Assembly: GCF_000230735.2 (NCBI RefSeq)
Contig: NC_019962.1
Coordinates: 186,001 to 250,000 of the forward strand
Reading direction: 5' to 3'
DNA length: 64,000 nucleotides
DNA from: Natrinema pellirubrum DSM 15624
GTDB taxonomy: Archaea > Halobacteriota > Halobacteria > Halobacteriales > Natrialbaceae
Shown here: positions 1 through 64,000 of the stretch, in pieces
How positions within the stretch are numbered: position 1 is the stretch's first letter
How the letters are laid out: each line of letters starts with the position of its first letter
The notes under the pieces: generated by a model
What the model was told of the DNA's origin: nothing
The model's input: only the letters and a program-made list of their open reading frames with translations
Databases searched by the model: none
Made by a program: the position numbers and the translations under genes

Positions 1-106
1 ACTCGCCCCAGACGAGCGGAACGAGGATCGATACCAGGACCAGCCCCCCGAAAACCCGCAGCATCCACCCGAGATCGCGTCCGATCGGTGCCACTGTGGT
101 TCTCAT
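1..106 (-). CDS. TrkH-family potassium transporter, N-terminal fragment (cut by window edge)
   Basis: This is the first 35 codons of a gene that continues past the left edge. The start codon lies on the minus strand at 104-106 and overlaps the TrkA stop as ATGA, so the two genes are translationally coupled. The visible residues are a short basic leader (MRTTVAPIGRDLGW) followed by the start of a hydrophobic helix, as expected for the first membrane segment of a TrkH/KtrB-type K+ channel subunit. The identity rests mainly on the TrkA neighbour, because the selectivity-filter loops are outside the window. Another membrane transporter regulated by a TrkA subunit is possible. Confidence 0.6.
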   Translation of the reverse strand, partial: MRTTVAPIGRDLGWMLRVFGGLVLVSILVPLVWGE

Positions 107-786
107 CGGTAATCGTCGAAGAATCCGAAGAGATCCGTCACCGCCGGATCGGTCCCGCGTCCGGAGTAGACGGCGAGCCGATCTCCGGCCCCGATTTCGG
201 TTGTCGACCGAGCGATCCGTGGCCCGCTGCCGTCCTGGGGGACGACAGCGACCACGAGTACATCGTCGGGAATCAAGCCCCCCGATCTGGCGTCCTCGAG
301 GGTCTTTCCGGCGATCGGTGCGGCGTCGGAGACCTTGATCTCGAAGACTTCCGCATCGTCTTCGACGGGCATGTAGTCGATAATCGCGGGCTGTCGTGCC
401 GTCCGGTAGAGCGATTCGGCGGCGAGTTGGTCGGGGCTTTTGACCGCGTTGACGCCCATCTTGCGGAACAGTTCCCGGTGTTCGGGTTGGTGCAGAACGG
501 ACACGACGGTCGGAATCCCGAGTTCGGTTGCGAGTAGACAGACGAACAGGTTCGTTGCGTCCAGTTCGCGCGTCGAGATGAGCGCATCGGCCCGAGCAGC
601 GCCCGCCTCTTTGAGCGTCTCCTCCCTCGTCGCGTCCTCGTTGAGGACCAGGCAATCGTACTCGTTCGCGATGTCGTTCGCTCTCGTCACGTCGTGCTCG
701 ACGACCACCACGTCGTTTCGAGATCGTGATGCAATATCCACTAGCAGGCGTCCGACATTCCCTGCCCCGACGACGATGAAGTGCAT
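103..786 (-). CDS. trkA: TrkA-type regulatory subunit of potassium uptake
   Basis: A 227-residue cytoplasmic protein with the RCK (TrkA-N) NAD-binding Rossmann fold, glycine motif GAGNVG at residues 7-12, and an acidic residue (E30) after the second strand that suits NAD(H). The second half (about 140-227) matches a TrkA-C ligand-binding domain. It is known to gate a partner TrkH membrane subunit. That partner starts at the overlapping ATGA and is truncated by the window edge. Full length for a single-RCK TrkA. Transcription runs away from the IS relic on its other side. Confidence 0.9.
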   Translation of the reverse strand: MHFIVVGAGNVGRLLVDIASRSRNDVVVVEHDVTRANDIANEYDCLVLNEDATREETLKEAGAARADALISTRELDATNLFVCLLATELGIPTVVSVLHQPEHRELFRKMGVNAVKSPDQLAAESLYRTARQPAIIDYMPVEDDAEVFEIKVSDAAPIAGKTLEDARSGGLIPDDVLVVAVVPQDGSGPRIARSTTEIGAGDRLAVYSGRGTDPAVTDLFGFFDDYR

Positions 787-1038
787 CGCCGTAACGTTTC
801 AAACTAAGTCACATAAGTCTCCCTGATATTGGATTCGGCTGACGGGACTGCTCGAATCGTGTGCGCACAAGCCGGTTCCAGCAGCATTCGCATCGGCTCA
901 CTGCTATCCCTAGACACCGATCGCATATCTGTGGTACGCTCGAGCGCACAGCAACGGCGATTCCACCGAACCGGCATCAGTTCACCGTTCAGACCGCCTC
1001 TGAACTGCGACGGGCGGCGCTGTTCATATTGCACCCCT
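787..1038. other. Intergenic stretch upstream of trkA
   Basis: About 250 nt between the trkA start and the first recognisable transposase codons. It must carry the trkA promoter on the minus strand, but no clear TATA box stands out. Open frames exist on both strands, but none has coding character. It may include unrecognisable IS remnant sequence, since the relic at 1039-1394 lacks its left part. Confidence 0.4.
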
Positions 1039-1385
1039 GACATTGCGTTATTTGGTCGGCATGGCACTGCTCCGGCGGTTGCGTCTTTGCATCGACTCGA
1101 CGAGAACCACGATCTCTCCGAGGCTGCGTTTCTCGTCAATCAGTTCGGCTATCGGACTGCCCTTGCTTGATTAGGATTGAGCGGTCGAGCCAACTATACC
1201 GACCGAAACTCATCGAGCAGAGGTCTCACACACTCAAAATGCGGATCGATCGCTTCCATACTTCGTGGGTGGGCAGTCGGTCAAGCGTCCGCGAGTGGCT
1301 TGAACAGTTCATGCATTACTACAACCGTCGGAGACTGCATCAAACTCTTGACGGAACGACGCCGGTCGAGGGTGTGCTGAACTAG
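1039..1385 (+). pseudogene. Degenerate IS6-family transposase, C-terminal part
   Basis: Read across two frames, this stretch gives the C-terminal part of a haloarchaeal IS6-type DDE transposase: DIALFGRHGT, then HDLSEAAFLV, then SGRANYTDRN, then LIEQRSHTLKMRIDRF, then the tail WLEQFMHYYNRRR. The family's catalytic Glu sits in the LIEQ segment. Two lesions are visible: an in-frame TGA at 1168-1170 where the family has Arg (CGA), and a frameshift near 1210-1216. The N-terminal half with the first catalytic Asp is absent. It cannot encode an active transposase. The family assignment is from memory of haloarchaeal IS6 proteins. Confidence 0.8.
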
Positions 1386-1394
1386 ACAGTGCCC
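1381..1394 (+). repeat. Probable right terminal inverted repeat of the IS6 relic
   Basis: The sequence AACTAGACAGTGCC directly follows the transposase stop. Read inward it is GGCACTGTCTAG, the kind of end seen in haloarchaeal IS6 elements. No left-end partner was found upstream, consistent with a 5'-truncated relic. Confidence 0.45.
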
Positions 1395-1486
1395 TCAACG
1401 GAAACACACCAGTTGAGAAATGCAGAACCATATCGACCCCTCCGTCCGATAACCGGTAGTTTTATTTTCGACCCCATCTATCACGT

Positions 1487-2260
1487 GCTACGATACCAGA
1501 CGACACTATATTCGTCACGGGCGCGAGTCAGGGACTGGGCCGAGAAATCGCCGTCGCGTTCGCAGACGAGGGTGCAAACGTCGTCCTCGCAGCCAGAAGC
1601 GACGGGATCTACGAGACCGAAGACCTGATCGACGCCCCCGAGCGGACGCTGGCGGTCGAGACGGACGTGACCGATCCCGACTCGGTCGAAAACGCCATCG
1701 ACGAGACGATCGAGACCTTCGGCGGGCTGGACTGTCTCGTGAACAACGCCGGGATCGCCGGCCCCACCGCGCCGCTCGAGGTGACGAGCGACGACGAGTG
1801 GCTCGAGACGCTCGATGTCAACGTCGTCGGCGTGGCACGTGTCACGCGGGCAGCGGCCCCGCACCTGCGCGAGTCCGAGCGAGGTAGCGTCGTCAACATC
1901 TCCTCGATCGGCGGCAAGCGACCCTACGCCAACCGGGGGCCGTACGCCGCCTCGAAGATGGGGCTGATCGGCGTGACCCGCGCGCTGGCGGCCGAGTTCG
2001 GCGACGACGGCGTCACAGTCAACGCGATCTGTCCCGGTCCGGTCGAGGGCGATCGCATTCGGGGTGTCTTCGAGCGACAGGCCGAGGAGGCGGGCGTCCC
2101 CGTCGAGGCCGTCGAAGGCGAGGTCCGCGAGAGCCTCATGATCGACGATCTGGTCCCGCCCGAGGAGGTCGCCGACATGGCCGTCCACCTCGCGAGCGAG
2201 GCGTCGCGCCACGTCACGGGACAGGACATCAACGTCTCGTCGGGCGGGGCCTGGTACTAA
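1487..2260 (+). CDS. Short-chain dehydrogenase/reductase without a recognisable start codon
   Basis: A classical SDR, about 257 residues. It has the cofactor motif TGASQGLG (1517-1540), the NNAG motif, the catalytic Ser in NISSIGG and the YAASK catalytic motif (1943-1957), ending with a typical C-terminus. The frame is open from just after a TAG at 1457-1459, but there is no ATG, GTG or TTG in frame before the GTG at 1667, which lies after the Rossmann glycine motif and would give a non-functional protein. The given start is only where homology-like sequence begins (ATIPDDTIFVTG). An AT-rich element at 1460-1468 could be the promoter. Either the start codon was lost beside the IS relic, a non-standard codon is used, or there is a sequencing error. 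The substrate cannot be told. Confidence 0.75.
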   Translation, partial: ATIPDDTIFVTGASQGLGREIAVAFADEGANVVLAARSDGIYETEDLIDAPERTLAVETDVTDPDSVENAIDETIETFGGLDCLVNNAGIAGPTAPLEVTSDDEWLETLDVNVVGVARVTRAAAPHLRESERGSVVNISSIGGKRPYANRGPYAASKMGLIGVTRALAAEFGDDGVTVNAICPGPVEGDRIRGVFERQAEEAGVPVEAVEGEVRESLMIDDLVPPEEVADMAVHLASEASRHVTGQDINVSSGGAWY

Positions 2261-2289
2261 AAACTCAGACGGTCTCCTGTCCGTCATTG

Positions 2290-2325
2290 CCGGTGGGACC
2301 GCGACCTGTCCTGCGGTCCCACCGG
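2290..2325. terminator. Perfect 13-bp stem-loop between convergent genes
   Basis: CCGGTGGGACCGC at 2290-2302 pairs perfectly with 2313-2325 around a 10-nt loop. It lies between the SDR stop (2260) and the stop of the convergent GIDE-like gene (2348), so it could act as a bidirectional terminator or 3'-end stabiliser. There is no T-run after it. Confidence 0.55.
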
Positions 2326-2347
2326 TAAATCGGGACAGCAAACCGTA

Positions 2348-3148
2348 TCAGAGGACGGCGAGAACCGCGACGAGCAGGCCGACACCGAGGAAAACCCCGC
2401 CGGCCACCCGACGGAGCCGAACCGACGAGCGCACCTGCTCGCGCTGGTCCTCGAGGCTTCCGGTCGCGATCACGAGCGGCGTCTCGTCGGTTCCTCGCAG
2501 GACGTAGCCGTCGGCCGTCTCGATCAGTTCGCCCCGAACGACCAGTTCGTCGCCGTCACGGACGACGGTGGCCTGATACTTGTCGGGCATGCTGGTCTTT
2601 CCGCCGACGCTCACGGTGAACTCGAGGTCGCTGACGACGCCGTCCTCCCCCGCCAGCCCGGTTCGCTCGAGGAAGCGATTGACCGGGCCGAGGTCGCCGA
2701 GATAGGACTCCGTCTCCGGATCGCCCAGAAACAGCCGCGGCGAGTCGAAGGGATCGTCGCCCGCGTCGGTCGCCATCGTCGTCGTGTCCACGCGGACACG
2801 GTTCCAACTGTGATCGACGGCGAACTCGCCAATCGCGAGTTCGGACTCGGCGGTCCGCCACCGGCTCCCGTTCCCCGTGTTCTCCTTTTGACGAACGCGC
2901 CACGCCCAAAGCGCGGCCGACTCGCCCCCGTTCGGCTCGGGGCCGGTCCGCGTCGGCGACGCCGATTCGAGAACGTGAACCGGCCCGCTGATCGTCGCTT
3001 CGCCGCCCGGCTCGACCCGCTCGTCGCCCGCCGACGCGAGTTCGTCGATCGTTTCGCTTCGGTCATCGAGTTCGCCGTCTCGAGACAGTACGATACCGCC
3101 AACCAAGAGAAAGACCCCGCCGACGACGAGTGCGAACACTTGAACCAT
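2348..3148 (-). CDS. GIDE-like domain membrane protein
   Basis: 266 residues. An N-terminal transmembrane helix (about 3-21) is followed by a soluble region of about 200 residues, then a second hydrophobic helix (about 245-266) at the extreme C-terminus. The middle has the pattern GEATISGPVHV ... ALWAWRVRQKE ... SELAIGEFAV, recalling the GIDE domain of haloarchaeal proteins (PF12483, named after an E3 ligase). No RING domain is present, so ubiquitin ligase activity is not implied. A TATA-like element on the minus strand at 3170-3180 lies about 25 nt from the ATG, so the mRNA is probably leaderless. Function unknown. Confidence 0.7.
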   Translation of the reverse strand: MVQVFALVVGGVFLLVGGIVLSRDGELDDRSETIDELASAGDERVEPGGEATISGPVHVLESASPTRTGPEPNGGESAALWAWRVRQKENTGNGSRWRTAESELAIGEFAVDHSWNRVRVDTTTMATDAGDDPFDSPRLFLGDPETESYLGDLGPVNRFLERTGLAGEDGVVSDLEFTVSVGGKTSMPDKYQATVVRDGDELVVRGELIETADGYVLRGTDETPLVIATGSLEDQREQVRSSVRLRRVAGGVFLGVGLLVAVLAVL

Positions 3149-3307
3149 GGCCGAGTTGTTATTGTAGGGACATAATAACTGCCTGGAAACAGCCGACCAC
3201 CGTGACGGGCCAGCGGGTGCCTGCGCGGACGCCGTCGCTACTCGCGTCGGTCAGTGATCCTGGTCACCGATCCAAAAACGGGCGGCTCCGCGAGGTACTA
3301 AGGCCGG

Positions 3308-3727
3308 CTACTCGATGTCGATCCGTTTCGAGTCCTCGCCCTCCGAAACCTTCGGGAGGTGGACCGTCAGCACGCCGTTCTCGAAGCCGGCGGCGACCCC
3401 CTCCTCGTCGACCGGCTCCGGCAGGCGGATCCGACGACTCGCGGTAGTCTCGGTCCGCTCGCGGCGGATATACCGGCTCTCGGCGTCCTCGACCTCGTCG
3501 GTCCGGGCGGCCTCGAGGCGCAACGTTCCGTCCGCGAGCGTCAGTTCGATGTCGTCAGTCTCGTAGCCGGGCAGGTCGGCCGTGACGACGAACTCCTCGC
3601 CGGTGTCGGCGACGTCGACCGGCACCGAACCGGGGACCTGGAGCCCGCCGGCGGTCATCCCCTCCTCGACCTGACTGCTCACGCGGTCGAGCATCTCCTC
3701 GATCTCGTCGAACGGATTTCGTCGCAT
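3308..3727 (-). CDS. Hsp20/alpha-crystallin family small heat-shock protein
   Basis: 139 residues from the ATG at 3725-3727. The frame stays open further upstream, but the family begins with the MRRNPFDEIEEMLDR amphipathic helix, so this start is chosen. The alpha-crystallin domain (about 45-130) shows the ADLPGYETDDIEL strand region and the conserved AxFENGVLTVHLPK motif near the C-terminus. It acts as an ATP-independent holdase chaperone that keeps unfolding proteins soluble. It stands alone, followed downstream by the convergent 2260-3148 region, with the peroxiredoxin gene upstream on the same strand. Confidence 0.9.
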   Translation of the reverse strand: MRRNPFDEIEEMLDRVSSQVEEGMTAGGLQVPGSVPVDVADTGEEFVVTADLPGYETDDIELTLADGTLRLEAARTDEVEDAESRYIRRERTETTASRRIRLPEPVDEEGVAAGFENGVLTVHLPKVSEGEDSKRIDIE

Positions 3728-3789
3728 ACGTACTACTAGAACTCCGATGGGGATAAATTCTGCCCGCGATGCGTCGACAGAAGTCGTCG

Positions 3790-4248
3790 TCACTCCGGCA
3801 GCGTCACGAGGCCGTCCTCGAGCGCGTCGAGCAGCACCTCGCGGGCGTGGCCGTCGGGGTCGACGCCGTCGTAAGCGGCCTGTACCTCGCCGTCGGCGAG
3901 CAGGAACGTCGTCCGCGTCGTCACGCCGCTATCGCGCAGTTCGACGCCGAAAGCGTCGGCGATTTCGGCGTCTGGGTCCGCGAGCAGATCGAACTCGAGT
4001 CCCTCCGAATCGCAGAACGCACGGTGGGAGTCGACGTCGTCGAGCGAGACGCCGTAGACGTCGACGCCAGCCTCGCGGTAGGTCTCGAGTTCGCGTTGGA
4101 ACTGGTTGGCTTCGACCGTACAGCCGGGGGTGTCGTCTTTCGGATAGAAATACAGGACCGTCGGCGATTCGAACGAGAGGGTGACGTCCTCGCCGTCCTG
4201 GTTCGGTGCCGTTACGGTCGGCGCGTCGTCGCCTGCATCGAGTGCCAT
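3790..4248 (-). CDS. bcp: Thioredoxin-dependent peroxiredoxin (BCP/PrxQ type)
   Basis: 152 residues. The peroxidatic centre is the DDTPGCTVEA motif with Cys43, typical of AhpC/TSA BCP proteins that reduce H2O2 and organic peroxides. The resolving Cys usual five residues later is replaced by Asn; another Cys lies at 79. The start is the ATG at 4246-4248, because the upstream in-frame extension has no family character. It is encoded just upstream of hsp20 on the same strand, which suits a stress theme, with about 60 nt between them. Confidence 0.9.
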   Translation of the reverse strand: MALDAGDDAPTVTAPNQDGEDVTLSFESPTVLYFYPKDDTPGCTVEANQFQRELETYREAGVDVYGVSLDDVDSHRAFCDSEGLEFDLLADPDAEIADAFGVELRDSGVTTRTTFLLADGEVQAAYDGVDPDGHAREVLLDALEDGLVTLPE

Positions 4249-4339
4249 ACCCGTGCTACGGCAGGGCACGGAAAACGGCTTCCGGTACTGTTCGGGATCG
4301 ATCGCGACTATTATGCCGGGCGTCGGCCTACGGTCGCGC

Positions 4340-4501
4340 ATGGAAGACGTCGTTCTTCACACCGGTACGGAACATCCCGACCTCCTGTGGATCGTCGTCC
4401 CGGCCCTGCTCTCGTTCGTCGCCGGGCTCGCGATCGGCCTCTTCGCGTATGCAGACCGCATTCGGGCGTGGCTCCGCCCGGACGGCTCGACGACCGACTG
4501 A
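4340..4501 (+). CDS. Small single-pass membrane protein, 53 residues
   Basis: A short ORF starting at ATG 4340, with an acidic N-terminus, one strong transmembrane helix (about 15-38) and a basic-then-acidic tail (DRIRAWLRPDGSTTD). The charge pattern predicts the N-terminus outside and the C-terminus in the cytoplasm. It lies divergent from the peroxiredoxin and convergent with pheA. The codon bias fits a real gene. Function unknown. Confidence 0.65.
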   Translation: MEDVVLHTGTEHPDLLWIVVPALLSFVAGLAIGLFAYADRIRAWLRPDGSTTD

Positions 4502-4524
4502 TCCGCCGGGTCGTCGTCCGTCGA

Positions 4525-5343
4525 CTACTCGACGACGTGTTCGGTATCGTACGAACCCAGCCGCTTGACCCACCCCTTCTCGGCCAGTTCCTCGAGGTCC
4601 GCGATCGCCGCCTGCGTTCGGGACTCGTAGAGACCCGCCTCGAAGTCGACGTGGAAGACGTAGTCGCCGAGTCGCTGCCCGCTCGGTCGCGACTCGACGC
4701 GAGTCAGGTTGATATCGCGGTCCGCGAACGGCTCGAGCAACTCGAGTAGCAGGCCGGGGTAGTTGGCGTTGGGGTAGACCACCAGCGAGGTCTTGCCGCC
4801 GCCAGTCGAGCGCTCCGCGGCGGGCGCGATCGCGAAAAAGCGCGTCGCGTTCGAGTCCTGATCCTGAATGTCCTCGGCCAGAACCTCGAGGTCGACGCCG
4901 TCCTCGGCGTTGGCCGGGTGACCGATCCCCGCGACCGACGGATCGTCGCGGGCGAACTCGACGCCCTGGGCCGTACTCGCGACGGCCTCGAGCGTGGCGT
5001 CGGGATACTCTCGCTCGAGGTAGGAGCGACACTGTGCGAGCGCCTGTGAGTGGCTCGCGACGGTGTCGAACTCGGGTCCTTGTGCCAGCAGGGCGTGTCT
5101 GATTGGCGTGACGATCTCGCGGACGACGGCGACGTCGTACTCCGCGAGGGCGTCGAGGCTCTCGGTGACCGAGCCTTCGATGCTATTCTCGATCGGAATG
5201 ACGCCGCGGTCGTACTCGCCGCTGTCGACGGCGTCGACGATCGCCGTGACCGACTGGCGGAAGTCGATCTCGCCGTCGTCGGCGACCGCCGTCGTCGCTC
5301 GGTGTGAGTAGGTCCCTTCGGGTCCCAGCGTGACTGCAGCCAT
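4525..5343 (-). CDS. pheA: Prephenate dehydratase
   Basis: 272 residues, a monofunctional PheA that converts prephenate to phenylpyruvate in phenylalanine synthesis. The PDT domain (about 1-175) starts with VTLGPEGTYSH, contains IPIENSIEGSV, and ends with the catalytic NATRFF motif. An ACT domain follows (about 185-262) with the NLTRVESRPS motif that binds phenylalanine for feedback control. No chorismate mutase domain is fused. It is convergent with the 53-residue membrane protein gene. Confidence 0.95.
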   Translation of the reverse strand: MAAVTLGPEGTYSHRATTAVADDGEIDFRQSVTAIVDAVDSGEYDRGVIPIENSIEGSVTESLDALAEYDVAVVREIVTPIRHALLAQGPEFDTVASHSQALAQCRSYLEREYPDATLEAVASTAQGVEFARDDPSVAGIGHPANAEDGVDLEVLAEDIQDQDSNATRFFAIAPAAERSTGGGKTSLVVYPNANYPGLLLELLEPFADRDINLTRVESRPSGQRLGDYVFHVDFEAGLYESRTQAAIADLEELAEKGWVKRLGSYDTEHVVE

Positions 5344-5434
5344 TACCCACCGATAGCAGGCTACGGGTCAAAAGATCGTTGGGTTTCTCGGCGGTGTGTG
5401 GCGGCTCCACGGCCAGCGGCTCGCCGAACGCAGG

Positions 5435-6754
5435 TCAGTCGTCGGACGGTTCGCCTGCGACGGTACTCCCGGCGCTCGCGGCGACGAAGCCGTCCTCGGT
5501 CGCCCGCTCGGCGACGTGGGGCTGGAAGACCCACGCACACAGCAAGACGATTGGGATCATCGTGGCCGCAACGACGGAGTAGCCGGTGTGGAGGCTCGGC
5601 ATCACCGGCGCGGCATAGACCAGCGGGTAGACGATCCCGCCGACCGTCCCGACACCGCCGACGACGCCGGCGACGCTCCCGGAACTGTTCGGGAACATGG
5701 CCGGGACCTGCGCGAAGATCGCGCCCTCGGCGAACGCACAGCCCATCCCGACGACGAAGCCGGCGGCGACCGCGAGCATGACCTGCCCGGACAGCCCGGC
5801 CAGCGTCATCCCGATCATCGCCAGCACGATGAAACACAGCGAGACGAACGTCCACTGTTCGCGGTACCGGCCGGTGAAGACGGGCAGGATGTTCTTCTCC
5901 TTGCGCGCGAGCAGGTCACTGACGTAGCCGCCGAAAGGCCGCAACAGCCCGGCCGCGACCGAGAACGTCGCCGCGAACGTACTCGCGAGGACGAGGTTCT
6001 CCGTGTTGAACCCCTCGCGGTAGTAGGTCGCCAGCCAGCCGTTCATCGACAGCTCGAGGCCGAAGCTCATCACGTAGGCCAGCGCGAGGACGACGGTTCC
6101 GTAGCGAGTAGCGGTGTGAAGCCACTGTTTGAGCGTCGCGCTCTCGGCGGTCGCCTGCCGGCGCTGCTCGGACTTGGCGGCCTCCCCGATCGTGTAGTAG
6201 ACGATCGCCAGCAGGATCGAGACGATCCCGGTGTAGAAGAAGGCGGCCCGCCAGTTGCTCTCGAAGAGGGGGCCGCTCCACCCCTCGCCGAACACGCGCG
6301 GGAGGATCAACGCGCCGCCGGCAGCACCGGCGTTCCCGACGCCGGCATAGATCCCCTCAGCAGTCCCCAGGTGTTCCTCGTCGAACCACTCGGAGACGTG
6401 CTGGATCCCGATGACGAAGGTGATCCCCGCCGTCGCGACGATCAGCCGCGTGACGAAGAACACGCTGTAGGACTGGGCAAACGCCGACGCCATCGAGAAC
6501 ACGCCGACGTAGGCCAGGACGATGGCGAACACCGTCGGCGCGCCCCAGCGATCGGAGAGCCAGCCCGTCAGTATCCGACCGAACGGTGCGAGCCAGATCG
6601 CCGCGCTCGCCAGAATCCCGATCTCAGTCACCGAGAGGCCGAACTCCTCGGCCATCGGCCCGGTAAACGGCGCGAAGGAAAACCAGATGAGAAACGAGAA
6701 GTTGAACCCGATCGTCGCCAACACCAACGTCCGCCACTTGGTCATCTTGATCAC
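5435..6754 (-). CDS. NarK-type nitrate/nitrite transporter (MFS)
   Basis: 439 residues with about 12 membrane helices. It has the NNP-family hallmarks: an Arg in the first half ([17 protein letters not shown]) and a matching Arg in the second half ([14 protein letters not shown]), which clamp the anion, plus glycine-rich segments ([11 protein letters not shown] and [11 protein letters not shown]) like the nitrate signature. The start is GTG 6752-6754, preceded at 6 nt by AGGAGGTGA, a nearly full anti-SD complement, unusual in a genome with many leaderless genes. A MIKMTK alternative ATG lies three codons in. No nitrate reductase gene is adjacent, so nitrate versus nitrite specificity is not settled. 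Confidence 0.8.
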
Positions 6755-7196
6755 GGCTGCTCACCTCCTGAAACGGCCACGACCTCTCTTTTCGATATGG
6801 ATCTTAATAGCGCCGATAAGGGGACGAACTTTCCCAATACTGCCGATATACTCTCGTCTATACTGTATGAATCGGTGAAACAGCCTACGTTCATCCACAT
6901 GCTCTGCTCGAGCGAAACGCGACCGTCCGTATAAACCTACTTATTAGAACAACCCCATCTGTTGGGTCACTTCCCAACAGGTACGTCCAGTATTATTCCA
7001 TATGTAGTTCTGACAAATGCAGACTATACGGTCTTTCCATCGACATACAGAATCATACCGAAGGGCTGGTGGTCGATCGTCGACTTCCTGTTGTGGCCGA
7101 CCGATCCCGATCGGTTCGGGCGACGCTGGTGACGGGCTCTCGACTGCGCCCACGCCGGTGTCGTCGAGACACCGAGAAAATGACCGAGCGGGCGAC
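6755..7196. promoter_or_regulatory. Long regulatory region upstream of narK-like gene
   Basis: About 440 nt without a convincing gene. It contains the strong Shine-Dalgarno for the transporter (minus strand, 6761-6769), AT-rich TATA-like tracts around 6800-6880, and a perfect inverted repeat CTGTTGGG-N6-CCCAACAG (6959-6966 and 6973-6980) that looks like a dimeric operator. Base composition is much lower in GC than the flanks. Open frames here lack GC3 bias and are not called. Confidence 0.5.
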
Positions 7197-7505
7197 TTAC
7201 TCGTCTAAGTGTTCGATTCCCTTCTTCGAGACGTTCGCTTCCGTGATCTCGTCGGGCATCCAGTCGGGCTTGTCGTCCGGTGCCGTCTCCTCCCACGCCC
7301 AGCCGTCGTAGATGTGGACCTTGTCGGTACCTTTCTCCCGCAGTCTGAGTTCGACCCGCTCGGCCGACTCCTCGCTCGAGCCGGGCTCGAGTCGTCGGGC
7401 CGCCTTGAGCGCCGCCTGCCGGGGGGTGTTCCCCGAGAAGACGCTCGATTCGTCGCCGCCCGATTCGCGCAGTGCAAAGTTTCGTTTCCCGTCTTCGCGT
7501 ACCAT
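7197..7505 (-). CDS. MC1-family non-histone chromosomal protein
   Basis: 102 residues from ATG 7503-7505. The sequence (VREDGKRNFALRE, SGNTPRQAALKAARRLEP, ELRLREKGTDKVHIYDGW) is the DNA-bending MC1 family found in Methanosarcina and haloarchaea. It is a small monomeric architectural protein that binds and sharply bends DNA. The haloarchaeal form is more acidic and has a C-terminal extension (about 75-102) rich in Asp/Glu. An upstream minus-strand TATA-like CTTTAT at about 7543-7548 suits a short leader. The longer in-frame extension upstream is not family sequence. Confidence 0.88.
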   Translation of the reverse strand: MVREDGKRNFALRESGGDESSVFSGNTPRQAALKAARRLEPGSSEESAERVELRLREKGTDKVHIYDGWAWEETAPDDKPDWMPDEITEANVSKKGIEHLDE

Positions 7506-7686
7506 GATTTTCGCCTCCGTGTCAGTCCAGCACACGATCCGACATAAAGATATCCCCACTAATCGACCGACTGCGTCGGTATCTTTAAGTGAGCAGCGGC
7601 CGCCACGTTTCCGCAGTTTCCGTGTCGACGGTCCCGCCACCGCGTGGCGCCACCCGCCCGGGTCACGCTCCGAGGCGTCGAAAACA

Positions 7687-7698
7687 CTTAAGTATATC
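7687..7698 (+). promoter_or_regulatory. TATA box of the AbrB-like gene
   Basis: ACTTAAGTATAT, about 31 nt before the ATG at 7729, which places transcription initiation just before the start codon. Confidence 0.55.
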
Positions 7699-7728
7699 CT
7701 ACGGCGAAGTTCGGGATAGAATCCCGCG

Positions 7729-7926
7729 ATGGTACGGAAAAAGAAGCTGAGTCCAAGCGGTGCGAAAGACGAAGACGGTAACTACCACAACGTCCATCTG
7801 AACCTCCACGAGGACGAACTCGAGGTCGCGGGCATGGATATCGGTGACGAAGTCTTCGTCCGAGTCCGGGACGGCAAGATCATCATCCAGAAAGCCGACG
7901 AGGACGACGTCGAACACGAGTTCTAA
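7729..7926 (+). CDS. AbrB/SpoVT-like small protein
   Basis: 65 residues: a basic start (VRKKKLSP), then a likely swapped-hairpin AbrB fold in which NVHLNLHEDEL, MDIGDEVFVRVRDGKIIIQKA match the characteristic strand-turn-strand pattern. Such proteins bind DNA as dimers or act as antitoxins. No toxin partner is adjacent, so a general regulator is more likely. It is transcribed divergently from the MC1 gene and followed by a perfect hairpin at 7949-7973. Confidence 0.75.
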   Translation: MVRKKKLSPSGAKDEDGNYHNVHLNLHEDELEVAGMDIGDEVFVRVRDGKIIIQKADEDDVEHEF

Positions 7927-7948
7927 GACCCACCTTTTTACGCCTCGG

Positions 7949-7973
7949 GGTTCGCTCGCGAAGCGAGCGAACC
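7949..7973 (+). terminator. Perfect 11-bp hairpin after the AbrB-like gene
   Basis: GGTTCGCTCGC and its exact complement flank a GAA loop, 23 nt after the stop codon. A second imperfect CGCTCG palindrome follows at about 8003-8030. Likely a 3'-end structure between this gene and convergent pheT. Confidence 0.5.
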
Positions 7974-8088
7974 ACTCGGCGCAAAAATCTGGACCAAAAA
8001 AGCCGCTCGCTCGTTTCACTCGCTCGCGGTACAGTGACTGGCCCGCAACCGTAGACTGGCGGCAAACAGCAGGAAACCGCTTTTCCCC

Positions 8089-9804
8089 TCAGCGCAGCGC
8101 CTCGAGGTCGAACTCGAAGGCCGAGACCGGCACCTCGAGGTCGTGTTCGACCAGCACCTTCGGATGGACCTCGCCGATCACGCCGACTTCCTCGCCGTCG
8201 ATGACGACCGCCGCGGTTCGACCCGAAATGAAGGTCGGGTGGTCGGTCGGCGGCGTCTCGAGGTCGACGCCGAAGTTCCGGGTCAGCGCCTGGAGTCTGG
8301 CCTTGGCGTCCTCGTACCCGGCCTCGTGGTGGGCGAGGACGGCTCCGACGCGACGGCCTTCCGCGACGCCCGTGTTTTCGCTCTCGTCGACGTTGGCCGC
8401 GAAGCCGATCTCCGCGAGGTTCTGGGGATAGGCGCGGTGGGTGTTTCGCTCCAGTACCATCAACAGCGAGGGCATGACCCACGTCCGCAGCATGGTGAAG
8501 TCCTCGCTGTAGGGCTCTTTGATCGTCGCGGGCTCGCCGGCCCCGTAGACGTCGTCACCGGGGTCGACGTCGAGCCGGTCGTAGTTCTCCCCCTCGCTGA
8601 TCATGTGGAAGTTCAGCAGGTCCTCGAAGCCCAGCCCGACGAGTTGCTCGCGGGCCGCTCGCTCGAGCCGCGAGCGCTCGTGGCGGCCGCCGACGGTCCC
8701 CACGTCGGGATACCGGGGCTCGAGGTCGTTGAAGCCGTAGGCCCGCCCGAGATCGTCGATGACATCCAGCGGGTGAAGGACGTCGACGCGGTAGGGCGGA
8801 ACCGTCACCTCGTAGACGAGGTCCCCGTCGTCGTTTTCCTCCCGCGCTGCCTCGAGTCCCGATCGTTCCGCGAGGTCGATGACCTCCTCGGGGTCGAGGC
8901 CGATGCCGAGGATGGTCTCGATACGGTCGTGGGCGACCGTCTTCGTCTTCGTCGAGAAGTCCGGGCGAACGATGTCGTGATCCGGATACTCGACTCGTAC
9001 TTCCTCGATGGTGGCCCCGCGGGCCGACAGTGCGTAGCAGACGATATTGAGCATCTTGTCGATCGTCCACTGGTCGGTGCCCGTCATCTCGACGAACAGG
9101 TCACGGGAGTCCGTCGACACCTCGGTGCGCCGGCCGTTGATCACCGGCGGGAACGAGAACAGCCCGATGTCGTCGTAGATCGCCGGATACCGCTCGTACT
9201 CGCTGACCAGATCGGCGTAGGTCTGGCCCGTCTGGTGGTCCTCGAGGACCTCCGCGGGCGTCATCTCCGCGTCCGAATCGAGGGGGACGAATCGGTCCTC
9301 GTCGGGCTCGAGCCCGACGTACTCGATCGTCGGGGTCCCTTCTTCGGTCGCGGAACTGCCCTTCAGCATCGTCAGGTCGTGAATGCCGATCGCGCCCTTT
9401 GCGCGCTTGCGCCCCATCGTCGCGTGGAGCTTCTCCTGCAGTTGGATGAGCGACTCGAGGGCCTCGTCGTCGAGGTCGACGTCGCGGATCACCGCGCCCG
9501 TGACGTAGGGTCGCTCGTCGGGAACGGAGTCGTCGACTTCGATCGTCCACTCGGCCGAGTTCGGCGACGGGACGTGAATCCCCCGCGCGTCGCCGTACTG
9601 GTAGCGCAGCGAGCGGGCAACGCCCTCGACGGAGAGCCGGTCGAGCCGGTCGGGCGCGAACTCGAGTTCGAACGCGCCGTCCTCGGTCCGGCCCTCGAAC
9701 TCGAGGCCCAGCCCGAACAGGTCGTCTTTGAGTTCTTCGTCGCCTTTCTCCTCGCTGCCGGTCAGCTCGCGCAGTTCGTCGGGGTCGATGTCGACCGTGG
9801 GCAT
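8089..9804 (-). CDS. pheT: Phenylalanine--tRNA ligase beta subunit
   Basis: 571 residues, the archaeal/eukaryotic-type PheT with no bacterial EMAP domain. It starts MPTVDIDPDELRELTG and includes the B3/B4 region (about 100-280), where the GAIGIHDL segment is typical, and B5 and catalytic-like folds with AEIGFAANV near 470. With PheS it forms the (alpha-beta)2 enzyme charging tRNA-Phe; B3/B4 carries the editing site in this family. Its ATG overlaps the pheS stop by one base (TGATG), so translation is coupled. Confidence 0.97.
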   Translation of the reverse strand: MPTVDIDPDELRELTGSEEKGDEELKDDLFGLGLEFEGRTEDGAFELEFAPDRLDRLSVEGVARSLRYQYGDARGIHVPSPNSAEWTIEVDDSVPDERPYVTGAVIRDVDLDDEALESLIQLQEKLHATMGRKRAKGAIGIHDLTMLKGSSATEEGTPTIEYVGLEPDEDRFVPLDSDAEMTPAEVLEDHQTGQTYADLVSEYERYPAIYDDIGLFSFPPVINGRRTEVSTDSRDLFVEMTGTDQWTIDKMLNIVCYALSARGATIEEVRVEYPDHDIVRPDFSTKTKTVAHDRIETILGIGLDPEEVIDLAERSGLEAAREENDDGDLVYEVTVPPYRVDVLHPLDVIDDLGRAYGFNDLEPRYPDVGTVGGRHERSRLERAAREQLVGLGFEDLLNFHMISEGENYDRLDVDPGDDVYGAGEPATIKEPYSEDFTMLRTWVMPSLLMVLERNTHRAYPQNLAEIGFAANVDESENTGVAEGRRVGAVLAHHEAGYEDAKARLQALTRNFGVDLETPPTDHPTFISGRTAAVVIDGEEVGVIGEVHPKVLVEHDLEVPVSAFEFDLEALR

Positions 9805-11330
9805 CAGTAGGTCACCTCCGTCTCGCGCAGCAGTTCCAGGTCACACAGCGTTCCGTGGATGTCCCGGATGTCCTCGAAGCCGTACATCAGCATGAGCAGT
9901 CGCTCGAGAGCCAGCCCCCATGCCATCACGTCGCATTCGACGCCCAGTGGCTCGAGCATTTCCTCGCGGAAGATCCCCGAGTTGCCGATCTCGACCAGCT
10001 CACCGGTCGTCGGGTGGGTGCCGAACAGCTCGAAGCTCGGTTCCGTATAGGGGTTGTAGTGGGGCTTGAACTGGATGTCCTCGATCCCGAACTGCGAGTA
10101 GAACTCCTCGAAGGTGCCCATCAGATCGCGAACGGAGAGGTCTTCGGCCATCACCCAGCCCTCGATCTGGAAGAACTCGAGGAGATGGGTCGGGTCGAGC
10201 GTGTCGTTCCGATAGACCTTTTCGACGCTGAAATACCGCTGTGGGGGCTCGAGATCGCCGACTTCCTCGCCGGACAGGTAGCGGGTCGACAGCGAGGTGG
10301 TGTGGCCCCGCAGGGCCAGCGCGCGAGCGAAGTCCTCGTCCCACGGCGAGTGATAGCCCTCGCCGTCCGGGCCGACGCCTTCCTTGTGGGCGCGCTCGAC
10401 GCGGTCGACGAGGTCCGGGGGGAGGTCGTCGATATGCGTGGGGTTTTCGAGGGCGAACCGGTCCCAGTGGGTCCGCGCCGGGTGGTCCTGGGGCATGAAC
10501 AGGCAGTCGTTGATCCAGAAGTCCGCGTCGACGTGGGGGCCGTCCATCTCCTGAAAGCCCATCCCGACGAGGGTGTCTTTGACCCGCTCGGCGGTCTGGC
10601 GCAGGATGTGGACCTTGCCGCCGTCGAAGCGCTCGGCGTCGGCCTCGACGTTGTAGTCGGCGAACTCGACGTCTTCCCACTCGCCGCTGGTGAGCAGTTC
10701 CGGGGTGACCTCGCCGACCGTCTCGCTGGTCTCGATGCCGGCCATCAGTTCGGTGACGGCGCGTTCGGTCAGCGTGACGTCACGAACCGTCGACTCGTGG
10801 CGGTCGACCAGTCCGCGACGCTCGAGCTGGTCGACGGTGTCCGAATCGATGTCGACGGCGTCGACCGGCGTCTCGCCCGCGTCGGCGAGGGCAGCGAGCG
10901 CGTCGGCTTCGGCGTCGGCCGCGGGGTCGGCGTCGGGGTCGGCGGTGATCTCACCGCTGTCAATCGTGCCGTATCCCTTCCGCGCGTAGTTCGAGAGCGC
11001 AATGTCGACCTGCGGTCCCTCGAGTCCGGAGGTGCCGATGACTTGCCCCATCTGGGTCGATTCCTCGTCGGCGCCGGCCGCAAGGGCGGCCTCGTAGAGT
11101 CGTACCTCGGGGAGGGCGTCGCCGGCATACTCGACACCTTCGTCGGTGAGCGTCACCGTTTCGTCGACCCGCTCGCTGACGGCGACCAGCCCCTCGTCCT
11201 CGAGTTCGAAGACGGCCCCCGTGACGGTTTCGGGGGGCAGGTCGGTCGCCGCGGCGAGGGCATCGACGGACGTTGCCTCGTCCGCGCTCGCGGCCTCTAG
11301 GACCGCGACCTGTTGTGATGGGAGTTGCAT
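9804..11330 (-). CDS. pheS: Phenylalanine--tRNA ligase alpha subunit
   Basis: 508 residues. The N-terminal third (about 1-210) contains winged-helix repeats used by archaeal PheS to hold tRNA (SQQVAVLEAASADE, TDEGVEYA). The class II catalytic core follows, with motif 2 (FFQIEGWVM) and motif 3 (GLALERLLMLMYG) near the C-terminus. It is the first gene of the pheST operon. An Asp/Glu/Ala-rich loop between the winged helices (about 135-165) is a haloarchaeal acid insertion. Confidence 0.97.
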   Translation of the reverse strand: MQLPSQQVAVLEAASADEATSVDALAAATDLPPETVTGAVFELEDEGLVAVSERVDETVTLTDEGVEYAGDALPEVRLYEAALAAGADEESTQMGQVIGTSGLEGPQVDIALSNYARKGYGTIDSGEITADPDADPAADAEADALAALADAGETPVDAVDIDSDTVDQLERRGLVDRHESTVRDVTLTERAVTELMAGIETSETVGEVTPELLTSGEWEDVEFADYNVEADAERFDGGKVHILRQTAERVKDTLVGMGFQEMDGPHVDADFWINDCLFMPQDHPARTHWDRFALENPTHIDDLPPDLVDRVERAHKEGVGPDGEGYHSPWDEDFARALALRGHTTSLSTRYLSGEEVGDLEPPQRYFSVEKVYRNDTLDPTHLLEFFQIEGWVMAEDLSVRDLMGTFEEFYSQFGIEDIQFKPHYNPYTEPSFELFGTHPTTGELVEIGNSGIFREEMLEPLGVECDVMAWGLALERLLMLMYGFEDIRDIHGTLCDLELLRETEVTY

Positions 11331-11609
11331 TCGCTTGGTTGAATGGCTGCGTGTCGGTCAGTTAGCGGTTCCGATACCGTGCGGGACGGGTCCCGCCGGC
11401 GTCGCGAACGGTCGGTTTCGCCGCGAGCGATCGATGTGACCGCTCTCGGGTCCACCGGCCCGGTCTCACCGGGCGAAGAAGAAACCGAATCCCGATCGCG
11501 GTCGCCGTAGCTGATCGTCGACACCGGCCTTGTGGGATTCGGGTGCCATACTCGGTGGCACTCGCGACCGGCTCAAAAACGTTGTGATACGCCTCACCAC
11601 ACACCGTCG
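11331..11609. promoter_or_regulatory. Region upstream of pheST
   Basis: About 280 nt containing the pheS promoter (minus strand) and the 3' end region of the gene at 11610-12896, which points the same way. No gene, tRNA-like leader or clear terminator is seen. No T-box or tRNA-mimic was recognised. Confidence 0.35.
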
Positions 11610-12896
11610 CTACTCGCCGGCCAGCCGCGTCGTCTCGAGGTCGCCGGCGTCGACCCACTCGAAGCCGTCTTCCTCGGCGACGGCCGCCGCCTCGGACGGG
11701 TCGACCGGATCGCAGCCGTCGGCGTACTCGATGCGGACCGTGTCGGGGTCGGCGGCCGGCAACTCGGGGAGAAAGTCGTCGTCCTCGAGCAGCCCGCGGA
11801 CCGAGACGTCCCCGCCTGCATCGAGCGCCGCGCCGAGCGCGCGGTAGCGATCGGGTGTCGACGCACCCTCGATATCGGTTCCGAACGAGTCGTCGTCGAT
11901 CCGCGTCCGCTCGCTGGTCCCCGAGAGCGTCCCGAACCCGTCCGAATCCGTCCCGGACTCGTCGACGGCCGCCGATCGATCGCCGGCTCGTGAGTCGCCA
12001 GTCTTGCTCGAGCGACCGGCCCCTCCCGTCTCAGCAGCACCCGCCTCGGCCCGCTCGTCGGGCCCCTCGCCTCGCCGCGAGACCGACGGGGTCCCCCGGA
12101 GTTCGAACCCGTCGACCGACGACGCTCGCGCCGTCGCCCCGTCGCTCGAGTCGGTCGCCGCCGCGCCCGTCGCGGGCTCTGCCTCCTCGATGAGCGTATC
12201 GACGCTTCCCGCGGGCGGCTCAGTACGATGCTCGCGCCGCTCGCGCGCCCACGGCGGCCACGGCCCATCGTCGCTGCCACCGGTCGCGCCGGTGCTGGTC
12301 GCGGGCACGTACGCCCCGAGCCCGTATTCGGGGAGCAGCGGGCGATCGAACGCGTCGACCCGCGGCCCGTACGACTCCCGGAGGCGCTCGAGGGCGGACT
12401 CGTCGACCAGTGCGGCCCGCCAGCGGTCGACGCCCGCAGAGAGCAGGACGAACCGCGCGTCGGTCCCCGCGAAGAGGTCCTCGGTGATCGTCCACAGGAC
12501 GGCCGGCAGGTTGTCGGTCCCCAGCGGCGTCTCGGGGTAGGTCACGGTCGTCTCGCGGCTCCGACCGCGCGGATCGGTGGCGGTGAGTCCCAGTCCGTCG
12601 CCGGTACGCTCGACCGCCAACGACCAGCCGACCGACTCGAAGACGCCGGTCAGTGCCCGCTCGAGCGCGGCCGTCCGGTAGCGAGCGTCACAGGCGATCC
12701 CGCGGTCGCTCCGGGCGATCGTTCGGCGAAGCACTGCCGTCCGGTCGCGGTCGGTCGCGAACGCGTCGGCCAGCGCCGCCTCGAGGGAGCCGTCGCTCGA
12801 CGTGGCCGCGGTCACGTCGGCCGGCGTGACGCCGAACGAGCCGAGGACGTCGGCGGCAACCGGCGGATCGTCAGTGGTCGGGAGGGCCAGGGCCAT
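11610..12896 (-). CDS. Uncharacterised haloarchaeal protein, 428 residues
   Basis: Cytoplasmic protein with two folded-looking ends and a disordered middle. The N-terminal domain (about 1-225) contains the strands TALERALTGVFESVGWSL and NLPAVLWTITEDLFAGTDARF. A low-complexity acidic/Ser-rich linker (about 225-345) follows. The C-terminal 75 residues hold RYRALGAALDAGGDVSVRGLLEDDDFLPEL and a beta-rich end. The ATG at 12894-12896 is chosen because a TATA box (ATATAT, about 12925-12930 on the minus strand) sits about 30 nt upstream. I do not recognise the family. Confidence 0.75.
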   Translation of the reverse strand: MALALPTTDDPPVAADVLGSFGVTPADVTAATSSDGSLEAALADAFATDRDRTAVLRRTIARSDRGIACDARYRTAALERALTGVFESVGWSLAVERTGDGLGLTATDPRGRSRETTVTYPETPLGTDNLPAVLWTITEDLFAGTDARFVLLSAGVDRWRAALVDESALERLRESYGPRVDAFDRPLLPEYGLGAYVPATSTGATGGSDDGPWPPWARERREHRTEPPAGSVDTLIEEAEPATGAAATDSSDGATARASSVDGFELRGTPSVSRRGEGPDERAEAGAAETGGAGRSSKTGDSRAGDRSAAVDESGTDSDGFGTLSGTSERTRIDDDSFGTDIEGASTPDRYRALGAALDAGGDVSVRGLLEDDDFLPELPAADPDTVRIEYADGCDPVDPSEAAAVAEEDGFEWVDAGDLETTRLAGE

Positions 12897-13256
12897 CGGT
12901 GGCTCCCGGTTCCACGAACGGGCACATATATCCTCGTCAGACGCAGGACAATGCATACGCGAGCCGACCGGACGGACGCGGACAGCGGTCGTCGGCCCGG
13001 AAGCGACGGGCAGCACGCGTCGCTCACCCCGCCGGCCGGCGGACGATGGTAACCCGAAACCGGCGACGGATGCCGGAGACCGCGATCGACCCCCGCGTTT
13101 CTGCCACAACTACCAAGCCGGTCGACTCGTTCTAGCGAAACGAGATCGGTGAGGGCCGGTACTGGTCGCGTTCGCGACCACAGCCGGGCGAACGGGGGGA
13201 GTCCGAGACGCGCTGTGTTCGCCCTGCGGACGGACCTGATCGACGTTTCGATACGA
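12897..13256. promoter_or_regulatory. Divergent promoter region
   Basis: 360 nt between the uncharacterised gene (minus) and the histidine kinase (plus). The minus-strand TATA (GGATATATG, about 12923-12931) is clear. The plus-strand promoter is not obvious. The kinase frame is open upstream to 13149, but without family-like residues. Confidence 0.4.
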
Positions 13257-15284
13257 ATGACCGAAGCGGGACACGACGGGGAGGCCGGGGTGGACGATTC
13301 GACCGTCCAGCTACTGCTCGCTGCCGACGACCGTCGAACGATGGTCCAGGCCCTGCTCTCCGATCGGTACGAGCTGGTGATCGGCGGTCCCGTCGCCGAC
13401 GCGGACCTGTTCGTCGTCGACTCCGATCGTTTCTCCGAGTATGCCCCCTTGCTCCGGGAGCGAACCGCCGACCGACCGGCGTTTACCCCCGTCATCTTGC
13501 TCCGTCGCGATTCCCATACCGACGACATCGCCGTCGCGGACCCCTCCGAGAGCGACGAGCCACAACTCGTCAACGCGGTCGTCGATGCACCGCTCGACCC
13601 CGACCGACTCCGTCGGCGCGTCCACTCACTGCTCGTCCGACGCCACCAGTCGCTTACACTACTCGCTGACGCGACGACGGGCGACGAGCGCCCTCGACAG
13701 AACCCCCTCGAGCGAGCGGCCGAGCGGCCGGGCCGCACGGATTCAGACGATACCGTCGACACCGCGGTCGATCTCTCGACCGATCGTGACGGCACCGGCC
13801 GGCCGGTAGCTGATGACCGCTACGAGGCGATCTTCAATCGGACGTCTCAGTTCACTGGCCTCCTCGAGCCGGACGGTATGATCCTCGAGGCCAACGATAC
13901 CGCACTGGCGTTCGCCGGACTCGACCGGGACGACGTCGTCGGCCGTCCCTTCTGGGAAGCCGACTGGTTCGATCGATCGGCGTCGCTGCGTGAGCAGACC
14001 AAACGGGACGTCGAGCGGGCCGCCGACGGCGAGTTCGTCCGGCGAACGATCGAGATGCAGGGTACGGACGACACCGCCATCATCGACTTCTCGATCCGGC
14101 CGATCCGGGACGATTCGGGGGACGTGACGCTGCTCGTTCCCGAGGGACGTGAGATCACTTCGCTCAAGGAACGAGAACGGGACCTCCGTCGGTACCAGCG
14201 CCGGTTCGAGGCCGTCTTCGAGGACCCCAAGACCCTCGTCGGGCTGCTCGAGCCCGACGGAACGCTCGTTCAGGCGAACGAGACGGCGATGGCAGCCATC
14301 GATACGGACCTCGAGTCGATCGTCGGTGAGCCGTTCTGGGACACGCCGTGGTGGCCCGACGACGCGCGGGCCGACGTCCGCGAGTGGACCGATCGCGCCG
14401 CTGCTGGCGAGTACGTCGACTACGAGCGCGACCACGTCGGCACCGACGGCACCTTCACCGCCACGGGGACGATCCGGCCAGTCACGAACGCCGCGGGCGA
14501 GGTCGTCTCGCTGATCGCCTCCGCCCACGACATCACCGAGCGCAAGGAACGCGAGCGGGAACTCGAGCGAACGAACGAACAGCTAGAGCGGTTCGCCAGC
14601 ATCGTCAGCCACGACCTGCGGAACCCGCTGAACGTCCTCGCCGGCTGGCTCGAGCAGGCCGAAGCGACCGGGGACCCGAAGCCGTTCGAACACTGCCACG
14701 AGGCGGTCGACCGAATGGACCGGCTCATCGACGACCTACTGACGCTCGCCCGGCAGGGCGAGCAGGTCGACGCGATCGACGCCGTCGACCTCGAGCGGGT
14801 CGTCTCGGACTGTTGGCAGTCAGTCGAGACGGGGTCTGCGACGCTTCGAACCGACGTTTCGGGATCGATCCACGCCGACGAAACGCGGCTCCGCCAGCTC
14901 CTCGAGAACCTGTTTCGAAACGCCGTCGAACATGGTTCGACGAGCCCTGCTTCCCACGCTCAGCAGGACGCCGTCGAGCATGGCTCGACGAATCCCGACT
15001 CGCAGGCTCATCAGGGTGACGTCGAACACGGCGAGTCAACGGTCTCCGTCTCCGTCGGACCGCTCGAGGACGGGTTCTACGTCGCGGACGACGGGGCGGG
15101 CATTCCGACCGACGAACGCGAGCGCGTCTTCGAGAACGGGTATTCGACGGCATCCGACGGCACCGGGTTCGGCCTCTCGATCGTTGCGACAATCGCTGAG
15201 GCCCACGGCTGGGACGTCCGCGTGACGGAGAGTCCGTCGGGCGGCGCCCGGTTCGAGTTCACGGGCGTGACCGTCACGGACTGA
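13257..15284 (+). CDS. PAS-domain sensor histidine kinase with repeated N-box segment
   Basis: 675 residues, predicted soluble. The order is: N-terminal receiver-like region (about 15-135) without the usual phosphorylation pattern; PAS (about 190-310); PAS (about 315-435, ending in DITERKERERELE); HisKA with the H-box SHDLRNPLN, phospho-acceptor His452; and HATPase with G1 (DDGAGIP) and G2 (GTGFGLSI). Inside the N-box the NAVEHGST unit is repeated two and a half times (14922-15041), lengthening the ATP-binding loop by about 35 residues. No response regulator gene is adjacent, so the partner is unknown. Start ATG 13257 gives the cleanest N-terminus. Confidence 0.9.
   Translation: MTEAGHDGEAGVDDSTVQLLLAADDRRTMVQALLSDRYELVIGGPVADADLFVVDSDRFSEYAPLLRERTADRPAFTPVILLRRDSHTDDIAVADPSESDEPQLVNAVVDAPLDPDRLRRRVHSLLVRRHQSLTLLADATTGDERPRQNPLERAAERPGRTDSDDTVDTAVDLSTDRDGTGRPVADDRYEAIFNRTSQFTGLLEPDGMILEANDTALAFAGLDRDDVVGRPFWEADWFDRSASLREQTKRDVERAADGEFVRRTIEMQGTDDTAIIDFSIRPIRDDSGDVTLLVPEGREITSLKERERDLRRYQRRFEAVFEDPKTLVGLLEPDGTLVQANETAMAAIDTDLESIVGEPFWDTPWWPDDARADVREWTDRAAAGEYVDYERDHVGTDGTFTATGTIRPVTNAAGEVVSLIASAHDITERKERERELERTNEQLERFASIVSHDLRNPLNVLAGWLEQAEATGDPKPFEHCHEAVDRMDRLIDDLLTLARQGEQVDAIDAVDLERVVSDCWQSVETGSATLRTDVSGSIHADETRLRQLLENLFRNAVEHGSTSPASHAQQDAVEHGSTNPDSQAHQGDVEHGESTVSVSVGPLEDGFYVADDGAGIPTDERERVFENGYSTASDGTGFGLSIVATIAEAHGWDVRVTESPSGGARFEFTGVTVTD
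14922..15041 (+). repeat. In-frame 48-nt tandem repeat in the kinase N-box
   Basis: Units 14922-14969 and 14970-15017, plus a half unit 15018-15041. They encode NAVEHGSTSPASHAQQ, DAVEHGSTNPDSQAHQ and GDVEHGES-type residues. The units differ at synonymous and a few non-synonymous sites, so the duplication is not recent. Confidence 0.85.
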
Positions 15285-15313
15285 CCGAGCGGGGCCGGGG
15301 GAGTCGTTTCCCG

Positions 15314-16894
15314 TCAGCGACGCCGCGGCGACTCGAGTTCGATGTCGGCGTCCTCGAGCAGGTCTTCGACTTCGTCGCGTTTCTCCTGGTGGTCCTCGAG
15401 GAACTCCTTCATGAGCTGGGCGGCCTGCTCCTTGCAGTCGCCACAGAGGCGTTCGCCGCCGACGCACTCGTCGTAGACGCGCTTGGCGAACTCGTCGTCG
15501 TCGCCGGACAGCAGGTAGGCGTAGAGTTCGTAGACGGGACACTCGTCGGCCTTTCCGCCCTTCTCGCGCTGTTCTTCGGCGGTCTCGCGGCCGCCGGTGG
15601 TCGCGGCCTTGACCTTGTCGTAGCCGTCCTCGGGGTCGTCTAGCAGGGAGATGTGGGAGGCTGGGATCGAGGAGGACATCTTGCCGCCGGTCAGCCCGGT
15701 CATAAAGCGGTGGTAAATCGAGGACGGCGGCTGGAAGCCGTAGCCGCCGTTGTCGACTTCGACCTCGCGGGCCAACTCCTCGGCCTCGGCGCGGTCGAGG
15801 TCGAAGGCGTCGACGTGGTTCTCGTAGACGCGCTTTTCGCCCTCGACGGCGTCGATCAGGGCGTCGAAGGCCTCGTCGGTCGCTCGTCGGTCGAAAAAGC
15901 GGGTCCGGGGCCGGATCGGCTCCATGCCAGCCTCCTCGAGCTTCGTCAGGACCGAACTCAGCGTGTCGGCGTCGACCGCGAGTTCCGACAGCGGCGTTTC
16001 CTCGATCGCCTCGGCGACATGGACACACCGCAGCTGGTCGTCGTCGAAGTCGGCGGGCTCGAGGTCCGCGTAGAAGTCGGCCACGAGGGCACGCTCTTCG
16101 GGCTCGAGTTCGAAGCTGGCGTAGGCTTCCGAGACCTTGAAAAAGCGCATCCGCTCGGCCAGATCCCGCGCCAGCCGGACGTGAGGATCCTGATCCGGGC
16201 CGACCGGGATCACGGTCGGCTTGGGCTCCTCGAGTTGCGGATAGAGGATGTCGGCCATCTGGGTGACGACCGACTGCATGTGCGAGACGTCGGTCTCGCC
16301 GTCGAAGCCGTAGATCGCCTGGAACTCCGAGAAGTTGGCGTCGGCACCGAGTTCGAAGGCCAGATCCTGCAGTTTCCGATTCGTGGACTGCCGGTAGAGT
16401 TCGCCCGCCTCGGGATCGAAGCCGAGCGCGAGCAGGGACAGGAGGTAGTCGCGGGCGTGGTCGTCGATCTCCTCCCAGGACATGCCGCGGGCCGAGTTGG
16501 CCTCGAGGTCGGCGATCAGGGCGTAGGCGTCGGCTCCCTGCTGTTGGTGCCAGATGATTTCGTCGAAGACCAGCTTGTGGCCGATGTGAGGGTCGCCGGT
16601 CGGCATAAAGCCAGAGAGAACCGCCGCCGGCTCGTCGTTCTGCAGCGCTTCGGCGACCGGCCGGTAGTCACGGTGGCCGAAGATAACCCCCCGTCGCATC
16701 AGGTAATGTGGGTTCGGGACCTCCTCGAGGATCTCGTCGAACTCCTCGATGCCGAACTCCTCGAACAGCTTGCGGTAGTCGGAGACGCTCGAGGATCCCC
16801 AGGGGTCAAGCGCGACATCGTCGGCTCCAGCAGCCCCTCCGTCCGTGAGCGGTTCCCCTGACTCGGACTCCTCGAGTGGGTCGTCTCCGGTCAT
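15314..16894 (-). CDS. trpS: Tryptophan--tRNA ligase
   Basis: 526 residues, a class I synthetase of the archaeal type. The HIGH motif appears as GDPHIGH (about 100) and the KMSKS motif as GGKMSSS (about 390). The acid-rich N-terminal 30 residues (EESESGEPL...) are an extension common in haloarchaeal enzymes. A C-terminal segment holds two Cys pairs (CVGGERLCGDC) that may bind zinc. It charges tRNA-Trp. Encoded near endA, which is needed to splice the intron of haloarchaeal tRNA-Trp (established for the group). Confidence 0.97.
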   Translation of the reverse strand: MTGDDPLEESESGEPLTDGGAAGADDVALDPWGSSSVSDYRKLFEEFGIEEFDEILEEVPNPHYLMRRGVIFGHRDYRPVAEALQNDEPAAVLSGFMPTGDPHIGHKLVFDEIIWHQQQGADAYALIADLEANSARGMSWEEIDDHARDYLLSLLALGFDPEAGELYRQSTNRKLQDLAFELGADANFSEFQAIYGFDGETDVSHMQSVVTQMADILYPQLEEPKPTVIPVGPDQDPHVRLARDLAERMRFFKVSEAYASFELEPEERALVADFYADLEPADFDDDQLRCVHVAEAIEETPLSELAVDADTLSSVLTKLEEAGMEPIRPRTRFFDRRATDEAFDALIDAVEGEKRVYENHVDAFDLDRAEAEELAREVEVDNGGYGFQPPSSIYHRFMTGLTGGKMSSSIPASHISLLDDPEDGYDKVKAATTGGRETAEEQREKGGKADECPVYELYAYLLSGDDDEFAKRVYDECVGGERLCGDCKEQAAQLMKEFLEDHQEKRDEVEDLLEDADIELESPRRR

Positions 16895-17010
16895 TACCTG
16901 CGTTTTGGCGCGCCGGCGCGCAAAAGCCTTCGGCTTCGCAGTCGCCGAAATCTTCCGTGGACGCGCCGCACTGGAGAACTGTTATGCGAGCGCCGTCCGA
17001 CGGGGTATCC

Positions 17011-17937
17011 ATGACCGATTTCCCGGTCCTCACCGACGGCGACGTGTACTCGCAGTTCGACTACGCACAGGTCGTCGACGCCATGCGCGACGCCTTCGCC
17101 GAACGCGCGGCCGGAACGCTCGAGGCCCCGCCGCGCTGGACGGTCCCGGCCGGCGAGGGCGACCTCCTCTTTACCGCGGGGGCTGCGACCGGGCCGACGA
17201 CCGCCGCCGGGTTTCGGGTCTACGAGACCCACGGCACCGGCGACGACCACACGGAACTGGTCGCGGTCTTCGACGCCGCCACTGGCGCGTTCGAGGGCCT
17301 GCTCGCGGGCCACGCCGTCGGCGGGCTTCGAACCGGCGGCATCGGCGGCGTCGCGATCGACGCACTCGCCCGTTCAGACGCCGACACGCTCGGGATCCTG
17401 GGCACGGGATTTCAGGCGCGAGCGCAGGTCGGCGCGGCGTGTGCGGCCCGCGACTTCGCCGATGTCGTCGTCTACAGCCCGACCGCCGAGAGCCGCGCGT
17501 CCTTCGCCGACACCCTCGAGGGCGAGGTCGAGCCGACCGTTCGCGCGGCCAGCGACCCCGAACCGGTCGTCCGCGAGGCCGACGCGCTCGTCTGTGCGAC
17601 CAATAGCGAAGAGCCCGTATTCGACCCCGACTGGCTCGAGGCCGGGACCCACGTCACGACGATCGGCCCGCGGTTCGACGACGCCCACGAACTCCCCCTC
17701 GAGGCCGTCGACCGGGCCGACGCGATCGTGACCGACTCGCTCCCGCAGGTCGACGCCTACGACCGCCCGTACATCGCCTCGGGCGCGGACCGCGACCGGA
17801 TGGTCGAACTCGCCGCCGTCCTCGAGGACCCCGAACTCGGCCGCCAGCGCGCTGACGACCTCACGCTGTTTTGCTCGGTCGGGCTGGCCGGGACGGAGGT
17901 CGTCCTCGGGAAGCGGTTCCTCGAGCGGTTCGCGTAG
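17011..17937 (+). CDS. Ornithine cyclodeaminase/mu-crystallin family protein
   Basis: 308 residues. NAD(P)-binding centre GILGTGFQARAQV (about 125-135), preceded by the family substrate region GGLRTGGIGGVAIDAL and followed by CATNSEEPVF and GSLP-like motifs. Members include ornithine cyclodeaminase, alanine dehydrogenase of archaea and ketimine reductases, so the substrate cannot be assigned. The ATG at 17011 starts MTDFPVLTDGDV as usual for the family; another ATG at 16984 would add nine residues. Divergent from trpS. Confidence 0.88.
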   Translation: MTDFPVLTDGDVYSQFDYAQVVDAMRDAFAERAAGTLEAPPRWTVPAGEGDLLFTAGAATGPTTAAGFRVYETHGTGDDHTELVAVFDAATGAFEGLLAGHAVGGLRTGGIGGVAIDALARSDADTLGILGTGFQARAQVGAACAARDFADVVVYSPTAESRASFADTLEGEVEPTVRAASDPEPVVREADALVCATNSEEPVFDPDWLEAGTHVTTIGPRFDDAHELPLEAVDRADAIVTDSLPQVDAYDRPYIASGADRDRMVELAAVLEDPELGRQRADDLTLFCSVGLAGTEVVLGKRFLERFA

Positions 17938-17976
17938 CGAACGGTCGTCTCCCCCTCTGCAGTGGCGCACGCTATG

Positions 17977-18040
17977 CCACGGTGAGCCGCTGGCGAACCG
18001 TGGCCTGACGACGTGCGAGGGATGAGTGAGGGAACGTCGT
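17977..18040. terminator. Two successive stem-loops between convergent genes
   Basis: CCACGGT (17977-17983) pairs with ACCGTGG (17997-18003), and ACGACGT (18008-18014) pairs with ACGTCGT (18034-18040). They lie between the cyclodeaminase-family gene and convergent endA and may shape both 3' ends. Stems are only 7 bp. Confidence 0.35.
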
Positions 18041-18157
18041 GACCGAACGAATCGGTTGGGGAGGGCGTGGCCACTCCGTGTTGCCAGTCTGAGCAGAACA
18101 CTTGTCAGTTCGTCTTTCCGCGGTAGAACGCTCGTCTCGCGATCGTGAAACAGCTAG

Positions 18158-19234
18158 TTAGGGTGTCAATCGCTCGAGCGACCACCACTCGATCCCGTCG
18201 CCGTCGGCCGCCTCGTCGCCCACCAGCGCGAACACCATCGTCTTCCGGACGCCATGTGCCAGCCGCACGTCCAGCGCCAGATCCCGCGGCTCGAAGACGT
18301 GGTCGGCCGGATGCACCCGCACCAGCAGTTCGGAGTGGCCCAGGTTCTCGACGGACTCCACGTTGGCGTAGGTCCGGAAGTCAGCGCCGAACTTGTAGCC
18401 CGTCTTCGGCACGACGCCGCGCTCGCGCAGTGCCGCGTAGACCCGCAGCCGGCGGTCGAACCGCTCGCCTTCGACCTCCCGGCCCCGCTCGCGGACCGTC
18501 GTCGGCTCGAGATCGATCGCCTCCCGTTCGGCCAGATAGGCCGCCTCGAGCAGGGAACACTGCAGCGTCGGCTCGTCGTACTCCCGGCCCTCGAGGGGCT
18601 GGCCGTAGAACGTCTGCTCATAGAGGTCAAGCGGCGGCTCCCAGACGACCACCCGGTCGGCCAGCAGGTCGGCCTCGCAGCCGTCGGGGAGGTCGGCGTC
18701 GGACCCCGATGTCCCGGTGGGATCGCGCCGGTCGACCTCGAAATAGGTAATCTCGCTCTCCTCGTCGACGACCGCCAGCACGCCCGGCTGGAGTTCCATG
18801 GCGGGAATGTCCGTTCGCTCGCCGATGATTCGCAGGGCGTAGGCGATCTCGCCGTCGCCGGGGCCTTTCCCCCGCGGGAAGACCGCGAAGTCGGCCGCGC
18901 CGCCCGGCGGGTCGGCCACCCACGGCTCCGCGGCCGGCGAGAGGTAGAACCCGCGCGAGCGCAGGTCCGCGTAGACGAGAAACCGCACGCCGAAGTCGGC
19001 CCCCGGCTCCCGCGAAATGAACTCGCGAAAGCCCAACCGCTCGCCGCTCGCGTCGTCGACGACCGCCTCGAGGTCTCCTCGGTAGAGCAGATGGGCCGCT
19101 TCCACGGGTGCGAGCGCGATCTCGTTGCCGGAGAGCGGGTAGCCGTAGCCCCGCGAGTCGTGATACCGCTGGCGCGCGTCGCCGCCGACCCGGACGACGC
19201 CGTCGGCCGCGTCGAACCGCCCCTCGAGTGTCAT
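18158..19234 (-). CDS. endA: tRNA-intron endonuclease
   Basis: 358 residues. This is the duplicated, homodimeric form of archaeal splicing endonuclease, about twice the 180-residue subunit. It cleaves bulge-helix-bulge motifs in pre-tRNA and pre-rRNA. The active C-terminal half has the catalytic triad Tyr289 (in ADFRTY), His300 (in GHSELL) and Lys331 (in GVRKTMV), with the spacing expected for the family. The N-terminal half is the degenerate copy lacking the triad. Start ATG 19232-19234. Relevant here because the rRNA operon at 38.7-43.8 kb has the processing stems this enzyme cuts. Confidence 0.95.
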   Translation of the reverse strand: MTLEGRFDAADGVVRVGGDARQRYHDSRGYGYPLSGNEIALAPVEAAHLLYRGDLEAVVDDASGERLGFREFISREPGADFGVRFLVYADLRSRGFYLSPAAEPWVADPPGGAADFAVFPRGKGPGDGEIAYALRIIGERTDIPAMELQPGVLAVVDEESEITYFEVDRRDPTGTSGSDADLPDGCEADLLADRVVVWEPPLDLYEQTFYGQPLEGREYDEPTLQCSLLEAAYLAEREAIDLEPTTVRERGREVEGERFDRRLRVYAALRERGVVPKTGYKFGADFRTYANVESVENLGHSELLVRVHPADHVFEPRDLALDVRLAHGVRKTMVFALVGDEAADGDGIEWWSLERLTP

Positions 19235-19467
19235 AGCCGGGTGTTTGCCGGCCGGCACTAAGTGGCTGCGGATCGATCCCTTGACCTCCCTCCCGTCTCC
19301 CGGACGGGCGAACGTCCCTTCGGTGACTCGATCGAACCCTCCGAGCGGATGCAGTGGTGTTGCAGGGGGTGTGGTCGGGGTCGGCCGGCGCGGTGATCGT
19401 GTTCGATTCAGGGCCCACCTCCAGCCGACAGTAGATTTATTGCTCCAGTAATGATAGTGTCTGTGTC

Positions 19468-19968
19468 ATGTCTACCGTCCACCTCGATCCCCCGATCAAG
19501 CGACGAGTAGCCGAACCCGTTCTTGCTGTCCTCGCAGTCGCCCTGATGGTCACGGTAGTCACTGAACCCGTGACGCTTTTCGAGACCACCTTCGATTCGC
19601 TTTGGCTGCCAATAACGATACTCGTTTCCGGACTGCTCGCCCTCTCCGTCCTGATCGGTGTTCTGACACACGGGATCAGACTCGGGTCGGCAGTTCTCGG
19701 TTCCGGCACCCGATCTCAGCCCGGTGATACGGCGGTGAGTCGGATCCTCGCCTCGGTCGTACTCGGTGTTTTCGCTCTGTTCTCCCTGTGGTGGGCCGTT
19801 GCAACCCTGTTCGTTCACTATCTGGTGGACACGGGCGGTGTTTCCCCGTCGATCTGGGCGCTGTTGTTTGGCGGGGTACTCGGTACCCTCGTCTTGTTAC
19901 GGACCGCGTTCTTTCAGTTGTTCCCGGAGGGGCCACTCGCCCGACTGCGTTGCCGGTCCCTCAAGTGA
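19468..19968 (+). CDS. Four-helix membrane protein, unknown function
   Basis: 166 residues with four hydrophobic segments (about 17-36, 46-66, 88-112 and 125-146), a short basic N-terminus before helix 1 and a basic C-terminal tail (RLRCRSLK), which suggests both ends are cytoplasmic. No catalytic motif is visible. It lies divergent from endA with about 230 nt between. Codon use is less GC-biased than the neighbours. Confidence 0.7.
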   Translation: MSTVHLDPPIKRRVAEPVLAVLAVALMVTVVTEPVTLFETTFDSLWLPITILVSGLLALSVLIGVLTHGIRLGSAVLGSGTRSQPGDTAVSRILASVVLGVFALFSLWWAVATLFVHYLVDTGGVSPSIWALLFGGVLGTLVLLRTAFFQLFPEGPLARLRCRSLK

Positions 19969-20168
19969 TCCGGCCTCGGTTCGTCCGCGCTAGTAGAACA
20001 GCGACCGTCCGTTCTCGAGTTGTTTTAGCCGTGTCGGCCCAGCCATCACAGAACCGTGGCTTCGATCACACGTTGTCCGGTGGAATCATGTTCCCGTCAC
20101 TGCGAAGGCGGCTGGGCGGCGTCCCATCGCGGATCGGCGCTCGAGTATCTGCGTTCGTGACGGCTCGC

Positions 20169-20945
20169 TCAGTCGTCGGCTGCGGCATCGCTCTCGAGCG
20201 GTCCCTCGAGCGCCCGGTCACAGGTGGCATCGAGACAGCGGACCCCGCTGGCGGTTTCGAAGGTCGGCAGCCCACAGCCACACTCGCCGTCGACGACACC
20301 GGCGGGGACGGCGAAGCCGATCTCACAGTCGGGATAGTGTTCGCAGCCGGCGATGAGCCCGCCCCGCCGGAGGATCCGGAGATCGCCGTCGCAGTCCGGT
20401 TCGGGGCAGTTCCACTCGCGGTCGAAGGCCTCTTTGACCGCCGCGTCGAGCGATTCACAGCCCCGATCGAGACAGACGTTGAAGGCCAGCCCGCGCTCGA
20501 CGCGCATCTTGGGGAGGCCACAGTCGCAGTCACATTGGTCCCCCCGAACCGTCGCGTCGGCGGGGACGCCGTACTCGTCGCCACAGCCGACACAGTGGAC
20601 CCCGCTCGAGCGCACTAAGGTCCCGTCGCAGTCGGGACAGGTACCGATGGGGGTCCCGGCCGCCGACGAGGGGTAGTGGGCGAACCCGTCCTGGTCGTGG
20701 GCGGCGATCCGCAGCGTCTGGGTGTCCTTCTTGGCGACGAGGGTGAACCCGCCGGTTCGGTCGCTCGAGACGCTGTCGGCGCGGGTCAGCCACGCGACGG
20801 GCTGGTAGCCGTCGGTGTCGTGGACCAACACGGTGTTGTCGGGTTTGACGATCGTGGTCACTCGACCCCGATACTCCTCGCGGTCGCCGTTCTCGGCGAT
20901 GACGGTACAGTCACCCGCAAGCACGCGGATCGCGTCGTCGATCAT
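20169..20945 (-). CDS. NucS-N-like domain protein with zinc-ribbon repeats
   Basis: 258 residues. The N-terminal 75 residues (VLAGDCTVIAE, RGRVTTIVKPDNTVLVHD, DGYQPVAWLTR) resemble the DNA-binding N-domain of the mismatch endonuclease NucS/EndoMS (DUF91). Instead of the RecB-like nuclease core, the rest has about four Cys-rich units with paired CxxC motifs (CPDC, CVGC, CDCDC, CPEPDC, CEHYPDC, CGCG, CLDATC), like topoisomerase C4 zinc fingers. This predicts a nucleic-acid-binding protein with no nuclease site of its own. The family resemblance is by eye. Confidence 0.65.
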   Translation of the reverse strand: MIDDAIRVLAGDCTVIAENGDREEYRGRVTTIVKPDNTVLVHDTDGYQPVAWLTRADSVSSDRTGGFTLVAKKDTQTLRIAAHDQDGFAHYPSSAAGTPIGTCPDCDGTLVRSSGVHCVGCGDEYGVPADATVRGDQCDCDCGLPKMRVERGLAFNVCLDRGCESLDAAVKEAFDREWNCPEPDCDGDLRILRRGGLIAGCEHYPDCEIGFAVPAGVVDGECGCGLPTFETASGVRCLDATCDRALEGPLESDAAADD

Positions 20946-21032
20946 GGCCGCGTTGGCCGCGGTATCGTACTTAAAATCGCGGTCGCGGTAGTCGTCCTCG
21001 CCACCGACAGTCCGCAGTTGCGCTAGTCGTCG

Positions 21033-21731
21033 TCAGTCCGCGGTCGGTTCGGTCGCCGTCTCGTTGCCGTCGCCGGGGCCGCCGGCTCGGCCCTCACCAG
21101 GGGCGTCGACCGGGCCGCCGGGGCCGCGATCGGTCCCGATCGAACGACCGACGTCGTCGCCGGCGATCGAGCGGGCGATCGCGGCCGTTTCCGGGCCGCC
21201 GAGGTCGCCGGCTCGAGCCCGTAACTGCCCGATCGCCTCGGCGTCAACGTCGTTGTCGGCGAGCGCTCGGTCGGGGACCTCGGCCGCGGCGGTTTCGGCC
21301 GCGGCGGTCCGACGCTCGATACTCCGCATCTCGGCGACGGCCGTCGCGACTTCCGCCCGGTAGTGACCCTCGCTGATCTCGCCGGTTTCGCGGGACTCGT
21401 TCAGAGTCGCGAGCCGTGACTCGAGTTCCGCCAGTCGCTGCCGACTCTCGTTGACTTCCGTGGCGATGACGGCTGCTTTCGTCTCGTTCGTCTCGGCGCT
21501 GGCGAATCGCACGCTGAAGGCCCGCTCCGAGACGTCGCCCTCGAGTTCGGCGTTCTGGACGCCGACGGCCGCGGCGAACTGTTCGCCGGGGGCGATCGAG
21601 TCGTTGCCTGCCTCGTCGGCGGTCTCCTCCTGCGCGCCGCCGGTCGGGGCGACGGTCGCCGCAGCCAGCGGGACCGCGACCGCTGCGACGAGTATGACCG
21701 CGACGAGCGTGATCGATGTGGGTCGGTTCAT
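21033..21731 (-). CDS. Secreted alpha-helical protein (DUF7096-like)
   Basis: 232 residues. A signal peptide (about 1-26, ending AAATVA) is followed by a helical region (about 50-190) rich in Glu/Ala/Arg with coiled-coil character (ESRQRLAELESRLATLNESR) and a glycine-rich acidic tail. No C-terminal anchor or lipobox is seen, so it is probably released or peripheral. It lies just downstream, on the same strand, of a membrane protein carrying a winged helix (21882-23072). Function unknown. Confidence 0.75.
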   Translation of the reverse strand: MNRPTSITLVAVILVAAVAVPLAAATVAPTGGAQEETADEAGNDSIAPGEQFAAAVGVQNAELEGDVSERAFSVRFASAETNETKAAVIATEVNESRQRLAELESRLATLNESRETGEISEGHYRAEVATAVAEMRSIERRTAAAETAAAEVPDRALADNDVDAEAIGQLRARAGDLGGPETAAIARSIAGDDVGRSIGTDRGPGGPVDAPGEGRAGGPGDGNETATEPTAD

Positions 21732-21881
21732 TGGTGGTGAGTGTCGCTCGATCGATACCAGGCGGGGCGAGGACTTGGGGTCATCGACGGTTAACGCCGT
21801 TCAACGCCGTTTTCGATCCGGTTCCGTCCGGCGATTTCGACGGTTTTCGGCCCGCGAGCGTCTCGGTCGATCCGACGCGAG

Positions 21882-23072
21882 TCATTCGTCCTCATCTGCC
21901 GAGTCCGGGACGATTCCGTCGTCGACCTCGGGCAGCGAGAGGACGTTCTCGCGGCCGAGCCGGAACGACTCGAGCTTGCCGTCCTCGCGGAGCCCGCTGA
22001 CGACCTTGCTGGTCTTTGCGTCGGTCCAGTCCAGTTCCTCGACGACCGCCTGTTGTTTCATCCGGCCGCCCCGCTCCCTGACCAGCCGAAGGACCTGTTC
22101 CTCGTTGCTCAGCAGTTCCGTGTCGACCTGTTCGGTCGTGCCCGCGGCCGCGGTCGCGGCGTCGCTTGCCGGGGCCGACACGTCCGCCGGACTCGAGTCG
22201 CCGGTCGACGCGGTCTCGGCAGCCGATCCGGATGGAGACTCGATGTCGGCACCGGATGCGGACCCGCCCCCGGAGCCGGCCGCAGGGGTCCCGTCGCCGG
22301 GCTGATCAGCCGTCGGCTCGCGGTTCCGGTACCACCACGTGCCGGCGGCTCCGAGGCCGAGCAGGACGATCGCCACACCCGCGATCAACAGCGGACTCGA
22401 GCCGGTCGCGCCGCTCCCGGCGGTGACGACGACGCGGGGTTCGTCGTCGACGAAGTCGGTGTCGTCACCCCGCCAGATCACGGCCCGCTCGCGTTCGTCG
22501 TCCGGGTCGGGCGCGACCGACGTCCGCTCGTAGCCCTCGGGCCACTCGATCAGCAGTCGGGTGCCGTCGTCGAGGTAGAGTCCCGCGACGGCGTCGCCGG
22601 CCCGGAGCCGGTCGCCATCGACGGCGGCGAACCCGTCCCAGCGGAACGTGTACCTGACGACGCCGTACTCGCGGGCGAACGACTGGCGCTCGGTCTCGAC
22701 GGCGACATCGGTGGCGGCCATCTCCCGCCCGGTCGCGTTGCTCGCCGTCGCGACCGTCCCGTTCATCCGCTCGGCGAACCGCGCCGTGTGGTTTGCCGGA
22801 TCCTCCCGGATATCGTCGCGTAACGACTCGAACGCCGCCTCGCTCTCGTTGTCGTCGAGCCGGATCCAGAACTCGAGGGTCCAGTCGGCGCTGCCGTCGG
22901 CCCGGAGCGCGACGTCCATCCGGACCTCGTCGGCGTCGATCCCGTCCTGCTGGAGGGTAAACGGCTCCGACTGGCTCCCGCCCGTCGCCGCCGCTCCGGT
23001 AGCTGCGACGGGACCGGCAGTCACGAGGAGTATCACGACGACCGCGACCGTCACGCCGGCGCGACCGTTCAT
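21882..23072 (-). CDS. Membrane protein with external domain and cytoplasmic winged helix
   Basis: 396 residues: signal peptide (1-24), external beta-rich domain (about 40-225, with VRMDVALRADGSADWTLEFWIRL), one transmembrane helix (about 228-248), a low-complexity cytoplasmic linker (about 250-320), and a C-terminal winged helix (about 325-380: LLSNEEQVLRLVRERGGRMKQQAVVEELDWTDAKTSKVVSGL). The layout fits a one-component transmembrane regulator that senses something outside and binds DNA inside. Similar architectures (DUF7345/DUF7343) occur across haloarchaea. Targets unknown; the secreted gene downstream is a candidate. Confidence 0.85.
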   Translation of the reverse strand: MNGRAGVTVAVVVILLVTAGPVAATGAAATGGSQSEPFTLQQDGIDADEVRMDVALRADGSADWTLEFWIRLDDNESEAAFESLRDDIREDPANHTARFAERMNGTVATASNATGREMAATDVAVETERQSFAREYGVVRYTFRWDGFAAVDGDRLRAGDAVAGLYLDDGTRLLIEWPEGYERTSVAPDPDDERERAVIWRGDDTDFVDDEPRVVVTAGSGATGSSPLLIAGVAIVLLGLGAAGTWWYRNREPTADQPGDGTPAAGSGGGSASGADIESPSGSAAETASTGDSSPADVSAPASDAATAAAGTTEQVDTELLSNEEQVLRLVRERGGRMKQQAVVEELDWTDAKTSKVVSGLREDGKLESFRLGRENVLSLPEVDDGIVPDSADEDE

Positions 23073-23183
23073 ACGGGTCGGTACTTCCCAGCTCGCTTAA
23101 AACACACGGATGTCGGAAAACGGCACTTCACCCGCTAAAACGGGGTTCTGTGACGAATTCGACGAGAACGTATTGGGCGACTA

Positions 23184-23429
23184 TCACTCGCCGTTACCGT
23201 TCGGGATGGCCGCGACATCACCGGGCGTAACGCTCCGGATGGCCTCGCCGACGGCCTTGAGGGCACCGTCGAGGACGTCGGTGATCGTTTCGAGGAGGTC
23301 GGAGACGAAGTCCGGAACCCGATCGGGCAGGTCACTCGGCGGGCCGTCCGCGGGCTGTGCTGCCGCGACACCGGTCGCGCCGAGGATGAGAGTCAGTGCA
23401 ACCGCGATCGTGAGTATCGGTCGTTGCAT
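23184..23429 (-). CDS. Small secreted protein, paralogue of the 24479-25018 product
   Basis: 81 residues from ATG 23427-23429: a signal peptide (1-24, ending GVAAAQ), then a short mature region, DLPDRVPDFVSDLLETITDVLDGALKAVGEAIRSVTPGD. The mature core aligns with DLPEQAPDHVSAIHDRISAFLSG..ETSLGDAISEVTPDD of the gene at 24479-25018, so the two are paralogues. No cysteines. Function unknown. Confidence 0.7.
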   Translation of the reverse strand: MQRPILTIAVALTLILGATGVAAAQPADGPPSDLPDRVPDFVSDLLETITDVLDGALKAVGEAIRSVTPGDVAAIPNGNGE

Positions 23430-23556
23430 CACGGCTCGAGCGTGGCGGCTCACCCCTATCAACCGGCCAGTCGGTGACCGCGATTTGTGCCGATTTGAGC
23501 CGGATGTCGCCACCGTCGGCTGGGTATTGATCGCCGTCGGCCGATGGCGGGGCCGC

Positions 23557-23907
23557 TTACGCCCCCGGGACGCCGAACGCCCCGACGCCGAGTCCGAAGA
23601 CGGCGTTGAGGACGAACAGGATCGCGATCGCGGCGAGCCACGCGATGAACCCGATGGCCGCGGCCACCCCCCAGCCGCCGGGGTAGCGCCAGTTGATCAC
23701 CCACACCCAGGCGATTAGGGCGAGGATCGGGCCGAAAAGCGGGATCCACGCGGTCAGCCCCCACGCGAACCCGCCGAGGATCGCCGTGACGAACGCGTGC
23801 GAGTAGTCGTCCACGTCGGCGACGACCCGCGCGCTGGCGTAGATCGCCAGCCCGCCGACTATCAGTGCGACCAGAAACGCGACGAACGAGCCGACGATGG
23901 AAACCAT
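23557..23907 (-). CDS. Four-helix membrane protein, paralogue of the 24080-24454 product
   Basis: 116 residues, mostly hydrophobic, with about four transmembrane helices. Shared with the neighbour at 24080-24454: a VVAxxxDYxHAxVTA segment, a PLxGxxLAxxAWxxVxxWRY segment and the C-terminal ending GVPG. The duplicated pair sits between the two paralogous secreted genes. Function unknown. Confidence 0.75.
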   Translation of the reverse strand: MVSIVGSFVAFLVALIVGGLAIYASARVVADVDDYSHAFVTAILGGFAWGLTAWIPLFGPILALIAWVWVINWRYPGGWGVAAAIGFIAWLAAIAILFVLNAVFGLGVGAFGVPGA

Positions 23908-24079
23908 ACGAACCGGTACGCTTTCAATACACTTGATACCTCCCTCGCGATAACCGCCCGCGTGAGGCTGTCACCGCCGGGGAGACGGCTCGTAGACGGT
24001 AGTGTTCGGAAGAAGCGTCAGCGGGGTGGTGGGGGATACGTCAGCGGGACAGGTACGGAACCGTCAGCGGGAGCGCGAT

Positions 24080-24454
24080 TCAGGTGCCCGGCACGCCGAG
24101 CGCCGACACCGAGCCGATACCGACCAGCTCGAGGGCCGCGAGGACGACCACGGCGGCCGCCCAGGCGGCGACGCCGACACCGGCCGAGCGGAGCCAGCCG
24201 AGGCCGTAGCGCCACTTGACGACCGCGATCCAGGCGACGATCGCCAGCAGGCCGCCGATCAGTGGCACCGACTCGAGGACCGCCCAGGCGAGGGCGGCCA
24301 GCAGCGCGGTCACCACCGCGTGGCCGTAATCGCGGGTCTCGGCGACGACGTAGGTGCCGGCCTGGAGGGCCGCGCCGCCGACCAGCAGGCTCACCGCAAA
24401 CGCCAGCAGTCGGTCCTCGAGTCCGATCGGTGCCGGCTGTGCGAATGGGGGCAT
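24080..24454 (-). CDS. Four-helix membrane protein, second copy
   Basis: 124 residues, the paralogue of the 23557-23907 product. It carries a longer N-terminus (MPPFAQPAPIGLEDR) and ends SALGVPGT. It starts only 24 nt after the stop of the secreted acidic protein gene upstream (24479-25018), so those two are probably co-transcribed. Function unknown. Confidence 0.75.
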   Translation of the reverse strand: MPPFAQPAPIGLEDRLLAFAVSLLVGGAALQAGTYVVAETRDYGHAVVTALLAALAWAVLESVPLIGGLLAIVAWIAVVKWRYGLGWLRSAGVGVAAWAAAVVVLAALELVGIGSVSALGVPGT

Positions 24455-24478
24455 AGGTGTGTAGCGTTACCGGGTGGT

Positions 24479-25018
24479 CTATTCGTCGGTCGAGTCGTCG
24501 GTTTCGTCGTCAGCGTCTTCGTCGGCGGTGTCGCCGGCGTTGCTCTCGTCTGACTGTTCGTCGTCGGTTTCGTCGTCAGCGTCGTTGTCCTCGTCGGTGG
24601 TGTCGTCGGCGTCGCTCTCGTCGGAGTCGTCACCGCTCTCGGTCGCGTCATCTTCGTCGGCAGCGTCCTCGTCGTCCGGCGTGACCTCACTGATCGCGTC
24701 GCCGAGCGAGGTCTCGAGGTCGCCGCTCAGGAACGCCGAGATCCGGTCGTGGATCGCGGAGACGTGGTCGGGGGCCTGCTCAGGGAGGTCGACGGCGGGC
24801 CCCTGGCCGTTCCGGTCGTCAGCGCCGGCGGCTCCGTTCTCGCTGCCGTTGTCGTGGTCGTCTGCGGATCCTGCGCGGTCGTTCGCAGGGTGGTCGTCGG
24901 CAGTACTGTCCGCGCCCGTGTCCACGGAGACGGGCGCGGAGCCGGGTGCCGCGGCGGCGAACCCGGTGGCTGCGATCAATGCGGCGAGTGCGACTGCGAT
25001 GATGGTCGTTCGGTTCAT
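24479..25018 (-). CDS. Secreted protein with long Asp/Glu/Thr/Ser tail
   Basis: 179 residues from ATG 25016-25018 (an ATG three codons earlier is also possible). Signal peptide (1-24), acidic linker, the conserved core DLPEQAPDHVSAIHDRISAF (about 75-115), then a tail of about 65 residues made of irregular DDETDD/ESDADD/TADEDAD units. At DNA level the tail is a TCGTCGG-like low-complexity stretch at 24481-24680, prone to length change by slippage. Paralogue of the 23184-23429 product, which lacks the tail. Confidence 0.75.
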   Translation of the reverse strand: MNRTTIIAVALAALIAATGFAAAAPGSAPVSVDTGADSTADDHPANDRAGSADDHDNGSENGAAGADDRNGQGPAVDLPEQAPDHVSAIHDRISAFLSGDLETSLGDAISEVTPDDEDAADEDDATESGDDSDESDADDTTDEDNDADDETDDEQSDESNAGDTADEDADDETDDSTDE

Positions 25019-25325
25019 AGCTCGCATCCGATTCTCGGCGGGTCGACGCACTTGAAGGGGTGATGCCGTGAACGCGCTTTGCCGCCGTTTTCGGGAGTTT
25101 GACCGACGGTTTCGCCCGTTTGTGCCCGGTTTACCGCGATCCGAGTGCTGGGGAGTCGGCGACACCCGGGCGACTCCGGCGCGACGACGGGACGGCGCGT
25201 CGCGCGACACGTGCCGCCGCCTCGAGCGGGCCGATCGGCGGCTCGGGACGAGCGATCGAGCGGGGCGTCCAGCGACGGCTGCCGAAGACACAAACGGCTT
25301 TGCTCGTCGCCGGCGACGAGGAGGT
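25019..25325. other. Intergenic region between divergent genes
   Basis: 307 nt between the acidic secreted protein (minus) and the DJ-1/PfpI gene (plus). Frames are open on both strands because of high GC, but none has family character or a good start. No TATA box is obvious for either gene. Confidence 0.35.
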
Positions 25326-25925
25326 ATGGCCGATATCGCTGCCGAAATCGTACTATTCGACGGCTTCGACGAACTCGATGCGGTCGGTCCCTACGAGGTC
25401 CTCCGGAACGGGGCCCGAGCCGGCGCGTCGCTCGAGACGCGGCTGGTGTCCCTCGCGGAGACCGACCTCGTACGGGCGAGTCACGACCTCCGCCTCGAGC
25501 CCGACGGGACGCTTGGGGAGCCGGACCTGCTGCTCGTTCCCGGCGGCGGCTGGACGACCGAGGGCGGCGTCCGGGCGGCCGTCGAGGACGGCGCGCTCCC
25601 CGAGGCCGTCCGCGAGCGCTACGACGACGGGGCGACGATCGCCTCGGTCTGTACCGGCGCGATGGTGCTTTCCGCGGCCGGGATCCTCGAGGGCCGACCG
25701 GCTGCGACCCATCCCGTCGCCGTCGACGACCTCGCGGCTACCGCGGCGACCGTGGTCGACGAGCGGGTCGTCGACGACGGCGATGTCGTTACGGCCGGCG
25801 GCGTGACCTCGGGGATCGATCTGGCGCTGTGGCTGCTCGAGCGGGAGTTCGGCGTCGAAATCGCCGAGGCGGTGGCCGCGGAGATGGCCCATGAGCGGCG
25901 GGGCGACGTGTTCGAATCGTCGTAA
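25326..25925 (+). CDS. DJ-1/PfpI family protein
   Basis: 199 residues, a class I glutamine-amidotransferase-like fold. The nucleophile elbow is ASVCTGA with Cys109, and DLLLVPGGGW forms the conserved glycine loop. The ending GVTSGIDLALWLLEREFG matches the transcriptional-regulator-like branch (AraC-type N-domain/isonitrile hydratase-like) without any DNA-binding domain. Enzymatic role uncertain. Start ATG 25326 matches the family N-terminus (EIVLFDGFDELD). Confidence 0.85.
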   Translation: MADIAAEIVLFDGFDELDAVGPYEVLRNGARAGASLETRLVSLAETDLVRASHDLRLEPDGTLGEPDLLLVPGGGWTTEGGVRAAVEDGALPEAVRERYDDGATIASVCTGAMVLSAAGILEGRPAATHPVAVDDLAATAATVVDERVVDDGDVVTAGGVTSGIDLALWLLEREFGVEIAEAVAAEMAHERRGDVFESS

Positions 25926-25960
25926 CCGGTGGGCCTACCGACGAGAAGCGTACTGCTATC

Positions 25961-26081
25961 GTGGCAACAGTGAGTTGCCACACCCTCCCCAGCCGACTCG
26001 CTCGCTCCTTTCAGTCGCTCACTCGTCCCTCGCGTGCTGTCGAGCCGTGGCTCGCGTTTGCTCGCCACGACACAGCACGCG
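25961..26081 (+). terminator. Hairpins downstream of the DJ-1/PfpI gene
   Basis: First, GTGGCAAC-AGTGA-GTTGCCAC (25961-25981), a perfect 8-bp stem starting 35 nt after the stop codon. Then a larger imperfect palindrome with a perfect 10-bp outer stem CGCGTGCTGT/ACAGCACGCG (26031-26040 and 26072-26081), enclosing further pairing CGTGG/CCACG. The first is a good terminator or 3'-end candidate. The second resembles haloarchaeal intergenic palindromes. Confidence 0.45.
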
Positions 26082-26168
26082 CCACTGCATGACGAGTCGG
26101 GCAGGTAGCGGACGGCTCACCGCTTCGTGCCAAACGGCTATCCGTCACGACCGGATAGCCTGAGTCAC

Positions 26169-26819
26169 ATGAACGCAGTGTTGTTCGATATGGACGGCGT
26201 GTTGGTCGATAGCGAGGACTACTGGGTCGAGTTCGAGCGCGCGGAGATCTTTCCCGCGACCGTCCCCGACGCCGAGGTCGACCTGGCCGAGACCAGCGGC
26301 ATGAACTTCCGCGATATCTACGACTACCTCGAGGCCGAGTACGGGACGGCCATCTCCCGTAAGGAGTTCGTCGAACGCTTCGATGCCGCCGCCGAGGAGA
26401 TCTACACTGAGCGGGTCGCCCTGCTCGATGGTCTCTACGATCTGCTCGCCGAACTGGACGACTGCGGGGTCGACACGGCGCTCGTGTCGTCGTCGCCTCA
26501 CGACTGGATCGACATGGTCCTCGAGCGATTCGACCTCGAGGGGGCGTTCGACCGCGTGATCAGCGCCGACGACATCGACGCGGCGAGCAAGCCCGAACCG
26601 GACGTCTTCGAGTACGCGGCCGCCGAACTCGGCGTTCCGGCTGTGGAGTGCGTCGTCATCGAGGACTCCGAAAACGGGATCGAAGCCGGCGACAGAGCGG
26701 GCGCGACCGTTGTCGCCTACCGGATCGCTGCCCACGGCGACATCGACCGCTCGAGAGCCGACGTGGTCGTCGACTCGTCCGCCGAACTCCGGGCGACCGT
26801 TCTCGAGTCGACCGTCTGA
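26169..26819 (+). CDS. HAD-family hydrolase (beta-phosphoglucomutase-like)
   Basis: 216 residues. Motif I DMDGVLVDS holds the nucleophile Asp7 and acid/base Asp9. A helical cap follows (about 15-85), then motif II VSSSP, motif III Lys in AASKPEPDVF and motif IV VIEDSENGI. This is the classical layout of subfamily IA phosphatases and phosphomutases acting on small sugar or glycolate phosphates. Substrate unknown. ATG 26169 starts directly at the motif. It is convergent with the helicase gene, 16 nt apart. Confidence 0.9.
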   Translation: MNAVLFDMDGVLVDSEDYWVEFERAEIFPATVPDAEVDLAETSGMNFRDIYDYLEAEYGTAISRKEFVERFDAAAEEIYTERVALLDGLYDLLAELDDCGVDTALVSSSPHDWIDMVLERFDLEGAFDRVISADDIDAASKPEPDVFEYAAAELGVPAVECVVIEDSENGIEAGDRAGATVVAYRIAAHGDIDRSRADVVVDSSAELRATVLESTV

Positions 26820-26835
26820 TCGCAGCGCGAAGCCG

Positions 26836-29193
26836 TTATTCGACTTCGACCGTTCGGCTCGCCGTGATCGGCACCAGCGGCTCCTCCGGGAAGGCGACGC
26901 TGACGGTAAACTCGAGTTCCTCGGCATCCGCGCCGAAGACGCCGACCGGGACGGTCTCGGAATCGCGCAGGTAGGTGTTGGAACTCGTCATTTCCACGCC
27001 GTTGACGGTCACCCGGATCCCCGCGCGGGCCGGTTCCCCGACGTTCCGAACGGTCACGTCACAGACCTCGTTCTCGCCGGTCGCGACGGTCCCGGGGAAC
27101 TGCCCCCAGTCGATATCGAGGGCGGGCAGCGACGACGCACCCTCGGCGACACGCTCGGCGACGCCTTCCGAGAGGCCGGCGTCGATCAGCCCCTCGAGGC
27201 CGGCGTCGTCGACGTCGCCGGGCGTCGACAGTCCCTCTTTCGCGAGCTTGCTCGCCCGGCCCGGCCCGACGCCGTCGATGGCGGTCAGTCCGACCGCGTC
27301 CTCGGCGACGCCGTTCTCGATGCGGGCCTCGACGCGGCGCGCGAGGTTCGCGGCGTGGGGACCGACGAACCGATCGAGGAAGGCCCCCAGCGCGGAGACG
27401 AGCCGGGTCGCGTTGCGCCGGATGGCCCACGCGTCGCTGCGCAGTTCCGCCGGCGTCGAGCCGCTGGCCGCGCTCCGAAGGATCGCGAGGACCTTCCGCT
27501 CGCCGGCGTCGAGGTCGTCGGTGTCCTCGCCGACCAGGACCGCCGATATCGCGTCGCGTTCGTCCTGTCGGGCCGACACCGAGTCGAACTCCTCGGCGGT
27601 CGCGACCGTCTCGAGGACGTCCCCGGCCGTGATCGGGCCCGATTCGGCCCGGTCACAGAGGGCGGCGAAGCGGGCGGCCGTGTCCAGCCGGAGGTAGTAC
27701 TTCGAGGTCAACACGCCGAGCGGCGTCGCCTCGATCGAGAGGTCCTCGCCGGTCTCGACGAAGCCGCGCTCAACCAGCCCCTCGAGACAGTCCCGGACTC
27801 GCTCGCGCAGGTTCGGGAAGTCGTACTCGTCGGGTTTGGACTGGCCGCGGACGTAGTAGAAGGTCGTCTCGAGCCAGTCCATCACGTCCTCGAGGTCGGT
27901 GATCGTCCCCATCGCGATCTCGGCGTTGAGATGCGTCTCGAGGCTCTCCGCGAGTCGGGACTCGATCTCCTTGCCGTCCCGGAGCAGGCGGCGGTACTTG
28001 TCGGCCTCCGCCGAGTCACAGACGACCCAGCCGTAGCCGACGTCGTCGTATCCCGGGCGGCCGGCGCGGCCGAGCATCTGGAGGACGTCGAGAGGACTCA
28101 TATCGACCTCGCCCTCGAGGGGATCGTGGTACTTCGTGTCCCGGATCACGACACAGCGAGCGGGCAGGTTGACGCCCCACGCCAGCGTCGACGTCGAAAA
28201 GAGGAGTTCGATGTGGCCCTGCTTGAACCACTCCTCGACGAGATCGCGTTCCTCCTTCGAGAGGCCCGCGTGGTGGAAGGCGACGCCGTCGAGGATCGAC
28301 TGCCGGAGGGTGTCGTTGTCGATCGCTTCCTTCAGATCGGTGTGGAAATCGTAGTCCCCGCGGACGCCCATCGAGACGTCGCGTTCGGCGATCTCGTCTC
28401 TGGCCTTCTTGGCCGCCTGCACGGTGTCCTGCCTCGAGGAGACGAAGACCAGCGCCTGGCCGTCCTCCCGGAGGTGTGGTTCGGCGAGGTCGAGCGCCCG
28501 GTAGAGCCGGCGGTACTTGTCCGCGAAGGCGTTGTCGCCGTGGGTGTAGGTCCTGACGCCCGATTTGAGATCGACGGGTCGGTACTCGTCGCCGAACTCG
28601 AAGGTGGCCTCCTCGGGGGCGTCGAGCCACGCCGCCACGTCGTCGACGTTTGGCATCGTCGCCGACAGTGCGACGATGCGGGGCGCACAGAGCCGGCGCA
28701 GCCGGGAGATCGTCACCTCCAGCACCGACCCTCGTCGGTCCGCGTCCAGCAGGTGGACCTCGTCGATGACACAGACGTCGATGTCGGTGACGAAGTCGTA
28801 GCGTCGGGAGTCGTGTTTGCGGGTCGCCGAGTCCAGTTTCTCGGGGGTCATCACGAGGATGTCCGCCCGGCGCGCGCGGCGGGGGTTGAGATCGCGCTCG
28901 CCGGTGACGACGTAGACCGAGTAATCCAGCGCCTCGAAGCGGTCCCAGTCGTCCTCTTTCTCGTTGGTCAGCGCCCGCATCGGGGCGATAAACAGCGCGG
29001 TGCCGCCGTCGGCTAAGGCCTTACAGATCGCCAGTTCCGCAAGCGCCGTCTTCCCCGAGGCCGTCGGCGCGCTCGCGACCACGTTCTCCGACGACTCGAG
29101 CAAGGCCGGTAGAGCCTCGCGTTGCATGCGGTTGAACTCCTCGAAGGCGAAGGCGTCGGCGAACTCGGGGAGAACCTCGGCGACCTCCATCAC
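26836..29193 (-). CDS. Ski2-like ATP-dependent helicase with HhH and C-terminal beta domain
   Basis: 785 residues. Walker A APTASGKT (residues 42-49), DEVH box at 144-147, motif III SATMPN, motif VI QMLGRAGRPGYD: a superfamily 2 Ski2/Hel308-type helicase. After a winged-helix region (about 430-560) come helix-hairpin-helix motifs (LTAIDGVGPGRASKLAKEG, about 620-650) and a C-terminal Ig-like beta domain (about 690-785, TVRNVGEPARAGIRVTVNG). The last domain suggests a Brr2/Sec63-like architecture that differs from plain Hel308. Probably acts on branched DNA or RNA; which one cannot be told. Start could be the first or second Met. Confidence 0.88.
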   Translation of the reverse strand: MMEVAEVLPEFADAFAFEEFNRMQREALPALLESSENVVASAPTASGKTALAELAICKALADGGTALFIAPMRALTNEKEDDWDRFEALDYSVYVVTGERDLNPRRARRADILVMTPEKLDSATRKHDSRRYDFVTDIDVCVIDEVHLLDADRRGSVLEVTISRLRRLCAPRIVALSATMPNVDDVAAWLDAPEEATFEFGDEYRPVDLKSGVRTYTHGDNAFADKYRRLYRALDLAEPHLREDGQALVFVSSRQDTVQAAKKARDEIAERDVSMGVRGDYDFHTDLKEAIDNDTLRQSILDGVAFHHAGLSKEERDLVEEWFKQGHIELLFSTSTLAWGVNLPARCVVIRDTKYHDPLEGEVDMSPLDVLQMLGRAGRPGYDDVGYGWVVCDSAEADKYRRLLRDGKEIESRLAESLETHLNAEIAMGTITDLEDVMDWLETTFYYVRGQSKPDEYDFPNLRERVRDCLEGLVERGFVETGEDLSIEATPLGVLTSKYYLRLDTAARFAALCDRAESGPITAGDVLETVATAEEFDSVSARQDERDAISAVLVGEDTDDLDAGERKVLAILRSAASGSTPAELRSDAWAIRRNATRLVSALGAFLDRFVGPHAANLARRVEARIENGVAEDAVGLTAIDGVGPGRASKLAKEGLSTPGDVDDAGLEGLIDAGLSEGVAERVAEGASSLPALDIDWGQFPGTVATGENEVCDVTVRNVGEPARAGIRVTVNGVEMTSSNTYLRDSETVPVGVFGADAEELEFTVSVAFPEEPLVPITASRTVEVE

Positions 29194-29245
29194 ACGGACA
29201 GGAGAAGCGGCGGGTCAAAGGCGTTTCCTTCGAGGCCTCTCCCGG

Positions 29246-29845
29246 CTACCGCGACGCGAGGATCGTCGCGATCGCGGCCCCCAGCGTGGCGAACACGAGC
29301 GGGTAGATCACGCCGCCGAGGAGGACCGCGGGCACGAGCGCCGGCGCGATCGTCCCCGATATCAATTCGATCTCGCCCACCGACACCCCACCCGTCGACT
29401 CGGCGGCGACCGCGCCGACGCTCAGCACCGCCGAGTAGCCGATCATCACCGGGATCCCGATAGTGATGGCGTCGCCGAGTTCGCTCGCCCCCAGCCGGAC
29501 GGCGAGTCCAGCGCCGGCGACGATCAGCGCGAACGGGACGATGACGTACAGCAGATCCGCGACGCCCCCTGTCTCCGCGATGAGATCGAGGGTCCCGGTA
29601 CCGCTAATCGAGCCGAGCTGCCCGCTGGCTTCGATGTCGACCATGTGGGCCTCGTAGAAGTACCAGGCGACGCCTTTCCACTCGGCAACGCGGTCGCCGA
29701 ACCGCTCGCCGACCTCGTTCCCGATCAACAGGTAGGTGACGAGATAGCTGATCGCGGCCGTGAGGACGCCGACGCCCGCACTCGCCGCGATGCTCGATCG
29801 GCTCGATACTGCGGGTTCGCCGGCCGTCGATCGCTCCGTCGACAT
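29246..29845 (-). CDS. Multi-helix membrane protein, unknown function
   Basis: 199 residues from ATG 29843-29845 with about five transmembrane helices (near 20-42, 98-118, 124-150, 168-195). A soluble loop with aromatic residues (WKGVAWYFYEAHMVDIE) lies between helices 1 and 2. No transporter signature. It is flanked by the helicase and PH-domain genes, all on the minus strand, so they may form one transcription unit. Confidence 0.7.
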   Translation of the reverse strand: MSTERSTAGEPAVSSRSSIAASAGVGVLTAAISYLVTYLLIGNEVGERFGDRVAEWKGVAWYFYEAHMVDIEASGQLGSISGTGTLDLIAETGGVADLLYVIVPFALIVAGAGLAVRLGASELGDAITIGIPVMIGYSAVLSVGAVAAESTGGVSVGEIELISGTIAPALVPAVLLGGVIYPLVFATLGAAIATILASR

Positions 29846-29888
29846 CGTATCGGTGATCCGAAACGCGCAATAATGGGTCTTGTGGTCA

Positions 29889-30404
29889 TCAGACGGCCGA
29901 CTCGTCGGTCGCAACCGCCTCGAGCTGGTCGCTGAGCCGGCTGCTCGCCCGCTCGGGACTGGGGACCCGCTCGAAGGTCAGCTCCGGCTCCCCCGAGCCA
30001 GCGGTGTAGACCGTCAGGTCGCCGTACCCGAGCATACGGCCGATCCACGACTGGCGGAGGCTGGTGTTCTGGACCCGCTCGAGGCGAAACTGGGTGACGT
30101 CCCTGGAGACGACGCCGCGTTTCTTGTAGAGTTCAGTGGAGGTGATGACGTAGCGGGTGTTCGTCCAGACGAGATAGCGGGCACCGGCGACGGCCGCGCC
30201 GACGACGGTCACGAGAACGCCGAGGATCGTCAGGGTCCCGACGCCGTCGGTCCCGCTCCAGCCGGCGAGGAGAAACCCCGCGATCGCGATTGCGATCCCG
30301 ACCGGGAGTCGCGTTCCCATCGTGACCGGATGGGGACGGCTCTCCCAGACGACGTCCTCGTCGTCGCTGATGTGGAACCAGTCGGGCGTCGAGCCGAGGG
30401 CCAT
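29889..30404 (-). CDS. Membrane protein with bacterial PH domain (YdbS-like)
   Basis: 171 residues. An N-terminal soluble part (WFHISDDEDVVWESRPHP), two transmembrane helices (about 32-50, 56-77), then a bPH2 (YdbS/YdbT) domain with the signature TRYVITSTELYKKRGVVSRDVTQFRLERVQNTSLRQS. The family is membrane-associated with unknown role. A basic-acidic C-terminus follows. It ends 44 nt before the next membrane-protein start. Confidence 0.82.
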   Translation of the reverse strand: MALGSTPDWFHISDDEDVVWESRPHPVTMGTRLPVGIAIAIAGFLLAGWSGTDGVGTLTILGVLVTVVGAAVAGARYLVWTNTRYVITSTELYKKRGVVSRDVTQFRLERVQNTSLRQSWIGRMLGYGDLTVYTAGSGEPELTFERVPSPERASSRLSDQLEAVATDESAV

Positions 30405-30551
30405 CGGCCCCGCCTATTCCGTACCCGTCCGTAAAGCTATCGGGGTAACGGACCGGTTAACGGTGATTCGAGCGAGTCGAGTGTCCGTGCTGGCTCCCCG
30501 GACCGTTCGCCGGACCACCACGGTTTTTGGCTATCGGCCCGACGTACCGGT

Positions 30552-31520
30552 ATGAGTCGCGCGCGAAAGCCCGACTGGCTGAAGAGCCGCCCCCCATCGG
30601 GCCAGGAGTTCGCCGGCATCCGCGAGACACTGCGCGAGTACGACCTCCATACCGTCTGCGAGGAGGCAAACTGTCCCAATCTGGGCGAGTGCTGGTCGGG
30701 TCGATCGGGACCCGGCGACGGGTCGGCCGACGGCGGAACGGCCACGTTCATGCTGCTGGGCGATCGCTGCTCTCGAGCCTGCAACTTCTGTGATGTCGAA
30801 ACCGGTGGCATGGAGCCGCTCGATCCCGACGAGCCCGCGAACGTCGCCGACGCGATCGCCGAGATCGGGTTGGACTACGTCGTGTTGACCAGCGTCGACC
30901 GCGACGACCTTCCCGATCAGGGCGCGGGCCAGTTCGCCGAGACGATCCGCGAGATCAAGGCCCGCCATCCCGGTATCCTCGTCGAGGTGTTGATCCCCGA
31001 CTTCCAGGGCGAGGAACGGCTCGTCCGGAAGATCATCGACGCCGAACCGGACGTGATCGCCCACAATGTCGAGACTGTCGAGCGCTTGCAGTTCCCGGTC
31101 CGGGACCGCCGTGCGGGCTACGAACAGAGCCTCTCGGTCCTGGAACAGGTCGACCGCGAGTCCGACATCTACACGAAGACCTCGATCATGCTCGGCCACG
31201 GCGAGTACGATCACGAGGTCTATCAGACGTTAGCGGACTGTCGTGAGCGCGGCGTCGACATCGTCACGTTGGGCCAGTACCTGCGGCCTTCGCGGGACCA
31301 CCTCGCGGTCCAGCGCTACGACCATCCACACAAGTACGAGACGTGGCGCCGCGTCGCCGAGTCGGAACTCGGCTTTCTCTACTGCGCCAGCGGTCCCATG
31401 GTCCGCTCGTCGTACAAGGCGGGCGAACTGTTCGTCGACGCCGTGTTGCGGGAAGGCAAGAGCCTCGAGGAGGCGAGAGCCGATGCCCGTCGCTCGAGGC
31501 CCCAGCAGACGGGCCACTGA
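30552..31520 (+). CDS. lipA: Lipoyl synthase
   Basis: 322 residues, a radical SAM enzyme that inserts two sulfurs into protein-bound octanoyl groups. The auxiliary cluster Cys motif is CEEANCPNLGEC and the SAM cluster motif is CSRACNFCD; the conserved C-terminal Ser of the RSSYKAGE motif completes the auxiliary cluster. A Gly/Ser/Asp-rich insert between the two Cys motifs (about 48-62) is slightly longer than in bacteria. It lies directly upstream of the pyruvate dehydrogenase complex genes, whose E2 needs lipoate. Confidence 0.96.
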   Translation: MSRARKPDWLKSRPPSGQEFAGIRETLREYDLHTVCEEANCPNLGECWSGRSGPGDGSADGGTATFMLLGDRCSRACNFCDVETGGMEPLDPDEPANVADAIAEIGLDYVVLTSVDRDDLPDQGAGQFAETIREIKARHPGILVEVLIPDFQGEERLVRKIIDAEPDVIAHNVETVERLQFPVRDRRAGYEQSLSVLEQVDRESDIYTKTSIMLGHGEYDHEVYQTLADCRERGVDIVTLGQYLRPSRDHLAVQRYDHPHKYETWRRVAESELGFLYCASGPMVRSSYKAGELFVDAVLREGKSLEEARADARRSRPQQTGH

Positions 31521-31797
31521 GCGACGGCCGACGGACCGTCTCGGACCCGCCGGCGCCGTCCATCACGAGTCGTCCGCGATCGAATTTCGAGTTCGTCCAG
31601 TCCGACACCGATTCTCCGATACGAACCCAACGAACGTCAAAGAATGCTCTCTTTCGCTCGCTTTCACCCGATACTGTTCGGTATTGGGCGGTGATTCGAT
31701 AACTGCCAGGCAAGAATCACACCAATAGTAACGTATTTTGGGAAACTCCTTTACCTTGAGCGATAGTTCAGTAGGGTATGTACAGGTGGGTCTTCCT
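31521..31797 (+). promoter_or_regulatory. Promoter region of the 2-oxoacid dehydrogenase operon
   Basis: 277 nt without a gene and clearly AT-richer than the flanks. AT-rich elements at about 31733-31740 (GTATTTTGG) and 31749-31757 (CTTTACCTT) lie 40-65 nt before the GTG start of E1 alpha and are the best TATA candidates, implying a leader of about 15-40 nt. No clear operator was found. Confidence 0.45.
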
Positions 31798-32907
31798 GTG
31801 AGTACGATACAACGCGACCCCCGTGAGCGAGTACAGGTTCTCGACGACACCGGCCGCGTCCTCGACGACGCCGACGTGCCCGACCTCTCCGAGGACGAAC
31901 TCGTCGAGATGTACGAGCAGATGCGGCTCGTGCGGCGATTCGACGAGCGGGCCGTCAGTCTCCAACGCCAGGGCCGAATGGGGACGTATCCGCCCCTGTC
32001 GGGGCAGGAGGCCGCACAGGTCGGCAGCGCTCACGCGCTCGCCGACGGCGACTGGGTCTTCCCCAGCTACCGCGAACACGGCGTCGGCCTGGTTCGCGGC
32101 CTCTCGCTCGAGCGTACCCTGTTGTACTGGATGGGCCACGAGCGGGGCAACTACATCCCCGAGGACGTCAACATGTTCTCGGTCGCGGTCCCCATCGCGA
32201 CCCAGATCCCCCACGCGACCGGCGCGGCCTGGGCCTCGAAGCTCAAGGGCGAGGAGAAGGCCTTCGTCTGTTACTTCGGCGATGGCGCGACCTCGGAGGG
32301 TGACTTCCACGAGGGGCTGAACTTCGCCGGCGTCTTCGACACGCCGTCGGTCTTTTTCTGTAACAACAACCAGTGGGCGATCTCGGTCCCGCGGGAGCGC
32401 CAGACCGCGAGCGATACCCTCGCCCAGAAGGCCACCGCCTACGGCTTCGACGGGGTCCAGGTCGACGGCATGGATCCGCTGGCGGTCTACAAGGTCACCA
32501 AGGAGGCCGTCGAAAAGGCCAAAAACCCCGACGCGGACGAACTGCGACCGACGCTGATCGAAGCGGTCCAGTACCGGTTCGGTGCCCACACCACCGCCGA
32601 CGACCCCTCCGTCTACCGCACCGACGAGGAGGTCGAACGCTGGAAACAGAAGGATCCCATCCCGCGTCTCGAGACGTATCTGCGCTCGACCGGGATCCTC
32701 GACGACGAGCGAGTCGACGCGATCGAGGACCGGATCGAGGACGACGTGGCCGACGCCATCGAAGGGGCCGAGTCGTTCGACCGGCCCGACCCCGAGGAGA
32801 TCTTCGCCCACGTCTACGAGGGGATGCCCCGACGGCTGCAACGGCAACTCGAGTACTTCGAATCGATTCGCGAGGACCACGGCGACGACGCGCTCTTGGA
32901 GGGCTAA
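31798..32907 (+). CDS. pdhA: Pyruvate (2-oxoacid) dehydrogenase E1 component, alpha subunit
   Basis: 369 residues starting at GTG 31798 ([11 protein letters not shown]-type haloarchaeal N-terminus; upstream codons are not family-like). The thiamine diphosphate motif is [18 protein letters not shown] ending in NNNQWA (about 165-205). With the beta subunit it decarboxylates a 2-oxoacid and passes the acyl group to lipoyl-E2. Haloarchaea use ferredoxin oxidoreductases for pyruvate, so the physiological substrate of this complex is uncertain. Four genes follow in E1a-E1b-E2-E3 order, 3 nt between this stop and pdhB. Confidence 0.93.
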
Positions 32908-32910
32908 CAC

Positions 32911-33900
32911 ATGGCAGCAGAATCAGAGAGTCTGACGCTGGTACAGGCGGTCCGGGACGGACTGCACACCGAGATGGAACGCGACGACGACGTCATCGTC
33001 ATGGGCGAAGACGTTGGGAAAAACGGCGGCGTCTTCCGCGCGACCGAGGGGCTCTACGACGAATTCGGTGATGACCGGGTCGTCGACACTCCGTTGGCCG
33101 AGTCGGGCATCATCGGCACGGCGATCGGGATGGCCGCCTACGGGATGCGGCCAGTCCCCGAAATCCAGTTCCTGGGCTTTATCTACCCTGGATTCGACCA
33201 GATAGTCTCGCACGCGGCGCGCCTGCGAACGCGCTCGCGCGGGCGATTTACGTGTCCGATGGTGATCCGGGCCCCCTACGGCGGCGGCATCCGCGCCCCC
33301 GAACACCACTCCGAGTCGACCGAGGCGATGTTCGTCCACCAACCCGGGCTCAAAGTCGTCGTTCCCTCGACCCCCTACGACACCAAGGGGCTGTTGATCA
33401 GCGCGATCCGAAGTCCGGATCCGGTGATGTTCCTCGAGCCGAAGTTGATCTATCGGGCGTTCCGCGACGATGTCCCGAACGAATCCTACGAGGTCCCGCT
33501 CGGCGAGGCGGCCGTCCGCCGCGAGGGGTCGGACGTCTCGGTCTATACGTGGGGCGCGATGACCAGACCGACCCTCGAGGCCGCCGAGAACCTCGCCGAA
33601 GAAGGGGTCGACGCCGAGGTGGTCGATCTGCGGACGCTATCGCCGTTAGACGAGGAGACGATCGTCGAATCCTTCGAGAAGACCGGCCGCGCGGCGGTCG
33701 TCCACGAGGCCCCGAAGACGGGCGGGCTGGGCGCGGAGATCACTGCCACCCTCCAGGAGGAGTCGCTGCTGTATCAGGAAGCGCCGATCGAACGGGTCAC
33801 CGGGTTCGACACCCCGTTCCCGCTGTATGCCCTCGAGGACTACTACCTCCCCGAGGCGGCGCGCATCGAGGACGGCATTCGACGGGCCGCGGGGTTCTAA
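32911..33900 (+). CDS. pdhB: Pyruvate (2-oxoacid) dehydrogenase E1 component, beta subunit
   Basis: 329 residues. Transketolase-like pyrimidine-binding domain (about 1-190; EDVGKNGGVFRATEGL, FPEIQF-type PVPEIQFLGF) and transketolase C-terminal domain (about 200-320; GAMTRPTLEAAE, DLRTLSPLDEETI). The conserved Glu in MGEDVG activates thiamine diphosphate at the alpha/beta interface. Three nt after pdhA and one nt before the E2 gene, so tightly co-translated. Confidence 0.95.
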   Translation: MAAESESLTLVQAVRDGLHTEMERDDDVIVMGEDVGKNGGVFRATEGLYDEFGDDRVVDTPLAESGIIGTAIGMAAYGMRPVPEIQFLGFIYPGFDQIVSHAARLRTRSRGRFTCPMVIRAPYGGGIRAPEHHSESTEAMFVHQPGLKVVVPSTPYDTKGLLISAIRSPDPVMFLEPKLIYRAFRDDVPNESYEVPLGEAAVRREGSDVSVYTWGAMTRPTLEAAENLAEEGVDAEVVDLRTLSPLDEETIVESFEKTGRAAVVHEAPKTGGLGAEITATLQEESLLYQEAPIERVTGFDTPFPLYALEDYYLPEAARIEDGIRRAAGF

Positions 33901-33901
33901 C

Positions 33902-35542
33902 ATGGTCAGGGAGTTCGAACTACCGGACGTCGGCGAAGGGGTCGCAGAGGGCGAACTGGTCTCGTGGCTGGTCGAACCGGGAGACGAGGTCACTGAGGAC
34001 CAGCCGGTCGCGGAGGTCGAGACCGACAAGGCCCTCGTCGAGGTTCCCGCGCCGGTCGACGGCACGGTCCGCGAGTTACACGTCGAGGCTGGCGAGGTCG
34101 TTCCCGTCGGGACGGTGATTATCTCGTTCGACGTTGCAGGTGAGGAGACCGAGGGAACTGCAGGGCAGACCGAATCGGAGCGGGAGACAACGAGCGAACA
34201 CGCCGGCGGTGACGAACCGAGCGAGCAGCCGGGCGATCCCGGTGCGACCGGCGCAGACGCCGAGGACGTCGCGCCGCCGGACGACCGCGTCTTCGCGCCC
34301 CCGCGCGTCCGCCGCATGGCCCGCGAGCAGGGGATCGCCCTCTCGAGCGTTCGGGGGAGCGGTCCCGGCGGGCGGATTACCGCGGACGACGTGCGGGCCG
34401 CGGCAGGGAGCGAAACGGCAGGGTCGCAGTCCCAGAGCGCCGACCCGGCGGCGGGCGAGACCGCATCCGGGACGGCCGATTCGTCCGGAAGCAGCGCCGC
34501 CGCTGGTACTGCCGAGGAGACTACCACCGAGAGCGCGGCGACGGCGACCGCGGACTCGAGCGCCCGGCGACACGAGACGCCGGGGCAGGTCGAGTCCGCA
34601 GACCGCGACAAGACGCTGGCCGCGCCCGCAACCCGGCGGATCGCCCAGGAAGAAGGCGTCGACATCGACGCTATCCCGACTGACGAGGAGCGCGACGGCG
34701 AGGCCTTTGTCACACCTGAGGCGGTCCGGGAGTACGCTGCGGCCCAGCGACAGGCACAGGAGGCCGACCGCGAATCGCTCGAGGCGGGCGAATCGGTCGG
34801 GACGACGGACGCTGACTTCGCCGAGGGCGAGCGCGAACGTCGCGAGCCGTTTACGGGTGTCCGCAAGACGATCGCCGACGCGATGGTCGAGTCCAAGTAC
34901 AGCGCGCCCCACGTCACTCACCACGACGAGGTCGACGTGACCGAACTCGTCGCGGCCCGGGAGGACCTCAAACCGCGCGCCGAGGAGCGTGGCATCCGGC
35001 TGACCTACATGCCGTTCATCATGAAGGCCGTCATCGCGGCGCTGCACGAACACCCCGAGATGAACGCCGTCATCGACGAGGCCAACGAGGAGATCGTCTA
35101 CCGCGATTACTACAACATCGGCGTCGCGACCGCGACCGACGTCGGACTGATGGTACCGGTGATCGAGGACGCCGATCGGAAGGGGCTCTTGCAACTCTCC
35201 TCGGAGATGAACGAGGTCGTCCAGAAGGCCCGCGACCGGACGATCAGTCCCGACGAACTCCGGGGCTCGACGTTTACCATCACCAACATCGGCGGCATCG
35301 GCGGCGAGTACGCCACGCCGATCATCAACTACCCCGAGGCGGGCATCCTCGCGATCGGGGAGATCAAGCGCAAACCCCGCGTCGTCACCGACGAGGACGG
35401 TACCGAGTCGATCGAACCGCGTTCCGTGATGACCCTCTCGCTGTCGTTCGACCACCGGCTGATCGACGGTGCGGTCGGCGCACAGTTTACGAACACCGTC
35501 ATGGAGTACCTCGAGAACCCGCACCTACTATTGCTCGAGTAA
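33902..35542 (+). CDS. pdhC: 2-oxoacid dehydrogenase E2 (lipoyl acyltransferase)
   Basis: 546 residues. One lipoyl domain (1-78) with the lipoylated Lys43 in ETDKALVE; an acidic linker; a peripheral subunit-binding domain (about 130-170, PPRVRRMAREQG ... GRITADDV); a second linker; a second, more divergent PSBD-like segment (about 238-285, APATRRIAQEEGVDIDAI ... VTPEAVREY); and a catalytic acyltransferase domain (about 310-546) with the His/Asp motif DHRLIDG. Two PSBD segments are more than the usual one. ATG at 33902 is one nt after the pdhB stop. Confidence 0.95.
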   Translation: MVREFELPDVGEGVAEGELVSWLVEPGDEVTEDQPVAEVETDKALVEVPAPVDGTVRELHVEAGEVVPVGTVIISFDVAGEETEGTAGQTESERETTSEHAGGDEPSEQPGDPGATGADAEDVAPPDDRVFAPPRVRRMAREQGIALSSVRGSGPGGRITADDVRAAAGSETAGSQSQSADPAAGETASGTADSSGSSAAAGTAEETTTESAATATADSSARRHETPGQVESADRDKTLAAPATRRIAQEEGVDIDAIPTDEERDGEAFVTPEAVREYAAAQRQAQEADRESLEAGESVGTTDADFAEGERERREPFTGVRKTIADAMVESKYSAPHVTHHDEVDVTELVAAREDLKPRAEERGIRLTYMPFIMKAVIAALHEHPEMNAVIDEANEEIVYRDYYNIGVATATDVGLMVPVIEDADRKGLLQLSSEMNEVVQKARDRTISPDELRGSTFTITNIGGIGGEYATPIINYPEAGILAIGEIKRKPRVVTDEDGTESIEPRSVMTLSLSFDHRLIDGAVGAQFTNTVMEYLENPHLLLLE

Positions 35543-35563
35543 TCGAAGCCGCAACTACCGAAC

Positions 35564-35605
35564 ATGAGCGCACATATCACACGCACGACGGAGGACGATA
35601 ACTGA
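35564..35605 (+). CDS. 13-codon mini-ORF overlapping the start of lpdA
   Basis: ATG AGC ... AAC TGA, encoding MSAHITRTTEDDN, with its TGA overlapping the lpdA ATG (TGATG). It is in the 62-nt gap between E2 and E3. It may serve translational coupling of E3 to ribosomes coming from E2 rather than encode a working peptide. It could also be chance. Confidence 0.3.
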   Translation: MSAHITRTTEDDN

Positions 35606-37074
35606 TGGTCGTCGGAGACGTCACCACCGGCACGGACGTACTGGTCATCGGCGCGGGTCCCGCGGGCTACGTGGCCGCGATCCGCGCGGGACAGCTCGAT
35701 CTCGACGTCACGCTCGTCGAGAAAGACGCCTATGGAGGGACCTGCCTGAACTACGGTTGTATCCCATCGAAGGCGCTGATTACCGCTACCGACGTGGCTC
35801 ACCACGCCGCAACCGCCGAGGAGATGGGGGTCCACGCCGACCCGGAGATCGACCTCGGCGAGATGATGACGTGGAAAGACGGCGTCGTCGACCAGCTCAC
35901 AAGCGGCGTCGAGAAGCTCTGTAAGGCCAATGGAGTCTCCTTGCTCGAGGGCACCGCTCGCTTCGCCGGCGAGAACACCGCCCGTGTCTCCCACAGCGGC
36001 GAGGGTCAGGGCTCGGAGAGCCTCGAGTTCGAACACGCAGTCATCGCGACCGGCTCCCGCCCCATCGAGATCCCCAACTTCGACTTCGGCGACGGGCCCG
36101 TACTGGACTCGAGACAGGCACTCGCCCTCGAGTCGGTGCCGGACTCGCTTGTCGTCGTCGGCGCGGGCTATATCGGAATGGAGCTGGCAAGCGTCTTCGC
36201 CAAACTGGGGACCGACGTGACTGTCATCGAGATGCTCGACTCGATCCTCCCGGGATACGACGACGATCTCAAACGCCCCGTCAAAGGGCGGGCGACCGAT
36301 CTCGGGATCGAGTTCGAATTCGGGTATACCGCGTCGGAGTGGCACGAACGCGACGGCGATGACGGGATCCGCGTCGTCGCCGAACCGGCAGACAACGCCG
36401 CTGCCGATGGTGGGAGCGCCGAAGCCGTCGAAGACGAGCGACTCGAACTCGAGGCCGAGAAGGTACTCGTCGCCGTCGGCCGCCAGCCCGTCTCGGACAC
36501 CCTCGACCTCGAGGAAGCCGGCGTCGAGACCGACGATGCCGGCTTCATTGAAACCGATTCGCGCGCACGCACGAACCTCGAGCATATCTTCGCCGTCGGC
36601 GACGTCGCCGGCGAACCGATGCTCGCTCACAAGGGCAGCGCGGAGGGGAAAGTGGCAGCCGAGGTCATCGCCGGCGAACCCGCCGCGATCGACTATCAGG
36701 CCATGCCCGCGGCCGTCTTTACCGACCCCGAAATCGGGACCGTCGGGATGACCGAATCCGAGGCCGCCGAGGCCGGCTTCGACCCCGTGACCGGGAAGTT
36801 CCCCTTCCGTGCGAGCGGTCGCGCGCTGACGACCGGCGACGCGGACGGCTTCGTCAAGGTCGTTGCCGACCAGGAATCCGGCTACCTCCTCGGTGCCTCG
36901 ATCGTCGGTCCCGAAGCCTCGGAACTGATCGCCGAACTCGGCCTCGCGATCGAACTCGGCGCGACCCTCGAGGACGTCGCCGCGACAGTCCATACCCACC
37001 CCACGCTCTCGGAGTCAGTGATGGAGGCCGCCGAGAACGCGCTCGGACACGCGATTCACACGCTGAACCGGTGA
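35605..37074 (+). CDS. lpdA: Dihydrolipoyl dehydrogenase (E3)
   Basis: 489 residues, an FAD flavoprotein. FAD motif GAGPAGYVAA (about 16-25), redox-active Cys47/Cys52 in GGTCLNYGCIPSK, NAD motif GAGYIGMELA (about 190), FAD-binding AVGDVAGEPMLAHKG (about 332) and the C-terminal HTHPTLSE motif with the catalytic His. It reoxidises lipoyl-E2 with NAD+. Last gene of the operon. A haloarchaeal acidic insertion of about 20 residues sits near 265-285 in the NAD domain. Confidence 0.97.
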   Translation: MVVGDVTTGTDVLVIGAGPAGYVAAIRAGQLDLDVTLVEKDAYGGTCLNYGCIPSKALITATDVAHHAATAEEMGVHADPEIDLGEMMTWKDGVVDQLTSGVEKLCKANGVSLLEGTARFAGENTARVSHSGEGQGSESLEFEHAVIATGSRPIEIPNFDFGDGPVLDSRQALALESVPDSLVVVGAGYIGMELASVFAKLGTDVTVIEMLDSILPGYDDDLKRPVKGRATDLGIEFEFGYTASEWHERDGDDGIRVVAEPADNAAADGGSAEAVEDERLELEAEKVLVAVGRQPVSDTLDLEEAGVETDDAGFIETDSRARTNLEHIFAVGDVAGEPMLAHKGSAEGKVAAEVIAGEPAAIDYQAMPAAVFTDPEIGTVGMTESEAAEAGFDPVTGKFPFRASGRALTTGDADGFVKVVADQESGYLLGASIVGPEASELIAELGLAIELGATLEDVAATVHTHPTLSESVMEAAENALGHAIHTLNR

Positions 37075-37297
37075 TGACGGCCATCGAACGAACGAGCAGG
37101 CTGGCATAATCGCCCCCGATTCCACGCCGGCACGTTGAACACCGGTTTGCCGCCATCGACTCGCGGACCGACGTACGAGTCGTCGAGGACGGTATCGCAA
37201 CTCCGTGCCACTACGATTGCTCGACGCTTCTCGAGGTAGAATCGAGACGAGAACGACACAACAGTCAGTTACGTCCGCGGCCGTGACACGGCGCCGC

Positions 37298-37594
37298 TCA
37301 CTGTGCGTACATCGAGTACGCGATCACGAGGAAACCGATCAACACGAGCAGGCTCTCGAGCAGGACCCCCGTGACGAGCGCGACGCCGAGTACCTCGTAC
37401 AGCATGCCGGCCAGGACGAACCCGAGCGTCACGATTCCGAAGCCAGCCGCGAGATAGCCAAGCGCCGGCTGGCGCGTCCGTCGATAGGCCTTGAAGGCGA
37501 AGTACGTGATGACGCTTCCGACCACGAGGACGAGCGTCTTCACGACCGCCAGTGCGAGCATCGTTTCCGTCGGACCGGCAGGGAACGGATTCAT
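37298..37594 (-). CDS. DUF7521-like membrane protein
   Basis: 98 residues from ATG 37592-37594 with three transmembrane helices (about 14-34, 44-66, 72-94) and a short basic loop YRRTRQ between the first two. Its ATG overlaps the stop of the upstream winged-helix gene (ATGA), and this HTH plus small three-helix protein pairing is common in haloarchaea. It may be the partner or target of the regulator. Function unknown. Confidence 0.78.
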   Translation of the reverse strand: MNPFPAGPTETMLALAVVKTLVLVVGSVITYFAFKAYRRTRQPALGYLAAGFGIVTLGFVLAGMLYEVLGVALVTGVLLESLLVLIGFLVIAYSMYAQ

Positions 37595-37968
37595 GTTTCC
37601 TTTCGCACCTCCGACCACAGCTCCGCGAGTCGCTCGTCGGCGGTCCGGGCCGGCCGCTCGATCTCGACCGTCAACTGCCGCTCCTCGTCCAGCCCCAGCG
37701 TAATCTCGTCGAACGCGATCGAGTACTTGCTCGCGTGGTGGCCGTCCTGTCGAATCTCGGTCGACTCCTCGAGCAGCGTCGCCTCGGTCAGCAACTCGAG
37801 TTTCCGGTATAGCGTCGACTGCGGGATCTCACACCGCTTCGTAAGTTCCGATGCAGTCATGGGTTCCTCGAGATTGCGGATTATCTCACGGCAGTCGGGA
37901 TCGTCCAGCGCAGAGCAGATCTCCTCCGCGGACGGCGTCGACTCCGAAGCGAACGGGTCCCGGACCAT
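37591..37968 (-). CDS. Winged-helix transcriptional regulator (ArsR-like)
   Basis: 125 residues. A winged helix (about 15-80) with the recognition region TASELTKRCEIPQSTLYRKLELLTEATLLEES, then a beta-hairpin wing (KYSIAFDEITLGL) and a C-terminal helix. No metal-binding Cys pair. A minus-strand TATA-like sequence (GATAAAC, about 37993-38000) about 28 nt upstream suggests a leaderless mRNA. It is the first gene of a two-gene unit with the DUF7521-like membrane protein. Confidence 0.85.
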   Translation of the reverse strand: MVRDPFASESTPSAEEICSALDDPDCREIIRNLEEPMTASELTKRCEIPQSTLYRKLELLTEATLLEESTEIRQDGHHASKYSIAFDEITLGLDEERQLTVEIERPARTADERLAELWSEVRKET

Positions 37969-38300
37969 TCGTCCCTACGTTACGACGCACGTGGTTTATC
38001 GGCATCGATGCGTCTCGCGCCGCTCGAACGTCCCTCCCATACTGGTTGACATGAACGGCCGGCAGCGATCGGTGACACGAAGCCTTCTTGCGCGTCCGCG
38101 CTCGAGAACGACGCACGCGGGTATCATTCGGCCCGACTCCCTACGAGGGTGGGATGACCGGCCGGCCTCCGCCCGCGTGACATTCTCGGCGACCATCGTA
38201 CTGCTCGAGCGACTGGTGTTTTAATAGCAACACGTCCCCCTTTTCTCGTGGAAAACCGTGCCATGGTATCGGGATCCGATGCGGGAACCGTTCGACGGCC
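37969..38300. other. Gene-free region before the rRNA promoters
   Basis: About 330 nt between the winged-helix gene and the first rRNA promoter. It contains the regulator's TATA box. The rest shows no credible gene on either strand. GC drops toward 38220-38250, where TTTTAATAGCAAC and TTTTCTCG stretches occur. Confidence 0.4.
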
Positions 38301-38310
38301 TTATATACTA
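38301..38310 (+). promoter_or_regulatory. rRNA promoter P1
   Basis: TTATATACTA preceded by TTCGACGGCC, the first of five similar elements. The shared form is TCCGACGCCC followed by TTATA, i.e. BRE plus TATA box of an archaeal promoter. Confidence 0.7.
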
Positions 38311-38429
38311 CCCGGGCACTCGATTGTAATGCGAACAACGCGGCGCTCGCCGCCGCGTCCTTCGGCCGTCACCCGGCACGGAGGAACTGCACATCCGCTC
38401 TCGACGCTCGTCGGTTCGTTCCGACGGCC

Positions 38430-38437
38430 TTATGGAC
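38430..38437 (+). promoter_or_regulatory. rRNA promoter P2
   Basis: TTATGGAC preceded by TTCCGACGGCC, matching P1 upstream of the TATA box but with a weaker TATA (TTATGG). Confidence 0.55.
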
Positions 38438-38499
38438 ACTCGAGGGTTCCGTTGAAGACGTGGTCATAGCTGGTTTCCGGCTGTGACAGTCCGGTGCCC

Positions 38500-38508
38500 T
38501 TATACGTG
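38500..38508 (+). promoter_or_regulatory. rRNA promoter P3
   Basis: TTATACGTG preceded by AGTCCGGTGCCC. The downstream GTGTCCGGGCGTTCAGTTGTGATCG resembles the region after P1 and P4. Confidence 0.65.
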
Positions 38509-38580
38509 TCCGGGCGTTCAGTTGTGATCGCACACGCCCTCGCCGGATGCGGTTTCCGGCGTGGCCGCGATCCGACGCCC

Positions 38581-38590
38581 TTATATGCTC
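38581..38590 (+). promoter_or_regulatory. rRNA promoter P4
   Basis: TTATATGCTC preceded by GATCCGACGCCC, the closest match to the shared form. About 300 nt before the 16S 5' end. Confidence 0.7.
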
Positions 38591-38680
38591 GAGAGCATTC
38601 GGATGTGAATGCAAAAGACGATGTGATCGACGGGCCGTTCAACTCGGTCCGTCATCTCGGACGGTTCGAACCCGAAGGGG

Positions 38681-38690
38681 TTATATACCC
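38681..38690 (+). promoter_or_regulatory. rRNA promoter P5 (proximal)
   Basis: TTATATACCC preceded by CGAACCCGAAGGGG. It is the last promoter before the processing stem, about 200 nt from the mature 16S end. Confidence 0.7.
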
Positions 38691-38764
38691 CGGACAGTCT
38701 ACGAATACGTCCGAAGGAAATGAGGATTCCACCCCTGCGGTCCGCCGTACAGATGGGATCTGAT

Positions 38765-38825
38765 GTTAGCCTTGGTAGTTCGGTGACGCTCGATCGGTCA
38801 GACGACCGGCGTCAGCGAACGTGGA
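38765..38825 (+). other. 16S processing stem, 5' strand
   Basis: 38765-38780 (GTTAGCCTTGGTAGTT) is perfectly complementary to 40471-40486. 38791-38800 pairs with 40451-40460 with one wobble, and 38816-38825 (CGAACGTGGA) pairs perfectly with 40427-40436. Together they close a long helix around pre-16S, where EndA would cut at bulge-helix-bulge sites. Confidence 0.85.
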
Positions 38826-38893
38826 CCCATGTGTGAGTGTGTACCAACATTCACCGCCAAACAGACCCTCCCCAACTGGGGAGATCAGATAGC

Positions 38894-40365
<1,472 letters not shown>

Positions 40366-40426
40366 ACAGACCGGGACTGGGGCGTCGCCCCAGCCTACCT
40401 TGACTCGTAGCATTCGTGCTACGTAG

Positions 40427-40486
40427 TCCACGTTCGATCGACCCACGTCGTGGCCGATCGGGCACCTTTGAACTACCAAGGCTAAC
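40427..40486 (+). other. 16S processing stem, 3' strand
   Basis: Complements 38765-38825 as listed there: 40427-40436, 40451-40460 and 40471-40486. It lies between the 16S end and tRNA-Ala. Confidence 0.85.
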
Positions 40487-40519
40487 GCTTCACGCTCTGT
40501 CCGCCCTTGTGGCGGACGT

Positions 40520-40591
40520 GGGCCCATAGCTCAGTGGTAGAGTGCCTCCTTTGCAAGGAGGATGCCCAGGGTTCGAATCCCTGTGGGTCCA
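40520..40591 (+). tRNA. tRNA-Ala (TGC)
   Basis: 72 nt in the 16S-23S spacer. Acceptor GGGCCCA pairs with TGGGTCC (one G-T), D-arm GCTCAGTGGTAGAGT, anticodon loop CTTTGCAAG with TGC, T-arm with GGTTCGAATCC, discriminator A. CCA is not encoded. The spacer tRNA-Ala is a standard archaeal arrangement. Confidence 0.97.
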
Positions 40592-40738
40592 TGTCTCGGA
40601 GGAAATCACAGATCGTGCCCCTTAAGTGGGAGACGACCCGAGGATTGAATCCGAACGAACCGATGCACCACCCCGCGCAAGTGCGGGTGGGAAGGGTTAA
40701 TGCAGGCCGGCCGTCTACCGGCGTGCAGATGAGACCGT

Positions 40739-40755
40739 GTGTACGTGTAGTCCAG
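40739..40755 (+). other. 23S processing stem, 5' strand
   Basis: GTGTACGTGTAGTCCAG is perfectly complementary to 43790-43806. The helix continues inward (CGTCC..GGACCCGTTC..GTCACG against CGTGAC..GAACGGGTCCGGACG) and outward with one bulge (AGACCGTGT/ACACTCGGTCT), closing around pre-23S. Confidence 0.85.
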
Positions 40756-40821
40756 GCGTCCACTGGACCCGTTCCCGGGTCACGATGTTGCGACTCTGTC
40801 GCAACGCCGATCCGATGAACG

Positions 40822-43735
<2,914 letters not shown>

Positions 43736-43789
43736 CTCATACACTACATCGCATTGGATCCGTGACGCGCGAACGGGTCCGGACGCAAA

Positions 43790-43806
43790 CTGGACTACAC
43801 GTACAC
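43790..43806 (+). other. 23S processing stem, 3' strand
   Basis: CTGGACTACACGTACAC pairs perfectly with 40739-40755. Confidence 0.85.
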
Positions 43807-43865
43807 TCGGTCTTGGAGAGACCACCGATATTGGCATGATCGCGGTTCGATTCCGTGAATCGGCG

Positions 43866-43987
43866 TTACGGCGGCCATAGCGGCGAGGTGCCTCCCGTAC
43901 CCATCCCGAACACGGAAGATAAGCTCGCCTGCGTTTCGGTCAGTACTGGAGTGGGCGACCCTCTGGGAAATCTGATTCGCCGCCACC
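43866..43987 (+). rRNA. rrfA: 5S ribosomal RNA
   Basis: About 122 nt, starting TTACGGCGGCCATAGCGG and ending near GATTCGCCGCC. Contains CCCGTACCCATCCCGAACACGG and GGGCGACCCTCTGGGAA as in haloarchaeal 5S. Acceptor-like helix I is GGCGGC/GCCGCC. Confidence 0.93.
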
Positions 43988-44129
43988 ATTCATACTTTCA
44001 TCCAACCTCGAACAGCCACTGCCAGCCAGTGGCTGCTCGGGGTTTTCTGCATTTATAACGCTTCGATCCGATACAAGTGCTGATCCGTACCGCTATGCTT
44101 AAACGAACGCAGTAACAACGCTAAAACGC

Positions 44130-44205
44130 GCCAAGGTGGCAGAGTCCGGCCGAACGCAGCGGCCTGCAGAGCCGCCCACCGCCGGTTCAAATCCGGCCCT
44201 TGGCT
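44130..44205 (+). tRNA. tRNA-Cys (GCA)
   Basis: 76 nt downstream of 5S. Acceptor GCCAAGG pairs with CCTTGGC, discriminator T (U), anticodon loop CTGCAGA with GCA between CGGC and GCCG, T-arm with GGTTCAAATCC. The U discriminator is the expected identity element for tRNA-Cys. It closes the rRNA operon in its common haloarchaeal form. Confidence 0.97.
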
Positions 44206-44309
44206 CTCACACGTTACCCTAAAGCCCAAGACGACTACGTCTTGGCGACACCTCCTACTTTGAGACGCTATGTATGATTCCTGAGATGAATCTCCCGCGA
44301 GGAGTTCGT

Positions 44310-44573
44310 CTACTTCGAATCGGAGTCAGACTCGTCGCTTACTTCGAGGATCTCCGCCGCTACGTCTTTCACGTGCTGCTGGTGAGTAGTCGAAGTCTGG
44401 ACGCTTTGGGCCGCATCAAGCTGGTCATTGACGACCGCGTTCTGCTGCGGTCCCCACGTCTCGGGGGATTCGGACTTGATGTATTCGACCCAGCGCTTGA
44501 CACCTTCGATGCGCTGCTCACGGTTGCGTTCGTGTTTTGCATCCAGATGCTCACGCGCGTTTGAGTCGCTCAT
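44310..44573 (-). CDS. Small helical protein paired with a nucleotidyltransferase
   Basis: 87 residues from ATG 44571-44573, predicted all-alpha and highly charged (REHLDAKHERNREQRIEGVKRWVEYI), with an acidic Ser/Asp tail (SDESDSDSK). No known motif. It overlaps the 3' end of the nucleotidyltransferase gene by 23 nt, so the two are co-expressed. Such a pair could be a toxin-antitoxin or abortive-infection module with a missing or divergent toxin fold. This is inference only. Confidence 0.6.
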   Translation of the reverse strand: MSDSNAREHLDAKHERNREQRIEGVKRWVEYIKSESPETWGPQQNAVVNDQLDAAQSVQTSTTHQQHVKDVAAEILEVSDESDSDSK

Positions 44574-45153
44574 ATTCGGCTTCGACGTTGAGTCGCGTTG
44601 CCCACTCTTCGAGGCGGGGCACACTAAGACTTTCCTCGAAGAGCGTGTAGAGGTGGACTGCATCCTCGACGTCCTTTTGCGCACTGAGGTAGAGTTTGTA
44701 CGCGATCTGGAGTTCTAAGGGGCCTATCGGAATCGTCTTACCACCGATTCGGGCTGTGATAGCGTTTTCGAGGGACGCGCGATCGAATTCATCGCCCGCG
44801 AACTTGACTTCGAGGTGCGGCGTGACCTGATCCGTTGGCGCGACCCAGATGTTATCCCCGTTATCGAGCATCTCGTACATCGACGTGAGTGGCATTGCCG
44901 GTCCCCAGAACCCCTCTTCGTCCAGCATCGCGGCGAGTTCGTCTGCAGTCTCCTCGTCGATCTGTTCGATGAGGACGTCGACGTCCTCGGTAGAGCGCGC
45001 CCGACCAGCGAGTATGGAGACGTACCCCGCGATGTAGACGTGCTTGATGTCAAAATGACCGAGAATTTTGGAGAACCCAATCGCCATCTCGTCGAGCTGA
45101 TTCGGTTCACGTTCGACGACGAGTGTTCCATTCCGTAGCTCGATACCGCCCAT
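44551..45153 (-). CDS. Nucleotidyltransferase-like protein (AbiEii/DUF6036 type)
   Basis: 200 residues from ATG 45151-45153. A polymerase-beta-fold signature is visible: IAGYVSILAGR, then 6 residues on STEDVDVLIE with the DxD-type metal site, and later HLEVKF as the possible third carboxylate. The C-terminal half is helical (LQIAYKLYLSAQKDVEDA). A minus-strand TTTATG about 25 nt upstream could be its TATA. Overlaps the small helical gene downstream. The frame stays open upstream into a SWIM-gene fragment, which is not part of this gene. Confidence 0.75.
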   Translation of the reverse strand: MGGIELRNGTLVVEREPNQLDEMAIGFSKILGHFDIKHVYIAGYVSILAGRARSTEDVDVLIEQIDEETADELAAMLDEEGFWGPAMPLTSMYEMLDNGDNIWVAPTDQVTPHLEVKFAGDEFDRASLENAITARIGGKTIPIGPLELQIAYKLYLSAQKDVEDAVHLYTLFEESLSVPRLEEWATRLNVEAEYERLKRA

Positions 45154-45390
45154 AGAGGTTCGTTTGCAGGTGGGCGCATAAATCGTCGGGACTGAGCAAA
45201 CGCTTGCGTTTGCGATGTACGGCGAGTTCGCTGATCGAAGCGAGTGAAACGAGCGAAGAGACGAGACTCGCCGGAAGTCGGTGGTCAACTCCCAAATCCG
45301 ACTTTGATTCCAGTAGTTGGTTCTCTGCTCCAGGGATCGTTCGGTACAGAGTGACCGAATCTTTTCCCGAGCGGGGGACTCGACCGTCAT
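45154..45390 (-). pseudogene. Truncated second SWIM-protein gene (N-terminal fragment)
   Basis: Starting with an ATG at 45388-45390 that overlaps the stop of the SWIM gene (ATGA), this frame encodes IRSLCTERSLEQRTNYWNQSRIWEL, which aligns with IRNLCTDPVFERGQKYRNEGRIQRI at the start of the intact SWIM protein. Similarity stops near 45290, before any zinc-binding residues, and the frame then runs without homology into the nucleotidyltransferase gene. It looks like the remains of a paralogous downstream gene cut off by deletion or insertion. Confidence 0.6.
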
Positions 45391-46187
45391 CGTCTCTCTT
45401 CGAGGTCGTCGATCGCTCGGTAGAACTGCTCGGTGTTAGCTGGATGCTCCGATGTCGCTTGGTCTTCTAGCACACCGATGTACTTCTCGAACTCGCCTCG
45501 GTCAGGATCGCCCGCGAGTACGCACTCGACGTATTCGTCGAGGGCGGACTGCAAGGCGTTAGCGTAGTGGTCGTACGCGGCGTCAATGCGGACTTCGTTA
45601 TCGTCGATTCCCTCGAACAGCGCGCGATAGGCGGTCGCGGCTTCCAGGTAGCGCTCGCGCTCGCGGTACTGCTCAGCCAACTCGAAGAAATGCGAGAAGT
45701 CGATGGCGTCGGTGACGACCGGATAGTCCTGTGTGTGTCGGTCGAACAGTTGCTCGATTTCGGCGCGATACTCTTCGACAGATTTGTCGGTGTCGCCAAA
45801 GCGCGCGAGGAACCGATCACGGAGATCCAGATGCTCGGCGAGTACGTCGCGTAGGAATGTCCGGAGATCGTCGGCCGAGACGTTTTGGAGTACTGACTCC
45901 ACACGTTCGCTCTCGTCTCGGGGTGTATCGGCGGCGATGTCCAGCAACACCGCGACAACGTGTTTGCATTCGCCAGCGCCATCGTAGGGACACGTACACC
46001 GAGCGTCGGTGGTCTTTTCTCCTCGTTCGACGGTCACGTCGTATTGAGACGATCCCTGCACGACGGAGGTGACGACATCGTCGAACCGTTCGATTCGCTG
46101 GATGCGCCCCTCGTTGCGGTACTTTTGCCCCCGCTCGAACACGGGATCAGTACACAGATTTCGGATGGCCTTTTCGTCGATGTTCAT
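45387..46187 (-). CDS. SWIM zinc-finger domain protein
   Basis: 266 residues. The SWIM motif CTCPYDGAGECKH (about 64-76; CxCx8CxH) is flanked by beta strands as in the family, which binds DNA or protein. The N-terminal 60 residues carry the usual IRNLCTDPVFERGQKYRNEGRI stretch. The C-terminal two thirds (about 85-266) are helical, TPR-like (FELAEQYRERERYLEAATAYRALFEGI). ATG 46187. GC3 is lower than in the core genes nearby, hinting at an accessory origin. Confidence 0.85.
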   Translation of the reverse strand: MNIDEKAIRNLCTDPVFERGQKYRNEGRIQRIERFDDVVTSVVQGSSQYDVTVERGEKTTDARCTCPYDGAGECKHVVAVLLDIAADTPRDESERVESVLQNVSADDLRTFLRDVLAEHLDLRDRFLARFGDTDKSVEEYRAEIEQLFDRHTQDYPVVTDAIDFSHFFELAEQYRERERYLEAATAYRALFEGIDDNEVRIDAAYDHYANALQSALDEYVECVLAGDPDRGEFEKYIGVLEDQATSEHPANTEQFYRAIDDLEERR

Positions 46188-46654
46188 CTGTCGAGGAGTA
46201 CTATGGACCTGAGGTCGTTTTGTTCCCTCGTCGTGTTGGCCTCCACCGTCAATCGCCGTCCCCGTACCAGTAGTGCCGCACTCTCGGATTGACCCGTATC
46301 AGGGCTTAGGATACGGCTATCATCCGAAATTAACTTCGTCTCAACCCTCGTGCTATCTAAAATGCTGCCGTAACTCGGGCCCTTGGATTTTCCGTTTTCA
46401 ATGACGGCAGCTATCGGTTTGACCCGTTCATATGACGAGTGACTTCCTTCGAACAGTCGAGTCTCTCGTACTCGCTTCACGCAGAAGATTACGATCACTC
46501 TACATACAGCGCCGTCGGTCCAGTTGTTAGTAACAAAACATTTCACTGTCTGGGCCGGGACGATTCGAATACGATCGCTCCGCTCGCGCCGTGTGTTTCC
46601 TGCGTTCAGATCACGATCGTCGCTCCGCTCGTCACGAACTGTTCCTCGCAGAAG
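46188..46654. other. AT-richer, gene-poor region downstream of tRNA-Lys
   Basis: About 470 nt. A minus-strand frame of 120 codons (46184-46546) is open and meets the SWIM start in ATGA fashion, but lacks GC3 bias and is not called. Near 46552-46571 there is a 20-nt stretch resembling the 3' end of tRNA-Lys, and the ACGATCG..CTCCGCTCG sequence occurs twice (about 46571 and 46615). Looks like scar tissue from integration or deletion. Confidence 0.45.
46552..46578 (-). repeat. tRNA 3'-end-like fragment
   Basis: GGGCCGGGACGATTCGAATA (46552-46571) matches the tRNA-Lys 3' portion GGGCCGGGCGCGATTTGAAC (46656-46675) in acceptor strand and T-arm with a few changes. On the minus strand it reads as T-arm, TTCGAAT loop and acceptor 3' strand. 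It could be an old attachment-site scar or a degenerate tRNA. Confidence 0.45.
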
Positions 46655-46728
<74 letters not shown>

Positions 46729-46788
46729 TGTGTTCCCTACTTTCGGTGAGGAGCGGTTAAACGTTTCTTTCTTCGTCGCCCGGGACTG

Positions 46789-47484
46789 CTATTCGAAGTA
46801 CTGTTCGAGTGCTTCGGTGACGATCCGGCCCGGATCGACGTCATCGACCGACGCACGACGGCGGAGATCGCGATAGGTCGTTGGCGAGAGGATAAGGCTG
46901 AGTTCGCCGAGGGTAACACCGTGATCCGCGAGGGCATGTTCGATGGAGTCGCCGTCGTTGATCATACTGGCGACGCTTCGGACGTCGCGGACTGTAAGGT
47001 CGCCATCAAGCGTTGCCCAGGCCAGAAGCAGCCGTGCTTCGCCGCCGACGCGGGCAATGTGTTTGGCAGCTGTCGGCGCGATCTGTCCGATCGCGACTTG
47101 TTTGCGTACCGAGCGCGGTAGATCGTGGACTCGAGCCCACTTCCGAATAAAGGAGACGGTCGCTTCGCCGCCGGCACGTTCGGCGGCTGCCTTGTAGGAT
47201 CCCTCGCCGCGAACGAGTGCCGCGCAGGCGGCTGCCCCGCGGAGCATGTACAGGTGGTCGTCGTTGGTTGCACCGCCCGCAAACTGGCGGACGATCTCGG
47301 CGGCGTCCGCGAGGCTCTCGGGATCGTCGGGATCGAACTGGACGGCCTCGCGAGCGTGTGTTCCCGCGACCGACTCGTCGCCCCGGATGACCGGTGCGCC
47401 GACGGGTGATTCTCGGTCCGTCGGGATCGAACGACCGTTTTCACCGCGGCGGGAGGAACGATCTCCGGACCGGTTGTCAGTCAT
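46789..47484 (-). CDS. DUF7119-like protein with HTH region
   Basis: 231 residues. An Arg/Ser/Glu-rich disordered N-terminus (about 1-45), then helices that look like a ParB/helix-turn-helix module (YKAAAERAGGEATVSFIRKWARVHDLP, then VRKQVAIGQIAPTAAKHIARV), and a C-terminal segment with SPTTYRDLRRRASV. Probably a DNA-binding protein conserved in haloarchaea. Start ATG 47482-47484. It lies upstream of tRNA-Lys on the same strand. Confidence 0.78.
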   Translation of the reverse strand: MTDNRSGDRSSRRGENGRSIPTDRESPVGAPVIRGDESVAGTHAREAVQFDPDDPESLADAAEIVRQFAGGATNDDHLYMLRGAAACAALVRGEGSYKAAAERAGGEATVSFIRKWARVHDLPRSVRKQVAIGQIAPTAAKHIARVGGEARLLLAWATLDGDLTVRDVRSVASMINDGDSIEHALADHGVTLGELSLILSPTTYRDLRRRASVDDVDPGRIVTEALEQYFE

Positions 47485-47541
47485 GCACCTGAATACGGGA
47501 GTGACGGTCAAAAAGGTCGTTGCCGTGGCGAAATTCTCGCA

Positions 47542-47682
47542 CTACTCTTCGCGCTTCTCGGCGAGGTGTTCCCAGATTTCCGTACAGCCGGCTCCTTCTT
47601 CGATGTCGTCGAGGTGGGCGTCGTCGCGCTCTTTCGTCTCTTGCTCGAGCGGCTCCGGTTTGCATTCGGCTGCGTCTGTCAT
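47542..47682 (-). CDS. 46-residue acidic protein with two cysteines
   Basis: ATG 47680-47682 to TAG 47542-47544. The sequence MTDAAECKPEPLEQETKERD continues DDAHLDDIEEGAGCTEIWEHLAEKREE, ending helical. Coding character is supported by GC3 and by a minus-strand TATA-like CTTATC about 30 nt upstream (near 47710). Cys7 and Cys34 could bind a metal or form a disulfide. Small haloarchaeal proteins like this are conserved. Function unknown. Confidence 0.7.
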   Translation of the reverse strand: MTDAAECKPEPLEQETKERDDAHLDDIEEGAGCTEIWEHLAEKREE

Positions 47683-48348
47683 GGGACTCCCTTTGGACCA
47701 CGACGGGATAAGTATCGCTTCGGCTGCAAGCGATACCCGCGCTCTGTCTTATGGGGTGATTATGCCGCTATCTCCGACGGGTGGTCGATCGAAACCGATT
47801 GTGAGTCGCCGAGCGATGTGGTGCTGCGGGGCGATGATGTACCCGTCTTATCCCGTGGCTCGAGTCATCACCAGTGCGGAAGGGGAACTAACGGCTCCGC
47901 ACTGGGACCACGAACGCGAGTCTAGGCGGTCACAACGGGAGGGATAGCCGTCTCGGATGGGAACTCCCGGATCTCGACATCGGCCGAGCGGCGGTCGTCG
48001 TGGACCGTCAGCCGCAGTGTCGCTCGTTTCTGATCGAGTCGGCGTCGAGTTCTCTCGAGCCGTTTGGGGCAAAAACGGCCGGTAGGTGAGGCACGAACGC
48101 CGTCTCTGGTCGATGGTTCGTGGTCGTGCTGGTGGCTTTGGCACCGTTCGGCATTCGATCGAGGCCGACGACCCGGCCGATCCGCCGGGCGGTGGCTCCC
48201 AGCAACTCTCGCGCGCGGTGGGTACGCGGCCGGATGGAACGGTCGGTGAGCGGGTTCGGTTCCGGCCCTTCGGAGGCGGTGGCCGAACCCCGAGATCGAT
48301 ACGATGGACGAGTAGTATAAGTCGACTCGGCGAATTGACCCGACTGAC
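47683..48348. other. 666-nt region without a clear gene
   Basis: Contains the 46-residue gene's promoter, a perfect 10-bp inverted repeat (47871-47880/47896-47905), and, on the minus strand at 47935-48070, a frame ending in TLRLTVHDDRRSADVEIREF with strong GC3 but no usable start nearby. On the plus strand 48130-48320 also has some GC3 bias. These may be decayed gene fragments. The TATA box of the DUF6360 gene (TAGTATAAG, 48313-48321) is at its right end. Confidence 0.45.
47871..47905. repeat. Perfect 10-bp inverted repeat
   Basis: CCAGTGCGGA at 47871-47880 and its exact complement TCCGCACTGG at 47896-47905, separated by 15 nt. No gene ends nearby on the plus strand, so a terminator role is not clear. 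Confidence 0.5.
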
Positions 48349-48639
48349 ATGTCCGATCGATTGCTGTCGGTCACTGCGCGCACGACGCTCGATTACGTCG
48401 AGGGGAAGGCAGTGGGCGAGACGTTCGAGTGGGAGTCGGTCGCCGTCGTCGACGCGACGGCCGATCGGGAGGATCCCGAGCGCGTCCGGCTCCGGCTCGA
48501 ATTCGACAACCTCTCGGAGGAGTACGTCCCGAAGCATATGGAGGATCTCGAGTTGACGGCCGAACAGGCCCGGACGCTGGCCGCGGACCTCGAGAAACAC
48601 GCGACTCGGGTCGAAGAGGCGACGAAAACGGAGTCGTGA
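48349..48639 (+). CDS. DUF6360-like small protein
   Basis: 96 residues with a predicted beta-rich first half (LLSVTARTTLDYVEGKAVGETFEWESVAVV, RVRLRLEFDNL) and a helical end (LTAEQARTLAADLEKHATRVEE). It reads as a self-contained domain that haloarchaea keep as a single-gene unit. The TATA box 28 nt upstream makes the transcript leaderless. Function unknown. Confidence 0.75.
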   Translation: MSDRLLSVTARTTLDYVEGKAVGETFEWESVAVVDATADREDPERVRLRLEFDNLSEEYVPKHMEDLELTAEQARTLAADLEKHATRVEEATKTES

Positions 48640-48701
48640 GCGCCTGCCGTCGCAGGCTCTCGGCTTTTTCGCCCGGCGGGTGAACGAGCGACTGGTTCAC
48701 G

Positions 48702-49196
48702 ATGAGTATGGAGACGATCCACGACCTGTTCGAACACGGCCTCGAGGACATCTATCACGCGGAACACCAGCTGCTCGACGCGCTCGAGGAACTGGAGTCG
48801 AATACCGATCGCGACGAGATCGCACAGGCGTTTGCGGATCACCGCGAGGAGACACGGGGACAGATCGATCGACTCGAGGAGGTCTTCGACAGTTTCGGCG
48901 AGCCGCCGGAGAAAGAGGAGTGTGAAGGGGTTGAAGGGCTGCTCGAGGAGTACGAGGAGTTCACGGCGATGGAGCCGGACCAGGAGGTGATGGACTATCA
49001 CAACATGGCGGCCGCCGAGAAGACCGAACACTACGAGATCGCGGCCTATGGGAACCTGATCCCGCTGGCCGACCAGCTCGGGATGGACGAGGCGGCCGAT
49101 CTCCTCGAACAGAACCTCCGTGAGGAACAGGAAGCCCTCGAGGAGTTGAAAGAATTGACCGAGGAGTTCGAGATGGGCGCAATCCCGGCGGAGTGA
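48702..49196 (+). CDS. DUF892/YciF-type ferritin-like protein
   Basis: 164 residues, all alpha: METIHDLFEHGLEDIYHAEHQLLDALEELE at the N-terminus and MAAAEKTEHYEIAAYGNLI in helix 4. The Glu and His residues (E in LEDIYHAEHQ, EKTEHYEIAAYG) are placed as in YciE/YciF proteins, which adopt a four-helix ferritin-like fold and appear in stress responses. Length suits the family. It stands alone on the plus strand. Confidence 0.9.
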   Translation: MSMETIHDLFEHGLEDIYHAEHQLLDALEELESNTDRDEIAQAFADHREETRGQIDRLEEVFDSFGEPPEKEECEGVEGLLEEYEEFTAMEPDQEVMDYHNMAAAEKTEHYEIAAYGNLIPLADQLGMDEAADLLEQNLREEQEALEELKELTEEFEMGAIPAE

Positions 49197-49293
49197 GTCC
49201 CGTGGTGGCCGTCGACGCCGAGGGGCCGGCGGTCGATCCCGTTCGCTTCCGGGACGCGTACGGCTTTTACTGTTCGGCGTGTAACTTCTGGTT

Positions 49294-49767
49294 GTGACGA
49301 CGTTCGTGCCGGAGGACGGCGAACGGGTATCGATCCGGCCCGCCGAGCGGGCGGACCTGCTCGCGGTCGTTCGCATCGAGAACGACTCGTTTTCCCAGCC
49401 CTGGCCGTACGACGCCTTCGAACGCTTTCTCGGTAATCCCGGGTTTCTGGTCGCCGAAACCGACGGCGAGATTGCTGGCTATATCGTGGCCGACGTGACC
49501 CAGCAGATCGGCCGCGCGCTGGGTCACGTCAAGGACATCGCCGTCCATCCCGACCACCGCGGTGCCGGCGTCGGTTCCGCACTGCTGTCCCGATCGCTCG
49601 GCGTCCTCGCGGCTCAGGGTGCGGGCACGGTCAAACTCGAGGTTCGCCGGTCGAACGACGGGGCCAAACGGCTCTATCGGGAGTTCGGGTTCGAGCCGCT
49701 CCGCCGGGTGCCGGCGTACTACGGCGACGGCGAGGACGCGATCGTGATGATCCGCAAAGTGGAGTAG
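49294..49767 (+). CDS. rimI: RimI-type protein N-acetyltransferase
   Basis: 157 residues beginning at GTG 49294. GNAT fold: RPAERADLLAVVRIENDSF, DIAVHPDHRGAGVGSALL (acetyl-CoA-binding V-x-x-x-x-R-G-x-G) and YREFGFEPLRRVPAYYGDGEDAIVM. This is the archaeal RimI/Ard1 pattern that acetylates protein N-termini in co- or post-translational fashion. An AT-rich GGCTTTTACT about 30 nt upstream may be the TATA box. It lies near the DUF5810/DUF5809 pair. Confidence 0.9.
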   Translation: MTTFVPEDGERVSIRPAERADLLAVVRIENDSFSQPWPYDAFERFLGNPGFLVAETDGEIAGYIVADVTQQIGRALGHVKDIAVHPDHRGAGVGSALLSRSLGVLAAQGAGTVKLEVRRSNDGAKRLYREFGFEPLRRVPAYYGDGEDAIVMIRKVE

Positions 49768-49803
49768 CGGGACGTTTTACCGTCCGCGGCCGTAGCCTCG
49801 GGT

Positions 49804-50232
49804 ATGGGATACGCCTGTCCGGTCTGTGACGCCGAGGAGGCCGACGCGGTCCATCTCGCGAACCATCTCGCGATCACTGCGTCGCTGGGCCGCGAGGAAC
49901 ACCGCGAGTGGCTCGAGGAACACGCGCCCGACTGGGCCGACTGTAGCCCCGAGGAACTCGGGGCGCGCGTCAGTCCACACGCCGAGGAGATCGACACGCC
50001 GGAGTTCGAGGGTCACGATCACGGCCACGGTCGCGAGCCGGGCCGTCCGGACTCGCTCGAGGGTGCCGTCAGCCGACAGAGCCGCGGCCGGGGCCGCGGC
50101 CGCGGCGACCTGACGGCCGAAGCGGCGGACGTTCTGCAGGAGGCCGCCGAGTTGACCCGCGAGATGCAGCCCTCGGACGGGGACGAGGGGGCCGACTCGA
50201 CGGACGGCGGCGACGGGAACGAAAACGCGTAA
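49804..50232 (+). CDS. DUF5810-like protein with C2H2-type finger
   Basis: 142 residues. N-terminal CPVC and HLANH give C5-x2-C8-x8-H17-x3-H21, a zinc-finger-like spacing. The C-terminal half is low complexity: a His/Gly stretch, an RGRGRGRG tract (about 93-100) and an acidic tail. RG tracts often bind RNA. It is followed after 25 nt by the DUF5809-like gene, a pairing kept in haloarchaea. Function unknown. Confidence 0.78.
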   Translation: MGYACPVCDAEEADAVHLANHLAITASLGREEHREWLEEHAPDWADCSPEELGARVSPHAEEIDTPEFEGHDHGHGREPGRPDSLEGAVSRQSRGRGRGRGDLTAEAADVLQEAAELTREMQPSDGDEGADSTDGGDGNENA

Positions 50233-50257
50233 CTGCCAGTCGGCCGACCGTCCGAAT

Positions 50258-50677
50258 ATGCACACTGAGGGGCTGTTCAGCTTCGAGTCACCTGCCGAAG
50301 CGCGGGAGCGATACGAGTCGGTCGGACCCGCGGCACAGACGGTCGTCCGCGAGGTCGCGAAGGCCATGGAATTCGATCGTGAGGAGTACGACGACCGGGT
50401 CACCGGCGACGTCGTCGAAACGGCTCGAGACGCCCTCTTCGCCAATCTACTCGAGGTTCACGTCGGATCTCGCGAGGAGTACGAGGAGTGGTGCGAGGGG
50501 TACGACGGCGAGGTGACTGAAGTCGGCCACGAGGACGTCGACCGCGTCGTCTGGCACGCGGGACTGGACGGTACGGCCGTCGCCGCGACCTTCCAGAACG
50601 AGCCCGAGGCGGCGGTCGCGACGCTCCGTCGGCAGGCGTTCGGGCGGGTATACCGGGACGTAGTCGACCGGTCCTGA
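50258..50677 (+). CDS. DUF5809-like protein
   Basis: 139 residues, mixed alpha/beta. Start MHTEGLFSFESPAEARERYESVGPAAQTVVREVAKAMEFDREEYDDRV, middle RDALFANLLEVHVGSREEY and the end VWHAGLDGTAVAATFQNEPEAAVATLRRQAFGRVYRDVV. No recognised catalytic motif. It is the second gene of a two-gene unit with the RG-rich zinc-finger-like protein, so the two probably work together. Confidence 0.78.
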   Translation: MHTEGLFSFESPAEARERYESVGPAAQTVVREVAKAMEFDREEYDDRVTGDVVETARDALFANLLEVHVGSREEYEEWCEGYDGEVTEVGHEDVDRVVWHAGLDGTAVAATFQNEPEAAVATLRRQAFGRVYRDVVDRS

Positions 50678-50737
50678 AACGGTTCGTGGCTCGACGAACG
50701 ACCATCTATTACGGCCTCGAGTCCGCAGTAGTAGCCG

Positions 50738-51307
50738 ATGACTGTACCCGACGAGTGGGCGTTGCTCGAGGAGCGAACCGAGTATGAGACGAGTTGGTAC
50801 GACGGCGGTTACGACTTGCTCGAACAGCCCGACGGAACCGAAAAGCGCTACTACTGGGCCCAGCTGCCGGACGCGGTGGTCGTGGTCGCGCGGGTCGACG
50901 GGAGCGTTCTCGCCGACGCGGACGGCGACGGCGATCACCTCCTGTTCGTCGAGCAGTACCGGCCGACGATCCGCGAGACGCATCTCGAGTTGCCGGCGGG
51001 GATCGTCGAGGACGGCGAGTCCTACACGACGGCGGCGGCCCGCGAACTCGAGGAGGAGACCGGCTTCCGGCCCTCGAGTACGGCCCTGCTACAGGAGTAC
51101 GCCGTCGCGACGGGCGTGTTGCGCCACGACCGCGGAATCGTCTACGCCGAGGGACTCGAGCCGGGTGAGCGGGAACTGGACAACAACGAGTTCCTCGAGG
51201 TCCGGACGGTACCGGTGAGCGAGGCGCTCGAGCGCGTCCGCGAGGGACCGACGAACGACGCGACCCTCTCGGGGTTGTTGTTGGCGAAGGAAGACGGCGT
51301 CCTCTGA
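50738..51307 (+). CDS. NUDIX hydrolase (ADP-ribose pyrophosphatase-like)
   Basis: 189 residues. The Nudix box is GIVEDGESYTTAAARELEEETGF (about 87-109), matching G-x5-E-x7-REUxEExGU with the metal-binding REUxEE. The preceding LLFVEQYRPTIRETHLELPAG is the motif seen in ADP-sugar hydrolases of the ADPRase branch. It cleaves nucleoside diphosphate-X compounds. Substrate not certain. Stand-alone gene with an upstream TATA-like ATCTATTAC. Confidence 0.9.
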   Translation: MTVPDEWALLEERTEYETSWYDGGYDLLEQPDGTEKRYYWAQLPDAVVVVARVDGSVLADADGDGDHLLFVEQYRPTIRETHLELPAGIVEDGESYTTAAARELEEETGFRPSSTALLQEYAVATGVLRHDRGIVYAEGLEPGERELDNNEFLEVRTVPVSEALERVREGPTNDATLSGLLLAKEDGVL

Positions 51308-51412
51308 GACGGACCGTCGAAATCGGTACGACGGGTGATTGCCGGGGATCTGTCGGGCTGTCGAGGGCCCAAACCCCGGTTCTTATTCGCGTCGACGCCT
51401 ATCGTTCCGGTA

Positions 51413-51778
51413 ATGGACGGCGAAATCTCCCCGGATGAGGTCAAGGAACTCGTAGAGGACGACGCGGACGTTCGGATCGTCGACATCCGCGACGAGCGGA
51501 GCTTCGCACACAGCCACATCCCCGACAGCGAGAACATTCCGTTCGATCGGCTCATGGACCGGCTCGAGGAACTCGAGGGCGAGGACCGTATCGTCACGGT
51601 CTGTCCCCACGGGAAGGCGAGCGTCCAGGCGGCCCAGCTCATCGGCACCTACGAGGGGACCGCCGACGCGCGCGTCGAGAGCATGGCGGGCGGGCTGGAC
51701 AAGTACGGAATGAAGTTCGGGCTCGTCCGCGAGGACGACGGCGAGGACGACGAGGCCGAGCGGGAATCGCCCTTCTAA
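51413..51778 (+). CDS. Single-domain rhodanese
   Basis: 121 residues. Rhodanese fold with the active-site loop VTVCPHGKASVQAA (Cys64), and the N-terminal EISPDEVKELVEDDADVRIVDIRDERSFAHSHIPDSENIP typical of GlpE-like proteins. Likely a sulfur carrier or thiosulfate sulfurtransferase. Start ATG 51413; a TTCTTATTC element about 30 nt upstream fits as TATA and excludes the longer frame. The C-terminal 15 residues are an acidic tail. Confidence 0.9.
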   Translation: MDGEISPDEVKELVEDDADVRIVDIRDERSFAHSHIPDSENIPFDRLMDRLEELEGEDRIVTVCPHGKASVQAAQLIGTYEGTADARVESMAGGLDKYGMKFGLVREDDGEDDEAERESPF

Positions 51779-51900
51779 CGCGGCCCCGATCGTATCGACT
51801 CGACCGATAGCGGTGGCTCCCAGTGGAGCGACGCGAAAAACGGATACTGAAGCGGCGACGCGGTCGTGGGTTCGGAAGTCGTCTCAGAGCATCGCGGGCA

Positions 51901-52194
51901 TCAGGCGACGTTGAAGCCGCGGTCCCGAAGGAACTCCTCGATGCGGCCGGTGTGGTTGCCTTGGAGTTCGATCTGGTCGTCCTCGACGGTGCCACCACAG
52001 GCGAATTTTGATTTGAGATCCGACGAGAGACTGTCCAGATCGACGTCCTTCGGATCGAATCCTTCGACGATCGTTACCTCTTTCCCGTATCTGCGCTCGT
52101 CAATGCGGATGTTGAGTTGCTGTTGGCCCTTGGCCACGTCCTCGCAGACGCAGAGTTCCTCGGGCAGCCCGCACGTCGAGCAGACTTCCGACAT
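51901..52194 (-). CDS. Translation initiation factor aIF1 (SUI1 family)
   Basis: 97 residues. SUI1 fold with [33 protein letters not shown] and [17 protein letters not shown]. The N-terminus has Cys5, Cys8, Cys15 and Cys17, which could form a small zinc-binding cluster, as in haloarchaeal versions. It monitors start-codon selection on the small ribosomal subunit. A minus-strand TATA (TTTAATATG, 52219-52227) 25-30 nt upstream of the ATG indicates a leaderless mRNA. Confidence 0.93.
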
Positions 52195-52218
52195 TACGTT
52201 CGTTGGTATGAAACGGGC

Positions 52219-52228
52219 ATATTAAACA
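52219..52228 (-). promoter_or_regulatory. TATA box of the aIF1 gene
   Basis: GTTTAATATG read on the minus strand, 25-34 nt before the start codon at 52194. Confidence 0.6.
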
Positions 52229-52349
52229 CTATCGGGACCCGCATGCCTTCGCGTGGTTCTTTTTCAAGGGGCGAGCCGGAGACGCGGGGAAATCGTGGTC
52301 GCTCTCCCCGCTTCCGGAATCATATGACCGTGGACACCCGGAGTCGCTG

Positions 52350-54659
52350 TCACTCTCGACGGCCGATCACCGGGAGCCGGTCCCGGGCGAGATCGTCGAC
52401 GACCGCGATCGCCGCGTCGGCCTCCGCCCTGTCGACGCCCCCGCCGTAGGTCGCCCGTTCGTAGGCCTCGAGGACGCGCTCGAGGCGCGGATCCGTCGGT
52501 GGCTCGCCTTCGTCGGCGGCCGCGGCAAGGGCCGTCAGATACGCCCGGCCCGATTCCGAGCGTCGTCGGGGCCGGTACTGCCGAGCCAGCAGGCGCTCGA
52601 GGCGCTCGAACGCGCGTTCGGCGTCCCGGTTGGGATCGCGACGGGGGCCGTGCCAGTAGACGCCGACCTCGCGCCGGAGTCGTGCCAGCGCGCCGGTCCG
52701 ACGCGCCCCTGCGGCAAGGCCGACGAGCGCCACCACCCCGAGTGCGACCGATTCGCGGGCGACGGCCGAGAGGCGCTCGAGCCAGGATCGCTCGTCCTCG
52801 CCGTCGACGGTAGTGCCGTTGAACGACGTCTCGGGGTCGTCGGTGTCGTTCGTCGCGTTGTCCTCGGGTTCCGTGTCGTTTTGGGGCTCCTGCACGTCGG
52901 ACGGGTCGTTCGGTTCGGTTCCGTTCCCGTCGAAGGAGTCGGATCCGTCCCCATCTCGTGGGTCCTCGTCCGTTCCGGGATCGTTCCCGTCGATTGGCAC
53001 GTCGGCGCTCTCGTCGGTGTCGGCGTTGTCGTTCCCGTTTGCGCGGGCCTCCTGCAGGCGGTCGGTGTGGACGTCGCTCCGCGTGCTGCTCGGCGTCGGA
53101 TCGAACCGGACCCAGCCGTGATCGGGGAAGTAGGCCTCGACCCAGGAGTGGGCGTCGAGCCCGCGAACGACGTAGGTGTCGTCGTCGACCTGCTGGCCGG
53201 TCGTGTAGCCGGTGACGTAGCGGGCCGGAATCCCTTCCTCACGGAGCATCTGGGTCATCGTCGTCGCGAAGTAGACGCAGTAGCCCGCATCCATCTCCAG
53301 CAGGAACTTCTCGGCGACGTTGCCCGAGGGCTGGGACACCTCGAGCGAATAGCGCTTCGTCGACTCGAGGGCGTCCTCGATCGCGACCGCTTTGTCGTAG
53401 GGGGTGTCGGCGCCGGCAGTGATCTCGTCGGTTCGGTCGCCAAAGGTACTCGAGGTATCTTCGGGCGTCTGGAGATACGTGTCGGTGATCCGGTCGGGGT
53501 AGTCGGTCCCCGCGGCTCGAAGCGCCGCCGGACGCTGGTCGACGACAGCGCTCTCGACCGTGTAGCTCTCGCCCGGCTGGAGCGGTGTCTCGGGCCGGGG
53601 CTGGCCGTGTCTGGAGACGGTCGTCCGCCGCGTGATCTCGCCGCCGAGTTCGACCGGCTGGGGTGCGACGGGCATGATCCCGAGTTCCGTTTCGGCGGTG
53701 ACGGTCTGTTTGACGGTCTCGGTGCTGTCGGGTGGCGAAGCCAGCCGTCCGTCGTACCGCTCGTCCTGTCCCGTCCGGACCCACTCGTCGCCGGTGAACC
53801 GGTCGTAGACTCCCGTCCGCCAGTAGGCGGGGTCGTCCGATTCGACGGTAAAGCGCACTTCCGGCGAGAGATCGACCTGGCCGGAGATCCCCGATCGCTG
53901 GGGTGCCGAGTCGATCGTCGCCTCGAGGGTCCCGGGTTCGCCCTGTGTCAGGTGTGTCGGCCCCGTCGGCTCGCCGGGGACGACCGAGACCGACAGCGAG
54001 AGCGCGACGGTCACCGCGAACAGGACCGCGAGCAGGTCCGCCTGTGCGATCGAGCCGCCACGGTGCCGGAGGTCGCCGAAGGCGACGGCACCGATGGCTG
54101 CGAGGGTGCCGGCGAGCGCGGCCGGTGTCCCCGCGTCCCCGGTCAGAACGAGAAAGCCCAGCGCCGCGCCGCCGGGGACGACGCTGGCGGCGTACCGGCC
54201 CCGGGCGGCGAGATACCACGAGAGGAACACGGGGGCGGGCGCGAACCCGAGCGTCCAGGTCCCTGCCTGTACCATTCGAAGCAACGGGAGCCCGGTCGCG
54301 AGCGCGACGGTGTCGGAAACGAGCTGGTCGGTCGCCGTGAGAACGGTACCGAGTTCGACGCCGGCCGACGTGAAGTAGTAGGCGAACCCGATCCCGGCCC
54401 CGACCGCGGCGACCATCGCCGCGGTCCGTGGGCGGATCAGCCCCGCGAGGATCGTCGCCGCGGCGAGGCTCAGGCCGACGATCGCCAGCAACGATCGACT
54501 ACCGCCGACGACCTGTGTCACGCCGTACAGGACCGAGACGTACGACGCCGTCAGGACCAAGACACAGCCGAGTGCCAGCCAGCGGGCGACATCGACCGTC
54601 CCGTCGGTATCGATCGCGACCGTCCGCTCGCCGGCGTGGCTCGAGGCCTCCGTACTCAT
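52350..54659 (-). CDS. Membrane-bound transglutaminase-like protein (DUF3488/DUF4129)
   Basis: 769 residues. About six N-terminal transmembrane helices (28-215), an external region, the transglutaminase core (about 430-525) with Cys in AGYCVYFATTM, His in DAHSWVEAYF and Asp in VRFDPTP as the triad, a long acidic Asp/Thr/Asn-rich linker, another membrane helix (about 630-650), and a C-terminal cytoplasmic DUF4129 domain. It forms the last gene of a MoxR-DUF58-TGase operon, its ATG overlapping the DUF58 stop. In other archaea and bacteria such sets are linked to cell-surface protein modification or assembly. Confidence 0.92.
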   Translation of the reverse strand: MSTEASSHAGERTVAIDTDGTVDVARWLALGCVLVLTASYVSVLYGVTQVVGGSRSLLAIVGLSLAAATILAGLIRPRTAAMVAAVGAGIGFAYYFTSAGVELGTVLTATDQLVSDTVALATGLPLLRMVQAGTWTLGFAPAPVFLSWYLAARGRYAASVVPGGAALGFLVLTGDAGTPAALAGTLAAIGAVAFGDLRHRGGSIAQADLLAVLFAVTVALSLSVSVVPGEPTGPTHLTQGEPGTLEATIDSAPQRSGISGQVDLSPEVRFTVESDDPAYWRTGVYDRFTGDEWVRTGQDERYDGRLASPPDSTETVKQTVTAETELGIMPVAPQPVELGGEITRRTTVSRHGQPRPETPLQPGESYTVESAVVDQRPAALRAAGTDYPDRITDTYLQTPEDTSSTFGDRTDEITAGADTPYDKAVAIEDALESTKRYSLEVSQPSGNVAEKFLLEMDAGYCVYFATTMTQMLREEGIPARYVTGYTTGQQVDDDTYVVRGLDAHSWVEAYFPDHGWVRFDPTPSSTRSDVHTDRLQEARANGNDNADTDESADVPIDGNDPGTDEDPRDGDGSDSFDGNGTEPNDPSDVQEPQNDTEPEDNATNDTDDPETSFNGTTVDGEDERSWLERLSAVARESVALGVVALVGLAAGARRTGALARLRREVGVYWHGPRRDPNRDAERAFERLERLLARQYRPRRRSESGRAYLTALAAAADEGEPPTDPRLERVLEAYERATYGGGVDRAEADAAIAVVDDLARDRLPVIGRRE

Positions 54660-55717
54660 ACGCTCACCCCCGATCGATTGCCGGGATCGGGATCGACCGG
54701 CCCGTCGTCTCCCATCCGGTCCGAACGATCCGTGCCGAACAGCCGACCGAAGGGAATCTCCCGGCCGTCGACCGTGATCGTCGTCCCGGTCGACTCGGTC
54801 CGGACCACGACGTCGGCGTCTCGGCGCTCTTCCTCGGGGAGTTCACCCGGTTCGGCGACGGCGAGCAGTCCGAGCAGGTCCCGGTGATGGGCACGGCCCG
54901 TTCCCGGTGGCTGTGTCGCGTCGGGTGTGACGAGCCCGACCGTCGCCCCCTGCTCGAGGAGGGCGGTCGCGACGCTGGCGGCGGCCGACGCCATCTCGTC
55001 GGCCCCGTCCTCGCGGTCGGTCGGGCAATCGGCGGCGATCGTGACGGCACCGACCGCGTCGTCGTCGGCGTACTCCGTGACGACGAGGTCCTCGTCGGGG
55101 CGTTTGGCCGCGCTCTTCCAGTGGACGTCGGCCATCGGATCGCCCCGTTGGTACGTCCGGAGATGGTCGAACTCCTCGCGGGTCCGTCGGTCGGCGACGC
55201 TGGCGAGCGTCCGCCGATCGACCGCGGGGCCGCCGTCGAGGGCCCGAACCCGGGGGTAGACCAGAACCGTCGCCGTCTCCTCGTATTCGAACTGCCGTTC
55301 GATCAGGCCGATGATGTCGCTGACGACTATCGATAGCGGTCCGACCCGATGGCGGCCGCGCGCCTCGAGTCGCAGGTCGTAGGCGAACGCCTCCTCGCCG
55401 TCGAGGGTCGTCTCCGCGTACGGGGCCGTGATCGCAGAGAGGCCGTCGCCGACGGTATCGGATACCGTCGCGGCGACGGTATCGTCGGTTTCGATCGCGA
55501 CCGAAACCGTTCGTTCCTCGCCGATGAACCCCTCGGCGAGCGGACGGCGGGTCACGCGGGGCCGCTCGGCGCGGGCGACCACGACGGCGCCGGCGAGGAG
55601 GACGACGAGCAGCGGGACGACGACGGCGTTCAACGCACGTGGTCCGAACCGCCAGCTCATCGCGGTGGCCGCGAGGACGACGGCGACGGCGACCCAGCCG
55701 CGGCGCGTGAGTCTCAT
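54656..55717 (-). CDS. DUF58 domain protein
   Basis: 353 residues. Two N-terminal transmembrane helices (about 8-20 and 27-47), an Ig-like beta domain (about 55-165), then the DUF58/vWA-like domain whose signature is FDHLRTYQRGDPMADVHWKSAAKRP (about 195-215). The MIDAS triad is only partly recognisable. It overlaps both neighbours by ATGA starts, so the three-gene operon is translationally coupled. Acts with the MoxR ATPase in an unknown surface-assembly role. Confidence 0.92.
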   Translation of the reverse strand: MRLTRRGWVAVAVVLAATAMSWRFGPRALNAVVVPLLVVLLAGAVVVARAERPRVTRRPLAEGFIGEERTVSVAIETDDTVAATVSDTVGDGLSAITAPYAETTLDGEEAFAYDLRLEARGRHRVGPLSIVVSDIIGLIERQFEYEETATVLVYPRVRALDGGPAVDRRTLASVADRRTREEFDHLRTYQRGDPMADVHWKSAAKRPDEDLVVTEYADDDAVGAVTIAADCPTDREDGADEMASAAASVATALLEQGATVGLVTPDATQPPGTGRAHHRDLLGLLAVAEPGELPEEERRDADVVVRTESTGTTITVDGREIPFGRLFGTDRSDRMGDDGPVDPDPGNRSGVSV

Positions 55718-56694
55718 TCGACGGGGACGCGCTCGAGTGCGTCCTCGATGACCGCGATCCCGTCGCGGTCGCGACCGTTCGTCTTGATCCGATGGCCCAG
55801 GACGACCCGTGCCTCGGTCTCGATGTCGTCGGGAATCACGTACTCCCGACCGTTGGTGACCGCCCGGGCCTGGGCCGCTCGCAGCAGCGAGATCGTCCCG
55901 CGGGGACTGACGCCGATGTGGGCGTTCTCGCGGGTGTACGCCGCCAGCCGGGTGACGTACTCCCGGACCGGCTCGGCAACCTGTACCGTCGAGACGGTCT
56001 CGCGGGCGGCGACGAGGGTCTCGCGGTCGGTCACCGCCTCGAGGGAGTCGATGGGGTGATCGCCGACGGTCCGGCCGAGCAGTTCGGCCTCCTCGTCGGG
56101 GTCGGGGTAGCCCAGGCGGAGCTTCTTCATGAAGCGATCGACCTCGGCGAAGGGCAACTCGTAGGTCCGGTTGGGCTCGACGGCGTTCTGGGTCGCGATC
56201 ACGGTAAAGGGTGTCGGCAGCTCGCGGGTCCGGCCGTCGGTGGTGACCTGCTCTTCCTCCATCGCCTCGAGCAGGGCCGCTTGGGTCTTCGGCGGCGCGC
56301 GGTTGATCTCGTCGCCGAGAACGATGTTGCCGAAGACGGGGCCGGGCTGGAACTCGAACTCGCGGGTCTTCTGGTTGAAGACGTTGACGCCGGTCACGTC
56401 GGTCGGGAGGAGATCGGGGGTAAACTGGACCCGACTGAACGAACAGTCGACGGATCTGGCGATCGAGCGCGCGAGCATGGTCTTGCCGACTCCCGGCACG
56501 TCCTCGAGCAGGACGTGGCCGCGGCCGAGCAAGGCGGTGACGACGTGTTCGACGGCGTCGTCGTGCCCGACGATGACGTCGGCGACGTTTCGCTCGATGT
56601 CGTCACAGAGCCGTTCGACGGTGTCGATCCGGAGGGTTTCGCCGTCGGTCGGCGGATCGGTACTCGCGTCCGGCGTCGGATTGGCATCGGTCAT
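55714..56694 (-). CDS. MoxR-family AAA ATPase
   Basis: 326 residues from ATG 56692-56694; an in-frame ATG at 56763 could add 23 residues, but they are not family-like. Walker A GVGKTMLA (about 65), Walker B LGDEINRAPPKTQAALLEAM, sensor AEVDRFMKKL and the arginine region. MoxR proteins are chaperone-like ATPases that act on partners encoded beside them. The first gene of the MoxR-DUF58-TGase operon. Confidence 0.94.
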   Translation of the reverse strand: MTDANPTPDASTDPPTDGETLRIDTVERLCDDIERNVADVIVGHDDAVEHVVTALLGRGHVLLEDVPGVGKTMLARSIARSVDCSFSRVQFTPDLLPTDVTGVNVFNQKTREFEFQPGPVFGNIVLGDEINRAPPKTQAALLEAMEEEQVTTDGRTRELPTPFTVIATQNAVEPNRTYELPFAEVDRFMKKLRLGYPDPDEEAELLGRTVGDHPIDSLEAVTDRETLVAARETVSTVQVAEPVREYVTRLAAYTRENAHIGVSPRGTISLLRAAQARAVTNGREYVIPDDIETEARVVLGHRIKTNGRDRDGIAVIEDALERVPVE

Positions 56695-56902
56695 ACTCTC
56701 GTCACTGGCCGCGGGGAGGCGGGCGACTCGGCCGTTACTACGACATCCGGCGCTCCGAGACATATGTTTTGTGTCGCAGGAATTACTACTCGTATGAGAC
56801 GTATCGGCGGCCAGTCGACCGATCGTCGCTCGAACCCGTTGATCGACGGTGCCGAAGCTATCCGGCTAGCAGTCGGAAAACGATACCTCCGTTCGGGACG
56901 AC

Positions 56903-57097
56903 CTAGAGCCGCTCGACGTTAGTCGCGCGTGGCCCCTTCTCGGCCTCCTCGATGTCGAACTCCAGCTCCTGCCCCTCCTCGAGGTCAGGACCGCCGATGT
57001 CCTCCATGTGGAAGAACACGTCCTCGTCCGCGTCGTCAGTTTCGATGAAGCCGTAGCCGCCAGTGTCGTTGAAGAAGTCGACCGTACCTTTCGCCAT
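56903..57097 (-). CDS. cspA: Cold-shock domain protein
   Basis: 64 residues. Nucleic-acid-binding motifs RNP1-like GGYGFIET and RNP2-like DVFFHMED, as in all single CSD proteins. It binds single-stranded RNA or DNA and aids RNA remodelling. It is acidic in the C-terminal part (EEGQELEFDIEEAEKGP), as expected in halophiles. A strong TATA (TTTATATC, minus strand about 57124-57132) lies about 30 nt upstream, so the mRNA is short-leadered. Confidence 0.95.
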   Translation of the reverse strand: MAKGTVDFFNDTGGYGFIETDDADEDVFFHMEDIGGPDLEEGQELEFDIEEAEKGPRATNVERL

Positions 57098-57123
57098 TGC
57101 AAGTGTACAAAGCCGCGACGAAG

Positions 57124-57132
57124 ATATAAAAC
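57124..57132 (-). promoter_or_regulatory. TATA box of cspA
   Basis: TTTATATCT on the minus strand, about 27-35 nt before the cspA ATG, flanked by AT-rich bases. Confidence 0.65.
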
Positions 57133-57193
57133 TTCGGGACCCCGTCCGCAGGACACCCCCGAGAAGCCGGTCGTTACCGCCAGCAGTCGCCGA

Positions 57194-57430
57194 TTACCAT
57201 GATTTGCAGTCCGGACAGACGAGGTCGCCGTCCGCGCGCCAGACCCGGTCGACCGCGGTCTCACAGTGGTTGCACGTGTACGTTCCCCACGCGTACGTCG
57301 AGCGGACGCGTGCCCTATCGCCGGGGCTCGCGTCGTCGCTCCCTGACTCCGTCTCGGCTCCGGCCCCGTCGCCCGACTCGGTGGCCGCCTCCTCGTCGTC
57401 GAACGCCGAGAGCGTCGCGTCCTCAGTCAC
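57194..57430 (-). CDS. Small zinc-ribbon protein (DUF7573-like)
   Basis: 78 residues: a disordered acidic N-terminus (about 1-40), then TYAWGTYTCNHCETAVDRVWRADGDLVCPDCKSW with two CxxC pairs spaced as a zinc ribbon at the extreme C-terminus. Likely binds nucleic acid or a protein partner. It starts upstream of cspA on the same strand, 96 nt before it, and may be cotranscribed. Function unknown. Confidence 0.78.
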   Translation of the reverse strand: MTEDATLSAFDDEEAATESGDGAGAETESGSDDASPGDRARVRSTYAWGTYTCNHCETAVDRVWRADGDLVCPDCKSW

Positions 57431-57537
57431 GGGCCAATGTTAGAGCGGGAGCGGTTTAATCGCTCCGACGATGCTGTGTGGTCGACCGGCCGGGCGGGAC
57501 CGGCACGGACAAGTAGCCCCGATAACAACCCCCGCAT

Positions 57538-57732
57538 ATGGACACCATCACACCGTTGAACATCGTCGTGGACAACCTCACCGAGATGACCGAACTCTTC
57601 AGTGACGTCGCCGCGGGGGACGGGCTCGCGCCGTTGCTGGTCCTGATCGGTGGCCTCCTCGTCGCCTTCTCGCTGGCCGTCTTCGGCGCGCTCACCCTCG
57701 GCGCGGTCGGTGACCTCTTTACTGCGAACTGA
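57538..57732 (+). CDS. Small single-pass membrane protein (DUF7859-like)
   Basis: 64 residues with an acidic N-terminus (NIVVDNLTEMTELFSD), one strong transmembrane helix (about 30-56, LAPLLVLIGGLLVAFSLAVFG) and a short end DLFTAN. It is convergent with the F420 reductase gene, 14 nt apart. Function unknown. Confidence 0.72.
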   Translation: MDTITPLNIVVDNLTEMTELFSDVAAGDGLAPLLVLIGGLLVAFSLAVFGALTLGAVGDLFTAN

Positions 57733-57746
57733 CTGCGAGTCGCTTT

Positions 57747-58754
57747 TCAGCCGTCGGTACTCGCCCGAGCCAGCGCCTCGCTCGCCCGTTCGACCGCGTC
57801 CTCGAGGTCCGGCCCCAGCGGCGAACCGACGACGATCCCGTCGACGTGTTCGAGTGCCGCCCCGAACCGGTCGGCGACCGTCTCGGTCGTCCCGGCGATG
57901 CAGAAGGCGTCGATCATCGCCGGCGTGACGCGGCCGAACGCCTCGGGTAGGTCACCCCGCTCGAGGGACTCGCTCACCGCGCTCGCGGCCTCCCGGTCGA
58001 TGTCGTGGCGCTCGAGGACCGGCTCGGCGGCCCCACCGACGATGAAGGCGACGGGCGGCCGGGCCGCCTCGCGGGCCTCGCTCTCGTCGGCGGCGACGCT
58101 GACGCTGGCGAAGGCAAGCGACTCGAACGCGCCGCGGTCGTCCGAGCGTTCGGCGAGTCCTTGCCCTAGCTGCGCCGCGCTCCACTCGAGGTCTTTCGGA
58201 TGGGCGGCGTTTATCAACACGCCGTCGGCGTGTTTCGCGCTCATTCGGAGCATGTGCGGGCCCTGTGCGCCGACGTAGACCGGGATCTCACCGGCCGGCT
58301 CGAGGTTCAGCGAGGCGTCCCGCGCGGTGAAGGTCCCCTCGTGGGTGACCGTCTCGCCGTCCCAGAGGTCCCGTGCGAGGTCGAACGTCTCGAGGACGCG
58401 CCGGAGCGGGCTGTCGCGCTCGATGCCCAGGTTCGACAGCGAGGAGCGGTCGCCGGCGCCGACGCCGAAGACCGCCCGCCCGTCGCTGATCTCGTCGATC
58501 GTCGCCGTCTGCGAGGCGAGTTTCACCGGATGGGTCTCGTAGGGGTTGACGACGCCCGGGCCAAGCTGCAGGTCGTCGGTGGCGTCGGCCATCCGCGAGA
58601 GGACGACGAACGGATCGCGGTTGAAGTAGTGGCCGCTCGCGAACGCGACGTCGAACCCCTCGTCCTCCGCGAGCTCGGCCAGGTCGGCGAGCCGCTCGGG
58701 CGGGTGTTCGGGCGTGAGTTCGATGCCCCAGGTCGATCCGGTATCGTCGCTCAT
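57747..58754 (-). CDS. F420-dependent oxidoreductase (LLM family, Mer-like)
   Basis: 335 residues, luciferase-like TIM barrel. N-terminus GIELTPEHPPERLADLAELAEDEGFDVAFASGHYFNRDPF, later GVGAGDRSSLSNLGIE and PVYVGAQGPHMLRMSAKHADGVLIN as in methylene-H4MPT reductase-like enzymes that use coenzyme F420. Haloarchaea have no methanopterin pathway, so the true substrate is probably a different one-carbon or folate-like carrier. Its ATG overlaps the cofE stop (ATGA), tying it to F420 synthesis. Confidence 0.88.
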   Translation of the reverse strand: MSDDTGSTWGIELTPEHPPERLADLAELAEDEGFDVAFASGHYFNRDPFVVLSRMADATDDLQLGPGVVNPYETHPVKLASQTATIDEISDGRAVFGVGAGDRSSLSNLGIERDSPLRRVLETFDLARDLWDGETVTHEGTFTARDASLNLEPAGEIPVYVGAQGPHMLRMSAKHADGVLINAAHPKDLEWSAAQLGQGLAERSDDRGAFESLAFASVSVAADESEAREAARPPVAFIVGGAAEPVLERHDIDREAASAVSESLERGDLPEAFGRVTPAMIDAFCIAGTTETVADRFGAALEHVDGIVVGSPLGPDLEDAVERASEALARASTDG

Positions 58755-59521
58755 GCGTCGACCCTCCACTCCCGCAGCGCCTGTCGAATCAGGTCGTCGT
58801 CGACCGACCGGAAGAGTTCGTCGCTGCCCTCGTGGTCGCCGAACTCCCAGTCGCGGACGACGACGGCCGGGGTCCCGCCCGCGCCCTCGCCGGTCACGAG
58901 GTTCGCGGCGGCGGCGAGTTCGTCGATCACCGACTGGACGGTGACGCCGAGTTCGTGGCCGTCTCGGTCCGCCTCGCCGCGCCAGTCACGGCTGGCGGGC
59001 AGCCCGGCCCAGCCGATCGCGACGCCGGTCTGGCCGTGCCGGAACGGTCGGCCGCAGGTGTCGGTCACCACGACGCCGACGTCATCGTAGCCCCGCTCCG
59101 CGAGCCCCGAACGGATCCGCTCGGCGCTCTCGCTTGGTTTGCGCGGCAACAGGAGGATGTCGTGATCGGGCACGTTCGAGCGGTCGATCCCCGCGTTCGG
59201 CGCGATATGGCCGAAGCGCGTCTCAGCCAGCAGGAACGGACAGTCGATCAGCAGCTCCGCACTCTCCTCTAAGACTGCCTGTGCGAACCGCGGGTCCTTC
59301 TCCTCGCCCGCGACCGATTCGATCCGGCCGGCGATCTCCTCGGCCCGTCCGCTGACGGGGTAGTCCTCGAGATCCGCCGTCCGTCCCTCGGCCTTCGAGA
59401 CGATCGTACTCGCGACCGTGAGTACGTCGCCCGGCTCGAGGTCGACCCGATCCGCGACGAGGGCGGCGATGTCGTCGCCGGGGCGGACCTCGGGCAGGTC
59501 CGCCACGCCGTTGAGTTCCAT
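58751..59521 (-). CDS. cofE: Coenzyme F420-0:L-glutamate ligase
   Basis: 256 residues. CofE adds glutamates to F420-0. Key segments: VRPGDDIAALVADRVDLEPGDVL, VASTIVSKAEGR, NAGIDRSNVP and DTCGRPFRHGQTGVAIGWAG, which build the GTP and metal sites. Length agrees with archaeal enzymes. Upstream gene of a two-gene unit with an F420-using reductase. No FbiB-type fused domain. Confidence 0.95.
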   Translation of the reverse strand: MELNGVADLPEVRPGDDIAALVADRVDLEPGDVLTVASTIVSKAEGRTADLEDYPVSGRAEEIAGRIESVAGEEKDPRFAQAVLEESAELLIDCPFLLAETRFGHIAPNAGIDRSNVPDHDILLLPRKPSESAERIRSGLAERGYDDVGVVVTDTCGRPFRHGQTGVAIGWAGLPASRDWRGEADRDGHELGVTVQSVIDELAAAANLVTGEGAGGTPAVVVRDWEFGDHEGSDELFRSVDDDLIRQALREWRVDA

Positions 59522-59623
59522 ACCGGTGGGTGGGGAAGCGGCGTCAAAAGGGCACCGTCACCGGAGACTTCGGCCAGTGGCGGTGGGTCGGTCCGATCGG
59601 GTTCGGGCTCCGACCGCGTCCGA

Positions 59624-60364
59624 TTACAGCGGCTCTCGATCGTGATCGAACAGCGTCCCCGGCCCGTCGAACGCGTCCTTGAACCCGGCCGCTCCGCAGG
59701 CGTCCCACAGCGTCGCGCCGTTGCTCGTGATCACCGGGATCCCGAGTCGCGACTCGAGGTCGTCGACCACGGCTAGCGACCGGTAGTTCGTACAGGAGAC
59801 GAAGACGGCGTCGACGTCGTCGCCGTCGACCGCCTCGAGTACCTGCCGGGCGGCGTCGTCTGGGGTCAGCGCGCCGATGTCCGTATTCGCCGCGAGCCCG
59901 CGGCCGTCGATCGAGGCGACGTCGACGCCCGCGTCCTCGAGGAACGCCCGCTCCCGGTCGTCGAGTTCCGTGGTGTACGGCGTCGCGACCGCGATCCGCT
60001 CGGCCTCGAGGGCCTCGAGCGCGCGGACGACCGACCGAGCGGTCGCGACCGCGGGGACGCCGGCCGCCTCCTGCAGTCGGGCCTCGAGTTCGATGTCGAA
60101 CCCGGGGCCATGCAGGAGGCTCCCGGTCGTACAGGCGTAGGCGACCGCGTCGACGTCGGCGTGGCCGAGGAGTTCGGCGGCCCGCGCCGCGTCGTCGCTC
60201 ATCGCGTCGAGTTCGTCGACGGTGACCGACTCGAGGGCCATCCGCGCGCCGTGGACGGTGATCCCGTCAGGGAGGAACGCCCGGAACTCCGGTTCGGCCG
60301 TCGTGTTCGACGAGGGGACGATCAGCCCAAGTCGGCCGCCGCGGTCGGCATCGGCGTCAGTCAT
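59624..60364 (-). CDS. Asp/Glu racemase superfamily protein (maleate isomerase/arylmalonate decarboxylase-like)
   Basis: 246 residues. Begins GRLGLIVPSSNTTAEPEF, with catalytic Cys in VAYACTTGS (about 85) and VFVSCTNYRSL (about 190). Two Cys in similar contexts are the hallmark of maleate cis-trans isomerases, arylmalonate decarboxylases and hydantoin racemase relatives. The ATG overlaps the hyuB stop region (60357-60364), so it is coupled to HyuB/HyuA; a role as a racemase or isomerase serving the same pathway is likely but unproven. Confidence 0.85.
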   Translation of the reverse strand: MTDADADRGGRLGLIVPSSNTTAEPEFRAFLPDGITVHGARMALESVTVDELDAMSDDAARAAELLGHADVDAVAYACTTGSLLHGPGFDIELEARLQEAAGVPAVATARSVVRALEALEAERIAVATPYTTELDDRERAFLEDAGVDVASIDGRGLAANTDIGALTPDDAARQVLEAVDGDDVDAVFVSCTNYRSLAVVDDLESRLGIPVITSNGATLWDACGAAGFKDAFDGPGTLFDHDREPL

Positions 60365-61979
60365 CGGCCTCTCCGTCGCCGCGATCGTCCGGATCGCCGT
60401 GCCCGCCGCCGCCGGGCGTCCGTACGGTGACAGTCGTCCCGGCGTCGACGTCGACCGTCGTCTTCGCGGGCACCGCTTCGCCATCGATCAGGTTCTCGCC
60501 GGTCGCGCCGTCCTCGCCGCCCGCGACGCCCTTCGGCGCGTGGCGGCGGCGCTCGGTCAGCAGCGACACCGTCGCCGGCGTTTCGACGGTCACCGAACGC
60601 TCGAGGCCCTCGCCGCCCCGATGGCGGCCGCGACCGCCGCTGCCCTCGCGGAGCGCGTAGCGCTCGACCCGCAGCGGGTACTCCGTCTCGAGGGACTCGA
60701 CGGGCGTGTTGAGCGTGTTGGTCATGCCGACCTGGACGCCGTCCATCCCGTCGCGCTCGGCGCGCGCACCGAAGCCGCCGCCGATCGTCTCGTAGTAGGC
60801 GAAGGAGCCGTCCCGTGCGCCGATGGTGAGGTTGTTCATCGTGCCCTGTCCCTGCGCGGGGACGCGATCGGGGGCGGCCTCGGCCAGCGCGGTGAAGACC
60901 ACGTCGGTGACCCGCTGGCTGGTCTCGACGTTGCCGCCGACCACGGCGGCCGGCGCGGTCGGATTCAGTAGCGACCCCTCGGGCGCGCTGACGCTCACCG
61001 GCTCGTAACAGCCGTGATTCGGCGGGATCTCGGGGTCGGTGAGGCAGCGAACGACGAAGTAGACGGCGCTCGTCGCGACCGAAAGCGGCGCGTTGAGGTT
61101 GCCCGCGACCTGCGCGGCCGTTCCCGAGAAATCGACGTCGATCGACTCGTCCTCGATCGTCACCGTGGCCCTGATCTCGACGTCCTCGTCGGTCACGCCG
61201 TCGCCCTCGAGGACGTCGGTCGCCTCGTAGGTCCCGTCGGGGAGGGCCGCGATCTCGTCCGCGAGGCGCTCGCGGGAGTAGTCGATCACGGCGTCGAACC
61301 CCGCGAGGACCGTTTCGCGGCCGTGGTCGTCGAAGAGGTCGGCGAGTCGCTTCTCCGCGCGTTCGTTGGCGGCCTGCTGGGCGCGCAGGTCCGCCCGGCG
61401 CTCGTCGGGGTTGCGGACGTTCGCGAGAACGAGCGAGCGGACTTCCGTCTGGGGCTCGCCGCCCGCGACGAGCCGGGTCGGCGGGAGCCGGAGCCCCTCC
61501 TGGTAGATCTCCTCCGCGCCCGCGGGCATGCTCCCGGGAGTCATTCCGCCCACGTCGGCGTGGTGGGCTCGAGAGACGGCGTAGCCGACGATCTCCCGAT
61601 CCCCGTCGCCGTTCTCGCCCTCGGAACCGGCTTCGTCTCGATCGGGGGCGATCGGCGAGACCATCGTCACGTCCGGCAGGTGTGTGCCGCCGGTGAAGGG
61701 ATCGTTGAGGACGAACACGTCTCCGGGCTGTGGGTCGTGTTCGTGAACGGCCGCGACGGCGGCCGGTATCGCGCCCAGATGGACCGGGATGTGTTCGGCC
61801 TGTGCGACCATCCGCCCGTCGGCGTCGAACAGCGCCGTCGAGCAGTCCCGCCGTTCCTTGATGTTCGGCGAGTACGCGCCCCGGATCAACGTCTGGCCCA
61901 TCTCCTCGGCGACGCTCTCGAGTTGGTTCCGCAGGACCTCGAGGGTCACCGGATCGATACCCCCGCTCGCGTCCGTCAT
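60357..61979 (-). CDS. hyuB: Hydantoinase B/oxoprolinase family protein
   Basis: 540 residues. Family segments: IDPVTLEVLRNQLESVAEEMG, SPNIKERRDCSTALFD, LNDPFTGGTHLPDV and GGNVETSQRVTDVVFTAL. HyuB partners HyuA in ATP-dependent hydrolysis of cyclic amides (hydantoins, 5-oxoproline, N-methylhydantoin). The acid-rich end after about 500 is a haloarchaeal extension. It overlaps HyuA (61976-61979, ATGA) and the racemase-like gene on its other end, making a three-gene unit. Confidence 0.93.
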   Translation of the reverse strand: MTDASGGIDPVTLEVLRNQLESVAEEMGQTLIRGAYSPNIKERRDCSTALFDADGRMVAQAEHIPVHLGAIPAAVAAVHEHDPQPGDVFVLNDPFTGGTHLPDVTMVSPIAPDRDEAGSEGENGDGDREIVGYAVSRAHHADVGGMTPGSMPAGAEEIYQEGLRLPPTRLVAGGEPQTEVRSLVLANVRNPDERRADLRAQQAANERAEKRLADLFDDHGRETVLAGFDAVIDYSRERLADEIAALPDGTYEATDVLEGDGVTDEDVEIRATVTIEDESIDVDFSGTAAQVAGNLNAPLSVATSAVYFVVRCLTDPEIPPNHGCYEPVSVSAPEGSLLNPTAPAAVVGGNVETSQRVTDVVFTALAEAAPDRVPAQGQGTMNNLTIGARDGSFAYYETIGGGFGARAERDGMDGVQVGMTNTLNTPVESLETEYPLRVERYALREGSGGRGRHRGGEGLERSVTVETPATVSLLTERRRHAPKGVAGGEDGATGENLIDGEAVPAKTTVDVDAGTTVTVRTPGGGGHGDPDDRGDGEADD

Positions 61980-64000
61980 TGCGACTCACCTCCTCTTGTC
62001 ATGACGAGCGTTCCGTCGGCGAGGATCTCGCCGTCCCAGTTCGGGGGGACGACCGTCGTACTCTCCGCCTGCTCGAGTACTGCCGGCCCCGGGACCGACG
62101 CGCCGGTCTCGAGTCGCTCCCAGTCGTACACCGTCGTCTCGCGTGCGCCGGCCTCGGGGAAGTGTGCCTCCCGGGTGCCGACGACGGCAGCACCGCTGCC
62201 CTCGTGGCTGATCCCCGGTTCGGTCCCCGGAATCGTCGCCGTCGTACGGAGGTTGACGACCTCGATCGATTCGTCCATCGCGTAGCCGTAGGTCCGCTCG
62301 TGGGCCTCGTGGAAGCGGTCTGCGACCGCCGCCGCGTCGAACGTCTCGCTGACGGGGACCGTCAACTCGAAGCTCTGGCCCGCATACCGGCAGTCGGCGG
62401 CCCGCTCGACTCGTGCCGCGTCCCGATCGGACGCATCCGCGAGGACGTCGGCCACGAGGTCGTCGTAGACGGCCTCGAGCGTCGTCGGGTCCGCACCCTC
62501 GAGGTCGACGCCGACCGTTCGCACGGCGTCGTAACTTTCGTCGGCCGCGAGCAGGCCAAAGGCCGACAGCACCCCGCCCGGTCGCGGAACGACGACTCGA
62601 TCGACCGACAGCGAATCGGCCAGTGCCGCGGCGTGCATCGGTCCCGCACCACCGAAGGCCACGAGCGCGAACTCGCGAGGGTCGTGGCCGCGCTCGACGG
62701 TCACCGAGCGAATCGTCCGCGTCATCGTCGCGTTCGCCACCCGGTAGACGCCCTGTGCCGCCTCGAGGGGCCCCTCGAGGCCCGCTTCGTCGGCCAGTCG
62801 GCCGAGCGCATCGCGGGCTGCCTCGACGTCGAGGGTCATCTCGCCGCCCAGTGCGGTCTCGGGGCCGATGTAACCCAGGACGACGTTGGCGTCCGTGACG
62901 GTCGGTTCAGTCCCGCCACGGCCGTAGCAGGCGGGGCCCGGCTGGGAGCCCGACGATTCCGGGCCGACACGGAGCGCGCCGCCCGAATCGACCCACGCGA
63001 TCGAGCCGCCGCCCGCGCCGACGGTGTTGACGTCGACCATGGGCGTCCGGATCGGCAGTCCGTCGATTTCGGCATCGGTCGTCCGTTCTGCCCGACCGTC
63101 CCGGACGAGGCTCACGTCGCTCGAGGTGCCGCCCATGTCGAAGGTCACGAGCCCCTCGACATCGTCGTCGTCGACGGTCGCCGCGGCACCGACGACGCCG
63201 GCGGCAGGGCCTGATAGCGTCGTCGTGACGGCATGTTCGCACACGGTTTCGGGATCGGCGATCCCACCGTTGGCCTGCATGATCCGCGGTGCGGGGATGC
63301 CGGCGTCGCCGGCCTCGTCGACCAGCTGGCCGACGTAGGTATCGATCGCCGGGCGGACGTAGGCATCGACCGCGGTCGTCGACGTCCGCTCGAACTCGCG
63401 AAACTCCGCGAGTACCTCATGGGACGCCGAAACCGGCACGGCAAGTTCCTCGCGCAGCGTCTCGGCGACCACCCGCTCGTTTTCGGGATCCGCGTAGGCG
63501 TGCAACAGTGAAACTGCGACCGCCTCGACGTTGCGCTCGCGCAGCGTCGCCGCCAGCTCGCGGACCTCGCTCTCGGCGACCGGTCGCTCGAGCCCATCGG
63601 CGGTCGTCCGTTCGTCGATCTCGAACCGCCGGTCGCGGGGCACCAGCGGCTCCGGCTTCTCGGCCTCGAGATCGTACAGATCGGGCCGGTCCTGCCGGCC
63701 GATCTCGAGGACGTCCCGGAACCCCTCGGTGGTCACCAGCGCCGTCTCCGCGCCGCCGCGCTCGAGGAGGGCGTTGACCGAGACGGTCATCGCGTGGGCG
63801 AAGCCGTCGATCTCGCCGGGCTCGATGCCGGCGTCGTCGCAGGCCTTCTCGATCCCCTCGAGGACGCCGACGTGCTGGGGGTCGGTCGAGGGCACTTTGG
63901 CGGTGACGAGCCGGTCGTCGAGCGAGAGCGCCACATCGGTGAAGGTGCCGCCGACGTCGACGCCGATGCGAGTCCCGTCGCCGTCTCGAGTCGATTCGTT
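61976..64000 (-). CDS. hyuA: Hydantoinase A/oxoprolinase family protein, N-terminus cut by window edge
   Basis: 674 codons are visible and the frame is open to the right edge. The phosphate-binding motif RIGVDVGGTFTDVAL lies at 63920-63970, so only a few N-terminal residues are missing. Later come TTRPGL-like ETALVTTEGFRDVLEIGRQDRPDLYDL, DMGGTSSDVSLV (about 63100) and GGAGPMHA (about 62650), all typical of the HyuA N- and central domains. ATP-binding subunit acting with HyuB. Confidence 0.93.
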   Translation of the reverse strand, partial: NESTRDGDGTRIGVDVGGTFTDVALSLDDRLVTAKVPSTDPQHVGVLEGIEKACDDAGIEPGEIDGFAHAMTVSVNALLERGGAETALVTTEGFRDVLEIGRQDRPDLYDLEAEKPEPLVPRDRRFEIDERTTADGLERPVAESEVRELAATLRERNVEAVAVSLLHAYADPENERVVAETLREELAVPVSASHEVLAEFREFERTSTTAVDAYVRPAIDTYVGQLVDEAGDAGIPAPRIMQANGGIADPETVCEHAVTTTLSGPAAGVVGAAATVDDDDVEGLVTFDMGGTSSDVSLVRDGRAERTTDAEIDGLPIRTPMVDVNTVGAGGGSIAWVDSGGALRVGPESSGSQPGPACYGRGGTEPTVTDANVVLGYIGPETALGGEMTLDVEAARDALGRLADEAGLEGPLEAAQGVYRVANATMTRTIRSVTVERGHDPREFALVAFGGAGPMHAAALADSLSVDRVVVPRPGGVLSAFGLLAADESYDAVRTVGVDLEGADPTTLEAVYDDLVADVLADASDRDAARVERAADCRYAGQSFELTVPVSETFDAAAVADRFHEAHERTYGYAMDESIEVVNLRTTATIPGTEPGISHEGSGAAVVGTREAHFPEAGARETTVYDWERLETGASVPGPAVLEQAESTTVVPPNWDGEILADGTLVMTRGGESQ

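Follow-up and report, generated by a model that had tools for sequence, protein, structure and literature searches.

The window analyzed here is a stretch of 64,000 nucleotides of Natrinema pellirubrum DSM 15624 (NC_019962.1, positions 186,001 to 250,000), in which a first-pass annotation had singled out four small minus-strand genes and described them as two paralogous pairs, each of a secreted and a membrane protein, that had arisen by duplication of a pair in inverted order. An ORF check of the window finds all four, here designated S1, M1, M2 and S2, open on the minus strand, with two further genes of the same strand, R and D, lying downstream. Their coordinates, together with those of the promoter features described below, are collected in Table 1.

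Table 1. Genes and promoter features of the S-M-M-S-R-D cluster, in positions of the window unless residues are given
Feature	Position	Strand	Description
S1 phased array	25087..25132	(-)	AA[AT][CT] units at 25132, 25121, 25112, 25100 and 25090; spacings 11, 9, 12, 10
TATA/BRE-like CCCCTTCAAGT	25050..25060	(-)	kept in most S1 promoters (by eye)
S1	24479..25018	(-)	secreted, 179 aa, signal peptide, core GPxxDLPEQxPDHVS...VTPDD, long acidic tail
M1	24080..24454	(-)	small multi-helix membrane protein, S-linked M lineage
M2	23557..23907	(-)	M1 paralogue; stand-alone M lineage found across Halobacteria
S2 short array	23483..23496	(-)	two units, 10 bp apart
S2	23184..23429	(-)	compact secreted S1 paralogue, 81 aa; one strongly amphipathic helix, residues 40-67
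R	21882..23072	(-)	DUF7345 ectodomain 54-181, DUF7343 helix-turn-helix 320-381 (Pfam)
R hydrophobic parts	residues 1-31, 220-248		signal peptide or first helix; membrane helix (hydropathy)
D phased array	21788..21846	(-)	units at about -115, -105, -94, -81, -70 and -60 from the start codon; third, fifth and sixth by eye
D	21033..21731	(-)	secreted DUF7096-like protein; 21.1 bits, under the 27-bit Pfam cut-off

Pairwise protein alignment gives 50 identities over 109 positions for M1 and M2 (46%, E 4e-28) and 21 over 47 for S1 and S2 (45% over 47 aa, E 5e-8), the likeness of the latter two being confined to the core GPxxDLPxxxPDxVS...VTPxD. The first-pass annotation, which had noted the shared DLP...PD.VS...VTP motifs and had staked its pairing on S1 and S2 aligning better than chance, as they do, thus described the two paralogous pairs correctly, and its assignment of secreted and membrane character agrees with hydropathy, by which the N termini of S1 and S2 are signal-peptide-like and M1 and M2 each carry several hydrophobic segments. 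None of the four proteins reaches a cut-off in searches of Pfam and NCBIfam. DUF7473 and DUF2953, like M families of small membrane proteins, give weak matches in 7 and 12, respectively, of 87 M members, with best E-values near 0.005 and, in one member, 17.9 bits for DUF7473 against a cut-off of 27, and M belongs to neither. The AlphaFold2 model of M2 consists of four helices (mean pLDDT 70), and its comparison with structures returned no usable fold match in Foldseek (best E 0.95) or in VIA-align (best Z 8.1, to TqsA, among unrelated rows); with a model of such modest confidence and fold matches of this kind, reading the function of M from structure was dropped. The structure model of S is confident only for helix 40-67. 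The helical moment of S2 is 0.62, a value equalled in 0 of 10,000 shuffles, and that of the S1 core is 0.17, which is not unusual, so that amphipathicity is established for S2 only. What S and M do we can only infer.

R exceeds the Pfam cut-offs for both of its domains (DUF7345, 111.4 bits against 27.5; DUF7343, 98.3 against 27.6). D is called DUF7096-like because it scores under the cut-off of that family; among its relatives, those at L262 and L269 pass this cut-off and those at L266 and L276 have no DUF7096 match. In all 19 named Natrialbaceae loci (L071-L088 and L117) S1 is followed by R and then D on the same strand. M is present at 16 of these, two M at 11, two or more S at nine and a DUF4382 lipoprotein at seven. 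S-R-D is therefore the steadier unit, between the members of which M1, M2, S2 and the DUF4382 lipoprotein come and go. Thus, the steady neighbours of S in this family are R and D, both outside the four-gene stretch from which the first-pass annotation had drawn its S-M partnership. One MAG contig titled Natrialbaceae (L099) carries S without R, D or M. At 32 S loci outside the Natrialbaceae, in the genera listed, neither R nor M occurs within about 3.5 kb of S, a DUF4382 lipoprotein stands beside S in nine and a DUF7490-like protein in four.

Several observations concern the same families elsewhere. All 59 class genomes searched for DUF7345 have it, as do all 79 searched for DUF7096, and many class genomes hold a second, divergently transcribed DUF7345-DUF7096 pair (for example G052:C1:1944832-1946334 and G040:C4:88422-89805), the R loci examined there having no phased array. 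A tblastn search of the window found no DUF4382 lipoprotein in its S-R-D cluster, and the only copy found in the genome lies about 96 kb away (C1:113871-114377). In Natrinema salsiterrestre (L078:11335-12135) a third S and a second DUF4382 lipoprotein follow D, so that the S-lipoprotein pair recurs within one locus. Adjoining D in the window, at 20169-20945 on the minus strand, is a gene whose product weakly matches the NucS N-terminal domain and a topoisomerase zinc ribbon.

Upstream of S1 in the Natrialbaceae, AAA[CT] units are spaced 10 or 11 bp apart from about -115 to -60 relative to the start codon, just upstream of CCCCTTCAAGT. Of the 26 distinct S1 regions, four to six such units stand in a row in 20, and three units in another three; the 21 S2 regions include five with three or more units and 15 with two. 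No chain of three or more AAA[CT] units occurs in 5,108 stretches of 150 bp from both strands of this window, and the upstream regions of M1 and M2 in the window are without an array. The S1 array of the window is irregular, its regular form being seen in the relative L073, and two strict array patterns accordingly find no match at S1 in the genome it belongs to. Chains of four or more AA[AT][CT] units number 53 at spacings of 10-11 bp in 1.34 Mb of sequence, which is redundant and was gathered mostly for S or M, against 0, 3, 0, 0, 1, 0, 5 and 0 at eight other spacings in the same sequence. Among the 39 distinct chains listed, 38 precede S, as judged by position. The chain at L122:996-1032 is the only listed one of four or more units that is not before an S gene. 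When 16 Natrinema genomes were scanned with AAACN{6,7}AAAYN{6,7}AAAY, 89 matches were obtained against 16 for the reversed control, with S1 promoters accounting for matches in 14 genomes (by locus or position; G246 is not among them) and with no match at S1 in the genome of the window. Other chains of four or more units were found at L231, L241, L246 and L242 only, among 30 Natrinema loci examined. GAAAC repeated every 11 bp, in four to five units, is seen at L231 and L246 (G025:C33:69527-69563) and at L241 (G192:C1:3276387-3276434); in some Natrinema genomes this repeat lies upstream of an isoleucyl-tRNA-synthetase-like gene (named by eye).

The D promoters of the Natrialbaceae carry the same periodicity. 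In 20 of them, that of the window included, AA pairs number 59, 58 and 56 at lags 9-11, compared to some 15 ± 4 in shuffled sequence (at lag 10, 58 against 14.5 ± 4.1). The corresponding counts for 20 R promoters are 7, 9 and 9 against about 7 (9 against 7.0 at lag 10), that is, no array; a single count of 20 at lag 12 in these promoters is without explanation.

The array extends beyond the Natrialbaceae. In 53 S promoters from outside this family, 185 AA pairs occur at lag 10 against 36.9 ± 5.6 in dinucleotide shuffles, a comparison whose z-scores are overstated since related sequences are not independent, although the promoters come from many genera. Further peaks appear at lags 20-21 (103 and 105) and 31 (95), with troughs between, and 243 upstream regions of other ORFs from the same loci, taken as control, give 12.7 at lag 10 after scaling. 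The unit here approximates TTAA[AT][CT]CGG, with G and C positions preferred beside the AA. A scan of 79 other genomes with TTAAWYSGGN{1,2}TTAAWYSGG yielded 30 places against 3 control matches, and 25 of the 30 belong to S, D or DUF4382 genes: 13 S (with weak scores at L257 and L260, E 3e-4 and 9e-4), seven D (L248, L262, L263, L266, L268, L269 and L276, of which L266 and L276 are assigned by motif only) and five DUF4382 (L250, L256 and L273 by Pfam, L254 and L255 by likeness). The remaining places comprise two secreted Ig-like proteins and three without an assignment. The D and DUF4382 genes found by the scan are not beside S in the stretches examined, while the same families cluster with S in the Natrialbaceae. 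Twenty D-like loci of other families, chosen by protein homology, provided 12 usable promoters, seven of which carry three or more chained units compared to 18 of 1,638 control windows, with a unit that had been broadened after the D promoters were seen and with two of the 12 (L345 and L346) overlapping places found by pattern. In many of these D-like promoters the array is followed, at a short distance, by a plain TTTATAT or TTATAT. The R loci sampled from other families show no chain of three or more units.

The phased element thus belongs to S and D genes, in the Natrialbaceae and in other families, and to some DUF4382 genes, and not to R or M; its S and D units are AA-rich, follow each other at one helical turn (10-11 bp) so as to share a face of the DNA, and stand just upstream of a TATA-like region. 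Searches of openly licensed literature on the DUF names, on helical phasing in archaea, on phased A-tracts in haloarchaea and on membrane-bound regulators listed no description of the element.

Such an array could be a structural signal, by which phased AA units bend the DNA or position histones or another chromatin protein, in place of a row of operators for one regulator. AAA and AAAA units one turn apart do resemble the phased A-tracts that bend DNA, and some promoters, such as that at L062, hold A4-A5 tracts. A packing signal would be widespread, whereas the chains found are almost confined to the promoters of S, D and DUF4382 genes and of a few further secreted ones, and the preference for G and C at set positions beside the AA in the unit outside the Natrialbaceae likewise argues against a structural signal. 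We consider the structural account unlikely.

The reading that we favor, and for which we see the case as evenly balanced, is that S-M-M-S-R-D is an envelope module in which promoters of a common kind, with an operator phased at one turn, drive the secreted members. In it, a regulator would bind the row of units cooperatively and so govern the expression of a set of proteins that are secreted or lie at the surface. The prime candidate for this regulator would be R, the only DNA-binding protein of the module, a proposal made with less assurance from its linkage; its DUF7345 ectodomain might serve as the sensor of external signals and its helix-turn-helix, if cytoplasmic, as the effector. Since R is absent near the 32 S loci outside the Natrialbaceae, the case for R as the regulator comes mainly from linkage in one family. 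Least certain is the part given to S: the mature protein may be small and acidic, with a core helix that docks on an envelope partner, which might be M1 where M1 is present and elsewhere the DUF4382 lipoprotein or the DUF7490-like protein. From gene order, S1 and M1 may act together. Speaking against the module are the R promoters, which have no array, the irregularity of the array at the window's own S1 and the contig with S and none of R, D and M.

A variant would make S a ligand or inhibitor of R as well, the secreted protein binding the DUF7345 ectodomain and feeding back on the regulon. It draws on the position of the S gene beside that of R in every one of the 19 named Natrialbaceae loci, with M and without it, and fits poorly with the 32 loci sampled outside this family, where S does not adjoin R; we hold it to be doubtful. 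In its widest form the favored reading becomes a class-wide envelope regulon, in which R, as a membrane-tethered one-component regulator, would sit side by side on one-turn operators and switch on S, D and DUF4382 genes, with S and M1 forming an envelope complex in some lineages. This extension is tentative, and we would not expect it to hold in full.

The arrangement of the four genes calls for an account of its own. Other Natrinema genomes (L012, L013, L014, L015, L020 and L052) retain the order S-M-M-S, which hence is not a chance reading; S2 is missing from the cluster at L016, L017 and L019, and a DUF4382 lipoprotein lies between M1 and M2 at L072, L074, L078 and L085. A tree of 102 M rows places M2 as a single group within a stand-alone M clan, and M1 with the S-linked M of Haloferax and Halospeciosus; the same grouping comes from a 121-row tree, in which the deepest split is less well supported (78). 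A 43-row tree places all S-linked M, together with one stand-alone relative, on one side of a branch with 99/98 support, and M2 in an 18-row clan (99/96) with stand-alone M of several families. Forcing the Natrialbaceae M1 and M2 into one clade of this tree costs 64.9 log units and is rejected (AU p 3e-56), while holding all S-linked M, and so all M1, together with M2 costs 13.2 log units and is not rejected (AU p 0.11); a quick tree with a single S-linked M from another family gives p 0.52 for M1 and M2 together and so does not decide. Identities agree with the separation of M1 and M2, with M2 at 63-78% to the stand-alone clan, M1 at 43-52% to M2 and M1 at 55-70% to S-linked M of other families. 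By these sequence comparisons M1 is assigned to an older S-linked lineage and M2 to a stand-alone lineage spread across Halobacteria. S2-type genes adjoin R without M in other genera (L051, L053, L057, L062 and L064), and together with the trees and identities this makes old paralogues brought together the best reading of the S-M-M-S order. Older M and S paralogues would have gathered upstream of R-D, with no copying of a pair.

The first-pass annotation had rightly held that this order is not a simple tandem copy; its further claim, that a pair was duplicated, is not supported, given the grouping of M1 with S-linked M of other families and of M2 with stand-alone M found throughout the class. 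A local inverted duplication, in which a Natrinema ancestor gained a reversed copy of an S-M pair alongside the original and the two then diverged, would explain why two paralogous pairs stand side by side, and the tests at p 0.52 and p 0.11 leave it some room. All four genes are nevertheless on the same strand, which an inverted copy would not give; M1 and M2 are neither in opposite orientation nor, in the Natrialbaceae clade test, exclusive sisters; M2 is closer to stand-alone M elsewhere than to M1, and S2-type genes occur next to R without M. We regard such a duplication as very improbable. Simple duplication of an S-M pair was likewise put aside as the main reading on the trees and identities, the tests at p 0.52 and p 0.11 excepted.

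Both families are common in the class: M occurs in 188 of the 242 genomes (67 of 74 genera) and S in 145 (43 of 74 genera), where S mostly has one to three copies. Both are present in 108 genomes, M only in 80, S only in 37 and neither in 17, so that co-presence across the 242 genomes shows no association (Fisher p 0.16). The genome of the window (4.35 Mb, 3 contigs) has two S copies with clear scores, both in the window cluster, and four M copies, two in the window and two alone. The stand-alone copies (G000:C1:338910-339245 and C1:3404920-3405270) represent two further M sub-lineages. Neighbours common to stand-alone M show no envelope theme, with a peptidase and other neighbours recurring in sub-clades only. 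In three of 79 non-Natrialbaceae genomes that hold both (G134, G094 and G236), M follows directly on S on the same strand, where about 0.08 would be expected by chance, and S-then-M is also seen in Haloferax marinum (L096) and Halospeciosus (L105). The S-M pair is therefore real and recurrent, and not general: most S genes have no adjoining M. Searching for the pair in other haloarchaea, as the first-pass annotation had proposed, thus bears out its existence, and the suggestion that the two proteins work together is weakened as a general rule by the lack of association and the many S genes that stand without M. An S gene also lies on a contig of a Candidatus Nanohalarchaeota MAG (L112:5806-6315), through transfer, as a host contig or by contamination.

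That S is a secreted, halocin-like peptide toxin, with M as the immunity protein in the membrane and the two pairs as two toxin-immunity sets, is very improbable: a small secreted product, amphipathic in S2, does stand beside a small multi-helix membrane protein, and S is upstream of M in several families, but no M match was obtained in 37 of the 145 S genomes and no S in 80 of the 188 M genomes, S is too widespread and too steady in copy number for a sporadic weapon, and its promoter element is common to D and DUF4382 lipoproteins. A bacteriocin with its immunity protein is disfavoured by distribution, S and M not travelling together (p 0.16).

The first-pass interpretation is thus partly supported, its observation being right and its duplication reading not, and the more interesting feature is the phased array common to secreted families across haloarchaea. 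This shared promoter element suggests that a group of co-regulated surface genes has gone unrecognised, in a field where little is known of the ways in which archaea monitor and remodel their surface. The S and M proteins tested remain under all Pfam cut-offs despite the occurrence of their families in 145 and 188 of 242 genomes. If the element is a true operator, three poorly known families of secreted proteins and lipoproteins, together with a membrane-bound helix-turn-helix protein, would make up one regulon in genetically tractable haloarchaea; if the class-wide regulon of R were real, it would be an archaeal counterpart of the envelope-stress systems of bacteria.

Comparison with described proteins places R with those that combine PF24036 (DUF7345) and PF24034 (DUF7343), as it carries both domains over cut-off. 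HVO_0306 and HVO_1944 of Haloferax volcanii, each a 'probable transmembrane glycoprotein/HTH domain protein', are glycosylated according to the accessible part of PMC8241124 and, going by that description, may be relatives of R; HVO_1944 is listed with a CdrS binding motif in the portion at hand of PMC8406309. HVO_1030 is given in the same part of PMC8241124 as an N-glycosylated DUF4382 lipoprotein. Lipoproteins of this family (PF14321) stand beside S in several families and carry the phased element elsewhere, and none is encoded in the window cluster. For Lrp-type regulators, of which HVO_A0307/HVO_0307 is one in the excerpted text of PMC6801745, no gene of the Lrp family was identified with the S-M-M-S-R-D module. 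The archaeal members Ss-LrpB, BarR and Ptr2 bind cooperatively, near the promoter, to multiple sites aligned on one face of the helix and spaced two or three helical turns apart, as described in the available part of PMC2995911. As far as that account goes, the S and D arrays resemble Lrp operators in having multiple helically aligned sites (lags 10, 20-21 and 31 in S promoters), and differ from them in that direct units follow each other at one turn, up to six in a row. This spacing is tighter than the two or three turns of Lrp sites and, were the element a true operator, would raise a clear structural question.
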